Assembly (NCBI RefSeq): GCF_030463535.1
Contig: NC_132892.1
Span: forward strand, 32,653,976 to 32,717,975
Length of the DNA: 64,000 nt
Direction of reading: 5' to 3'
Source: Salminus brasiliensis
Lineage: Eukaryota > Chordata > Actinopteri > Characiformes > Bryconidae
Shown piece after piece: positions 1 to 64,000 of this stretch (positions within the stretch are counted from its first letter, which is position 1; every line of letters starts with the position of its first letter). The notes under the pieces were generated by a model. The model saw only the letters and a program-made list of their open reading frames with translations, did not search any database and was not told where the DNA came from. The translations under genes and the position numbers were made by a program.

Positions 1-2390
1 TCTAATGTGAAACACTAAAGTTATGTTTGTATCCAGAATACATTTCTAATAGAATTTCATATCCAGAATGAATTCTAATAAAAATAACATCCAGAATGAA
101 ATTGTAATACATTTTCATATCTATATTGAATTTCTGAAAAAAAATAAAATTAAATAAAAGGAAGTTCCGATCAAATGTATATCCAGAATACATTTCTTAA
201 ACAATATATGAATATATATTATCTTAATTCTGGATATTATAACTTATATATAAAAGAATGTAATGTCTTACAAATATATATTAATTCTGGATATAATTAT
301 TTAATGAACAATAAATTCTGGATATACATATTTTGGATTGCTCAAATTCATATTCATAATGACATTTTGTATGAAATAAATAATAAAATAGTTTGTATCC
401 TGAATTAATTTCTAATTAAAATCATATCCAGAAATAAATTCAAATCAATTTTATTTAGAAAGAATTTCTGATAAAGAACAATATGTATATACAGAATTGT
501 ACATATATATTCATTCTGGAATTATTTTTTTACCTTGATCAAATTCATCCCGGACTACCCAGCATTAATTTCTGATAATAAAAAAAAATCTGGATATGAC
601 TTTTTTTTTATTAGAAATTTAATTTTGGATTTGGCTATTCTTGATATTGTTTAAATTCTCAATTTAATACAAGAATAAAGTTCATATCCAGAATAAATAT
701 GAATTATGAGTATCCTCTCAGCCTGGACCCTCAGTCTACACGGACCCCAACCATGAAAATAACCACATTCATTTAGAATCACTCAAACACTCGTCCCGAA
801 CAAAGAAGAAAAATAATAATAAACAGCATAAAGTTCCAAGATTATCTAGCGCTCTACTTCAGCCCCTACAGTACATGATCTACAGTCAGATAGGTGAAGG
901 GAATTGTATTAGTTCAGTCATTTCTGCTTTTTTAGGATATCGTCGCTGTCCTGCAAAAACCTTGTATCTCCACTATTGCTGTTTTTTAATTAGTTCTCTC
1001 CATAATGTGAATCTGTCAGTTTTACTTTATACTATATCAGAATTTCATGAACCAATAGAAACGCTCCAAAATGACTCAGAAGAACTCTTTCTACATTGAC
1101 TTTCACTGAAAGTTCAAAGAGTTTCTTCTCCTTCATTTTTACTTTTACATTAGTTCACATGTTGGAAGTTACGGGGTGGTTTATTGTTGAATTCTTATTA
1201 TTTTGGTATTTTGTTACCAGATTTACAGCAGAATGCAGATACATTAAGGATTTCAGTGACGCGACGACCAAGAGACAGTCAAACAGCATCTCTGTACTGA
1301 AAACTGCTGGGTTTTATTATACTATATTATTTATTACTATAAAAGTGGAGAACATGGTCAGTTGTTCTCCTCCAGCTAGTTTTATGTATGTAGGCTTTTA
1401 TCTGCTGGTGTCGGTTCCCTCAACATATCAGACCAAATCACAACCTACAATGTTAAAAGAGATCTAAACTAAATGATATCCTAAATGAATTTGTGGCCAA
1501 ATTCAGATCATAATGAAATTTTAACAAAATATAGTTTATGTAAATGAATTCCTAATAAAATTGATGTCCTGAATAAATTTCTGATATGAATTGTATCCAG
1601 AATGAATTCTGAATTAAAATGATTTCCTGAATAAATTTTTGCAATGATTTTTAATGATTTTAATGATTAATGATTTGTATGCAGGAATACATTTCTAACT
1701 AAATTCATAACTCGTATGAATTTCTAATTAACATTGCATCCCGAATGAATTTCTAACAAAATGCATAAATACTATACATTTCTGATCAAATTTGTATCCA
1801 GAATGAATTTTCTAATAAAATTCAGAACTTTTTATAATGAACTACTTCTATACATTTCTAAAACAAAAAACGTATCCGGAATGAATTTCTAATTAAATTG
1901 ACGTCCTGATAAATTTCTGGTACAACCTGTATCCTGAATAAATTTTTTATTAAATGTATAACTAGTATGAATTTCTAAAAACTATTTGTATCCAGAATAA
2001 ATTTCCAATTAAAATCATAACTTCTATAAATTTTTTAAACAAAAAATGTTCCGGAATGAATTTCTAATTAAACTGACATCCTGATAAATTTCTAGTTGAA
2101 TCTGTATTCTGAATTAATTTTTTAATTAAATGCATAACAAGTATGAATTTCTAAAAAGTATCTGTATCTAGAATTCATTTCTAATTAAATTCATAACTTG
2201 TATGGATTTCTGATATAATCTGTATCCAGAATGAATTTTTAATTACATTAATCAATTGTACGAATATATAAAAAAAACTATCTAGAATTAATTTCTAATT
2301 AAATTCATAACTTGTATGAATTTTGACAAATAAAATTGTATCCAGAATGAAATGAACAACATTTGTATCCAGGATGAATTTGAAATTTGA
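1..2390. repeat. AT-rich degenerate satellite, TATCCAGAATGAATTTC-type unit
   Basis: Seen: a unit of about 28-32 bp built around TATCCAGAATGAATTTC followed by TAATTAAA-type sequence recurs throughout. It runs mostly forward, but in part (about 230-540) as the reverse complement (AATTCTGGATAT). Units are diverged, so this is an old array. It is interrupted at about 720-1470 by non-satellite sequence that includes a MITE. Short open frames here are products of the repeat period and show no protein similarity that I recognise. The same core recurs at 24705-25705. Confidence 0.8.
950..1165 (+). mobile_element. MITE-like dispersed repeat (ACCTTGTATCTCC family)
   Basis: Seen: ACCTTGTATCTCC, then CTCCATAATGTGAATCTG, a CCAATAGAAACGCTCCAAAA block, and a segment that reads fold-back style (CATTGACTTTCACTGAAAG). 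The same ordered blocks recur at 8480-8655 (inverted), 27990-28105, 33650-33760, 37725-37870, 44140-44275 and 44970-45180 (inverted). No coding capacity. The superfamily is not determined. Confidence 0.6.
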
Positions 2391-2892
2391 GCAGTTTGAA
2401 AGTATGTTAAAAGAACTTCATCAGCTCATCACTGCTGGCATCAGGTGATGCAGGGAGACCGGACCAGTGGGTGGGAACTGGTAATGAACTGGTAATGAAC
2501 TGGTAATGATTATTAAACTGGGAAAGAAGAAGTGCAGACTCAAACCTGCCTGGCGTGAAATAAATCAGACCTCTACCTGTGACTGATTACGGATTAGACA
2601 GGAACTATGTGAACAGTGTGGGGAACACTCCAGCTTTGTAATGGTTACAGTTGTGTTACTGGCTTCCTGAAGGACTTACAGGCCAGAAAACATGGAAAGT
2701 AAAAGCTCTGAAAGTGCAAGAAGACCAACAGATGTTCAGCAGGTCAACGGTTCGAGCACTGCTCGCTCTGACCATCCGTCCGTCCATCCGTCCATCTGTG
2801 ATAGTCTGAAGTGTCCGAATGTGTTAATGCAGAGCTGTGAGACAGCTTAGCTTTGGCTGTACATGCTGAGAGTGTGTAGTGTAGTATAGTGT

Positions 2893-2935
<43 letters not shown>

Positions 2936-3053
2936 ATCTGGCACATTCTCTTCAGTTCCAGTCCAGCCCAGGTTGCAGCTCGGTTTTGGAAATTAGGTCA
3001 TCATGGGAAGTAGTCAATCAAAGGTCAGAAGGTCAAACGTCCACAGCTCCTGC
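2391..3053. other. slc25a10 downstream/3'UTR region, no separate gene seen
   Basis: Lies directly 3' of the slc25a10 stop codon on the minus strand. It contains a CA/GT microsatellite at about 2892-2933 and a short direct repeat (GGTAATGAACT, three times) at about 2477-2510. Part is probably slc25a10 3'UTR, but no polyadenylation site could be fixed with confidence. Confidence 0.4.
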
Positions 3054-6000
3054 TCAGCTGACCACCCTGATGCCGAAATGTTTCCTCAGCTGCTCCAAGA
3101 ACAGGAAGGTCAGGACTGTGTGAGGGACCAATCGGATCCCAGCTGGAACTAAACCCTGCGATGTGATTGGATCGGACAGAAAACATCATCAACAACAGCG
3201 GTCAGTGAGGGGAACTGCCCTCACTTATGGAGATTTAGATGGATGCACTATATGGACAAAAGTATTGGGACACCTGATCATTCATTAAAAAGAGCTGGTT
3301 CTGCTTTCGTTGGAGTAACTGTCTCTACTGTCCAGAGAAGAAGACGTTCTACTAAAGAGCATTGCTGTGAGGATTTGATAGCACATCTGTGTCAGCAATG
3401 GGAGGGGCTTAAACTGGCTGAAGGGGTGTCCAAAAACATATGGACGTATAGTGCATGTATAAAAAAGACGAGGGTAATCATGTGTGTGTGTGTGTGTGTG
3501 TGTGTGTGCTTACCTTGTAGAAGGCCAGTGGTCCCAGTTTGGCAGTCTCAGAGAGACAATGCAGCACTCCCTACAAACACAACAGCAAGCATGACGAGAT
3601 GCCAGACGACAGGCATGGACAAAAGTTTGTGGACACTTGCTGCCATAACACCAGCACCTCGATTTTGCAACATTGCCATGAGGGAAATTTGACTGCATTC
3701 AGCCCCGAAAGCGAGATGCTGATGTTGGACGACTAGTTTTGGTGCTAGCGGATGGAGCCCACTCTAGCCCACACTGGTCAAGACCACCATATTCATCATT
3801 AGTGTAGGACACCCATCCTTGCAGTGACCAAACGCACACAGTGGTAGTGAGAAGTGGACTGGAAGCCATTGGATGAAGACCCTTGCTCAAGGGCCCAACA
3901 GCGGCCCGGGTATCGAACCCACAACCCATTTTTGACCAATCTTTTTTGGGATCCTACCGGAAGACTCACCCTGTACTCTCCTTTAGAGTTCATTAGTCTG
4001 GTCTTCAGCACATCCAGCGGCTGACAGAGGAAGGTAGCACAGCCTCCCTACAGAGGGCGCCAGAGAGAGAGACAGAGAGAGAACCATCATTCGCCTTCAT
4101 TTTTTAAGAGTGGAGGTGTAATACACACACCCCACCACTAGAGGGGCTCTACTGCTTAATTCCCTCTCGTGTGTAGGTGTATCTGAGGCACGGGGACGGA
4201 GGGTTTCTGGACAGTCTCCGGTCCGATAAAGGAACACTCACAGCGATGAAGCTGGACAGGAAGTGCGTGAAAACATTGTCCCCCATCATCCCCGTCCCCA
4301 GGACGAGCTGCTTGGCCTGGTCGTAGCACGCCAGCTGCAGAGACAGAGACAGAGACATGTGGTCAGGGGTCCCGTCTTCTTCTCGCAGGTCCTCAATGGA
4401 GAAAAGCTCTGCTCAACACTGCACACGTCTCACCTGTCCCACAGTGACCAGGGCTCCTCGGCTGGACGCCATGGTGGCTCCAGAGAACAGCCTCCTCGTC
4501 CCCTCTGACAGAGAGACCAACCAACCAGCATCAGTTAGTTCAGTCATCTGGTTCAATTCCACTCAATTCTGTTGTTTTCTATTCAGTTCCACAAGGGACA
4601 CCATTCTATTCTACACAATTCCTTTTCATTAACCTCCAGCCCACTCTATTCCACCAACCTCTATTCCATTAAACCCAATTCTATTCTGTTCTATTCAATT
4701 CCACTCCATTTCTGTTAATTAAACTCAACTTTATTCTGTTCTATTCCACTTTACTGATCTGTATACCATTCCAATCCATTCCACTATAATGAAATACATT
4801 TAATTAAAATAAAATTAATTAATTTTATTAGACTCCAATAAATTATTCAATTATTTTCTATTCTATTATACTCAATTCTATTCCAATAAAATACATAAAA
4901 TAACACAAAACTCTACTATATTCCATTAAACTCTATTCCATTCATTCCATTAATCTACATTACACAAAACTCTATTCTGTCATTACACTACATTTCATTA
5001 TTTTCCATTCTATTGCACTCAATTTCATTCCTTTAAACTTTATTCCATTTTATTAAACTCATTCAATTCTACTAAACATCACATCACATTCAACTCTACT
5101 CTATTCTATTCTACTAAACTTTATTACACCACATTCAATTTTAATCCATTCTACTAAACTTTATTACACCACATTCAACTCTACTCTACTCTATTCTACT
5201 AAACTTTATTACACCACATTCAACTCAATTCTATTCTACTAAACTTTATTACACCACATTCAACTCTACTCTACTCTATTCTACTAAACTTTATTACACC
5301 ACATTCAACTCAATTCTATTCTACTAAACTTTATTACACCACATTCAACTCTACTCTACTCTATTCTACTAAACTTTATTACACCACATTCAACTCAATT
5401 CTATTCTACTAAACTTTATTACACCACATTCAACTCAATTCTATTCTACTAAACTTTATTACACCACATTCAACTCTACTCTATTCTACTAAACTTTATT
5501 ACACCACATTCAACTCTACTCTATTCTACTAAACTTTATTACACCACATTCAACTCAATTCTATTCTACTAAACTTTATTACACCACATTCAACTCTACT
5601 CTATTCTACTAAACTTTATTACACCACATTCAACTCTATTCTACTAAACCTTATTACACCACATTCAACTCTACTCTACTCTATTCTACTAAACTTTATT
5701 ACACCACATTCAACTCTATTCTACTAAACCTTATTACACCACATTCAACTCTACTCTACTCTATTCTACTAAACTTTATTACACCACATTCAACTCTATT
5801 CTACTAAACCTTATTACACCACATTCAACTCTACTCTATTCTATTCTACTAAACTTTATTACACCACATTCAACTCTACTCTATTCTATTCTACTAAACT
5901 TTATTACACCACATTCAACTTTACTCCATTCTACTAAACCTTATTACACCACATTCAACTCTATTCTACTAAACTTTATTACACCACATTCAACTCTACT

Positions 6001-7061
6001 CTATTCTACTAAACTTTATTACACCACATTCAACTCTACTCTATTCTATTATACTAAACTTTATTACACCACATTCAACTCTATTCTACTAAACTTTATT
6101 ACACCACATTCAACTCTACTCTATTCTATTCTACTAAACTTTATTACACCACATTCAACTCTACTCTATTCTATTCTACTAAACTTTATTACACCACATT
6201 CAACTTTACTCCATTCTACTAAACCTTATTACACCACATTCAACTCTATTCTACTAAACTTTATTACACCACATTCAACTCTACTCTATTCTACTAAACT
6301 TTATTACACCACATTCAACTCTACTCTATTCTATTATACTAAACTTTATTACACCACATTCAACTCTATTCTACTAAACTTTATTACACCACATTCAACT
6401 CTACTCTATTCTACTAAACTTTATTACACCACATTCAACTCTACTCTATTCTATTATACTAAACTTTATTACACCACATTCAACTCTACTCTATTCTACT
6501 AAACCTTATTACACCACATTCAACTCTACTCTATTCTATTCTACTAAACTTTATTACACAAGGCTTGTTCTGAAAGTCCAGTGTAACACAGACACACTGT
6601 AGATCCATTCAGAGACCAAGAGCAGATGCACTCACCCTCTTGCCAGACCCTGAAGAGCCCATCCAGCGCATGCTTGTAGCTGAAGAAAACGAGATCTGCG
6701 TTAATTTACACGTTAATTCAGTTCTGTTTCTTACAGCGTTTACTGCCTCGGCCAGGCAACTCTACACCGAGGTTTCGTGATTTTTTTGTAAACCCAGTAG
6801 CTCAATCTGGAACCAGGCTGCAGCTCCTCATGCTGTACGTCTAACTGGTTCATACACTTCAACCTTTCCATCACTTTTCCATGAAAATATTTTTCCCGTA
6901 ATTCGTTTACGCATATTTTTAGTTCACGCTAGTAGCTAAAAGACCGTCCAGGCTAGCTAGTTAACAACATAATGCATGGTCATGATACCATGGTCATATA
7001 AAAAACAGGCAGCGATTGGTCATGTGAAACATTCTGCTACAATAAAAGTTTGTTTTATATG

Positions 7062-7138
<77 letters not shown>

Positions 7139-8152
7139 ACGACAGAAGCTCATTACAATATTTTCTATTTCTTTTAAGTACTTTTTTTCAATTTGGTTAT
7201 TTATAAGTACTGGATTTATTTTCCATGACTTTCCAGGTTTTCCAGGACCTGTACGGGTCACTCTGGTCTCACCTGCTGTAAGTCTGGCACTACGAGCGGT
7301 GAACAGTGCTCATGTCTGCGCTACCGCCCGGCTCTCCCTTTTTTAAGCTAGGCTGCTATAGCGAGGCCTGCCAGAGTGGACTGTGTGACGGTGTAGCGTG
7401 AACACACTCACTTTCTCCTGAGCTCGGGGGGAAGCTTCATGTCGTTCTGCATCCTGAACAATGAAGATGAGGAGTTGGTCAACACAGATTTGGAGGGTCC
7501 GCTGCAACAGTGCTGCTGTACTTACAGTTACGGCATGCTAATGCACCCACAAATACATATGAAGGTACACCAAGTCATTCAGAGCAGGGGGAGGGGGTTA
7601 GAGGGTTTGGTGTGAAACCAAATTCTAGATAACTTTCCCCAGTCAGAACTACAGAGTTCTACAGTGGAGGTGAAGGGAAGTAGACATCTGAAGCTCTAAT
7701 AAAAGCTCCCTCATAGAAAGATGCCAGGGACTCTTCTGGTTTAGATGTTAGGTGGAGGGATACATGCAGGGATACAGTGAGGCAGAAAGTAGTCCCCCAA
7801 AGAAAATATCGCTTAAGATTTGCCACCATTTCGTCCGAAATTCACAATTTCCCACCAATCCCCACCCTGGATGACTGCTTACATCTCAAACACTGAAATG
7901 AGACCCTTGAGGAGCTTTTGGAGGTTCTTCCATTAGAAACTGTGGAGCATTCACCACCTTCAAGGTTCCTTAAAGCACCTTAAGAGGTTCCTCCACAGTT
8001 TCAAACGGAAGAAAAAAAAGCTCCTCGAGGAGGAACAGCGCAGTGTGTGTGCTGGGGTACCTGACGTTGACCATGTCTGCCGGCGTCCCAATGAACCCTC
8101 CTGTGAAGCCTACAGAGAGGTAAACACAGATAAACCATCTGTGACAGACCGG

Positions 8153-8193
<41 letters not shown>

Positions 8194-8323
8194 AGAATTT
8201 GCTTGAGTTTTACCTCCAAATGCTCCCAGCAGCACTTTCTGGTAGAAGGGCATAGGGCCCTCACTGCCCATCATATCTCTGACCGTTTCATAAATAGCAA
8301 ACCTGGTGAGAGAGTAGGACATC

Positions 8324-8383
<60 letters not shown>

Positions 8384-9153
8384 TTATTAATTCTGTGCAA
8401 TACTCAAAAACAGCCACTAGATGGAGCCACTCCCTGTTTAAAATTCCCTGCTTCAGACACATAATGAGAGTCACACAGAAAACCGCAGCTTTACAGGAGG
8501 AGGGAAAACCTGCGGGACTTTCAATGGAAGTCAATGGAAACAGAGTTTACTCCAGGTCATTTTGGGGCATTTCTATTGGTTCGTTCATCAAGAAATTCTG
8601 ATACAATATAAAGAACAACTGCGAGATTCAAATTATGGAGAAAAGTGAAAATGAGAATAAGGACAAAAGTATTGGGACACCTGCTCATTGCTTGTATCCT
8701 CTCAAATCAAGGCTAATAAATGAATTGATCCTGCTTTTGCTGGGGTAACTGTCTCTACTGTCCAGAAAAGAAGACTGTCTACTAGATTTTGGAGGATTGG
8801 AGCATTGCTGTGAGGATTTGATTGCATTCAGCGACAGAAGCAATAGTGAGGTCCGGATGTTGGATCCACTCCACCTCCACCTCTTCACAGCTTGTTGCTG
8901 GCAGGCTTTATACCCCTCTAGCCCACAATTCATGCCCATAGGTTGATGTCTATCTGCTCCAGAGAGTCCTATTCTATTGGCAGTACTTCTCTACAGGGAC
9001 TGGACAAGCTGTGTGTGTGTGTGTGTGTGTCCACAAACATTTGGACATGTAGCGTAGTTTTAGAGGACTAAACGATCCACACTCTCCACTTTATCATTCA
9101 AGTGTTTGTTTTATAATCCCTAACTGACGTCAGTAAGATCAGGACATCAGCCC

Positions 9154-9184
<31 letters not shown>

Positions 9185-9271
9185 TAATGATTACATATAA
9201 GCCGTATTATTTCTGATATCTAATATCTTTTATCTGAACACTAATATCCTTTAATCCAGGTCTGCAGCTGT

Positions 9272-9302
<31 letters not shown>

Positions 9303-10625
9303 TCCACACTCACCTGTCTGCAGAGAGAGGCGCTGAGGCCGTTGTAGAGCGCCAGCAGTCCATCATTCTTCACCACATGCATCGCCATGCCAACCATCCT
9401 CATCTTCACCTCCTGCTGCGTCTGCAGGTGCACCTGTAACATCAGCAGCAGCTTTACATTCATCATCATCATCATCATCATCAGCAGCTTTACATTCATC
9501 ATCATCATCATCATTATCAGCTTTACATTCATCATCATCATCAGCAGCAGCAGCAGCTTTACATTAATCATCATCATCATCATCATCATTATCATCAGCT
9601 TTACATTCATCATCATCATCATCAGCAGCAGCAGCTTTACATCCATCATCAGCTTTACATTCATCATCATCATCATCAGCTTTACATTCATCATCATCAT
9701 CAGCAGCAGCAGCAGCTTTACATTCATCATCATCAGCTTTACATTCATCATCATCATCAGCAGCAGCAGCAGCAGCTTTACATTCATCATCATCAGCAGC
9801 AGCAGCTTTACATTCATCATCAGCTTTACATTCATCATCATCATCAGCAGCAGCAGCTTTACATTCATCATCAGCTTTACATTCATCATCATCATCAGCA
9901 GCAGCAGCTTTACATTCATCATCAGCTTTACATTCATCATCATCATCAGCAGCAGCTTTACATTCATCATCATCAGCTTTACATTCATCATCATCATCAG
10001 CAGCAGCTTTACATTCATCATCATCAGCTTTACATTCATCATCATCATCAGCAGCAGCTTTACATTCATCATCATCATCATCAGCAGCAGCAGCAGCTTT
10101 ACATTCATCATCATCATCATCAGCAGCAGCAGCTTTACATTCATCATCATCATCATCAGCAGCAGCAGCAGCTTTACATTCATCATCATCATCATCAGCA
10201 GCAGCAGCTTTACATTCATCATCATCATCATCAGCAGCTTTGCATTCATCATCATGTCATATTTATCTGAATCAAAATCATCAGTCATCATTACGACCAT
10301 CATCATCACTGTCATTAACATGACTATCATCATCATCATCATCATTTTTATCACTGTCATTAATATGACTATCATCATCTTCGTCACGGTCATCTTTAAT
10401 ATGACCATCATCATCTTCTTCATCACTGTCATCAATATGACTGTCATTATCATCAGTCATCTTCATCACTACCATCCTCATCAATGCCTTCCTCACTATT
10501 ACCATAATTATCATCATCACTACTGATCTTCCAGCCCCCCCACAAAAGATCACAGAGAGAGTTACTGGCTCAGTTTCTGCTGAGTAAGAGCTGCTGTTAT
10601 TGTTAGGAGATTAAAGCTTCCTTTT

Positions 10626-10682
<57 letters not shown>

Positions 10683-10894
10683 CTATCATGTGCATCAGCC
10701 GTGCAGATCAGTGCTCAGGCTGAACCTGCTCAAGCTGAGGCTCCTCAACATCGCTGTTCAGGGAGAAGGTCCAGGCTGGTGTGTGAACGTCAACTTTCTG
10801 CAGTCCAGCTCTGAGCCTCACGCTCCTCTCCTGCACCTCTCCAATGTGACATTTTCCAGGGCAAGGTTTTTACTCATAACTTTATTCTGATAAT

Positions 10895-10930
<36 letters not shown>

Positions 10931-11224
10931 CAATAATAATAACCAGCATTTCAGGACAATAAAAGGTCAGGAAGCTCTAGTGAGACGGGGAATTACCCCA
11001 GAACCCCACATAACCCATTCAATCCTGTCTGAGCTGGGCCTGAGGCTAGTCTCAGAAGGTCTTCTGAGGGCCAGTGCACTGCGGATTGGCCCACGGCGGC
11101 TGACCGGTCAGCAATAACAAACATTAACCCTGGCCTCAGGCTTCAACTGCGTGCTTAAACACTGGAGTGTAAGATGCTGAGTCAGCCTGAATCTCCAACT
11201 TACTTATCCACCCTACATCTCTCT

Positions 11225-11281
<57 letters not shown>

Positions 11282-12239
11282 GCAGTGTCAAAGAGAGTTC
11301 ATGAACACCTGAATCATGCTGACACACACAGAGAGAGAAAGAGAGAGAGCGAGCATCAGTGGGAGCTGCCTGCTGTCTTAGAGATACAGAAAGTGGTGGT
11401 TCTCCACATTAGAACATCTCCAGAGTTCTCCTCTCTCATGGAGTCTAGTATTATTTAGAGTTCTCCTCAGATCAACACCTGGTTTGGTGGTAAATTAGGG
11501 CTTAATGATGGTAAATCAGGTGAGCTGCTGCTGCTGCTGCTGCTGATGGAGTTGAACACATCCTCCACGCTGTGCTGGCTGGACTGGGGGGCGTCCAGGA
11601 GAACCCTGGAGGAACCGAGCTCTGTTCTTCAGACTAGCTCACCGACAAGATCTCACTACTTTCTTTCTTCAGAATGAGAAGCTCTTGCTTCTCCTTTTTA
11701 CTGGATTTATGTTCACCTGCTTTATCTGATCTGATGAGATCTGGAGCTTCTGGAGTTTCTGGAGCTTCTACTGTAGAAACGAGTGATGTGATTAGAGGCT
11801 TCAGATCTCTGGACTGTACTGATGACCTCATTCTCTCTCAGCTAATCAAGACTAATCAAGAGTGCAGCGTCAGCACTTTCCCTGATCAATGGTCTACAAA
11901 GGGGTCAAAAGTCTTGACACTCATTCCTCAGGTAGAAGTGAGTGGAGATACGAGGGTTTAAAAGACTTCTATTCACTTCACTTCACCCTGAGCTCGGAGA
12001 ACATGAGAACCCAAGGACACTAAATCCTGGTCCTGGAGACTCCATTCATTCAACTGGGTCAACCGTTTCCTCTCTAAAAGCCCACCTGCTCCAGCCTTTG
12101 CGAGCCTGGTGGGGTGTGTGTTTTGGGGGGTGACGCCTGAGAAGCTCCCAGGTTGTATGGAGCAGTGCTGTAGTCCTGAGGAGCAGCTGAAGGGTAGATG
12201 GAGGTTTTTGGGACGTGAGCAGAAGCTGCTTCAAGGACG

Positions 12240-12316
<77 letters not shown>

Positions 12317-12656
12317 GCTACAGAAAGCCAGAGCAGGTCACACAACCTGCAAATCTGGAGCGGTCAGCGTGTCTCCTCTGCAGTGGGTGTGGTTTAGGAC
12401 GGAGCCCGAAAACTGCAAATGTAATCACATGCTTGCTACAGAGGGACGAGATCAAAGAGCACATCTACACAGGACTCTGCATGCTCGACTGTGTGTGTGT
12501 GTGTGTGTGTGTTTGTGTGTACTGGTGTCTAATTAGGGGCAGATTTGTCGAACAGCCACCAATAACGCCATGAGGTTTGGAGGCCGGACATGTGTGCTAT
12601 GTCAGGAACTCGATCACTAAACTAAACAAAAAAATAGAATGAACTTTACCATTCCG

Positions 12657-12707
<51 letters not shown>

Positions 12708-13203
12708 ACTCTGTCACACTTTACTGAAAAGTCCTCTCCTAGATTCGGCTGATCTGGTAGTCATGTGGATCCATTTGCTAGTCAGCTCTGCCAGTAGACT
12801 ATAGGTATAAGACACATGTAAGCTGCTACTGATGGAAAAACTGGGAGCTACACAGTAATACAGTCAGTAGAGCGCCACCTATTGGTGTCTGCTCATTAAA
12901 TAAGAGATAAAACGCTAACATTCTTTTCTGATTGATTGGCATGTGTGCTAGGTCAGGAATCTGAGGTCAGGAATCTGAGCGCATTAAGAACTGCAGCTAT
13001 TCAGGGTAAAGTTTACCACCCCGTCACGTGTTTCACTGTGAATATGGCTCTGAGGGTCTGATATGTATGTGTGTGTGTATATATATATCAGAAGATAGAA
13101 ATAGCTTTGATGTTACTGGATTTAAAAACTGTTTGATCTTGATGAAACGTCACCTGTTGTGTAGAATGACTCATTGTCATTTGCATCACTAGTGATCATG
13201 TGC

Positions 13204-13243
<40 letters not shown>

Positions 13244-13560
13244 ACACGAGAGAGTGTTTATATTTTGACCCGCTGAGTGCTGTCCTGGTAATCTATCTCT
13301 GAAATCAGAAACCTCAACCATCACCATAAACTCAAAAGTGCTACTATTACACACACACACAGACACACAGACACACACACACACAGCTTGTCTAGTCCCT
13401 GTAGAGAAGAAGTACTGCCAATAGAATAGGACTCTCTGGAGCAGATCAACATCATGACCCTCTGATGGCACCATGCTGCCTAATAATGCCAGGCGTGGGC
13501 TAGAGGGGTATAAAGCCCCCCAGCATTGAGGAGCTGTGGAGCAGTGGAAGATGTGTGTGT

Positions 13561-13591
<31 letters not shown>

Positions 13592-15132
13592 GGGGGGTGT
13601 TTAGTAGTCTCTGATAGACATCCTTATTGGTTCTTGGTTCCGAACTCTGACTAAAGTACAGAGCAGAGCTAAAAACAGTAGAAAGCCTGGTTATCTGTCT
13701 GTGTTCACCCCTCTGTTTTTCATTAACCAGCTCAGTGATTGGTGGATTACAGCAAAACAGGGCTGGGCGATATGGTAACAATACTACATCCCGATACTTA
13801 ACGACGTTTTTTCGCGATACGCGATATTTATCATGACACCTAAAAACATCAGTAGCGACAGATTCTTATAAACGACTATTCAGATCCTCTCCTGTACTGA
13901 ATACAGAGATTTCTACTAGAGATGCACAATCCATCTTTTTCAGCTCCGATACCGATCTGATACATGAACGTTGCATATCGGCCGATACCCGATACCGATC
14001 CGATATCATCATTGAATTAATAAGCTGTATACCTCACCATCTGGGAGAGACTTAAGGCATCGGGATTGACTTAAACATGACTTTACTAACTTACTTTACT
14101 AACAAACTATAACAAATACAAACACAGATATTAACGAACCCGATTTCTGTTATTGGTCACTGTGGCTGAATGCAATCAATCACATCCTCACAGCAATAGT
14201 AGAGAGCCGCCTTCTCTGGACAGTAGAGACAGTTACTCCCTCAAAAGCAGGAGAAACTCTTTTTAATCCTCTTGATTTCAGAAGACACAAGGAATGAGCA
14301 GGTGTCCAAATACTTTTGTCCTTATTTATTGAACAGGTATTAAATATTCAGAATCTATGCATATCGGCCGATATGACTTAAGGCATCAGGATTGACTTCA
14401 ACGTGACTTTACTAACCTTATAAAACAAACTATATCATAACAAATGAACGCAGATATTAATGAACCCGATTTTGGTTATTGGTCACTAATATTAATAACT
14501 GTGCTGGACCTCGGCGCAGTGCTGTCTGGGCTAGCTAAAGAGGAGCTAGCAGGAGCTAGCTGGATTGCTCGCTGATAGTTGATGATCGGTCGAGGGCACT
14601 AAGACCCTGGGTTATGAAGCCTAGAATACAGGCGGTGCGAGAATCGGGGTCTGTGATTTCGGTGATTGGATCGGTTCTTTGTATCTGACTAATTATCCGA
14701 TACCCGATCCAGCTAATTTAGCTAATTTTATAATTTTGCTAATTTATACTCAACATCTGCTGCTCTTGATCTGATTACACTGTTAGTAATGAAACCTGCA
14801 GCTGATCAGTGTTTATTAACACTAACAGTAACATCCTCCATATGATTAGAAAAGCTTATTATTATCATCATCACGATAAAATGTATAACGATACGATAAA
14901 ATATCGTCATATTGCCCAGCTCTACAGCAGAGCCAATTATTATGCAATAAATTACATAATTAATATGCAATTAATATGCGTAAAACTAACGAAGCTAACC
15001 TCAGACACCCATCATAATTCCTGCATGCGTTTCTACGCCTTTATAAACAACGGTCAAGGTACTCTACGTGGCCGCTGGGACACCGGTGTGTACTCAACAT
15101 AGTCTACAGAGGAAGGAAATGGTGGAAATGAC

Positions 15133-15171
<39 letters not shown>

Positions 15172-15836
15172 CACCATAATGCTTAGGTCATCCTGACAGG
15201 TGATTATGTCAGCGATGTCAAAACTGCATTCCTGAGGAGCCACAACATGTTCGTATCCTGGAGACCACAAAGCATGTGTATTGCTGACTGAGGCCTACAA
15301 AGGCAGGAAAGGAGGTCCAAAGACATTTCGGACACATCTCAACTTTTGGCCACAATTATCAATTTTATTTTTGGGGAAAACGAAGCCGCAGCAACTGATG
15401 AAAAGAATACCTCGCCAACTGTTAAGCCTGTGGTTGTGTGGCAGCCAGTGGCACTGGAAACTCTGTACAGGGAGACTGGACGATGGATTCCGCTGAACAT
15501 CAGCAAATTCTGGAAGTGAACGGGACCCGTTCGGTCAAGAAACTAAGGCTAAAGACGGGCTGGCTTCTACAACGGGTCAGTGATCCAAAACATCCCTCAA
15601 AATGAAGCTAGAACTTCTGGAAAGTGGAAAATGCAAGGACATTTGCAAGGTCAACTTGGTGGGTCAAAAAAATTGAGGGCCTTGGCTTCATCAGAAATGC
15701 AAGCAAAACGGCCCCGCCTTCAGAACGCTGGGATCTGGAAGGGTCCTGGAGACTCTGGGTCCCCATAAAGGGATGAATACACACAAAGCAGACATATAGA
15801 GATATACATCTGCTGGCCCAGCCATGTATATAGACA

Positions 15837-15877
<41 letters not shown>

Positions 15878-15941
15878 CAGCTGTATATAATGGAGCACAT
15901 ACCTGCCTCACTTACATTCTGAAAAATACCATGACTGCTTG

Positions 15942-15976
<35 letters not shown>

Positions 15977-18900
15977 TGCCTGTAATCACATGTTGCCCCA
16001 ATGACCTCCATTTAACTTCCACAGCTGCCGGAATCACCAGTGTCCTCCTCATGCTCTACAACACTGTAATCACAGGGTGTGTGTGTGTGTGTCTGTGTGT
16101 GTGAGTGTGTGTGTGTGAGTGTGTGAGTGTGTGAGTGTGGGAGGGCTAGGCCTATGTTGGGTCCTGATCCACGTAATTTGAACCACATGTCTACGAAACC
16201 CCTCATGACCGAATGAGTGAACGCATGCAGAATTGCTGTACTAAATGGACAGAAGTATTGGGACACCTGCTCATTCATTCAGAGTTCATCCTGCTCTGCT
16301 GTCCAGGGATGACGGCTTTCTAGTTGATTTTGGAGGAGCATTGCTGTAAGGATTTGATTGATCCTCATCCCCCAACCACCATCATTCCCTGAGACTGAGG
16401 CAGCTCAATGATGGCCGTTTTTTTTTTTTTTTTTCATTAGCCATGCTAATCTGCTCGAGAGAGTCCTATTCTAGTGGCAGTATTGCTAGACAAGCTGTGT
16501 GTGTGTGTGTGTGTGTGTGTGTGCATTTGCACATCTGTCAGCAATGGGTGCAACCTAAAGTAAAAAGCGGAATGCATTCATTAAAAAGGGTGTCCACATA
16601 TATTTGGACATAGAGCATGCATTAGCATTTTGTCTTGCGGGGTTCCTCAAGGTTCAGTCTCGGGACCGCTGCCGTTTAATCTCTCCCGATAGCCTGGGTG
16701 CCGTCTGTACTTTAGTCCATGTTCTAGATAACAGGGAGTCAGAAGCCACATAAGCAAGACTATTCATTTAGCATTAGCATTAGCTACATTAGCATTGTAG
16801 CTCTATTTAAAGCAGCACACAAAAGCCCAGCGTACACTGATTTTTATTAATATTTTTATTAATAATCCTGGCTGACAGGAGCACATAGTTAGAAAACAGG
16901 CCTGGTCCCGACACTGAACCCTGAGGAACACCACACTGCTGAAAATGATGCTGAGATTAGCAGGTTTCTGCTCAGTGTTACAGTGTTTCTACTACGTAAG
17001 CAGGTATGTTAGAGACTACTGAACACCTCCACACAGTACGCCGTTAGCACCAGGCTAATCGGCCAAGCACCACCTCCCATTACTTGTTAGCGGTATTAGC
17101 CTCAAAGGTGCAGTTTGGGAGGATTTATTGCTAATCGGTGGGACGTATAGCTTCATTAGCCTTGGAGCTCCAGTGTAAACCTACAGAAGCCAACATAGGA
17201 CCCCAACTCTCAGCTATATCAGAGGTATGAGGAATCCACGGCTACCTGCCTAATGACCATAAATGGACTCAATGGACTCTTAACTATCTGCCAATATTAC
17301 CCATCATTCCTTCCATTACTCTGACCATCACTGCCATGACTATACATATATACATAAGTTCTACGACCCCATGATTATTATATTATGATTATGAATATGT
17401 TGCACAGCTGAGTAGTTCACAGTTTAGGTGGTTCTGTGACTTTTATCAATAATTTATCAATAGTTCTGATCAGAGGAGGACGGGTCAGGTCTTGGTTCCT
17501 CCCAAAGGTTCTTCCTCCAGCTCTGAGGGAGGTTCTCCTTGCCACTTTGGTCTTTTATTAGAGATGTGCCGATCCGATATTAGGATCGGATATCGGTCCC
17601 GATATTAACGGATTAATTCGCTGGATCGGGTATCGGACAATTGGGCCGGTCCATGGAACCGATCCTTTTACTTTAATTTGTTGGTGTTTTTTTTTTACTA
17701 TTTATCCTGATTTATCCTCAGGTTCAGCTGCTGGATTTATTTTTTTATATTATGCTAAAATTTAAAAAATAAGATTGATTACTGTTCGTGTGTTTGACCA
17801 GGTGAAGCTACTTAATTTCTCAGTTTTGGTGGATACATTTGATTTATTTTAATAAAAAAACTTTAATTTTTTAGTTTGAATTTGAATGCTGTGTGAAGGT
17901 CCTGCACCACTTTATTTTAGTGACAAAAAAAAAAATAAATAGCAATTAATTAATTTGTTATATTAATTATATAAAGTAATGTTTATATAAAGTCAATCCT
18001 GATGCCTTAAGTCTCTCCCACATGGTGAGATATACGCTTTATTCATTCAGCAATGGTATCGGATTGGTATCGGGTATCGGCCGATATGCAAAGTTTATGT
18101 ATCGGTATCGTATCAGAACTGAAAAATCGGATCGGTGCAGCCCTACTTTTCATGATGCCAGCTGTACCAGCATCCGCAACTCCGAGACACAAGGGGCTTC
18201 ATTAGTCTGCCAGGCATCGTAGAGACATGTCCTTCGAGTCCCCCGAGCTTGAGAATTACTTTCAGCTTCTGTTTCAGCTCTAAAACCCCACACCTGAGCC
18301 AGCTGTGAAGGGCAGTAGAGCACCGGCGGCCTCGGGTGTGGTGATAGCCAGGGGTCAGAGGTCACAAAAACTGGGTTAGCCCCTAACTGGGTCTGCAAAC
18401 CGGCCCACCCAGAGCAAATGAAGCCCCTTGACTCATAGCCAGGCCCTCACAAGCCCTCTGTCCTAAACCTGATGTGTAGCTTGATATAGAACACACACAC
18501 TAGCTGTCCAAATGTTTGTGGACACCCCTTCTAAGTAATGCATTCAGCTACTTTTTAAGTTGACAATAGGACTGTCTGGAACATCATGAAGCTATGGCCA
18601 CTTTATCAGAAACACCTACCTACTGCCTTGAGCTTCCACTCACTGGCCACTTTATCAGAAACACCTACCTACTGCCTTGTGCTTCTGCATACTGGCCACT
18701 TTATCAGAAACACCTACCTACTGCCTTGAGCTTCTGCATACTGGCCACTTTATCAGAAACACCTACCTACTGCCTTGTGCTTCTGCATACTGGCCACTTT
18801 ATCAGAAACACCTAGCTCGTGCATCCGCAGATGAGCTGCAGTGGTCAGTTCGTGGGAGCTCAAGGAAGGTGTTTCCAATATAGTGGCCAGTGTATGACGA

Positions 18901-19084
18901 AATGAGTCGGTGATGCAACGTCACCGTAATGTAACGTGACGGTAGAGGTGTAAAGGTAATGTGCGCGAGCCCCAGCATCCCCAGCACTGCTCACCTTCAC
19001 AAGGTCCAGCGGGTGCGTGCAGCACGCGGCGCCGCATGACGCGAGACCGCCGAAGTACCAGCGCGAGATCCGCTTTTCCGACAT
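3054..19084 (-). CDS. slc25a10: Mitochondrial dicarboxylate carrier (SLC25A10), 11 exons, complete
   Basis: Exons, in order: 18995-19084, 9314-9433, 8214-8322, 8061-8109, 7412-7453, 6636-6679, 4434-4504, 4242-4334, 3970-4047, 3514-3570, 3054-3155 (TGA at 3054-3056). Total 855 nt, 284 aa; the human protein is about 287 aa. Every junction is GT-AG and all phases join without a stop. The N-terminus MSEKRISRWYFGGLASCG and the segment HLQTQQEVK are diagnostic of SLC25A10. The three carrier signatures are present: PLDLVK (25-30), PADMVNVR (116-123) and PLDVLK (216-221), one per roughly 100-aa repeat with two membrane helices each. Known role: exchange of malate/succinate for phosphate, sulfate or thiosulfate across the inner mitochondrial membrane. 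The start lies 15 codons inside a longer frame that begins at 19129. I chose 19084 because it matches the family N-terminus. Intron 1 (about 9.6 kb) holds most of the repeats. No frameshift or missing signature residue was seen. Confidence 0.96.
3247..3457 (+). mobile_element. MITE, TGGACAAAAGTATTGGGAC family, short copy
   Basis: Left end CACTATATGGACAAAAG and right end ACATATGGACGTATAGTG are inverted repeats of each other. The interior carries the family blocks CTGTCCAGAGAAGAAG and AGCATTGCTGTGAGGATTTG. It lies in slc25a10 intron 10. A second partial copy begins at about 3612. Non-autonomous, no ORF. Confidence 0.7.
4535..6560. repeat. Minisatellite, CTTTATTACACCACATTCAA unit, in slc25a10 intron 6
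   Basis: From about 5090 to 6560 the block CTTTATTACACCACATTCAA alternates with a variable CTCTA/CTATT pentamer stretch, giving units of about 35-45 bp that are nearly identical. From about 4535 to 5090 the array decays into CTATTCCATT-type degenerate units. Only C, T and A are used on the plus strand (almost no G). It lies between exons 7 and 6 of slc25a10. Confidence 0.92.
7065..7133. repeat. (TA)n microsatellite
   Basis: Uninterrupted AT dinucleotide run in slc25a10 intron 5. The open frame reading YIYIYI across it is an artefact. Confidence 0.95.
8323..8380. repeat. (GA)n/(CT)n run forming the exon 3 acceptor polypyrimidine tract
   Basis: On the minus strand this reads (CT)n and runs directly into TAG at the 5' edge of slc25a10 exon 3 (8322). 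No other pyrimidine tract is present, so the microsatellite itself must serve the 3' splice site. Confidence 0.85.
8480..9055. mobile_element. Two adjacent MITE copies in slc25a10 intron 2
   Basis: 8480-8655 is an inverted copy of the ACCTTGTATCTCC family (it contains ATTTTGGGGCATTTCTATTGG and ends near TTATGGAGAAAAGTG). 8657-9052 is a near full-length copy of the TGGACAAAAGTATTGGGAC family. Its order is left end, CTGTCTCTACTGTCCAG, AGCATTGCTGTGAGG, GTCCTATTCTATTGGCAG, GACAAGCTGTG followed by a (GT)n run, and the right end TCCACAAACATTTGGACATG. Confidence 0.7.
9434..10510. repeat. ATC/AGC compound trinucleotide array abutting exon 2
   Basis: Starts at the intron side of the exon 2 acceptor. 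From about 9441 to 10250 it consists of (ATC)n and (AGC)n runs joined by CTTTACATTC, all multiples of three; from 10260 to 10510 it is a looser ATC-rich stretch. The result is open frames over 370 codons on both strands (SFTFIIII-type and MMMNVKLLL-type), which have no protein meaning. The minus-strand frame is in register with exon 2. Confidence 0.93.
10560..13740. repeat. slc25a10 intron 1: dense CA/GT microsatellites, no gene
   Basis: CA or GT runs lie at about 10627-10680, 11227-11278, 12243-12314, 12489-12520, 12659-12706, 13205-13242 and 13549-13572. The last continues into a poly-G run to about 13597. An (AAT)n run lies at about 10898-10927 and a (CTG)n run at 11525-11544. An inverted fragment of the TGGACAAAAG-type MITE is at 13385-13555 (ATAGGACTCTCTGGAGCAG and TATAAAGCCCCCCAGCATTG). 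Between these I see only unique intronic sequence; open frames are microsatellite products. Confidence 0.75.
13759..14922. mobile_element. hAT-like non-autonomous element with nested insertions
   Basis: Left end CAGGGCTGGGCGATATGG and right end (reverse complement) TAGAGCTGGGCAATATGAC are inverted repeats. The flanks CAGCAAAA and CAGCAGAG could be a decayed 8-bp target duplication, as hAT elements make. The interior is rich in CGATA/TATCG motifs. It contains fragments of a second family (CCGATACCGATCTGATAC, TATCGGCCGATA) and of the TGGACAAAAG-type MITE (14160-14340). No transposase frame. Confidence 0.6.
15120..15720 (+). mobile_element. Decayed Tc1-like transposon fragment
   Basis: A (CA)n run at 15134-15170 is followed by sequence I recognise as Tc1-like: ATCCAAAACATCCCTCAAAAT and CTGGCTTCTACAACGGGTCA resemble the block coding for the QHDNDPKHT region of Tc1 transposases, here broken by stops. 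The end is not defined. Confidence 0.45.
15780..16240. repeat. CA/GT microsatellite cluster
   Basis: CA runs at about 15840-15872 and 15943-15973, and an imperfect (GT)n(GAGT) run at 16077-16139. The short cysteine/valine frames across these are artefacts. Confidence 0.85.
16244..16613 (+). mobile_element. MITE, TGGACAAAAGTATTGGGAC family
   Basis: Left end TGGACAGAAGTATTGGGAC, interior AGCATTGCTGTAAGGATTTG, a poly-T run at 16419-16434, GAGAGTCCTATTCTAGTGGC, ACAAGCTGTG plus a (GT)n run, and the right end TCCACATATATTTGGACAT. It shows the full block order of the family. Confidence 0.7.
16614..17454. other. slc25a10 intron 1, mostly unique sequence
   Basis: No gene, no clear tandem repeat. The start (GGGGTTCCTCAAGGTTCAGTCTC, about 16640) resembles the GVPQGSVLGP coding block of a LINE reverse transcriptase but is too short and decayed to call. 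Confidence 0.35.
17455..17558 (-). mobile_element. Non-LTR retrotransposon 3'-UTR-type fragment
   Basis: Contains GGTTCTTCCTCCAGCTCTGAG and GGTTCTCCTTGCCACT. Its reverse complement matches 30466-30570 and 35390-35490 (GTGGCAAGGAGAACCTCC) and resembles 45893-46075. This block is a widespread fish LINE tail, family not determined. Confidence 0.55.
17559..18145. mobile_element. hAT-like MITE (CCGATCCGAT termini)
   Basis: Left TAGAGATGTGCCGATCC and right (reverse complement) TAGGGCTGCACCGATCC are inverted ends. Sub-terminal TATCGG repeats and an AT-rich middle follow. Internal blocks (TTAAGTCTCTCCCACATGGTG) also occur, inverted, inside the element at 13759-14922. No ORF. Confidence 0.65.
18190..18540. 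repeat. Unclassified dispersed repeat, paralogous to 28330-28690
   Basis: Shares ordered blocks with 28330-28690: CAGCTTCTGTTTCAGCTC, GGCGGCCTC, ATAGCCAGGGGTCAGAGGTC, AACTGGGTTAGC. Both copies are followed by CTGTCCAAATGTTTGTGGACAC, the end of a MITE. I recognise no protein in it. Confidence 0.6.
18590..18815. repeat. 49-bp tandem repeat, inverted version of the AATAAAGTGGCCAGTG family
   Basis: Four to five near-identical units of about 49 bp (CTGGCCACTTTATCAGAAAC then ACCTACCTACTGCCTTG). Its core is the reverse complement of the large array at 19552-21945. It lies in slc25a10 intron 1, about 180 bp from exon 1. Confidence 0.9.
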
Positions 19085-19172
19085 GCTGACTTCCGCTCTC
19101 CTGGCACGCTGGCGATGGAGGTCTGACACGGCGAGGAGCGAGCGCGCGCACGCACGGGAGAGGACGAGAGAG

Positions 19173-19219
<47 letters not shown>

Positions 19220-19540
19220 TGTAGAGCTCCTCGTTAATCTTCAGCCTCGTGTACTACGGCTCCGGTGCACGCGTGACATTGCGTTACTCCGTGCGTCGGT
19301 GTGTGTGCGCGCGGGCGCGTGTCCAAAGTTCACCGACGGCCAATTACTTTCTGGAACTCAGGAGCTGCCTCTCGAGCGCTGTGTCCACCCCTCGCTCTTA
19401 TTCCGCACGAGACGTTTCATCCGGCTGCTGCTGCTGTTGTTTCCCACCCGTATTCAGACTAAGCCCCGCCTCTTCCTGCACGCTGATTGGCTGGTGCGTG
19501 GTCACCAGTAGCGACCCTCATACCAGTGCAACCAGTCAGT
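18985..19540 (-). promoter_or_regulatory. CpG-rich exon 1 and promoter region of slc25a10
   Basis: CG dinucleotides are visibly dense here (GCACGCGGCGCCGCATGACGC, GTGCGCGCGGGCGCGTG) and scarce in the rest of the window, as expected of a CpG-island promoter. It covers exon 1 and about 450 bp upstream on the minus strand, with a (GT)n run at 19176-19205 and a CCAAT-type motif (GATTGGCTGG) at about 19484. The transcription start is not fixed. Confidence 0.6.
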
Positions 19541-19551
19541 GTAAGCGCTAG

Positions 19552-21945
19552 GTAAGGTGGGTGTTTCTAATAAAGTGGCCAGTGAGAAGGTGGGTGTTTC
19601 TAATAAAGTGGCCAGTGAGAAAGAGGGTAGGTGTTTCTAATAAAGTGGCCAGTGAGAAAGAGGGTAGGTGTTTCTAATAAAGTGGCCAGTGAGAAGGTGG
19701 GTGTTTCTAATAAAGTGGCCAGTGAGAAAGAGGGTAGGTGTTTCTAATAAAGTGGCCAGTGAGAAAGAGGGTAGGTGTTTCTAATAAAGTGGCCAGTGAG
19801 AAGGTGGGTGTTTCTAATAAAGTGGCCAGTGGGGAATCATAAGGTGGGTGTTTCTAATAAAGTGGCCAGTGAGAAAGGAGAGGGTAGGTGTTTCTAATAA
19901 AGTGGCCAGTGAGAAAGAGGGTAGGTGTTTCTAATAAAGTGGCCAGTGAGAAGGTGGGTGTTTCTAATAAAGTGGCCAGTGGGGAATCATAAGGTGGGTG
20001 TTTCTAATAAAGTGGCCAGTGAGAAAGCAGAAGGTGGGTGTCTCTAATAAAGTGGCCAGTGAGAAAGGAGAGGGTAGGTGTTTCTAATAAAGTGGCCAGT
20101 GAGAAAGAGGGTAGGTGTTTCTAATAAAGTGGCCAGTGAGAAGGTGGGTGTTTCTAATAAAGTGGCCAGTGGGGAATCATAAGGTGGGTGTTTCTAATAA
20201 AGTGGCCAGTGAGAAGGTGGGTGTTTCTAATAAAGTGGCCAGTGGGGAATCATAAGGTGGGTGTTTCTAATAAAGTGGCCAGTGAGAAGGTGGGTGTTTC
20301 TAATAAAGTGGCCAGTGGGGAATCATAAGGTGGGTGTTTCTAATAAAGTGGCCAGTGAGAAAGAGGGTGGGTGTCTCTAATAAAGTGGCCAGTGAGAAAG
20401 AGGGTAGGTGTTTCTAATAAAGTGGCCAGTGAGAAGGTGGGTGTTTCTAATAAAGTGGCCAGTGGGGAATCATAAGGTGGGTGTTTCTAATAAAGTGGCC
20501 AGTGAGAAAGGAGAGGGTAGGTGTTTCTAATAAAGTGGCCAGTGAGAAAGGGGGTAGGTGTTTCTAATAAAGTGGCCAGTGAGAAAGGAGAGGGTAGGTG
20601 TTTCTAATAAAGTGGCCAGTGAGAAAGGGGGTAGGTGTTTCTAATAAAGTGGCCAGTGAGAAAGGAGAGGGTAGGTGTTTCTAATAAAGTGGCCAGTGAG
20701 AAAGAGGGTAGGTGTTTCTAATAAAGTGGCCAGTGAGAAAGGAGAGGGTAGGTGTTTCTAATAAAGTGGCCAGTGAGAAAGAGGGTAGGTGTTTCTAATA
20801 AAGTGGCCAGTGAGAAAGAGGGTAGGTGTTTCTAATAAAGTGGCCAGTGAGAAAGGAGAGGGTGGGTGTTTCTAATAAAGTGGCCAGTGAGAAAGAGGGT
20901 AGGTGTTTCTAATAAAGTGGCCAGTGAGAAAGGAGAGGGTGGGTGTTTCTAATAAAGTGGCCAGTGAGAAAGGAGAGGGTAGGTGTTTCTAATAAAGTGG
21001 CCAGTGAGAAAGGAGAGGGTAGGTGTTTCTAATAAAGTGGCCAGTGAGAAAGAGGGTAGGTGTTTCTAATAAAGTGGCCAGTGAGAAAGGAGAGGGTATG
21101 TGTTTCTAATAAAGTGGCCAGTGAGAAAGGAGAGGGTAGGTGTTTCTAATAAAGTGGCCAGTGAGAAAGGAGAGGGTGGGTGTTTCTAATAAAGTGGCCA
21201 GTGAGAAAGGAGAGGGTAGGTGTTTCTAATAAAGTGGCCAGTGAGAAAGAGGGTAGGTGTTTCTAATAAAGTGGCCAGTGAGAAAGGAGAGGGTAGGTGT
21301 TTCTAATAAAGTGGCCAGTGAGAAAGGAGAGGGTAGGTGTTTCTAATAAAGTGGCCAGTGAGAAAGGGGGTAGGTGTTTCTAATAAAGTGGCCAGTGAGA
21401 AAGGAGAGGGTATGTGTTTCTAATAAAGTGGCCAGTGAGAAAGGAGAGGGTAGGTGTTTCTAATAAAGTGGCCAGTGAGAAAGGAGAGGGTATGTGTTTC
21501 TAATAAAGTGGCCAGTGAGAAAGGAGAGGGTAGGTGTTTCTAATAAAGTGGCCAGTGAGAAAGGAGAGGGTAGGTGTTTCTAATAAAGTGGCCAGTGAGA
21601 AAGAGGGTAGGTGTTTCTAATAAAGTGGCCAGTGAGAAAGAGGGTAGGTGTTTCTAATAAAGTGGCCAGTGAGAAAGGAGAGGGTAGGTGTTTCTAATAA
21701 AGTGGCCAGTGAGAAAGGAGAGGGTAGGTGTTTCTAATAAAGTGGCCAGTGAGAAAGGAGAGGGTAGGTGTTTCTAATAAAGTGGCCAGTGAGAAAGAGG
21801 GTAGGTGTTTCTAATAAAGTGGCCAGTGAGAAAGAGGGTAGGTGTTTCTAATAAAGTGGCCAGTGAGAAAGGAGAGGGTAGGTGTTTCTAATAAAGTGGC
21901 CAGTGAGAAAGGAGAGGGTAGGTGTTTCTAATAAAGTGGCCAGTG
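19552..21945. repeat. 2.4-kb minisatellite, AATAAAGTGGCCAGTG unit
   Basis: Several dozen units of about 28-38 bp. A constant half (GTTTCTAATAAAGTGGCCAGTG in two pieces) alternates with variable spacers (GAGAAGGTGGGT, GAGAAAGAGGGTAGGT, GAGAAAGGAGAGGGTAGGT, GGGGAATCATAAGGTGGGT). Spacer types cluster, which shows local unit-block amplification. Every unit carries AATAAA on the plus strand. The core resembles the 3' tail of fish L2-type LINEs, which may be its origin (inference). Confidence 0.95.
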
Positions 21946-22084
21946 AGACTCCTCAGTCCGCAGGCCTCTACAAACAGCTCATGCCAGTGCGCTCCAATAG
22001 CGCAGGACACTGCACCCTTCTAACCAATCACAGCACAGGAGGGCGGGGCTTGCCGGAATGCGGGAGGAGAAAAAAACAAGTGTG

Positions 22085-22230
22085 TTCCGCGTTGTGAATT
22101 CAGATCCCCCCATCACCCCCCTCTCTCACCCCCCCCCCATCACCCCCCCCTCTCACCCCCCCCCATCACCCCCCCCTCTCTCACCCCCCCCATCACCCCC
22201 CCTCTCTCTCTCACTCCTACTGTCTCTGTT
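22085..22230. repeat. C-rich repeat (CCCCATCACCCCCC/CTCTCTC)
   Basis: Alternating CCCCCC, CATCA and CTCTCTC blocks, almost free of G on the plus strand. Long C-runs on one strand could form i-motif or quadruplex structures. No gene. Confidence 0.85.
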
Positions 22231-22481
22231 CTCTCTTAAAGGGACAGTAGCTCGTCCTCAGCCTAAGGCGGAGCGCTTTGGCAGCTCTGTGTGTTACACG
22301 GTGGAGTTGCACAAGCGCTGTTTATCAGAAAGAAAGCTATTGATCAGTTATTGATTAATGATCTGCACCCACTCTGTCTGATCCCAGTAAGCAGCAGCGG
22401 CCTGCCTGCTGTGTGCTGAGAGCACAGTGACCTACATGACTGCTTAAGAGTGGCAGACGGTTTAGAGCATGCAGAGGAATG

Positions 22482-22482
22482 C

Positions 22483-22548
<66 letters not shown>

Positions 22549-22658
22549 GTCTGTTTAAGTCGTAGTTTGTGTGTTTAAAGGCACAGTACCTGTTCAAATA
22601 CAGCTGAGCTCTTTCTTCAATGACATGTATTGATGTCTGATGTGATGTCCATCCTGTT

Positions 22659-22695
<37 letters not shown>
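22482..22695. repeat. CA and GT microsatellites
   Basis: (CA)n at about 22484-22547 and (GT)n at about 22663-22690, with roughly 115 bp of unique sequence between. No gene seen from 22230 to 22810. Confidence 0.9.
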
Positions 22696-22811
22696 TTTAC
22701 ATTATATTAATACAATTAACAAATATTATGCATATATTTGTATATGATCAATTAGCAAAATGAAATAACTTAAAAAACGAGGCCAAATTCCATTAAAATT
22801 CATTATTTTTT

Positions 22812-23600
22812 AATAAAGTGGCCAGTGAGAAAGGAGAAGGTGGGTGTTTCTAATAAAGTGGCCAGTGAGAAAGGAGAGGGTAGGTGTTTCTTATAAAGTG
22901 GCCAGTGAGTAAGGAGAGGGTAGGTGTTTCTAATAAAGTGGCCAGTGAGTAAGGAGAAGGTGGGTGTTTCTAATAAAGTGGCCAGTGAGAAAGGAGAGGG
23001 TAGGTGTTTCTTATAAAGTGGCCAGTGAGTAAGGAGAGGGTAGGTGTTTCTAATAAAGTGGCCAGTGAGTAAGGAGAGGGTAGGTGTTTCTAATAAAGTG
23101 GCCAGTGAGAAAGCAGAAGGTAGGTGTTTCTAATAAAGTGGCCAGTGAGTAAGGAGAGGGTGGGTGTTTCTAATAAAGTGGCCAGTGAGAAAGGAGAGGG
23201 TGGGTGTTTCTAATAAAGTGGCCAGTGAGAAAGCAGAAGGTGGGTGTTTCTAATAAAGTGGCCAGTGAGAAAGCAGAAGGTAGGTGTTTCTAATAAAGTG
23301 GCCAGTGAGAAAGGAGAGGGTAGGTGTTTCTAATAAAGTGGCCAGTGAGAAAGCAGAAGGAGGGTGTTTCTAATAAAGTGGCCAGTGAGAAAGCAGAAGG
23401 TAGGTGTTTCTAATAAAGTGGCCAGTGAGTAAAAGTGCAAGAAAGGTGTTTCTAATAAAGTGGCCAGTGAGAAAGCAGAAGGTAGGTGTTTCTAATAAAG
23501 TGGCCAGTGAGAAAGCAGAAGGTGGGTGTTTCTAATAAAGTGGCCAGTGAGTAAAAGTGCAAGAAAGGTGTTTCTAATAAAGTGGCCAGTGGAAATCATA
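22812..23600. repeat. Second AATAAAGTGGCCAGTG minisatellite
   Basis: About 20 units in the same orientation as 19552-21945, here mostly 38-40 bp with the spacers GAGTAAGGAGAGGGTAGGT and GAGAAAGCAGAAGGTGGGT. The different spacer spectrum shows it has evolved separately from the first array. Confidence 0.93.
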
Positions 23601-24208
23601 TGGAAGGTGTTCTCTCTGAGGTCTGAGTCTGGAAAGAGGTTTTTGAAGATCTCAGAACTGTTAGAGATCAGACGCTGTTCCTCTGTCCACTCAATCATCT
23701 ACAAGAGGAACAGCTGACCAGCATGGCCAGGTCAGGACGTCCCGGTCCAGCAAGTTTTGTTAAGTCATTTTAAGTTAATGGAGAAAACAGGAGTAGCAGC
23801 TTAGTCTGAGCTCCTGGTCATTTACTGGCTGAGCCGACTGTGTGTGATGCCACCTAGTGGACACTCTGGACAGCACGGTCAGATCAGACTGACAGAGCGA
23901 CGTTTTTTTCCCAAACATCCAAAAGAAGAACCACCACCACCAACAATAACAGCAACAGCTGGTGGAGTTGTGTAATTGTTCCCAATGAAGCTCACTGCCC
24001 TCCCGCCCTCACCCCTGTGTCGCCATGGCGATGGTCTCTGTGGGCGTGTTATGAAGAGGGTCAGAATTTCGGACCCATAATTTACATTCATCCATAATTC
24101 TGACATCACCAGTGTGTGAAACCCACAGCACACACACACACACACGGTTCTGTCCGTCGGCTGTATACTGTGTATTGTGTATTGTGTACAGACTGCTTTC
24201 ATCCCACA

Positions 24209-24253
<45 letters not shown>

Positions 24254-24704
24254 CCTAATAGAAATGCACATTTGCCATGTATGCACTACCAACCCACCAC
24301 GTTGTAGAAGCACAGAATGCTGGAAATGTGTCTTTTACATTTATGAATACATAAATACATAAATAATGACATAAATACATGAATAAACAGGTCAGGAGGA
24401 ATGTTTATTACACAAAGAAAGAGTGATTACAACATTACAACATAATAATAATGTGTAAATATCAAATCATACACAAAGTAATAACACATTACTCACACTT
24501 GTCCATTAAATTTTAAATAAAAAGTAACTGAAGTTGTCTTAATTTCTAAATATCAGATATTATAAAGACCCAGACGATACTCCACAACCATAGTTAACCT
24601 ACTGCTGGATCCACAAACAGTAAACAAGGCTGTTACTGAACATTATTCAGGACAATTAGAACATTTATGACTATTTCAGGTTTTGATTTGTGTTGTTGAT
24701 TTTA
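23601..24704. other. Gene-free stretch
   Basis: Mostly unique sequence with CA runs at about 24130-24145 and 24220-24250 and an AT-rich ATACATAAAT stretch at about 24340-24390. I see no exon with family similarity. Confidence 0.5.
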
Positions 24705-25705
24705 CATATCCAGTATGAAGCTCTAATAACATTAATATCCAGTATGAAGCTCTAATAACATTAATATCCAGTATGAAGTTCTAATAGCATTAATATCCAG
24801 TATGAAGCTCTAATAACATTAATATCCAGTATGAAGCTCTAATAACATTAATATCCAGTATGAAGTTCTAATAACAATAATATCCTGTATGAAGTTCTTA
24901 TGACATTAATATCCAGTATGAAGCTCTAATAACATTAATATCCAGTATGAAGTTCTAATAACATTCATATCCAGTATGAAGTTCTAATAACATTAATATC
25001 CAGTATGAAGTTCTAATTACATTAATATCCAGTATGAAGTTCTAATAACATTAATATCCAGTATGAAGTTCTTATGACATTAATATCCAGCATGAAGCTC
25101 TAATAACATTAATATCCAGTTTGAAGCTCTAATATCATTAATATTCAGTATGAAGTTCTAATAACATTAATATCCAGTATGAAGTTCTAATTACATTAAT
25201 ATCCAGTATGAAGTTCTAATAACATTAATATCCAGTATGAAGTTCTTATGACATTAATATCCAGTATGGAGCTCTAATAACATTCATATCCAGTATGAAG
25301 CTCTAATTACATTAATATCCAGTATGAAGTTCTAATAACATTAATATCCAGCATGAAGCTCTAATAACATTAATATCCAGTTTGAAGCTCTAATATCATT
25401 AATATTCAGTATGAAGTTCTAATAACATTAATATCCAGTATGAAGTTCTAATTACATTAATATCCAGTATGAAGTTCTAATATCATTAATATCCAGTATG
25501 AAGCTCTAATAACATTAATATTCAGTATGAAGTTCTAATAACATTAATATCCAGTATGAAGTTCTAATTACATTAATATCCAGTATGAAGTTCTAATAAC
25601 ATTAATATCCAGTATGAAGTTCTTATGACATTAATATCCAGTATGAAGTTCTTATGACATTAATATCCAGTATGAAGCTCTAATAGCATTAATATCCAGT
25701 ATGAA
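24705..25705. repeat. 29-bp minisatellite, TATCCAGTATGAAGTTC unit
   Basis: About 34 well-conserved units of 29 bp: TATCCAGTATGAAG(T/C)TC then TAATAACATTAA. The unit shares its plan with the AT-rich satellite at 1-2390 (TATCCAGAATGAATTTC then TAATTAAA). It lies just 3' of the claudin gene. Confidence 0.95.
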
Positions 25706-25905
25706 TCTCTATGAACTCAGATTTGCAGATTACCAAACACCTCCACACGGTTGGAGACGAGTGTGTGGCGCTGAGGCTTGCAGTTAGCAACATGCTAATC
25801 ATTATACATAAGCTTCCATTGCTTGCTGCCTACGTTAGCCTCGTAGCTCCAGAGTTTCAAACAGTACATTTTCTAAATTAATCCAGAAGCTCATGCTAAC
25901 CCCCC

Positions 25906-26556
25906 TCACACATAGGCCTTGTCTGGCTTGTCCTCCGTCGTGGCGGGCTGAGGATTACCCTTCCCAAAACTGGAGACAGTAGGTGTAGCCCCCGAGGAGG
26001 AGGAGCCAACATACATCACAGCCCCACCCACCAGCATCAACAGTGCCATGACCCATCCAAGATAGATCGCAGGGCCTAACTCTCGCTTGAGGGGCGGCGC
26101 CACGCTGGGGTCATAGAAATCTCGGACGACCACGTACGCCGTGGAGGACACGGGGAGGATGAAGACCACAGCGGAAATGACGAAGAGTATGGCGGCAGCC
26201 TTCACCAGCCTATCCTTGGCCTCCTGCTGGCTCCCCAGGCAGCGGGTACACTTGAGGCCGACCACGGCCAACGGCAAGGCCAGCAGGCAGAGGAGGAGGG
26301 ACAGGACGGTCAGGGCGCGGCACAGCTGGGCGAAGGCAGAAAGCGCCAGGCCCGAGTCGTAGACTTTGCACTGGACCTTTCCCCACTGGGACAGGCAGGT
26401 CATCCAGAGCCCCTCCCACAGAACCTCAGACACCACCAGCTCGTCACCCACAAACGCAGACACCCGCCACCAGGGGGTGGCGCACACCAGGGCCCCACCC
26501 GCCCAGCCGATTAACGACAGCAACAGGCCCATCACCTGGAGACCAGTGGTCGCCAT
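25906..26556 (-). CDS. Claudin, single coding exon, 216 aa
   Basis: A four-pass tight-junction protein. Helices lie at about residues 8-28, 78-100, 118-142 and 163-185. The first extracellular loop has the family signature W-GLW-C-C: WEGLWMTC followed by WGKVQC, then CKVYDSGLALS. A short cytoplasmic tail ends KAYV, a PDZ-binding C-terminus for ZO proteins (family knowledge). A single coding exon and this length are normal for claudins. The start MATTGLQVMGLLLS matches the usual MA-GLQ claudin N-terminus. The loop resembles the claudin-3/4/5-like branch, but I cannot place the teleost paralogue, so no symbol is given. 5' non-coding exons may lie in 26560-27060. Confidence 0.95.
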   Translation of the reverse strand: MATTGLQVMGLLLSLIGWAGGALVCATPWWRVSAFVGDELVVSEVLWEGLWMTCLSQWGKVQCKVYDSGLALSAFAQLCRALTVLSLLLCLLALPLAVVGLKCTRCLGSQQEAKDRLVKAAAILFVISAVVFILPVSSTAYVVVRDFYDPSVAPPLKRELGPAIYLGWVMALLMLVGGAVMYVGSSSSGATPTVSSFGKGNPQPATTEDKPDKAYV

Positions 26557-27041
26557 GGCAACAGCGTGGACGACAAAAACGCGGAGATGGGGAGATGTTT
26601 TTTAGTCCTTCAGAGAAGATGACGGCGGTCAGTCCGATGTCCTGGACGTCCAACCTTCACGACAACGAAACAGAATAAAAAAAAAAATTAATCTTTTACC
26701 TGTTTTTTTTCCTACCTGGTCACCATGGCAACGGCACTGATATGTACACACACCTGTGAAATGTTCTCAGTCCTTCAGAGGAGACCACATCTGCTGACGA
26801 TGGCTCGGTCAGAGTTGTCCTGCTGTCCTGAAGGTCCAAACTGGTGGAATCTGGACAGAGAAGAAGGGAGCGTGTGAATGACCTGGGAGACGCTCCTCCA
26901 GGCCCACCACCGAAACAGCGCAGAGACCACCAGCGTCACGGGAAGCAGAACACACTGCAGGAGGAGTTGAGTGAAGTGAAGTATTGGACGGATGAGTGTG
27001 ATGATGGTGGCTGATGATGTGCAGTAATACTCACCCGGCCG

Positions 27042-27072
<31 letters not shown>

Positions 27073-27330
27073 GAGTCTGTGTTGAGGGCAGTGAAGACGG
27101 GGATGAGGCTCTGTCTGTCTGAAGTGTGTGTTTGTGCGTTTCATTTGCTTTAGCAGAAACAGCCTCATTGTTCACACACGTAGGAGTGGAACAGCGCTGG
27201 CTGGGGGGAGTCTAACATCTCACACACATGTACACACACATGTACACACACACACACCTACACACATGCATATGGACGCTGTTACACAAAAACCTTGTAA
27301 CCCCATTTTTGCTGTTTTTCACTTTTCTTC
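26557..27330. other. Upstream region of the claudin gene
   Basis: Holds probable claudin 5'UTR and promoter sequence, including an imperfect direct repeat of the start-proximal region (GTCACCATGGCAACGGC at about 26720 against GTCGCCATGGCAACAGC at 26550; CCTTCAGAGGAGACCAC against CCTTCAGAGAAGATGAC). GT/CA runs lie at 27043-27068 and 27222-27260. No other coding exon seen. Confidence 0.4.
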
Positions 27331-27990
27331 CCGGTGTCCCAATACTTTTGTCCATATAGTGATTTTCACTGTTTGACATAATGGGAATCTGCCAGTTGTT
27401 CTTTATTTCAGATATATTGTAACACTAATTGGGCGATGGTGTCCCATTACTTTTGTCCATAGTCATTGTTTGACATAATGTGAATCTGCCAGTTGTTCTT
27501 TATATTATAGCAGAAATAACACTGATTGAGCAGGTGTCCCAATACTTTTGTCCATATGGTCATTTTCACTTTTCTCCATAATGCGAATCTGCCAGTTGTT
27601 CTGTATTTCAGATATATTGTAACACTGATTGGGCGACAGTGTCCCAATACTTTTGTCCATAGTCAATTTCACTGTATGAGATAATGCGAATCTGCCAGTT
27701 GTTCTTTATATCCGATATACGGTAACACTGATTGAGCAAGTGTCCCAATACTTTTGTCCATATGGTCATTTTTCATTTTTCTCATAATGCAAATCTGCCA
27801 GTTGTTCTCTATATCAGATATATATCATATACTGTCACACTGATTGGGCGACAGTGTCCCAACACTTTTGTCCATATGGTCATTTTCACTTTCCTCCATA
27901 ATGCCAGTTGATTGAGAAGGTGTCCCAATACTTTTGTCCATATGGTCATTTTAAATTTTTCTCATAATACGAATCTGCCAGTTGTTCTTT
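27331..27990. repeat. Tandem array (95-115 bp) built from MITE termini
   Basis: The block GTCCCAATACTTTTGTCCAT occurs at about 27336, 27441, 27536, 27641, 27742, 27856 and 27922. It is separated by CACTTTTCTCCATAATGCG, AATCTGCCAGTTGTTCT and AACACTGATTGGGCGACA. The first block is the end of the TGGACAAAAG-type MITE; the second is an internal block of the ACCTTGTATCTCC family. The repeating unit is therefore a fusion of two MITE families. Confidence 0.8.
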
Positions 27991-28130
27991 ATATTATTTC
28001 AGAATTTCATGATGGACGGACCAATAGAAACGCTCCAAAATGACTTGGAATAAACTCTTTTTCCATTGACTTCCATTGAAAGTTCAGAAGGTTTTCCCCT
28101 CCTCCTGTAAAGCTGCTGTTATTTATTTAA
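27990..28130 (+). mobile_element. ACCTTGTATCTCC-family MITE fragment
   Basis: CAATAGAAACGCTCCAAAATG, TTCCATTGACTTCCATTGAA and CTCCTCCTGTAAAGCTG follow the block order of the family and close the tandem array. Confidence 0.6.
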
Positions 28131-28329
28131 AGGTAAAGGTAAAAGGTGGGTTATTGGGTTATTGGTTATTGGTTTATGGGTCGGTTATTTAACGGGTGGT
28201 GCCACTGTTGTAGCCACAGCTCCGTCTCTTTTATCTCCTTTTTTATTTACCTATCTTTTCTTTCTTTTATCATCTACACCATGTCCAAATGTTTGTGGAC
28301 ACCACTTCTATTAATCTGAGTTAGTCTTT

Positions 28330-28690
28330 TAGTTATTGCTTAGTTATTTATCTTTATTAGCTTGCAAGGCAGCGTCGTAGCATGTCTTTCGAGTTCACAG
28401 AGAGTCTGAGAGCTAGTCTGCATTCAGCTTCTGTTTCAGCTCCAAAAATACCGGAGCCAGTTGTTTAGAGGGCAGCAGAGCCCCGGCGGCCTCACGTGTG
28501 GACATAGCCAGGGGTCAGAGGTCAGAAGAACTGGGTTAGCAGCTATCGTTTGCAAACTGGCCCACCGAGATCCAGAAGCAAGAGCAGGAACAACAGCAGG
28601 CCCTCAAAAGACCACAAGCAAAGGTCTTAAAGTCCTAAAGTAGCTTACATGCATAGCAGGGTCCATACACTATCTGTCCAAATGTTTGTG
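28330..28690. repeat. Unclassified dispersed repeat, paralogous to 18190-18540
   Basis: Shares CAGCTTCTGTTTCAGCTCC, AGCCCCGGCGGCCTC, ATAGCCAGGGGTCAGAGGTC, ACTGGGTTAGC and GCAAACTGGCCCACC with the earlier copy, in the same order and orientation, and is likewise followed by a MITE end. Confidence 0.6.
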
Positions 28691-28893
28691 GACACCCCTA
28701 ATTTTAATCAATAAAGGCATTCGGCTACTTTAAACTGCACCCATTGCTGACACAGATGTGCAAATGCACACACACAGCTTGTCTAGTCCCGGTTGGGAAG
28801 TACTGCCAAAAGAATAGGACTCAACATCATGACTCTGTTGGCACCATGCCAGGGGTTTAAAGCAGGCGTCCCAATACTTTTGTCCATTGCGTA
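28668..28893 (-). mobile_element. MITE, TGGACAAAAGTATTGGGAC family, inverted
   Basis: Left end ACTATCTGTCCAAATGTTTG with TGGACACCCC, interior ATGTGCAAATGCACACACAC, AGCTTGTCTAGTCCC and AATAGGACTC, right end CGTCCCAATACTTTTGTCC. Internally deleted copy. Confidence 0.7.
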
Positions 28894-29130
28894 GGCTTTC
28901 TTCTGTATTCCTGTAGTCAGTTACTGTATCATATTTGTACAGTGTATCTCTCTCTCTCACACACACACAGATCTGTAACCGCTTATCCAGGCCAGCAGGT
29001 GGCAGTATGCACCAGTATGGAAACCATGGTCCAGCATCATCTGCTGGTTGGTGGATTTTACTATTCCGTTAGTTTGACAGCCGGCTCAGCACACATTGAC
29101 CACTGTGGCTCATTCAGGCCACTTTGTAGC

Positions 29131-29567
29131 TATATTACATGTCCAAAAGTTTGTGGACACCCCTTCTAATGAATATATTCAGCTGCTTTAAGTTGCAATC
29201 ATTGCTGCTGACACAGATGTGCAAATGCACAAACACACACATAGCTTGTCCAGTCTCTGTAGAGAAGTACTGCCAATACAATAGGACGGCAGTCTCTGCA
29301 CCATGCTGCTGCCTAATGCCAGGCGTGAGCTAGTAGAGGGGTATAAAGCCCCCCAGCATTGAGGAGCTGTGGAGCAGTGGAAGAACTGTTTTCTCTTGAA
29401 TGATGGATGGTGGTGGAGCACCAGCACAGTTGGGGATGATGAGGTGGGGTGGGTTCTCCAAAATCTAATAGAAGGCCTGAAAGTCTTCTTCTCTGGACAG
29501 TAGAGACAGCCTTGATTTCAGAAGAAGCAATGAATGAGCAGGTGTCCCAATACTTTTGTCCACAGGA
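29131..29567 (-). mobile_element. MITE, TGGACAAAAGTATTGGGAC family, full-length inverted copy
   Basis: The most complete copy, about 435 bp: CATGTCCAAAAGTTTGTGGA, GCACAAACACACACATAGC, AGTACTGCCAATACAATAGG, TATAAAGCCCCCCAGCATTG, CTTCTCTGGACAGTAGAGAC, and AGCAGGTGTCCCAATACTTT. It is a usable reference for the family in this window. Confidence 0.75.
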
Positions 29568-29852
29568 TCCGCTGTGAAACATGCCCTAGCTCGAACGGTC
29601 AGTGCAATGCAAACAGGAGCCAGAGTTGCCTCAGGGCTTCAGAGCCAGGAGAGCATGACCAGCATGACCAATCTGACCACACTGGTCCATGCAAACATCC
29701 ACTGTACTGGTCAAACCAGGGGCTTAATGACATGCATGTGGCCCTTGAACCCAAAATGAAACTAAAAGCAGCATTTGTGAAGACTGTAGATGATATGAAG
29801 TCCAGTGAAGGTGTAGATATAGGCCAACAACCTAGGCAGGGTCATATGCAGC
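29568..29852 (+). other. Unassigned segment with a short open frame
   Basis: Unique sequence between a MITE and the segmental duplication. An open frame from 29556 reads on through AVKHALARTVSAMQTGARVASG and stops at 29759. It has no splice-site support and no family that I recognise. It may be chance. Confidence 0.2.
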
Positions 29853-32317
29853 ACGATTGGAGCTTGGAAGTCCAGAGGGATGATCAGTTATTCAGTTATT
29901 AATGAAATAATACATTAATGGAATGGAATGGAATTCTGAGTGGCTGCCTCCCAGACAACAGAAAGTGAAAGCCACTTTGACATTTACTGTAAACGCTTCA
30001 GCTTACTCTAAACCGAAAGGTCTAGTAAAAAAGCTCAGACTCTCAAAAGCAGATAACATCAGGAACTGCTGTTTCATTACCAATAAAGCCACGTTTTATG
30101 ATTTCAGTATCTACACACCGCCTATTACTAATATGATCTCCACTTTCTCCACTTCTTTTGAATAAAAATGGGAAATATTGGTACTATATGACAGCAATGG
30201 ACAGCCAGATAGATCCCTGAATCTTATACCTACCCAATATACAAATTCTGGGCTGAGAGCAACCCCACCTGGGTTATCTGGCAACCAGATTGATGGGTAA
30301 ATATTGGAGAAAATCAAGTCAAGTCAAGTCAGATTCATTTGTAGAGCTTTTTACAACTGTTGTCGTCATAAAGCAGTTTTACATAATTAGTAATTAGTAA
30401 AGACAGAAAAAAATAAATAACGTAAGACATGAAGGATCAAAGACCCCCAGTGAGCAGACCCCAGCGCTGACAGTGGCAAGGAGAACCTCCCTCAGAGCTG
30501 GAGGAAGAAACCTTGGGAGGAACCAAGACTCACAAGGGGGACCCGACCCGTCCTCCTCTGATCAGAACTATTTATTAATTATTAATAAAAATGACCAAAC
30601 CATCTAAACTGTTGAACTGCTCTGATCATAATCATAATATACTAATCATATAATAGTGGTTAATATTAATAATTAATATAGGATAATTATTAGATTCAGC
30701 TGATCTACAATATTGATAATATATATACAGTATATATATATATATATATATACAGTATATATATATATATATATAATACAGCATAGTTGCACAGCTAAAC
30801 TGCAGAATTGTGGTTAATAGTGTCTTTTTTGCTAGATGGTTGCTATGGTGTTGCTACGTGGATGCAATGGTTTTCCAGTAGTTGCTATGTATCTGCTAGT
30901 TGGTTTGCGATGGTGTTCCAGTTAGATGCTATAGTGCTGCTGAATGGTATGTAGGTGGTTGCTATGGTGTTGCCATGTTGGTGCAATGGTTTTCCAGTGG
31001 GGTTCAACTAGTGTGGGGTCAATTAGTGGCTACAAGGGTTTATGTAGGCAGTTGCTATGGTAACCCAGGCTACAAAATGGTTGCTAGTTGATGGCTACAG
31101 TGTTACCTAGTGCTTGCTTGATGAGTGCTGTACTAGGGTTAGGGTTAGGGTTATATGATCATATTGTTATTTCAGATGGTTTCTATAGGGTGGGTTGCTA
31201 GGTAGTTCCTAGGCAGTTGCTATCGTGTTACAAAGGGGTTGCTGTTTCAGAAATGATGGTAAATGGGACTAAATCAGCCAACCTTGTAAGCAGTCAGAGC
31301 ATATTGAAAACAGACGATTAAAGCCATGTTTTTATATTTATAATTATACTTATATAGTATTTGTTGTTTATTTTTATATATTCCTCATCTCTATATAGTT
31401 TATTTATTGTGTTTTTTATGTCCATATTCTAATCTGAATCAGCTTTCTTACTGCTTATATTATAATTCATCTTAGTGCAGGTATTAACCTAAAATAAAAA
31501 AAAAAAAATAAAAATAAAATATATATATATCATATAACGTCTATATCAATAACATTTAGATCAATTTCTTAAAACCATTAAAAGGTTCTTCATCTCTTCT
31601 ACAAAGGATTTTAGTTAGCTGACTCATCTGCATGCAGAGGTAACGGTCTTGTTTTTTGAGGTGAAGGAGAGTAGTTTCACTTTTGGTTTTTAATGTAGGC
31701 CAACAAACCAGGGGGCTGGATCACTGGACTTCACCACTGAGGGTCTGTAGAGTTCTATAACACCCCGCACCATCAACCTTTTTCAGTGTACTCTCACGCA
31801 CTGAGCTGTACCCACTGCTCTACCAACCCACATTCGCCATCAGCAGCTGCTACAGGTAGGTACTGCCCTCTGAGACGAGATCAGGATAGAAGCTTTGTGT
31901 TCAATGTAGATAATTAGTGGAATTAGTACAAATAAAAGAACCTTTGTTATGGATGTAATACATTATCGTTTTGTTGACAAGATTTAATTTGACTTTGAAG
32001 AAAGACGAAGGGTAAGGAGTCTACCCTTATTCAATTTTAGAAATAAGAACTGTTTTTAGATATTACAATAAATGGGGCTAAATCAACCAACCCTGGAAGC
32101 AATCAGAGCATGTTGAAAACTGCAGATCAAAGGAAATTATTTATGTTCTTATGTATTAAATATATATATAAAATACATAAGAAAGTGAATCATTTTCATG
32201 ATTTTCATTTTCAATCATAAAGCAGATTAAAGGAAATCATTTTCTTATGTATTAATACTTCTATATGAAGTATTTATTATTTACTTTTATATATTTTTTA
32301 TCTCTATATGTTGTAAG

Positions 32318-32967
32318 TGTCAGCCCTGCGGCGCCGCGCCCCCCTCAGGGGCGGCTTCGGGCTGTGGTCCACAGGCTCCTTGGGACTTTTCAGTGGATGT
32401 TGGGTTGATTTCAGTGTTCATGTACTTTCTGTTCCTCCTGTTGGTTTTCTCACTAAGGACTTTTATGTTGACTGCGGTCTAAGTAAGACGCCATGCTTTC
32501 TGTGTATCTCTGTATTATATTATATTATATTATATATATATATATTATATTAGTTTCACCTGAGTGCTGGAGTACAAAGGGAGCAAACGCAGATGCCTCG
32601 GCGCCGAGAATTACTCTTGCGATGCCGAGCTGTGAGGTTGCTCCCTAGTCCAGTAAGTTCATCAGCGCCTGACGAGCGCAGTTTTGGGGTGAGGCTTTGT
32701 TTGTTAGTTTCTTTGGTTCCTTTGTGTTCCAGTCTTCCTCCCCCCCCGTTTGATTTGTCCCCTCTTGCTTTGCTCCCGGACTACTTCCCAGCCTCAGGTG
32801 GTCTTCCAGGTTAAGCCCCATTTCAGTTTTCTGTTTCTGTTTATTGGACCCTGTACTTTGCTGCCTCGTTTTGTTTGTTTGTTTGTTTTGTTTGGTCATT
32901 AAAGACTGTTCCCCTGCATTGCTCTGTCCCTGCGAGTGTCCCCTTGTCTCGCCTAGCCAGCATGACA
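32318..32967 (+). mobile_element. Solo-LTR-like insert, 650 bp, copy 1 only
   Basis: Starts TGTCAGCCCTG and ends GCATGACA, giving the TGTCA/TGACA inverted termini of an LTR. ATTAAA lies at about 32900 and a T/G-rich tract precedes the end. No gag or pol is present. Flanks (GTAAG and ATATT) do not form a target duplication. Instead a block of about 250 bp (AATGGGGCTAAATCAACC to ATCTCTATATG) is present on both sides, at 32060-32310 and 32968-33215. Absent from copy 2. Confidence 0.65.
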
Positions 32968-34250
32968 ATATTACAATAAATGGGGCTAAATCAACCAACC
33001 CTGGAAGCAATCAGAGCATGTTGAAAACTGCAGATCAAAGGAAATTATTTATATATATATATAATACATAAGAAAGTGAATCATTTTCATGACTTTCATT
33101 TTCAATCATAAAGCAGATTAAAGGAAATCATTTTCTTATGTATTAATACTTCTATATGAACTATTTCTTATTTACTTTTATATATTTTTTATCTCTATAT
33201 GTTTAATTGTGTTAAATTAGATGTTTTAGCTGATAATATCCTAATCTGAATCAGAATGCTTCATGTTATATAAGGCACCGAATTCAACTCGGTGCAGATA
33301 TTAACGTAAAATTAAAAACAAAAAAGTATATATATATATATATTCAACTTTGACCATAAACAGTTTTTACTGACTGAGATATGATTTCAGTTTAACATCG
33401 ACTGTAGTACTGTAGTTCTGTAGGTACACAGTATGTACTCATGATAAAAATATACATTACTAATAAATATGTTTATTGCAACAGGCTGACCACAGTAGAG
33501 GAAGGTGGGAGGGGGCAGTGTTGGCAACTCCTCAATAAGGAAAGTAGCTGTTGGCTGTCCTAGAAGTCGCTAAATGATGTCATCGCCTAATTTGCATAAT
33601 TAGGAATAACGTTGTGGGAGAGAAAAGAGTAAAAACACCCTAAATATGTTAGAACCTTGTATCTCCATTTTCGCTGTTATTCAGAAACGCTCCAAAATGA
33701 CATTGACTTCCATTGAAAGTTAATTAGGTTTTTTAATAAACCTTCTCCTGTAAAGTTGGGCTGGGTTTGGTATCTATCAGAGCTTATAAACTGTAAAGCT
33801 TGCCTTGCTCACACCATCCCTGTCAAAGCCTGACCATTTCAGATAGCTTTAACGGCCAGGGACAGCCAGCAAGTCCAGGCTTCCATTCCTGACTCCCACA
33901 ACTCAATACCTTCAGCCCTTGCTCGAGAAAAAATGGTTTCTGACGGCTGTGGTCTGCAAGGCCTAATGGAGCCGGCGGGCTCTGCTGGGAATTGACCGGG
34001 GGGTGTTTAAAACAGCCGATGTTAAACTGAAGTCATATCTCAGTCACTCAGTTGTTCCAGCTACCTAGATAGAGCTGCTGCTGGTCTGAGCTGAGCTTAC
34101 TAGAGCTGTCCAGACAGTTTCTGGACATGAATTCCCCACTTCTAGACTAATGTCCACTCCTGGATTCTTCACGATCTGGAAATTCCTGGACTGCTCATGG
34201 TATTCAGTATTGAGTCCTTCTATAACAGAATCTGTTCCTCCACAGAGAAC

Positions 34251-34550
34251 ATGGACTTCTTCAAAACAGTCGGTGCTGTGGCGGCAGGTTTCGTCGGGGG
34301 TACTGTAGGTGTGGCGAAAGCCGTGGTAGACACCACAGTGAACATCGGCAAAGGAGTCCTGGAGGGAGTGGAGGGCGGAATTGCCGACATGGAGAACGCC
34401 AACTCCAGTGAGGAAACGATGGAGGCAATTGTAGATGTGATAACAAAGCCAGTGGCTGGAGGCTTTGTGGCGGGGTGCAAAGGCCTTATCAAGACTCCAG
34501 GGAAAATTGTGAATGGAGTTAAGGATGGCGTTGATGCAGTGCTTGATTAA
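34251..34550 (+). CDS. Small Gly/Ala/Val-rich protein, 99 aa (duplicate 1)
   Basis: MDFFKTVGAVAAGFVGG at the N-terminus, AVLD at the C-terminus. The start AACATGG is a good initiation context and follows a plausible acceptor (CCTCCACAG at 34237-34245), so an untranslated first exon may exist upstream; the frame is also open 18 codons further up from 34197. ATTAAA at 34602 may be the polyadenylation signal. Two halves look related: VAAGFVGGTVGVAK (10-23) and VAGGFVAGCKGLIK (68-81), each followed by a G-V/I-rich amphipathic stretch, with an acidic linker (ADMENANSSEETME) between. No signal peptide or cysteine pattern. The segment ITKPVAGG...KGLIKTPG recalls the repetitive amphipathic C-terminal part of VPS13-type lipid-transfer proteins and, more loosely, synuclein-like repeats; that is inference. 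Function unknown. The 187-codon antisense frame is a shadow. Confidence 0.65.
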   Translation: MDFFKTVGAVAAGFVGGTVGVAKAVVDTTVNIGKGVLEGVEGGIADMENANSSEETMEAIVDVITKPVAGGFVAGCKGLIKTPGKIVNGVKDGVDAVLD

Positions 34551-34820
34551 ATGAACTGTGCATCCAGATGTTTGAGGTCTTCTTTTGTCACTGACTGGCT
34601 TATTAAAGAAAATGGGTTGGGTAAACAAACTGTCGTAAATGTCATCATTTGTATCCCGATTACGCTGCTAGCCATCAGAGGGCGCAATTGGCCTTGCTTT
34701 CTCTAGGGTGGGTAGATGGTGACCCCCCCACATCACTCTAGTGCGGCGCCAGTGCGTCAGAGCCAGGTATACGGCATGTAAAGGTGTGTTGGTTGGTTGC
34801 CTGGTGACGTTGCAGTTGGA

Positions 34821-35689
34821 ACGATTGGAGCTTGGAAGTCCAGAGGGATGATCAGTTATTCAGTTATTAATGAAATAATACATTAATGGAATGGAATGGA
34901 ATTCTGAGTGGCTGCCTCCCAGACAACAGAAAGTGAAACTAAGCCACTTTGACATTTACTGTAAACGCTTCTCGAAAGCAGATAACATCAGGAACTGCTG
35001 TTTCATTACCAATAAAGCCACGTTTTATGATTTCAGTATCTACACACCGCCTATTACTAATATGATCTCCACTTTCTCCACTTCTTTTGAATAAAAATGG
35101 GAAATATTGGTACTATATGACAGCAATGGACAGCCAGATAGATCCCTGAATCTTATACCTACCCAATATACAAATTCTGGGCTGAGAGCAACCCCACCTG
35201 GGTTATCTGGCAACCAGATTGATGGGTAAATATTGGAGAAAATCAAGTCAAGTCAAGTCAGATTCATTTGTAGAGCTTTTTACTACTGTTGTCGTCATAA
35301 AGCAGTTTTACATAATTAGTAATTAGTAAAGACAGAAAAAAATAAATAACGTAAGACATGAAGGATCAAAGACCCCCAGTGAGCAGACCCCAGCGCTGAC
35401 AGTGGCAAGGAGAACCTCCCTCAGAGCTGGAGGAAGAAACCTTGGGAGGAACCAAGACTCACAAGGGGGACCCGACCCGTCCTCCTCTGATCAGAACTAT
35501 TTATTAATTATTGATAAAAAAAGTTACCAAACCATCTAAACTGTTGAACTGCTCTGATCATAATCATAATATACTAATCATATAATAGTGGTTAATATTA
35601 ATAATTAATATAGGATAATTATTAGATTCAGCTGATCTACAATATTGATAATATATATACAGTATATATATATATATAAATATATACAG

Positions 35690-35720
<31 letters not shown>

Positions 35721-38700
35721 CAGCATAGTTGCACAGCTAAACTGCAGAATTGTGGTTAATAGTGTCTTTTTTGCTAGATGGTTGCTATGGTGTTGCTACG
35801 TGGATGCAATGGTTTTCCAGTAGTTGCTATGTATCTGCTAGTTGGTTTGCGATGGTGTTCCAGTTAGATGCTATAGTGCTGCTGAATGGTATGTAGGTGG
35901 TTGCTATGGTGTTGCCATGTTGGTGCAATGGTTTTCCAGTGGGGTTCAACTAGTGTGGGGTCAATTAGTGGCTACAAGGGTTTATGTAGGCAGTTGCTAT
36001 GGTAACCCAGGCTACAAAATGGTTGCTAGTTGATGGCTACAGTGTTACCTAGTGCTTGCTTGATGAGTGCTGTACTAGGGTTAGGGTTAGGGTTATATGA
36101 TAGCTGTTATATGATCATATTGTTATTTCAGATGGTTTCTATAGGGTGGGTTGCTAGGTAGTTCCTAGGCAGTTGCTATCGTGTTACAAAGGGGTTGCTG
36201 TTTCAGAAATGATGGTAAATGGGACTAAATCAGCCAACCTTGTAAGCAGTCAGAGCATATTGAAAACAGACGATTAAAGCCATGTTTTTATATTTATAAT
36301 TATACTTATATAGTATTTGTTGTTTATTTTTATATATTCCTCATCTCTATATAGTTTATTTATTGTGTTTTTTATGTCCATATTCTAATCTGAATCAGCT
36401 TTCTTAATGCTTATATTATAATTCATCTTAGTGCAGGTATTAACCTAAAAAAATAAAAAAAATAAAAAGAAAAAAATATATATATCATATAACATCTATA
36501 TCAATAACATTTAGATCAATTTCTTAAAACCATTAAAAGGTTCTTCATCTCTTCTACAAAGGATTTTAGTTAGCTGACTCATCTGCATGCAGAGGTAACG
36601 GCCTTGTTTTTTGAGGTGAAGGAGAGTAGTTTCACTTTTGGTTTTTAATGTAGGCCAACAAACCAGGGGGCTGGATCACTGGACTTCACCACTGAGGGTC
36701 TGTAGAGTTCTATAACACCCCGCACCATCAACCTTTTTCAGTGTACTCTCACGCACTGAGCTGTACCCACTGCTCTACCAACCCACATTCGCCATCAGCA
36801 GCTGCTACAGGTAGGTACTGCCCTCTGAGACGAGATCAGGATAGAAGCTTTGTGTTCAATGTAGATAATTAGTGGAATTAGTACAAATAAAAGAACCTTT
36901 GTTATGGATGTAATACATTATCGTTTTGTTGACAAGATTTTATTTGACTTTGAAGAAAGACGAAGGGTAAGGAGTCTACCCTTATTCAATTTTAGAAATA
37001 AGAACTGTTTTTAGATATTACAATAAATGAGGCTAAATCAACCAACCCTGGAAGCAATCAGAGCATGTTGAAAACTGCAGATCAAAGGAAATTATTTATG
37101 TTCTTATGTATTTTATATTTATATATATATATAATACATAAGAAAGTGAATCATTTTCATGATTTGCATTTTCAATCATAAAGCAGATTAAAGGAAATCA
37201 TTTTCTTATGTATTAATACTTCTATATGTTTTATATTATTTCTTATTTACTTTTATATATTTTTTATCTCTATATGTTGTATTAAATTAGTTTTTTTAGC
37301 TGGTAATATCCTAATCTGAATCAGAATGCTTCATGTTATATAAGGCACCGAATTCAACTCGGTGCAGATATTAACGTAAAATTAAAAACAAAAAAGTATA
37401 TATATATATATATTCAACTTTGACCATAAACAGTTTTTACTGACTGAGATATAATTTCAGTTTAACATCGACTGTAGTACTGTAGTTCTGTAGGTACACA
37501 GTATGTACTCATGATAAAAATATACATTATTAATAAATATGTTTATTGCAACAGGCTGACCACAGTAGAGGAAGGTGGGAGGGGGCAGTGTTGCCAACTC
37601 CTCAATAAGGAAAGTAGCTGTTGGCTGTCCTAGAAGTCGCTAAATGATGTCATCGCCTAATTTGCATAATTAGGAATAACGTTGTGGGAGAGAAAAGAGT
37701 AAAAACACCCTAAATATGTTAGAACCTTGTATCTCCATTTTCGCTGTTATTAATTTTTCTCCATAATATGAATCTGGCAGAATTTCATGATGACCAATAG
37801 AAACGCTCCAAAATGACATTGACTTCCATTGAAAGTTAATTAGGTTTTTTAATAAACCTTCTCCTGTAAAGTTGGGCTGGGTTTGGTATCTATCAGAGCT
37901 TATAAACTGTAAAGCTTGCCTTGCTCACACCATCCCTGACAAAGCCTGACCATTTCAGATAGCTTTAACGGCCAGGGACAGCCAGCAAGTCCAGGCTTCC
38001 ATTCCTGACTCCCACAACTCAATACCTTCAGCCCTTGCTCGAGAAAAAATGGTTTCTGACGGCTGTGGTCTGCAAGGCCTTAATGGAGCCGACGGGCTCT
38101 GCTGGGAATTGACCGGGGGGTGTTTAAAACAGCCGATGTTGCTGGTCTGAGCTGAGCTTACTAGAGCTGTCCAGACAGTTTCTGGACATGAATTCCCCAC
38201 TTCTAGACTAATGTCCACTCCTGGATTCTTCACGATCTGGAAATTCCTGGACTGCTCATGGTATTCAGTATTGAGTCCTTCTATAACAGAATCTGTTCCT
38301 CCACAGCAAACATGGACTTCTTCAAAGCAGTCGGTGCTGTGGCGGCAGGTTTCGTCGGGGGTACTGTAGGTGTGGCGAAAGCCGTGGTAGACACCACAGT
38401 GAACATCGGCAAAGGAGTCCTGGAGGGAGTGGAGGGCGGAATTGCCGACATGGAGAACGCCAACTCCAGTGAGGAAACGATGGAGGCAATTGTAGATGTG
38501 ATAACAAAGCCAGTGGCTGGAGGCTTTGTGGCGGGGTGCAAAGGCCTTATCAAGACTCCAGGGAAAATTGTGAATGGAGTTAAGGATGGCGTTGATGCAG
38601 TGCTTGATTAAATGAACTGTGCATCCAGATGTTTGAGGTCTTCTTTTGTCACTGACTGGCTTATTAAAGAAAATGGGTTGGGTAAACAAACTGTCGTAAA

Positions 38701-38881
38701 TGTCATCATTTGTATCCCGATTACGCTGCTAGCCATCAGAGGGCGCAATTGGCCTTGCTTTCTCTAGGGTGGGTAGATGGTGACCCCCCCACATCGCTCT
38801 AGTGCGGCGCCAGTGCGTCAGAGCCAGGTATACGGCATGTAAAGGTGTGTTGATTGGTTGCCTGGTGACGTTGCAGTTGGA
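34821..38881 (+). repeat. Tandem segmental duplication, copy 2 (4,061 bp)
   Basis: Same start and end as copy 1. It lacks the LTR-like insert and one of the two flanking blocks (about 905 bp), and lacks about 56 bp just upstream of the 99-aa gene (present in copy 1 at about 34022-34078). It carries about 45 extra bp of the ACCTTGTATCTCC MITE at about 37752-37800. Beyond 38881 the two sequences differ, so the breakpoint lies inside a dispersed repeat. Confidence 0.95.
38312..38611 (+). CDS. Small Gly/Ala/Val-rich protein, 99 aa (duplicate 2)
   Basis: Identical to the copy at 34251-34550 except for residue 6 (Ala for Thr, AAA ACA to AAA GCA). The bases just after the putative acceptor also differ (AGAAC against CAAAC before ATG). 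Stop, 3' flank and ATTAAA signal are the same. The coding block is better preserved than the flanks, which contain several indels. Its upstream 56 bp are missing relative to copy 1, so the two copies may differ in promoter or first exon. Same comments on possible amphipathic/lipid-binding character; function unknown. Confidence 0.65.
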   Translation: MDFFKAVGAVAAGFVGGTVGVAKAVVDTTVNIGKGVLEGVEGGIADMENANSSEETMEAIVDVITKPVAGGFVAGCKGLIKTPGKIVNGVKDGVDAVLD

Positions 38882-38995
38882 AAAAGAGGCGTGGCTGGCT
38901 GTGCATGTGTCAGAGTGGGCGTATGTGATTGGGGGAGGGGAAATTCGTATAGACTGGGTAATTGGCGATCTAAATTGGGAAGAAAACGGGTAAAA
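38690..38995. repeat. Dispersed fish repeat at the duplication breakpoint
   Basis: GCTAGCCATCAGAGGGCGC, GGGTGGGTAGATGGTGACCC, AAAAAGAGGCGTGGCTGG, ACTGGGTAATTGGCGATC and AATTGGGAAGAAAACGGG form a block order that I recognise as a common interspersed fish repeat. Copy 1 holds only its first part (34630-34820); copy 2 continues into the full element. Class not determined. Confidence 0.5.
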
Positions 38996-39159
38996 ATATG
39001 AAATAAATGTTTTAATACATTTTTTTGTAATATCTTTAATAATTCAGAATAATTATAGTGTATACGGCATATACAGGCCAGTATCCTGTGCTGCTTATGC
39101 TCCTAAGAACAAGGAGTATCCCACAGATCCCATTAAGACTACACCTCCAACCCCTCCAA

Positions 39160-39293
39160 CACATAGACACATACACACATATATACATACATATTTAAAT
39201 AAATATACATACACACACATATTTATATATATTTATATATATATACATACACACATACACACACACATATATATGTGTATGTGTATATATGTT

Positions 39294-39346
<53 letters not shown>

Positions 39347-39430
39347 ATGTGTATATATGTTTAGATAAATAAACATGTGTGTGTGTGTGTGTATGTGTTT
39401 TTATATATGTATATATTCACACTCACACAG
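39160..39430. repeat. TA/CATA/TGTG microsatellite block
   Basis: Runs of ACATACACACA, (TA)n at about 39297-39338, and (TG)n at about 39376-39391. No gene. Confidence 0.9.
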
Positions 39431-39670
39431 GTGTGTTAATTAGGGAGTTTTTGACTCACAGACTGTTCAGAAAAGTGTATATGCTGGTAATAGCATTTTT
39501 AATGAAAAATGAAAGGATAAATATTTGTATTATAACATTTATTTATTTAAGAGCAGATAAAGAAATGAATCTGTAACATACAACAATTTATCACACAACA
39601 AAAAACGGCGTATAAATGATGAGTAAAATGTATCCATTATTCTCTGAATGATATTGTGTTATGTGTAAAA

Positions 39671-40760
39671 TTATTGATCTTTTTCAGTTATGTTATCATA
39701 AATCATCTTTGCTCCTGCTCCCACTGCAACTGCAGCACCAGCAGCCACCACTGAAGCTGACAGGAGGATTGCAGTCTCTGTAGCAAGCACCACACCTGCA
39801 GCCACAGCTCCTGCCCCACCCACGGCCATTCCTGCTCCCAGGGCAATGTCTTTGGCCACTTTCATGATCTGAATACTTCTCTGGACCTTCTGAAACATCT
39901 CATTAGTATAGTGCTTCCCTTTGTTCCTCTTCACCACTGCGTCAATCTTCTCCAGCAGCTCTGTGACCTGAGCACGGTTCCCAGTGTCCTCATTGCTGAG
40001 TCCATGGTATCTGCCCCCGCAGCTGTCGATGCACTGCAGAAGATTGACGCTTTCGCTGACATACTCCTCCAAAGGTTTCCCCTTCAGCTGGTCAGTGCAG
40101 GTGAACAGAACGATGGTGTAGAGCGAGGCTTCCTTTCCAAAGTTCTCCTGAATCCACTTCACAGCGTTTTGCTCCTCAGGTGTGAATCTCCCTGGTCTGA
40201 TCACCAGCAGGAACACATGGGGGCCAGGAAGCGACCTGCGGATGCAGTCTTTTATTTGGAAGCTTGTTTTATTTTTGGGCTTTCCTTCTTGGTTTTTGGG
40301 GAGTCGTGGAGTTCCGAAAATCCCGGGTGTGTCTATCACTGTAATCTTCCTACCTCCAAGGCCCTGACTCGCTTTTCTGCACTTGTCTGTGACCGCTGAG
40401 GATGAAAACTCCGATTTGAATACATTTGTACCCAGGATGGTGTTTCCAGTGGCACTCTTCCCAGCACCGGTTTTACCCAGAAGAACAATTCTCAGCTCAG
40501 ACTCTGTACATCAACAAATATCCAAAGAAAAGGCAACAGTTTATTCCTGGTTCTTCATGGAAGCAAAAGTGGTTCTGCTGATGTAGCACCACCTGCAGTA
40601 CTGGAGTGCTCAAATGAACATCACATTACTGTACATAAATGATTGCAGTTTTTTAAAATAAAGAAATATAGTATCATACTCACTGGATGAGGCTTTTTGT
40701 TTGTCGGGGAAATGCAAGCAACCTGAAACGAAAGCATTTTTATATTTACTATACAGCATT

Positions 40761-40825
<65 letters not shown>

Positions 40826-43800
40826 GTGGGGGCCTGTAATTGACATCATAGGTAGACCGCAACTATGAGAGACAAAATGAGAAAAAAAATCTGAAAATCG
40901 CATTGTCTGATTTTTAAATAATTTATTTGCAAATAATGGTGGAAAATAAGTATTTGGTCACCTACAAACAAGCAAGATTTCTGGCTGTCACAGACCTGTA
41001 ACTTCTTCTTTAAGAGGCATCTCTGTCCTCTACTCATTACCTGTATGATTTTATTTATTTATATTAATGGCACCTGTTTGAACTGGTTAACAGTATAAAA
41101 GACACCTGCCCACAACCTCAAACAGTCACACTCCAAACTCCACTATGGTGAAGACCAAATAGCTGTCGAAGGACACCAGAAACAGAACTGTAGACCTGCA
41201 CCAGGCTGGGAAGACTGAATCTGCAATAGGCAGCAGCTTGGTGTGAAGAAATCTACTGTGGGAGCAATAATCAGAAAATGGGAGACCTACAGGACCACTG
41301 CTAATCTCCCTCAATCAGGGGCTCCACGCAAGATCTCAGCCTGTGGGGCCAAAATGATCACAAGAACAGTGAGCAAAAATCCCAGAACCACACGGGGGGA
41401 CCTAGTGAATGACCTGCAGAAAGCTGGGACCAACGTTACAAAGACTACCGTCAGTAACACACTACGCCGCCAGGGACTCGGATCTTGCAGTGCCAGACGT
41501 GTTCCCCTGCTTAAGCCTGTACATATCCGGCTCGTCTGAAGTTTGCTAGAGAGCATTTGGATGTTCCGGAAAAGTATTGGGAGAATGTCTTATGGTCAGA
41601 TGAAACCAAAGTAGAACAACAACTCGTATACCCGTACACCATACCAACTGTGAAGCATGGGGGTGGCAACATCATGCTTTGGGGCTGTTTCTCTGCAAAG
41701 GGACTAGGACGACTGGTCTGTGTACATGTATTGTGAGATTTTGAGTGCAAACCTCTTTCCATCAGCAAGGGCATTGAAGATAAAACGTGGCTGGGTCTTT
41801 CAGCATAACAATGATCCCAAGCACACTGCCAGGGCAACAAAGGAGTGGCTTCGTAAGAAGCATTTCAAGGTCCTGGAGTGGCCAAGCCAGTCTCCAGATC
41901 TCAACCCCATAGAAAACCATTGGGGGGTTGAAAGTACGTGTTGCCCGCCGACAGCCCCAAAACATCACTGCTCTAGAGGAGATCTGCATGGAGGAATGGG
42001 CCAACATACCAGCAACGGTGTGTGCCAACCTTGTGAAGACTTACAGAAAACGTTTGACCTCTGTCATTGCCAATAAAGGATATATAACAAAGTATTGAGA
42101 TGAACTTTTGTTATTGACCAAATACTTATTTTCCACCATTATTTGCAAATAAATTGTTTAAAAATCAGACAATGTGATTTTCTGAATTTTTTTTTCTCAT
42201 TTTGTCTCTCATAGTTGAGGTCTACCTATGATGTCAATTACAGCCTCTCTCATCTTTTTAAGTGGGAGAACTTGCACAATTGGTGACTAACTGTATGCTT
42301 GCTTTTTTACTTGGGGTCATCTTTAGCTTGTAAGGTAGGCTGGTTTTAAATATACTTCTAACTAGATTCTGCTAACACTCTTGTCTTAAGGTTAACATAG
42401 AAGCTTGGTGCTCACTAGTTGATTGAGGTGCTGATTCAGGTGTAGTTTCAGGCCAGCTAGAAGTGTGAATTGCAGAGGAGGAGCCAAGTGCCTCCAATCT
42501 TGATAAATTAGGTGTGGAGCCACTCAGAAATCAGTGTGCTTGCTTTTTTACTTGGGGTCATCTTTAGCTTGTAAGGTAGGCTGGTTTTAAATATACTTCT
42601 AACTAGATTCTGCTAACACTCTTGTCTTAAGGTTAACATAGAAGCTTGGTGCTCACTAGTTGATTGAGGTGCTGATTCAGGTGTAGTTTCAGGCCAGCTA
42701 GAAGTGTGAATTGCAGAGGAGGAGCCAAGTGCCTCCAATCTTGATAAATTAGGTGTGGAGCCACTCAGAAATCAGTGTGCTTGCTTTTTTACTTGGGGTC
42801 AAAGTGGTGGAACGAGCTGCCCCTGGATGTCCGAACGGCCGAGTCGCTCGCTGTCTTCAAACGCAGACTGAAGACCCACCTCTTCAGAGAGTACTTGGAC
42901 GAATAGTTCTATGGTCGCCTTATTGTCTTGTGTTTAGCAATGTCTAAGCTTGGAGGTATCTTTTGTATTAGTCTATTCTAACTAGCTGAGGTTTTCTTGG
43001 GTAAATAGCAAAGCACTTTGTAAGTCGCTCTGGATAAGAGCGTCTGCTAAATGCCGTAAATGTAAATGTAACTAAATACTTTTTTCCCCACTGTATATAT
43101 ATATAAATATTTGTATCATCCTTACTTTATTTATCTCTTTTTAAATTGATATTTATAAGATTGTCGGTAAATGAAGAAACTGCAAAAAAATAATTTCTTT
43201 GAAATTTCTTTCTGAAATGAAAAATGTCGGAAAATGAAGGAACTGCAAAGTAAGAAGTAAGAAGTACAGTGTAACTCCTGAATCTTGATTATTGAATTTT
43301 AAAAAATAACTTGCTTTAGAAGACATTTGGTGTAGAATAGAACAAGCAAGGCAAATTTGTTGATATGCAATACTACTCTATCTTACACCCCACCAACGGT
43401 GTATTTTCATGCCTTTCGCCTGTTGTTTAAATAGCGAATATATCTACACCCATGGGTGCGATGGTCTCAAAATGAGGGGTGTTCAGGTCAGTTTTTGGCG
43501 TATTGCTGTGTATCTCTGCATTGGAAGACACAGGAGGAGCTCCACAGACTAAAAACAGCCTAGGCAGATGTTCGTCAACAGTCAGACATTCGTTCGTTGC
43601 TATCTTGGCAGTGAATTGTCAACACAAGAGACACACTGATTGGTTTATTACAGCACATTACACCTAAAAAAACACACCCGTGATTAATTAATAGAGCTGA
43701 GCAAGGGGCACTTTTCCTGTTGTTGTGCTACTGAAGACACACCGACACGCCTTAAATCAAGCCCTGGTTGATGGCTCGCCAAAAGATTGTTAAAATAGGG

Positions 43801-45381
43801 CCCACAATGTTAAGATAGATAAAACACTGCATGGCCTAACACTTTAGTGAATATGATGGTGGCATATGATAAAATAAATAAACAATAAGCACTTTTAGAA
43901 AAGACATGGAAAACAAAGCTGCTGGATGTGATAAAATCTACTTGACAACAACTACTTTCATTCCATGAATAAAATCAATTCCAAAGTGATCAGACTGTAG
44001 TTACTGATTTGGCCTATGGAGTCTCTAAATGCTTGATTACAATCAGTGTGTCCATTTCCCTGCTTAAAAGGGGAGATATTGAGTAGACAGTTCCAATTAG
44101 AAGTAACTCATTCTTCTTTTTTTTTTTTTTTGCCATTTATCACTTTTTTTTGACATAATGTAATTCTGTCAGTTCAAACTGGTCCAAGAGAAAAGCACAA
44201 AAATGACTCGAAATTATTTTTTTTACTTTGACTTCCAAGTTAAGAAGGCGTTTTCCTGTAAAGCTGACATTTCTATATAACAAAGATTTTCCTGAAGTGA
44301 TAATATTCAGTCCTCTCCACAGGATATGACTTAATTTTCACTCAGAATTTCACCTGAATCACATATAATTTGGCCAGTGATTAACAGGACTTGGTCTTAC
44401 TGGTGAAAAGTACACGTACTGGCAAGTAAACTAATAACACTGTACATATCCCTAACCTTTGACCCTCAAGATCTATTAACACTCTACTAAACTGTTGAGA
44501 GTTTGAGCAAATCTTTTGTCGTCAGATTGTTTTTCCTAATCTTACAATAAAAACAGGCCCGATACCCTGATTGGGACACAAGGACCAAATAATATTTCCT
44601 ACTCACCAGATGATTCATCAGCTCCGTTGTCAAAGCGCTCTGTAAGAGAACCAAAACCTCTGAAACTTTAGTCAAATACATTTAGCAGCGGACCAACGTA
44701 CAAAACTGACAACTTGTTAGTCCTGTATAATTCTTCAGGTTATTATATACAAAGCTGTGAAGTTTCTGAAATGGACCGGAAAGAAGTTAATAATAAAATT
44801 AACATTAATAACTGAAAAAAACAGGAAACAGGAAATATGCTAATTAGTTTACTATTTAAATGAGAAAAATAGACAAAACACCTTTATCACATGTAACACA
44901 TCTACTGTTTTGGTGTTAGTCTATAATATGGTTTCCTGTAATATATTAACACAAATATTGTTATTGTCACACAAAAATCTTGTATCTCCAAAATGTTAAC
45001 AATACATAAAAAACTTTACTTCTTTACTTTTAATGGAAGTCAGTGTAAAAAAAGAATACATTTTAAGTAATGTTTGAGCATTTCTATTTGTCATCTTGAA
45101 ATTCAATAGAAAGAAAACTGCAAGATTTATATTATGGAGAAAAGTGAAAAACAGCAAAAATGGAGATACAAGGCTTTTGCATGACCATGATGTTTAGTTT
45201 TATGTCTACATTCCCAAAATGCTTCGGTTTCATCTTCAGGGTATACAAAGAGTAGATTATGCAATCGAATACTATTTAAACAAGGTTTATGTTTTCTAAT
45301 AAACAAAAAGAAAAACAAATATATATATATATATTCTATTTGAAAGTTAAACATTTGTACATACTCACCATAATCCCCCAT
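39671..45381 (-). CDS. GIMAP-A: AIG1-type GTPase, 4 exons, 305 aa
   Basis: Exons: 45369-45381 (ATG GGG GAT TAT G), 44607-44639, 40684-40722, 39671-40503. All introns are GT-AG and all are phase 1, giving 918 nt in frame. Family features: P-loop GKTGAGKS (38-45), the AIG1 block SATGNTILG, switch DTPGIFG (86-92), the conserved [17 protein letters not shown], a G4-like FTCTDQL (about 162-168; Cys where THAD is usual) and RYHGLSNED. The C-terminus is a Gly/Ala-rich hydrophobic segment (about 250-295) then [11 protein letters not shown], fitting a membrane anchor. GIMAPs are GTPases of immune cells that assemble on membranes (family knowledge). The two middle mini-exons encode a low-complexity acidic leader. 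Intron 2 hosts the Tc1/LINE nest. Head to head with GIMAP-B. Mini-exons rest on splice and phase logic only. Confidence 0.88.
40763..40823. repeat. (TA)n microsatellite, Tc1 target site
   Basis: An AT run that ends in GTA immediately before the Tc1 terminus CAGTGGGG. The run resumes as TATATATATA after the other terminus at 43094, so the transposon sits inside a former TA array. Confidence 0.85.
41142..42080 (+). pseudogene. Tc1-like transposase, inactivated
   Basis: Starts ATGGTGAAGACCAAATAG, so it stops after five codons. Recognisable pieces follow in different frames: a helix-turn-helix part ([20 protein letters not shown]), ending in a stop at 41537-41539 (KPVHIRLV); a region with a sizeable deletion near 41625-41635 (the NKTRRVWR-type segment is lost); then [11 protein letters not shown] and [10 protein letters not shown], holding the second and third acidic residues of the DDE triad. 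Not functional. Confidence 0.9.
42291..43070 (+). mobile_element. L2-type LINE 3' fragment with 241-bp tandem duplication
   Basis: Flanked on both sides by ACTAA (42286-42290, 43071-43075), a probable target duplication inside the Tc1 right repeat. 42296-42536 and 42537-42777 are two nearly identical 241-bp units, with a third partial unit of about 24 bp. Then 42800-42905 codes for NELPLDV-type residues and [15 protein letters not shown], typical of the C-terminus of L2/Rex-type reverse transcriptase ORFs (first part frameshifted). It ends in the common tail CGCTCTGGATAAGAGCGTCT, GCTAAATGCCGTAAATG. Confidence 0.8.
43096..44600. other. GIMAP-A intron 2, gene-free
   Basis: Mostly AT-rich unique sequence. 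An ACCTTGTATCTCC-family MITE remnant lies at about 44140-44275 (TTGACATAATGTAATTCTG, GACTTCCAAGTTAAGAAGGC). No exon seen between the transposon and exon 2 of GIMAP-A. Confidence 0.5.
44970..45180 (-). mobile_element. ACCTTGTATCTCC-family MITE copy
   Basis: Bounded by CAAAAATCTTGTATCTCC at about 44974 and GGAGATACAAGGCTTTTGC at about 45162, an inverted pair. The interior has CTTTTAATGGAAGTCAG, TTGAGCATTTCTATTTG and TTATGGAGAAAAGTGAAAA. It lies in GIMAP-A intron 1. This copy best shows the inverted termini of the family. Confidence 0.65.
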
Positions 45382-45889
45382 TTTTTATGTAGCTGTAAAT
45401 CACCTATGATGTTATCCACAGATCTGTACACAGCTTCAGAAGTTCTATATCCTTTTAATAAAGGATCTGCCACTGCTGATATTTCCAGTGACCAATCAGA
45501 AGGTTTGTGGGAAGATTATTTCTGCAGTGGTCAGCATAACTACAGGTCATGAACCTTACAACAGAACCTAATATTGCCGAAACAATCAAAACAATACACT
45601 GAATATCTGAGAACTGAAAGTGAGAGACCAGCAGAAGCACAGTCATTCCAGGCATGTGCTGAAATCTGCATTTCTCTGAAAAACCTACAGTAACTCAGAG
45701 TTTCATTTCTTTTCTTTAATAAAAACAACTTTGATTTTGGTGGTTCTTTAAATAACAAATTTTTAGAAATTGTTATGAATTTAAAGTCCTATTTGTTTTT
45801 TGCATTGGGAGGAATGTTTTTTTTAACTAGAAAAAAAACTCAAAATCTGTTATTGTTTTAATTTTTTATTATTATCCACTGTCGACCTG

Positions 45890-46080
45890 CGAAGGTCAGG
45901 TTCCCATTTTGAGTCTTGGTTTCTCTCAAGGTTTCTTCCTCTCGACCCGAGGGAGCTTCTCCTTGCCACTGTTGCCACTGGCTTCCTCTAAAGAGGCTCG
46001 GACCCGGATCTCTGTACATCTGCTTTGTGACGACATTCTTTGTGAAAAATCTATATGAATAAAATTGAACTGAACCGACT
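45890..46080 (+). mobile_element. Non-LTR retrotransposon 3' tail
   Basis: GGTTTCTCTCAAGGTTTCTT, CTTCTCCTTGCCACTGTTGC and TGCTTTGTGACGAC end in AATAAAATTGAACTGAA, a widespread fish LINE 3' end. It lies in the GIMAP-A/B intergenic region. Confidence 0.65.
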
Positions 46081-46215
46081 TCTTAAGGTGCTTTGAGGAA
46101 CCTTCAAGGAACCTTTTTCTTCTGAAAGCCTTTTCTTAAAGGGTTCCTAAAGCATCTTAAGACATTCCTCCACAATTTCTAATTGAAGAACCTCCAAAAG
46201 TTCCTTGAGGATCAG
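46081..46215. mobile_element. Fold-back MITE (CTTAAGGTGCTTTGAGGAACC)
   Basis: GGTGCTTTGAGGAACCTTCAAG on one side and TTCCTTGAGGATC on the other, with AAGGGTTCCTAAAGCATCTTAAG between. A related inverted copy lies at about 7895-8030 (CCTTGAGGAGCTTTTGGAGG, CCTTAAAGCACCTTAAGAGG). Confidence 0.5.
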
Positions 46216-46474
46216 TTACGTTTACATCATGGTCCAGTTCCATGCTGAGCCACCATTAGCCCCAGTTCAATTGAATCATGCCCGAGCTCACCTCTTTAAG
46301 CAGGGGTCAAGCACGGTTCCCTGATCACACTAGTCAAATGAACCTGGCTTGGGGGGGGGGAGGGGGGAGGAGGGGTGGTCTAGTCTAAGCATGTACAGCA
46401 CCTCTGTTACCATTTACGATACATACAGGATATCCATAATCAACATAACTATAATATTTTAGCTTGTCGACACA

Positions 46475-46510
<36 letters not shown>

Positions 46511-46569
46511 ATACTTTCAGTTTAAAAGAGCTGGTTGAGTTGATCAGAAAGTCATTTCTGACATTTGAA

Positions 46570-46627
46570 CCAATGGGCGTGTCAGAAACACCTCCACTAG
46601 ACCTTAAAGATTGTCTACACTATAAAG
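46570..46627 (+). promoter_or_regulatory. Core promoter of GIMAP-B: CCAAT and TATA boxes
   Basis: CCAAT at 46570-46574 and TATAAAG at 46621-46627, 101 bp upstream of the GIMAP-B ATG (46728). A start near 46650-46655 would leave a 5'UTR of about 75 nt, and no ATG lies between the TATA box and the chosen start. A classical layout for an inducible gene. Confidence 0.6.
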
Positions 46628-46727
46628 AATAACTGCTCAGACGTCTGGAGAAGATCGCAGACTTATCTCCCGTCTAATAAACGAGGCGACAGCACTTCAA
46701 CTGAGAAGAAGACGAAGGGAGAGAGAA

Positions 46728-48701
46728 ATGGCTGCAGTTGGTGAGTAAGGAAGGGCTGTGACAAATCAACTTCCTAAATCAGCTGATCTGGACATTTCTG
46801 AGTTTGATCTTGAGGGGAAACTGTTCAATCATGAAACGATCAAGCAATCAATCTACATTTCTACTGTAATACTAAAATATTACAGTATTTGATGGTGAGC
46901 TATATTGGAGAATCCGCCTGAGAATCTCAGATAAGTGATTATGTAATGTCATTTTTAACAAATTTAGCATAACAATAAACAGCAACATGTTCAAATGCCC
47001 ATCAGTAATACAGTAAACCACACGTCAGCCCTGAATCCTTCTGCAACTGGTCAGAAGGTTTACAGAGAAGAATGCAGTGGGGCTCACATAGGTGGAATGT
47101 AGGCAAGGTGGGTTCCAGGTGGGCCTGGAGGCTCTGAGTGGGTTTGTACATACGTTTTTACTGGGACCCAGTTGATCTTCCAAAATTGGGCCCCATTTGT
47201 CAGCCCACTTTCTCCATGTCTCATATGGTTCCCATCTAGGCACCAGTGTGCAGTGCACAACCCAGATAGGGCCCATGTTTAACCTCTCCTGGTCCAATCA
47301 CTGACCCTGATGGGCATCCACATATGGGGCCAACGTAGAAGTGAGTGGAAATGAGTGGAAATGATGAGCCAGTTAATTATCTAAAAAAAGCATAAAAATA
47401 AACAGCAAAAAGTTCAAATGCCCAGAAATGCTACACCTGAGTAATACAGGAAACCACACCTCCAGCCCTTAGTCCTTCTCACCGGTTCTGCAACTTGTCA
47501 GAAGGTTTAGAGAGAAGAATGCAGTCTGGCTAGACGGGACTCACAGCTTCAGAGAGTGAGATTTTTGGATTTTTAAAAATGTAGAATTAGAACAGTTGGA
47601 GAGCCATGATGGAATGGTTTCACCCATTCCAGTGTAACTAAGCTGATTTGAAGGTGGTCTTTGTTTTAACGTGCAGGTTCCGATCTGCGGATGGTGCTGC
47701 TGGGAAAGACTGGATCAGGAAAGAGTGCAGCAGGAAACACCATCCTGGGAAGACAGGAATTCAGAGTAGACGTATCATCTATGTCTGTGACCAGGATCTG
47801 TGAGAAATGTGAGGGAACAGTGGGCGGCAGGAAGATCTCGGTGGTGGACACTCCAGGCCTCCTTCACACATCACTGCCAGAAGATCAGCTGAGAGCTGAA
47901 ATAGAGCAAAGTGTGTATCTGTCTGCTCCCGGCCCTCATGTGTTCCTGCTGGTGATCAGACTGGGAGTCAGGTACACCGATGAGGAGCAGGACGCTGTGT
48001 ATTGGATTCAGAAGAACTTTGGAGAAGCAGCCTTAAAACACACTGTCGTACTCTTCACTCATGCAGACATGCTAAGGGCAGCATCAGTGGAGCAGTATGT
48101 GGAAGATGATGAGCTGCTGAAACAGCTTGTTGAAGATTGTGAGGGCAGATATCATCTCTTTGATAATGAAGACGTGGAGAACCGCTGTCAAGTCTTGGAG
48201 CTTCTGGAGAAGGCGGATGCTTTATCCAGCACATATTACACCAGTGAGATGTACCAGGCAATTCAGAAGAAGCTGGAAGAAGAAGAAGAAAAGAGGAAGC
48301 TTAAAGAGGAGGAGGAGGAGGAGGAAAGTCTAAAGAGGTGGGAGGAGCTGAGAGAGGCAGTCATTAGATTAAAGTATAAGGTAAAGAGAGAGCTGAGGAA
48401 GATCAGGTATAAAAGGATAATAAGGGACATAATGAGAAATGAAGAGAGAGAAGAGAAGCTCACAGCAGGTCTTTTTGGAACTCTTATAAATGCAACAAAA
48501 ATAGCCTTCAGAGAAGCCGAATTTGCCAAAACATTTGGAGTTGGGTTTGTTGTGGGATGTGTTTTAGGACTAGTGGAAGTTACGACTGGAATTCGGTTAT
48601 TATCCGCAATTACACCTACTGTTGCATTTGTTCTAGGAGCAGGAATAGGCTTCGCTAGTGTTCCGATCAGGCTTTACAAAAGGAGACTTAGAGGGCATTA
48701 A
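46728..48701 (+). CDS. GIMAP-B: AIG1-type GTPase with charged coil and hydrophobic tail, 345 aa
   Basis: Exon 1 46728-46740 (ATG GCT GCA GTT G, then GTGAGT), exon 2 47677-48701 after GTGCAG; phase 1, 1,038 nt in frame. P-loop GKTGSGKS (14-21), AAGNTILGR, switch VVDTPGLL (61-68), [19 protein letters not shown]4 FTHADML (131-137), RYHLFDNED, then EMYQAIQKK. Residues about 200-266 are a strongly charged Glu/Lys/Arg stretch (EEEEEEE, KYKVKRELRKIRYKR) likely to form a coiled coil. Residues 291-335 are hydrophobic (FGVGFVVGCVLGLVEV; TPTVAFVLGAGIGFAS) and could be a membrane hairpin, ending in basic RLYKRRLRGH. The start at 47691 inside exon 2 would drop only nine residues, but the upstream mini-exon matches its neighbours. 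It belongs to the GIMAP immune GTPases; exact orthology is not resolvable here. Confidence 0.93.
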
Positions 48702-48939
48702 GTCTGAGTTATTAATACCAGTACTAAATTCATACATCCAGCAGGTGGAGAGTTGTTATTTAGAGGGCTCTTATCTCACATATAAATATAATGAACAGTG
48801 TGTAAAGCTTGTAATTCAATCATAATGACAGGGATTCTCAAAGAGATCTGCCCCAGGACACTTCCCATTCCGGCCACCAGAGGACAGCATCACCAGAATT
48901 TTAGTTAATGCTCCACTTCCTGTCCCTCTCATCTGAATC

Positions 48940-49890
48940 CCACCCCCCCAGGCACATCCCATCCCCCGGACATAGCCTATCCCCCCAAACACATTCTATC
49001 CCCCTGGACACATCTTATCCCCCCGGACACATTCTATCCCTCCCAGACACATCCTATCCCCTCCAAACACATCCCATCCCCCTGGACACATCCCATCCCC
49101 CTGGACACATCCTATCCCCCCGGACACATTCTAGCCCCCGGAACACATCCTATCCCCCGCAAACATCCTATCTTCCTGGACACATCTTATCCCCCTGGAC
49201 ACATCCTATTCCCACGGACACATCCTATCCGCCTGGACACATCCTATCCGCCTGGACACATCCTATCCGCCTGGACACATCCTATCCCCCCGGACACATC
49301 CTATCCCCCTGGACACATCCTATCCCCTGGACACATCCTATCTCCCAGGACACATTCTATCCCCTGGACACATCCTATCTCCCTGGACACATCCCATCCC
49401 CCTGGACACAGTCTATCCCCCCAGACATATTCTATCCCCCTGGACACATCCTATCCCCCTGGACACAGCCTACCCCCCTGGACACATTCCATCCCCCCAT
49501 GCACCTCCTATCCCCCCGGACACATCCTATCCCCCTGGACACATCTTATCCCCCCAGACACATCCTATCCCCCTGGACACATCCTTTCCCCCCGGACACA
49601 TCCCATCCCCCCATGCACCTCCTATCCCCCTGGACACATCTTATCCCCCCGGACACATCCCATCCCCCATGCACCTCCCTATCCCCCCAGACACATCCTA
49701 CCCCCCTGGACACATCCTATCCCCCCAGACACATCCTATCCCCCAGACACATCCCATCCCCCCAGACACATCCCATGCCCCTGGACACATCCCATCCCCC
49801 CGGGCACATCCCATCCCCCCGGGCACATCCTATCCCCCCGGACACATCCCATCCCCCCGGACACATCCCATCCCTCCCAGGCACATCCCT
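48940..49890. repeat. Minisatellite, GGACACATCCTATCCCCC unit
   Basis: About 50 units of 18-20 bp, GGACACATCC(T/C)ATCCCCC with CCTGG/CCCGG/CCAGA variants. A 383-codon proline/histidine-rich frame (SYPPGHILSPWTHPIP) runs through it only because the unit length keeps several frames open. Part is repeated at 51748-52060. Confidence 0.95.
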
Positions 49891-51747
49891 AATTTTAATT
49901 TTTATTATTTTTCATAATTTCTTTTTTTACATTTTTAAATATTTACTTTATACTTTACACTTATGTCTGTGTAGTTTTTTCATACCTAATATTTACAAAC
50001 ATAATATTGGCAAACAAATCATGCAAAATATTTCTTTTAAATATATTGACATTTTATAAAGCAAACTTTTCTTTCAAAACAATTTTATTTCATGAAATCT
50101 TGAATTTTGAATACCATATACTATGTCCAAAATATTTAACCCCTTATGATTACATTTGGGCTATACGATTGACCTCCCACATATGGAAACTGTACAATTC
50201 TTGTACAACAAGACTCTTTCCACACTGTACTTTTGATTGTAATAAAATGTATCATGATTGCAACTGAAATTTCTGCTGTTATATGTCTGTTTATCTACTC
50301 ACTGTCTCATTGTTACCTCTCTCAGTTAGTCTGTCTAGTCAGTGTCTTCTTGTTACCTCTCTCAGTTTGTCTGTTTATCTAGTCACTTTCTCATTGTTAC
50401 CTTGCTCAGTTTGTGTCTGTTTATCTAGTCAGTGTCTCATTGTTACCTCGCTCAGTTTATGTGTGTCTAGTCAGTGTCTCATTGTTACCTCGCTCAGTTT
50501 ATGTGTGTCTAGTCAGTGTCTCATTGTTACCTCTCTCAGTTTATGTCTGTTTAGCTAGTCAGTGTCTTCTTGTTACCTCTCTCAGTTTATGTCTGTTTAG
50601 CTAGTCAGTGTCTCATTGTTACCTCGCTCAGTTTATGTCTGTTTAGCTAGTCAGTGTCTTCTTGTTACCTCTCTCAGTTTATGTCTGTTTAGCTAGTCAG
50701 TGTCTCATTGTTACCTCGCTCAGTTTATGTCTGTTTAGCTAGTCAGTGTCTCATTGTTACCTCGCTCAGTTTATGTCTGTTTATCTAGTCAGTGTCTCAT
50801 TGTTACCTTGCTCAGTTTATGTCTGTTTAGCTAGTCAGTGTCTCATTGTTACCTTGCTCAGTTTATGTCTGTTTAGCTAGTCAGTGTCTGAGTTACCTCG
50901 CTCAGTTTATGTCTGTTTATCTAGTCTGTGTTATTGTTACCTCTCTCAGTTTATGTCTGTTTATCTAGTCAGTGTCTCATTGTTACCTCGCTCAGTTTAT
51001 GTCTGTTTATCTAGTCAGTGTCTCATTGTTACCTCGCTCAGTTTATGTCTGTTTAGCTAGTCAGTGTCTCATTGTTACCTTGCTCAGTTTATGTCTGTTT
51101 AGCTAGTCAGTGTCTGAGTTACCTCGCTCAGTTTATGTCTGTTTATCTAGTCTGTGTTATTGTTACCTCTCTCAGTTTATGTCTGTTTAGCTAGTCAGTG
51201 TCTCATTGTTACCTTGCTCAGTTTATGTCTGTTTAGCTAGTCAGTGTCTGAGTTACCTCGCTCAGTTTATGTCTGTTTATCTAGTCTGTGTTATTGTTAC
51301 CTCTCTCAGTTTATGTCTGTTTATCTAGTCAGTGTCTCATTGTTACCTCGCTCAGTTTATGTCTGTTTATCTAGTCAGTGTCTCATTGTTACCTCGCTCA
51401 GTTTGTGTGTAGTCAGTGTCTCATTGTTACCTCGCTCAGTTTATGTGTGTCTAGTCAGTGTCTCATTGCTACCTCGCTCAGTTTATGTCTGTTTAGCTAG
51501 TCAGTGTCTTCTTGTTACCTCTCTCAGTTTATGTCTGTTTAGCTAGTCAGTGTCTTCTTGTTACCTCTCTCAGTTTATGTCTGTTTATCTAGTCAGTGTC
51601 TCATTGTTACCTCGCTCAGTTTATGTCTGTTTATCTAGTCAGTGTCTCATTGTTACCTCGCTCAGTTTATGTCTGTTTAGCTAGTCAGTGTCTCATTTTT
51701 ACCTCGCTCAGTTTATGTCTGTTTAGCTAGTCAGTGTCTCATTGTTA
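49578..51747 (+). repeat. 2,170-bp direct duplication, copy 1
   Basis: Starts ACACATCCTTTCCCCCC inside the C-rich minisatellite, crosses an AT-rich unique spacer (49890-50280) and continues into the 46-bp array. The same sequence restarts at 51748 after ATTGTTAC. The C-rich part and spacer look identical over about 700 bp in both copies. Confidence 0.93.
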
Positions 51748-54700
51748 CACATCCTTTCCCCCCGGACACATCCCATCCCCCCATGCACCTCCTATCCCCC
51801 TGGACACATCTTATCCCCCCGGACACATCCCATCCCCCATGCACCTCCCTATCCCCCCAGACACATCCTACCCCCCTGGACACATCCTATCCCCCCAGAC
51901 ACATCCTATCCCCCAGACACATCCCATCCCCCCAGACACATCCCATGCCCCTGGACACATCCCATCCCCCCGGGCACATCCCATCCCCCCGGGCACATCC
52001 TATCCCCCCGGACACATCCCATCCCCCCGGACACATCCCATCCCTCCCAGGCACATCCCTAATTTTAATTTTTATTATTTTTCATAATTTCTTTTTTTAC
52101 ATTTTTAAATATTTACTTTATACTTTACACTTATGTCTGTGTAGTTTTTTCATACCTAATATTTACAAACATAATATTGGCAAACAAATCATGCAAAATA
52201 TTTCTTTTAAATATATTGACATTTTATAAAGCAAACTTTTCTTTCAAAACAATTTTATTTCATGAAATCTTGAATTTTGAATACCATATACTATGTCCAA
52301 AATATTTAACCCCTTATGATTACATTTGGGCTATACGATTGACCTCCCACATATGGAAACTGTACAATTCTTGTACAACAAGACTCTTTCCACACTGTAC
52401 TTTTGATTGTAATAAAATGTATCATGATTGCAACTGAAATTTCTGCTGTTATATGTCTGTTTATCTACTCACTGTCTCATTGTTACCTCTCTCAGTTAGT
52501 CTGTCTAGTCAGTGTCTTCTTGTTACCTCTCTCAGTTTGTCTGTTTATCTAGTCACTTTCTCATTGTTACCTTGCTCAGTTTGTGTCTGTTTATCTAGTC
52601 AGTGTCTCATTGTTACCTCGCTCAGTTTATGTGTGTCTAGTCAGTGTCTCATTGTTACCTCGCTCAGTTTATGTGTGTCTAGTCAGTGCCTCATTGTTAC
52701 CTCGCTCAGTTTATGTGTGTCTAGTCAGTGTCTCATTGCTACCTCTCTCAGTTTATGTCTGTTTAGCTAGTCAGTGTCTTCTTGTTACCTCTCTCAGTTT
52801 ATGTCTGTTTAGCTAGTCAGTGTCTCATTGTTACCTCGCTCAGTTTATGTGTGTCTAGTCAGTGTCTCATTGTTACCTCTCTCAGTTTATGTCTGTTTAG
52901 CTAGTCAGTGTCTTCTTGTTACCTCTCTCAGTTTATGTCTGTTTAGCTAGTCAGTGTCTCATTGTTACCTCGCTCAGTTTATGTCTGTTTAGCTAGTCAG
53001 TGTCTTCTTGTTACCTCTCTCAGTTTATGTCTGTTTAGCTAGTCAGTGTCTCATTGTTACCTCGCTCAGTTTATGTCTGTTTAGCTAGTCAGTGTCTCAT
53101 TGTTACCTCGCTCAGTTTATGTCTGTTTATCTAGTCAGTGTCTCATTGTTACCTTGCTCAGTTTATGTCTGTTTAGCTAGTCAGTGTCTCATTGTTACCT
53201 TGCTCAGTTTATGTCTGTTTAGCTAGTCAGTGTCTGAGTTACCTCGCTCAGTTTATGTCTGTTTATCTAGTCTGTGTTATTGTTACCTCTCTCAGTTTAT
53301 GTCTGTTTATCTAGTCAGTGTCTCATTGTTACCTCGCTCAGTTTATGTCTGTTTATCTAGTCAGTGTCTCATTGTTACCTCGCTCAGTTTGTGTGTAGTC
53401 AGTGTCTCATTGTTACCTCGCTCAGTTTATGTGTGTCTAGTCAGTGTCTCATTGCTACCTCGCTCAGTTTATGTCTGTTTAGCTAGTCAGTGTCTTCTTG
53501 TTACCTCTCTCAGTTTATGTCTGTTTAGCTAGTCAGTGTCTTCTTGTTACCTCTCTCAGTTTATGTCTGTTTATCTAGTCAGTGTCTCATTGTTACCTCG
53601 CTCAGTTTATGTCTGTTTATCTAGTCAGTGTCTCATTGTTACCTCGCTCAGTTTATGTCTGTTTAGCTAGTCAGTGTCTCATTTTTACCTCGCTCAGTTT
53701 ATGTCTGTTTAGCTAGTCAGTGTCTCATTGTTACCTCGCTCAGTTTATGTCTGTTTATCTAGTCAGTGTCTCATTGTTACCTCGCTCAGTTTATGTCTGT
53801 TTATCTAGTCAGTGTCTCATTGTTACCTCGCTCAGTTTATGTGTGTCTAGTCAGTGTCTCATTGTTACCTCGCTCAGTTTATGTGTGTCTAGTCAGTGTC
53901 TCATTGTTACCTCGCTCAGTTTATGTGTGTCTAGTCAGTGTCTCATTGTTACCTCGCTCAGTTTATGTGTGTCTAGTCAGTGTCTCATTGTTACCTCGCT
54001 CAGTTTATGTGTGTCTAGTCAGTGTCTCATTGTTACCTCTCTCGGTTTATGTCTGTTTAGCTAGTCAGTGTCTCATTGCTACCTCTCTCGGTTTATGTCT
54101 GTTTAGCTAGTCAGTGTCTTCTTGTTACCTCGCTCGGTTTATGTCTGTTTATCTAGTCAGTGTCTCATTGTTACCTCGCTCAGTTTATGTCTGTTTATCT
54201 AGTCAGTGTCTCATTGTTACCTCGCTCAGTTTATGTCTGTTTAGCTAGTCAGTGTCTTCTTGTTACCTCTCTCAGGTTATGTCTGTTTATCTAGTCAGTG
54301 TCTCATTGTTACCTCGCTCAGTTTATGTCTGTTTATCTAGTCAGTGTCTCATTGTTACCTCACTCAGTTTCTGCCTATGTTTATGTAGTCAGTGTCTGAG
54401 TTACCTCGCTTGGTTTATGTTCTTGAGTTCTTCCTAGTTAGTCCAGTTGTCACTTTGTTTGTCTGTTTAGCTAGTCAGTGTCTCATTGTTACCTCGCTCA
54501 GTTTATGTCTGTTTAGCTAGTCAGTGTCTCATTGTTACCTCGCTCAGTTTATGTCTGTTTAGCTAGTCAGTGTCTCATTGTTACCTCGCTCAGTTTATGT
54601 CTGTTTAGCTAGTCAGTGTCTCATTGTTACCTCGCTCAGTTTATGTCTGTTTAGCTAGTCAGTGTCTCATTGTTACCTCGCTCAGTTTATATCTGTTTAT

Positions 54701-55440
54701 CTAGTCAGTGTCTGAGTTACCTCGCTCAGTTTATGTCTGTTTATCTAGTCAGTGTCTCATTGTTACCTCGCTCAGTTTATGTGTGTCTAGTCAGTGTCTC
54801 ATTGTTACCTCGCTCAGTTTATGTGTGTCTAGTCAGTGTCTCATTGTTACCTCGCTCAGTTTATGTTTGTCTAGTCAGTGTCTCATTGTTACCTCGCTCA
54901 GTTTATGTGTGTCTAGTCAGTGTCTCATTGCTACCTCTCTCAGTTTATGTCTGTTTAGCTAGTCAGTGTCTTCTTGTTACCTCGCTCAGTTTATGTCTGT
55001 TTAGCTAGTCAGTGTCTTCTTGTTACCTCGCTCAGTTTATGTGTGTTTATCTAGTCAGTGTCTCATTGTTACCTCGCTCAGTTTATGTCTGTTTATCTAG
55101 TCAGTGTCTGAGTTACCTCGCTCAGTTTATGTGTGTTTATCTAGTCAGTGTCTCATTGTTACGTTGCTCAGTTTATGTCTGTTTAGCTAGTCAGTGTCTC
55201 ATTGTTACCTCGCTCAGTTTATGTGTGTCTAGTCAGTGTCTCATTGTTACCTCGCTCAGTTTATGTCTGTTTATCTAGTCAGTGTCTGAGTTACCTCGCT
55301 CAGTTTATGTGTGTCTAGTCAGTGTCTCATTGTTACCTCGCTCAGTTTATGTGTGTCTAGTCAGTGTCTCCTTGTTACGTCACTCAGTTTCTGCCTATGT
55401 TTATCTAGTCAGTGTCTGAGTTATCTCGCTTGGTTTATGT
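50282..55440. repeat. 46-bp minisatellite, TCAGTGTCTCATTGTTACC unit
   Basis: Unit AGTCAGTGTCTCATTGTTAC, CTCGCTCAGTTTATGTCTG, TTTAGCT, with shorter GTGTGTCT variants (38 bp) and TCTTCTTGTTACC variants. It is interrupted at 51748-52440 by the duplicated C-rich repeat and spacer. At 54410-54460 the array contains TTATGTTCTTGAGTT, CTTCCTAGTTAGTCCAG, the same sequence that follows the array at 55436-55490. The SVSLLPRSVYVCL-type frames are artefacts. Confidence 0.95.
51748..53733 (+). repeat. 2,170-bp direct duplication, copy 2 (about 1,986 bp)
   Basis: Repeats copy 1 at an offset of 2,170 in the spacer and of 1,986 near its end; the shortening is a net loss of about four 46-bp units. Near identity means a recent event or an assembly artefact. 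Confidence 0.9.
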
Positions 55441-55672
55441 TCTTGAGTTTTTCCTAGTTAGACCAGTTGTCACTTTGTTTGTTTATGCCCTTAGGTTTTT
55501 CTTGTCTTAGTCTGTCTTGATAGGTTTATGCTCTTGGATTTGTCTGCTTAGTGTGTAGAAGTCCCCTTGTTCTTGTTTCTTTGTATACTGTCTTGCCTTA
55601 ATTTCACGCATCTGTAAATAAAACTACCTGCGAGTATGTCCGCTTCTGCCTCAGCAAACCTCATGATAGAAG
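55441..55672 (+). mobile_element. LTR-like 3' end
   Basis: A T/G-rich stretch, then AATAAA at about 55616, CTACCTGCGAGTATGTCCGC and GCCTCAGCAAACCTCATGATA. It resembles the 3' end of the LTR-like insert at 32318-32967 (CCTGCGAGTGTCC, GCCAGCATGACA). It is probably the end of a retroelement LTR whose 5' part is now the 46-bp array. No coding domains. Confidence 0.45.
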
Positions 55673-55679
55673 GGTTGAG

Positions 55680-56135
55680 CATAGAGTGGCAGTTCCAGCC
55701 CTTATAGACAACACAGTTCTACTAGAAAGATTAGAGAAAATAGTTGGAATCACAGGAACAGCCCTCTCATGGTTCAAACCATATCTAACTGAACACTATC
55801 AGTTCTTAAAGATAAAATATTTATCTTATAATGACACAAAAGTAAGATTAGAGTTCTGCAAGGCTATATTCTAGGGCCTCTATTATTTACATTATACATG
55901 TTACCACTTGGCTCAGTTATAAGAAGACATGACGTTAATTTCCATTGTTATGCAGATGACATACAGCTCTATACATCAGCCAAACCTGACGATAGATTTA
56001 GATTAAACAAGACTTTGTAAAGGATATAAAACTCTGGATGTCACATAACTTCTGTTTTTTACTAATTACTGTTTGTGTAAAGCCACTTTGTGACGACAAC
56101 AACAGTTATAATAAACACAATACAACTGAATTTGA
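55680..56135 (+). pseudogene. LINE (L2/Rex-type) reverse transcriptase fragment
   Basis: Translates in broken frames to LLERLEKIVGITGTALSWF and KPYLTEHYQF, then ILGPLLF-like sequence and [18 protein letters not shown], which holds the YADD catalytic box of reverse transcriptase. It ends in AAGCCACTTTGTGACGAC and AATAAACACAATACAACTGAA, a LINE 3' tail. A stop after KAIF and several indels make it inactive. Confidence 0.85.
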
Positions 56136-56377
56136 CTTGAGAAAACTAAAAGTCTTTTGATTAAATTTGATATGCCTAACATATAACATATAACATTTAA
56201 CAACACAGGACAAAATTGATTTATGTAATTTATGTAAAAATTATTTATGTAATGTGAGTCTAGACAAAGCATTAAAGTTATTTTGAGAAGTGACTGCCTG
56301 TTTCTAAGGCAAAAAAGAAAAGAATCAACTTAAGAAATTAATTTATTCCTTTATTCTACAGCTTCAAATACAAACAA

Positions 56378-56760
56378 ATGAACTTAGCTACATTCCTTAC
56401 TGAAGAGTTGGCAACACTGTTCATTCCAGCTTATTTGATGTTCAGATATGAGATCAGGACACTCATGGAAACTGGAATAATCACATCCAGAGTAGGGCAC
56501 ACCATGGAGCACCAGCACCTACATGCAGTGCATCAGCTCACCAGACAACTTTATGTCGATGCCAGCTCTCACCAAAAGTGGCCTTACAACTACCAGGAAC
56601 AGTTACCCTTGCTAGAACTCTTGACAGGCTTGTACAACCCGTGCTGCAGGAAGGAGCACCCAAGGCACATCCTTGCCTTTTTGCCAAGGCACATCAGCTC
56701 TATGTTCACAGATGGACAAATTAAGCATACTATGCATTACTATGAGTAAGTGCATACTGG
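56378..56760 (+). other. Open frame of 123 codons with a Tc1-like end; origin unclear
   Basis: Reads MNLATFLTEELATLFI onward. The last part (56685-56745; TTTTGCCAAGGCACATCAGC, TCTATGTTCACAGATGG) is Tc1 sequence out of the transposase frame, also present inverted at about 62770-62810. The first 300 bp contain a plausible protein-like stretch (MEHQHLHAVHQLTRQLYVD, CCRKEHPRH) that I do not recognise. Probably a composite transposon relic rather than a gene. Confidence 0.3.
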
Positions 56761-56875
56761 ACAATAAGCTGTATGGATGTAATATGATCTAAATATTATC
56801 TATCATTACTAGTAGTTTATCAAAATATCAATTTAATACTGAGTGGCATTGTTTTCATTGTTATTTTTGCATTCA

Positions 56876-57342
56876 GGGCACTTCCTACTTCCCTCGCTGC
56901 ACTAACCAGGGCACTTCCTACTTCCCTCACGGCACTAACCAGGGCACTTCCTACTTTCCTCGCTGCACTAACCAGGGCACTTCCTACTTCCCTCACTGCA
57001 CTAACCAGGGCACTTCCCTCACTGCACTAACCAGGGCACTGCACTCACTGCACTAACCAGGGCACTTCCTACACTTCCCTCACTGCACTAACCAGGGCAC
57101 TTCCTACACTTCCCTCACTGCACTAACCAGGGCACTTCCTACAACTTCCTTACTGCACTAACCAGAGCACTCCCTACTTACTTCACTGCACTAACCAGGA
57201 CACTTCCTACAACTTCCTTACTGCACTAACCAGGGCACTTCCTTACTCCCTCACTGCACTAACCAGGGCACTTCCTTACTCCTTCACTGCACTAACCAGG
57301 GCACTTCCTTACTCCTTCACTGCACTAACCAGGGCACTTCTA
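56876..57342. repeat. Minisatellite, AACCAGGGCACTTCCTAC unit
   Basis: About 14 units of 27-36 bp: CACTGCACTAACCAGGGCAC followed by TTCCTACTTCCCT with length variants. Confidence 0.93.
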
Positions 57343-57565
57343 ATGGTGGGGCATGATTTTTTGTACACTATTTAGTATGCACAGACAAATTTTAGTTCTA
57401 TATTTTTGATAATCTGTTTATTAATTGAGCTTCAGTAGAGCAAACTTTTGTCAATATTTATAAAATTTTAAAATAAAATATAATGTATAATTTTTTTCAT
57501 GTTTTAAATATAACTATTATCAGCCAGTTAGCTATTAACAGCCTCTTATTGTGCCATTTCTACTT

Positions 57566-60500
57566 TCACTCAGTTTTTCTCTTTCTAAATCTATCATAGA
57601 TCAGCTTTGCCCCCGTTCCCACAGCAAGTGCTCCTCCGGCTATAACTCCGGCCACAGGCAGCATTACAGCTCCTGTGATCCCAAAAACCACCCCTCCTGC
57701 CACCATTCCCCCGAGGCCTATTGCTGTTCCTGTTCCCAGGACAACCTCTTTTATCACTTCTACTTGTTTTCTTCTCTGATTTTTAAGGATCTCCTCCTGC
57801 GCTTTTAGAAACATCTCATTAGTGTAGTGCTGTCCACCGTTCCTCCCCACCATTGCGTTGATTTTCTCCAGCAGCTCTGCGATCTGACTGTGGTTCCTCG
57901 TTTCCTGGTTGTTAAAGGCATGATACCTTTCCTCACAGCTCTGAATCAGCTGGTGAAGAGCTTCACTTTCGTTGATAAACACATCCAAAGGTTTGGACCC
58001 CAGCTGATCAGCGTGGGTGAAGAGAACAAGGGTGTAACGTGCAGCATCTTCTCCAAAGTTCTCCTGAATCCACTTCACAGCATTTATCTCCTCTGCTGTG
58101 AACCTCACAGCAAGACTGATCACCAGCAGGAAGGCGTGAGGACCCGGGACGGACATGTAGACGCACTGATTTATCTGTTCTTCTATTGTTTGGCTGTTTA
58201 ATGATCCAAAGATTCCTGGTGTATCAATGACGTGGATTCTCCTGCCTACATTTTCGGCAAGACCGCTTTTGCATGTCTGCGTAACTGCAGCAGGTGACCG
58301 TTCGGCTAGAAAGACCCCTCGTCCCAGGATGGTGTTTCCAGTGGCACTCTTTCCTGCTCCAGTTTTACCCACCAGGACAATCCTCAGCTCAGACTCTGTG
58401 AACCGAGAAACATCTTATTCATCATTTTCTAACAGGAGTTTATTAGTTTGGCTCTTGGATCACTTTGTGACATTTTTGTGACACTTTCGGCCCAAGGCAT
58501 ACTCAAATTATGTGGCCACTTAGGGGGCTCCGAAGAACAGCAAAATATCATGATAAAATATACATATTTTAAAAAAACAGCGGTATTACTCAGGTAAAAT
58601 TATTAAATTTATTTTCATAGTTGGCGCACTGATACTAGGTTTATCAATTCCAGCTGTTGGCTCTAAGAAAATTTAGGCCTTAGGCCTTCCTCTTTGCTAG
58701 CCCAGGGAGAAAGGGGATTGTGCAATATGCAGAGGTGGTCGGAGTTAGGGAACCTGACGATTATAGGTGCCGTCCTCATACTTTTGCACATCTGTTAAAA
58801 ATAAAAAAACTGATGAACTTGTTTACTATAGATGTAGTGTGTTGTCTGCTGATGTTACTGAGCACTTCTACACCTCTCTGTATTTAAAAGTGAAAATTAT
58901 TAATTAAATTAATACATTTTTTAAACTTGCTCCTCCTGTAAGGCTAAAAACTATAGCCAGAATGGTGCCAGTATGACAATAATAAGCTAATTACAAATAA
59001 TGCTAATGATAGTGGGTACGTTACACACACACACAGTGCAGCCTATGGAATGATGAAGCATCTGGTGCTGAGGTGGTGGTATGGGGTGCTTAGGGCCCCA
59101 TAACAACTTGGGCCAGCCCATATTTATCTACTTATATTTGCACACAAACAAAAAATCGTAATCTCAACCAAAATCTCAACTCACCAGAAGAGGGAGCCAC
59201 GACGTCTCTGCCCATATAGTCAAGCAAAGGAACTGCAGTAAGAGTTAATAAACAAGTATAAGGTTATCTCAGTAATTCTGGGTAATCAAACACTATCACA
59301 TAATCATTTCAAGCCCCAGTCAGTGAACATATGATGACCCTTGTCTATAATTTTCAGAATTTGACACTCTAAAAAATAATGGTGCTACAAAAGGTTCTTT
59401 AAACTGCCATAGAAGAACTATTCTGGGTTCCATAAAGACTCATTTTTGTAACAGCACGTCTTTATGGAGCCAAAAGTGGCTCTTCTATGGTCTCACTCAT
59501 AGAACAATTTGTAGCCCTTTACAGTGTACGGTGGCATACAAAAGTTTGGGCACCCCTGTTAAATATCTCTTGAGTAAAAGATGAATTTCATGCCAAAAGA
59601 ACAATCAATCCTTGAAGATCCAAAAAAGAGAAGTCACTGAAAATACTGCACTGGATCCAAGACACTGTGAGGATCCAAAAAAGTGAAGTCACTGAAGACA
59701 CTGCACAGTAGAACAGTGCACCTCCTCTCCAGAGTTTGCTAATAAAAATTGAAGTTTTGCTTTGCTTTTCTGGCAATTCTATGAGCAGATCTCTCTGAAT
59801 GTTTCTTGGTCTTCCAGACCTCAACTTGACCTCCAACGTTCCTGTTAACTACCATTTCTTAATTGCATTGCAAACTGGGGAAACGGCTCTTAAAAATGCC
59901 TCTGGTAGTCTTCTCCTGCTTTGTAGCTATTATTTATGGCTAAGCAGCTGCCTATTTGTTGCTGCTGCCACACTACTGTTGCAATCCTTTACATATGACT
60001 TTACCGTCATGCTATTTGCACAACACCACTAATGTTACAGATTCACCTATTTATATCTACCGCTATATGTCTATATTTGTTTATGTATATCTTTTCTTTT
60101 TAATGATGCATATAGTCCTTAACTTACTTCTTAAGTAAGAATTTCTGCCTGTTTACTGCTCACATGACAATACAACTCTCGATGAGCCCACAGATGCCAA
60201 TTGTGGGAACAGGGTTTAAAGAAAAGAGTTGCCTGCCTTTTGTAAGGATAAACATGAACGTCTACCAAAGTAGGAGTCATCTAAAAGCGTAAATTTCTCA
60301 AAATGCCCAATACTCCTCAAATTTTTTCACTCTGAAATTGCACAAAACAATAATAATACACTAAGCTTGCTTAAAATGTAAAAAAAAATGATGTCGGTTT
60401 GAGATCAGTTGATCTTTTACTCACTTAAAGACAACAGAAATTGTGACCAGGTTGTCCAAACTTTTGCATGTCACTGTAACTGAATAGCCAGTGTCACAAA

Positions 60501-60725
60501 TGATGTGATGGTTTTACAAAAAATGCAAACGCAGATCAACACTTTTGTAAAGACAGATTCTCTTGAAAATCCCTTGCTAGTCTTTCTTAATGAAAATGAA
60601 TTCAGTAAACATAAAAAATCTTCAAAAAGTTTTATTTACATTTATTTAAAAATTTTATTCATAAAATTCAACATAATAATAAAGTCTAAAGATTCAAAAT
60701 CTACATTCTCACCTGACTCGCTCAT
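57566..60725 (-). CDS. GIMAP-C: AIG1-type GTPase, 3 exons, 296 aa
   Basis: Exons 60713-60725 (ATG AGC GAG TCA G, then GTGAGA), 59185-59232 (after TTACTGCAG), 57566-58395 (after GTTCACAG); all phase 1, 891 nt in frame. P-loop GKTGAGKS (30-37), [11 protein letters not shown], switch VIDTPGIFG (76-84), [24 protein letters not shown]4 FTHADQL (146-152), [27 protein letters not shown] Gly-rich hydrophobic tail (about 236-284) is followed by [13 protein letters not shown], very like GIMAP-A; A and C are close paralogues. Membrane anchoring through the tail is inferred. An alternative start at the in-frame ATG inside exon 2 (59214) would remove ten residues. Intron 1 holds a Tc1-like element and a MITE. 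Confidence 0.9.
59380..59525. mobile_element. Fold-back MITE (AAAGGTTCTTTAAACTGCC)
   Basis: CACTCTAAAAAATAATGGTG and AAAAGGTTCTTTAAACTGCC are followed by CATAGAAGAACTATTCTGGG, TATGGAGCCAAAAGTGGCTC and end in CCCTTTACAGTGTA. No ORF. In GIMAP-C intron 1. Confidence 0.5.
59529..60478 (-). mobile_element. Tc1-like transposon, defective, in GIMAP-C intron 1
   Basis: Left end GGCATACAAAAGTTTGGGCA and right end CCAAACTTTTGCATGTCACTG are inverted repeats. Minus-strand translation at 59720-59830 gives [38 protein letters not shown], a piece of a Tc1 transposase. The middle (about 59915-60190) is unrelated sequence, probably a further insertion or a replacement. No intact transposase. Confidence 0.75.
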
Positions 60726-63405
<2,680 letters not shown>

Positions 63406-63491
63406 TGATTTTAACAGTGATACTTTCATACATTTTTAACATGAAGTCTAGTAATCTAGTCATCTAGTAAGCTGCTAAGATTGTGTTTGAT

Positions 63492-63935
63492 GTGAGGATT
63501 GTTCTGATGGGTAGAACTGGATCAGGAAAGAGTGCAACTGGAAACACCATCCTGGGCAGAAAGGCTTTTGGGAAGGGCTTAATTCCTTAATTAACACACC
63601 CAGGACTACTATAGTGTGTAGACGACAGGACAGTCTGGTAGGAAGTAAGGATCCTTCTGAGTTTAAATAGTGTCTGTAGCTCTGTTTCCCTGGACCTCAC
63701 ATGTTCTTTCTTGTAATATGTTCTTTTATATCATTATATAACACATTTTATCCACTAAAGGATGAATGAATGAAGTAGCAAAGTCCTGATCACCCATGGA
63801 GACAAACATGGAAAATTCAAAAAGAAGGATTTCAGTTTTGGCTTGGAGCAGTTGTGGAGGACGATATCACATCTTCAACAATGAGGAGCAAGAAGACGAC
63901 ACTCAAATCACACAGTTTCATAGAAAGAGAATAGA
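63492..63935 (+). pseudogene. GIMAP pseudogene
   Basis: Begins [31 protein letters not shown] and then a stop (63588-63590). After a deletion the family blocks PGPHMFFLVI (about 63691-63720), VLITHGDK (about 63784) and CGGRYHIFNNEEQEDDTQIT (about 63852-63911) follow in different frames. Several hundred bases of the GTPase domain are lost and no C-terminal tail is seen before the window ends. It lies head to head with GIMAP-C, mirroring the A/B pair. Confidence 0.88.
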
Positions 63936-64000
63936 AGAGAAATGTTCACTGTTATAAATGCTATAAAACTTGATGGTCCAACAGGCCTTGCAGGGTTGTT

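Follow-up and report, generated by a model that had tools for sequence, protein, structure and literature searches.

Amphipathic helices have been described at the ends of VPS13 and ATG2 (PMC7613979). Two further systems come close to the locus analyzed here, namely the small ISG12/IFI6/IFI27 proteins (PF06140) and the GIMAP GTPases (AIG1 domain, PF04548). We examined a 64,000-nucleotide stretch of Salminus brasiliensis DNA, hereafter the window, in which a first-pass annotation had pointed to two nearly identical 99-codon open reading frames next to a GIMAP cluster. Both are present on the forward strand as candidate coding exons of 99 codons plus stop, ORF A at 34251–34550 and ORF B at 38312–38611, and their products differ by a single residue, T6A. 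The chances are about even, in our judgment, that they represent a small teleost gene, lineage-restricted or fast-evolving and tandemly doubled, that would encode a membrane-folding cytosolic hairpin, possibly with an immune role.

We searched for relatives of the 99-aa protein in several libraries. At E values up to 10, Pfam returned only DUF5610 (E 0.2) and MccV (8.4), both below the family cut-offs and neither of them a synuclein or perilipin model, the presence of those two models in the library being unconfirmed. NCBIfam gave no match, and nothing significant was found among PDB sequences, where only filamin-C appeared (E 0.29 and 0.45). These results support the view, put forward in the first-pass annotation, that the protein would belong to no recognized family within Pfam, NCBIfam and PDB sequences. 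With copy A as query, the PHROGs returned four tape-measure families (E 0.0085 to 0.29) and one unknown family (0.83); we read the tape-measure and filamin-C matches, without a control, as shared composition. Six eight-residue patterns, which can detect close relatives only, hit 11 stretches in viral and 77 in prokaryotic contigs, and tblastn on these found no relative. In the fish's own genome (1,066,335,885 bases, 103 contigs), only copies A and B, both in the window, were recovered at E up to 10, a count of 2 that is a lower bound, with two candidates scored. Given two matches in a 1.07-Gb genome rather than the many copies of a transposable element, again with counts as lower bounds, the product is not a high-copy transposon protein. 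Of the papers listed for fish GIMAPs and interferon or for VPS13, we recognized none as an account of this protein, which is not a claim that it is absent from print.

Under the first alternative, the gene is an ordinary one whose product has already been recorded in other fish, under the label of an uncharacterized protein. We regard this as somewhat probable; it is compatible with our preferred reading, so that the two sets of odds are not exclusive. The scope of the searches, which comprised prokaryotes, viruses, PDB chains and the fish's own genome, could itself account for the orphan status. To our knowledge, Pfam also lacks many fish-specific families.

Self-BLAST and alignment show that each ORF lies near the end of one 4–5 kb unit, and that the two units, to which no strand is assigned, follow each other head to tail (unit A at 29853–34821, unit B at 34822–38882). 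This tandem duplication had no place in the first-pass account. Units A and B differ by 39 substitutions over 3979 aligned positions (0.98%) and by 12 gap events, in line with the flanking indels reported earlier. The largest gap, 885 bp missing from B, falls where A carries a repeated stretch; gaps of 1, 46 and 56 bp lie within about 600 bp upstream of the ORF, the 885-bp gap being further up, and the 271 bp 3′ of the ORF align gap-free. It had also been proposed that the coding block was under constraint or had undergone recent conversion, a proposal that the counts do not bear out: there is 1 substitution in the 300 bases of the ORF and 38 in the remaining 3679 bases of the unit, and at the outside rate the probability of 1 or fewer is 0.18, which gives no sign that conservation is higher in the ORF than around it. 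We therefore dropped constraint as deduced from the divergence between A and B, a comparison without power. Separately, about 650 bp of unit A (32316–32967) are missing in unit B and are flanked by two copies of a ~250-bp stretch (32060–32320 and 32968–33210, by self-BLAST), an arrangement that resembles an insertion whose flank has been duplicated. A further stretch, read by eye, is common to both units (33560–33640 and 37640–37720) and presumably resembles a dispersed fish repeat.

Could the second copy be an assembly artefact, with two alleles placed in tandem? The divergence of about 1% and the indels between A and B would fit, as haplotypes of outbred fish may likewise differ by about 1% with indels, and the exact head-to-tail junction seen by self-BLAST fits a true duplication and an artefact equally. 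The assembly, however, is one of long contigs (103 in all, the window's own spanning 36.9 Mb), and we consider this explanation unlikely.

To assess coding potential, a codon model was trained on 1042 codons from the claudin and the three GIMAP ORFs of the window. The ORF frame reaches a log-odds score of +25.1 bits, and none of the remaining five frames rises above −29.1, the lowest standing at −86.1. Among 2332 other 297-nt stretches, taken every 50 bases on both strands in one frame each with the training and ORF stretches left out, a single one, in a low-complexity repeat near 9701, scores as high. The first codon position is G in 59 of the 99 codons. A score of this kind also mirrors amino-acid make-up, and GIMAPs, whose tails are rich in Gly, Ala and Val, supply three of the four ORFs used for training, so that we take it as support and not as proof. 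Two antisense frames over the ORF are also free of stops; the antisense ORFs that span the copies (187 and 244 aa) were considered and set aside, since all three antisense frames score −29 or lower. The low-complexity repeat at 9299–10526 opens long ORFs on both strands, and by eye the end of the minus-strand ORF there resembles a mitochondrial carrier exon.

The flanks of the ORFs allow a candidate gene model to be drawn. By eye, the start ATG lies in a good context, and a 3′ splice-site-like sequence ending in CAG stands 5 nt ahead of it in each copy (34230–34245 in A, 38291–38306 in B, both +), a putative acceptor. In a motif scan, ATTAAA, a signal of the poly(A) type, turned up some 50 nt beyond each stop (34602–34607 and 38663–38668, both +). 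A scan for donor sites matching at least 8 of 9 consensus places gave a single candidate per unit, at 31856 in A (within 29853–34240) and at 36811 in B (within 34822–38300). This single strong donor per unit suggests a non-coding first exon, at 31786–31855 (+) in A, where it ends CAG|GTAGGT, and at 36741–36810 (+) in B. The start of both exons is a guess. It was placed about 30 bp downstream of a TATA-like CTATAAC noticed by eye, where a strict scan for TATAAA[AT] found nothing. Splicing probably joins two exons in each copy, with an intron that would measure 2390 nt in A and 1496 nt in B, and an exon may also lie outside the duplication unit. At present, the locus is an orphan exon with a candidate gene model.

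The ORF probably codes for protein, and the gene is probably real, given that this is the one frame in which its codons match the usage of the window's genes and that sequences resembling a splice acceptor and a poly(A) signal lie on either side. The opposite reading, a chance ORF within a duplicated non-coding stretch, draws on the fact that A and B are too alike for selection to show, and that no homologue beyond the duplication appeared in the prokaryotic and viral pattern scans or in the fish's own genome. Since no homologue was found among the sequences searched, purifying selection is unproven. Against a chance origin stand the codon score, the poly(A)-type and splice-like context and the amphipathic design described below, which together make it improbable.

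The protein is rich in glycine and valine (17 G and 18 V of 99 residues), as first noted, and the description of two similar halves also holds: their local alignment scores 48, against a mean of 25.9 for shuffled sequences (p = 0.0016, 5000 shuffles), with half boundaries that were picked after the sequence had been read. The statement that cysteines are absent has to be corrected, C76 being present in both copies. The hydrophobic moment of each half, at 98.2 as well as at 100 degrees, is higher than that of shuffled sequences (p 0.0075 or less). Over the whole protein, none of 2000 shuffles reaches the moment at 100 degrees, and the value at 98.2 degrees is not significant (p 0.069). Small-xxx-small triplets number 6 against 1.4 expected (p 0.0046), and the longest run of them is not significant against shuffles (p 0.11). 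The hydropathy maximum, with every third start sampled, is 1.60 over 19 residues. This value lies at the threshold customary for transmembrane segments, and a helix that spans the membrane is possible.

AlphaFold2, run on the single sequence without an alignment, predicts helices at residues 2–48, 53–80 and 82–98, with a break at the acidic linker that had been described between the halves. The best of five models has a pLDDT of 70.0 and a pTM of 0.43, and the other four average from 66.8 down to 43.7. The model and the hydrophobic moments lend support to two amphipathic halves, predicted to be helical, with an acidic linker. A Foldseek search of the PDB, with E values up to 10 admitted, gave 227 matches, of which the best has E 0.82 and none reaches 0.001; among the 50 of these 227 that were listed are hairpins of the ATP synthase c-subunit and of the TIM23 complex, all weak. 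Composition, periodicity and a middling structural model, rather than homology, make it most likely that the product is small, binds membranes peripherally and consists of two helical halves, both amphipathic.

These features raise the question of whether the protein is a relative of the C-terminal amphipathic helices of VPS13 and ATG2, perhaps a detached fragment, as its ITKPVAGG..GLIKTP stretch, compared by eye here as in the first-pass annotation, would suggest. We take a TKP-type turn to be common to the 99-aa protein and to those helices. The published account of amphipathic ends in these proteins (PMC7613979) agrees with such a kinship. Pfam and the PDB sequences, however, gave no match to the VPS13/ATG2 C-terminal region, a weak test in that PF09333 lay outside one of the Pfam sets used, and we find such a relationship doubtful at best.

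A diverged ISG12/IFI6-IFI27-like interferon-induced protein is very improbable in our estimate. Size and Gly/Ala-rich make-up are similar, and against the three exons of this genome that pass the PF06140 cut-off, all on other contigs, the best pairwise BLASTP E is 0.029 (three-sequence database, composition correction off). Of three shuffle tests, however, a single one reaches p 0.028, the others standing at 0.21 and 0.80; phmmer E values are 0.12 to 0.24, and the 99-aa protein itself has no PF06140 match at E up to 10. A parallel comparison with the C-terminal 110 residues of each of the three GIMAPs of the window gave shuffle p values of 0.54, 0.07 and 0.11, with a best pairwise BLASTP E of 0.046 (three-sequence database, without composition correction). 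With shuffle p values from 0.028 to 0.80 in six comparisons, neither ISG12 proteins nor GIMAP tails are convincing relatives, and we attribute the likeness to shared composition.

The GIMAP cluster adjoining the pair is real. Pfam identifies AIG1 exons at 39674–40339 (−; PF04548, E 1.9e-35), 47691–48698 and 57569–58372, as had been recognized from the first, and a claudin at 25909–26556; the ORFs at 29534 and 56378 have no Pfam match. By eye, the AIG1 frame at 39674–40520 (−) continues upstream beyond the start of the ORF as listed and takes in a P-loop-like GKTGAGKS; within the 10 kb downstream of the window, a further pair of AIG1-like ORFs, of 446 and 229 residues between stops, can likewise be made out by eye. 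Pieces of a Tc1-type transposase occur as separate ORFs at 41243–42073 (+, Pfam). A UnaL2 LINE 3′ element lies at 43007–43060 (+; RF00436, 67.8 bits), the one element found by Rfam, and ARAGORN found no tRNA in the window. A functional link between the GIMAPs and the 99-aa protein is suggested by position.

An ISRE-like AAAAGTGAAACT with one mismatch lies upstream of candidate exon 1 in each copy, at 31673–31684 (−) in A and 36628–36639 (−) in B, the latter being a duplicate of the former and not independent of it. Such one-mismatch sites number 11 in the window where 6.5 would be expected, which is no significant excess, as 9 of 100 shuffles reach that number. The ISRE core GAAANNGAAA is above chance there (8 against 3.4 expected, reached in 1 of 100 shuffles), some of the 8 cores being duplicates of one another. 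The cores at the unit starts (29961 and 34929) were not used as evidence, as the full site is present once in the window and in 12 of 100 shuffles. With ISRE-like matches near chance and units that are not independent, interferon control is something we infer, and the 99-aa protein is perhaps interferon-inducible.

On our preferred reading, a 4–5 kb tandem duplication would have produced two gene copies, each probably made up of a short exon that is non-coding and a second that carries the coding sequence. Their product would be a hairpin in which the acidic linker joins two α-helical halves, both amphipathic and spaced with glycines, and is most likely a cytosolic protein that folds onto a membrane surface with its helices within one leaflet, the small-xxx-small faces allowing the helices to pack with each other or with those of other copies. 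Its role there might be that of an adaptor at the membrane or a disturber of it, in an immune setting suggested by the neighbourhood. A bolder proposal, of an undescribed fish family of interferon-inducible membrane-binding amphipathic hairpins that work with GIMAP GTPases at intracellular membranes and expand by tandem duplication, is a long shot. Should the gene be real and under the control of interferon, the lineage-specific immune genes of fish would include one more small effector that acts on membranes, and GIMAP clusters would have a candidate partner.

Set against the described systems, the protein shares computed amphipathic helical segments with the C-terminus of VPS13 and ATG2, for which they are reported in PMC7613979. 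It differs in having no match to them in Pfam or PDB sequences and no lipid-transfer groove of the kind that lies N-terminal to those helices, its 99 residues being predicted as all helical. As amphipathic ends are what that source describes, we use the comparison for how the protein might work, not for membership. Like the ISG12 proteins, it is small, hydrophobic and rich in glycine and alanine, but it has an acidic linker and lysines and does not match their profile. Unlike the GIMAPs, in which all three neighbours match PF04548, it has no match to the AIG1 GTPase domain, and yet it resembles their C-terminal hydrophobic tail in its Gly/Ala/Val-rich make-up and is encoded beside them.
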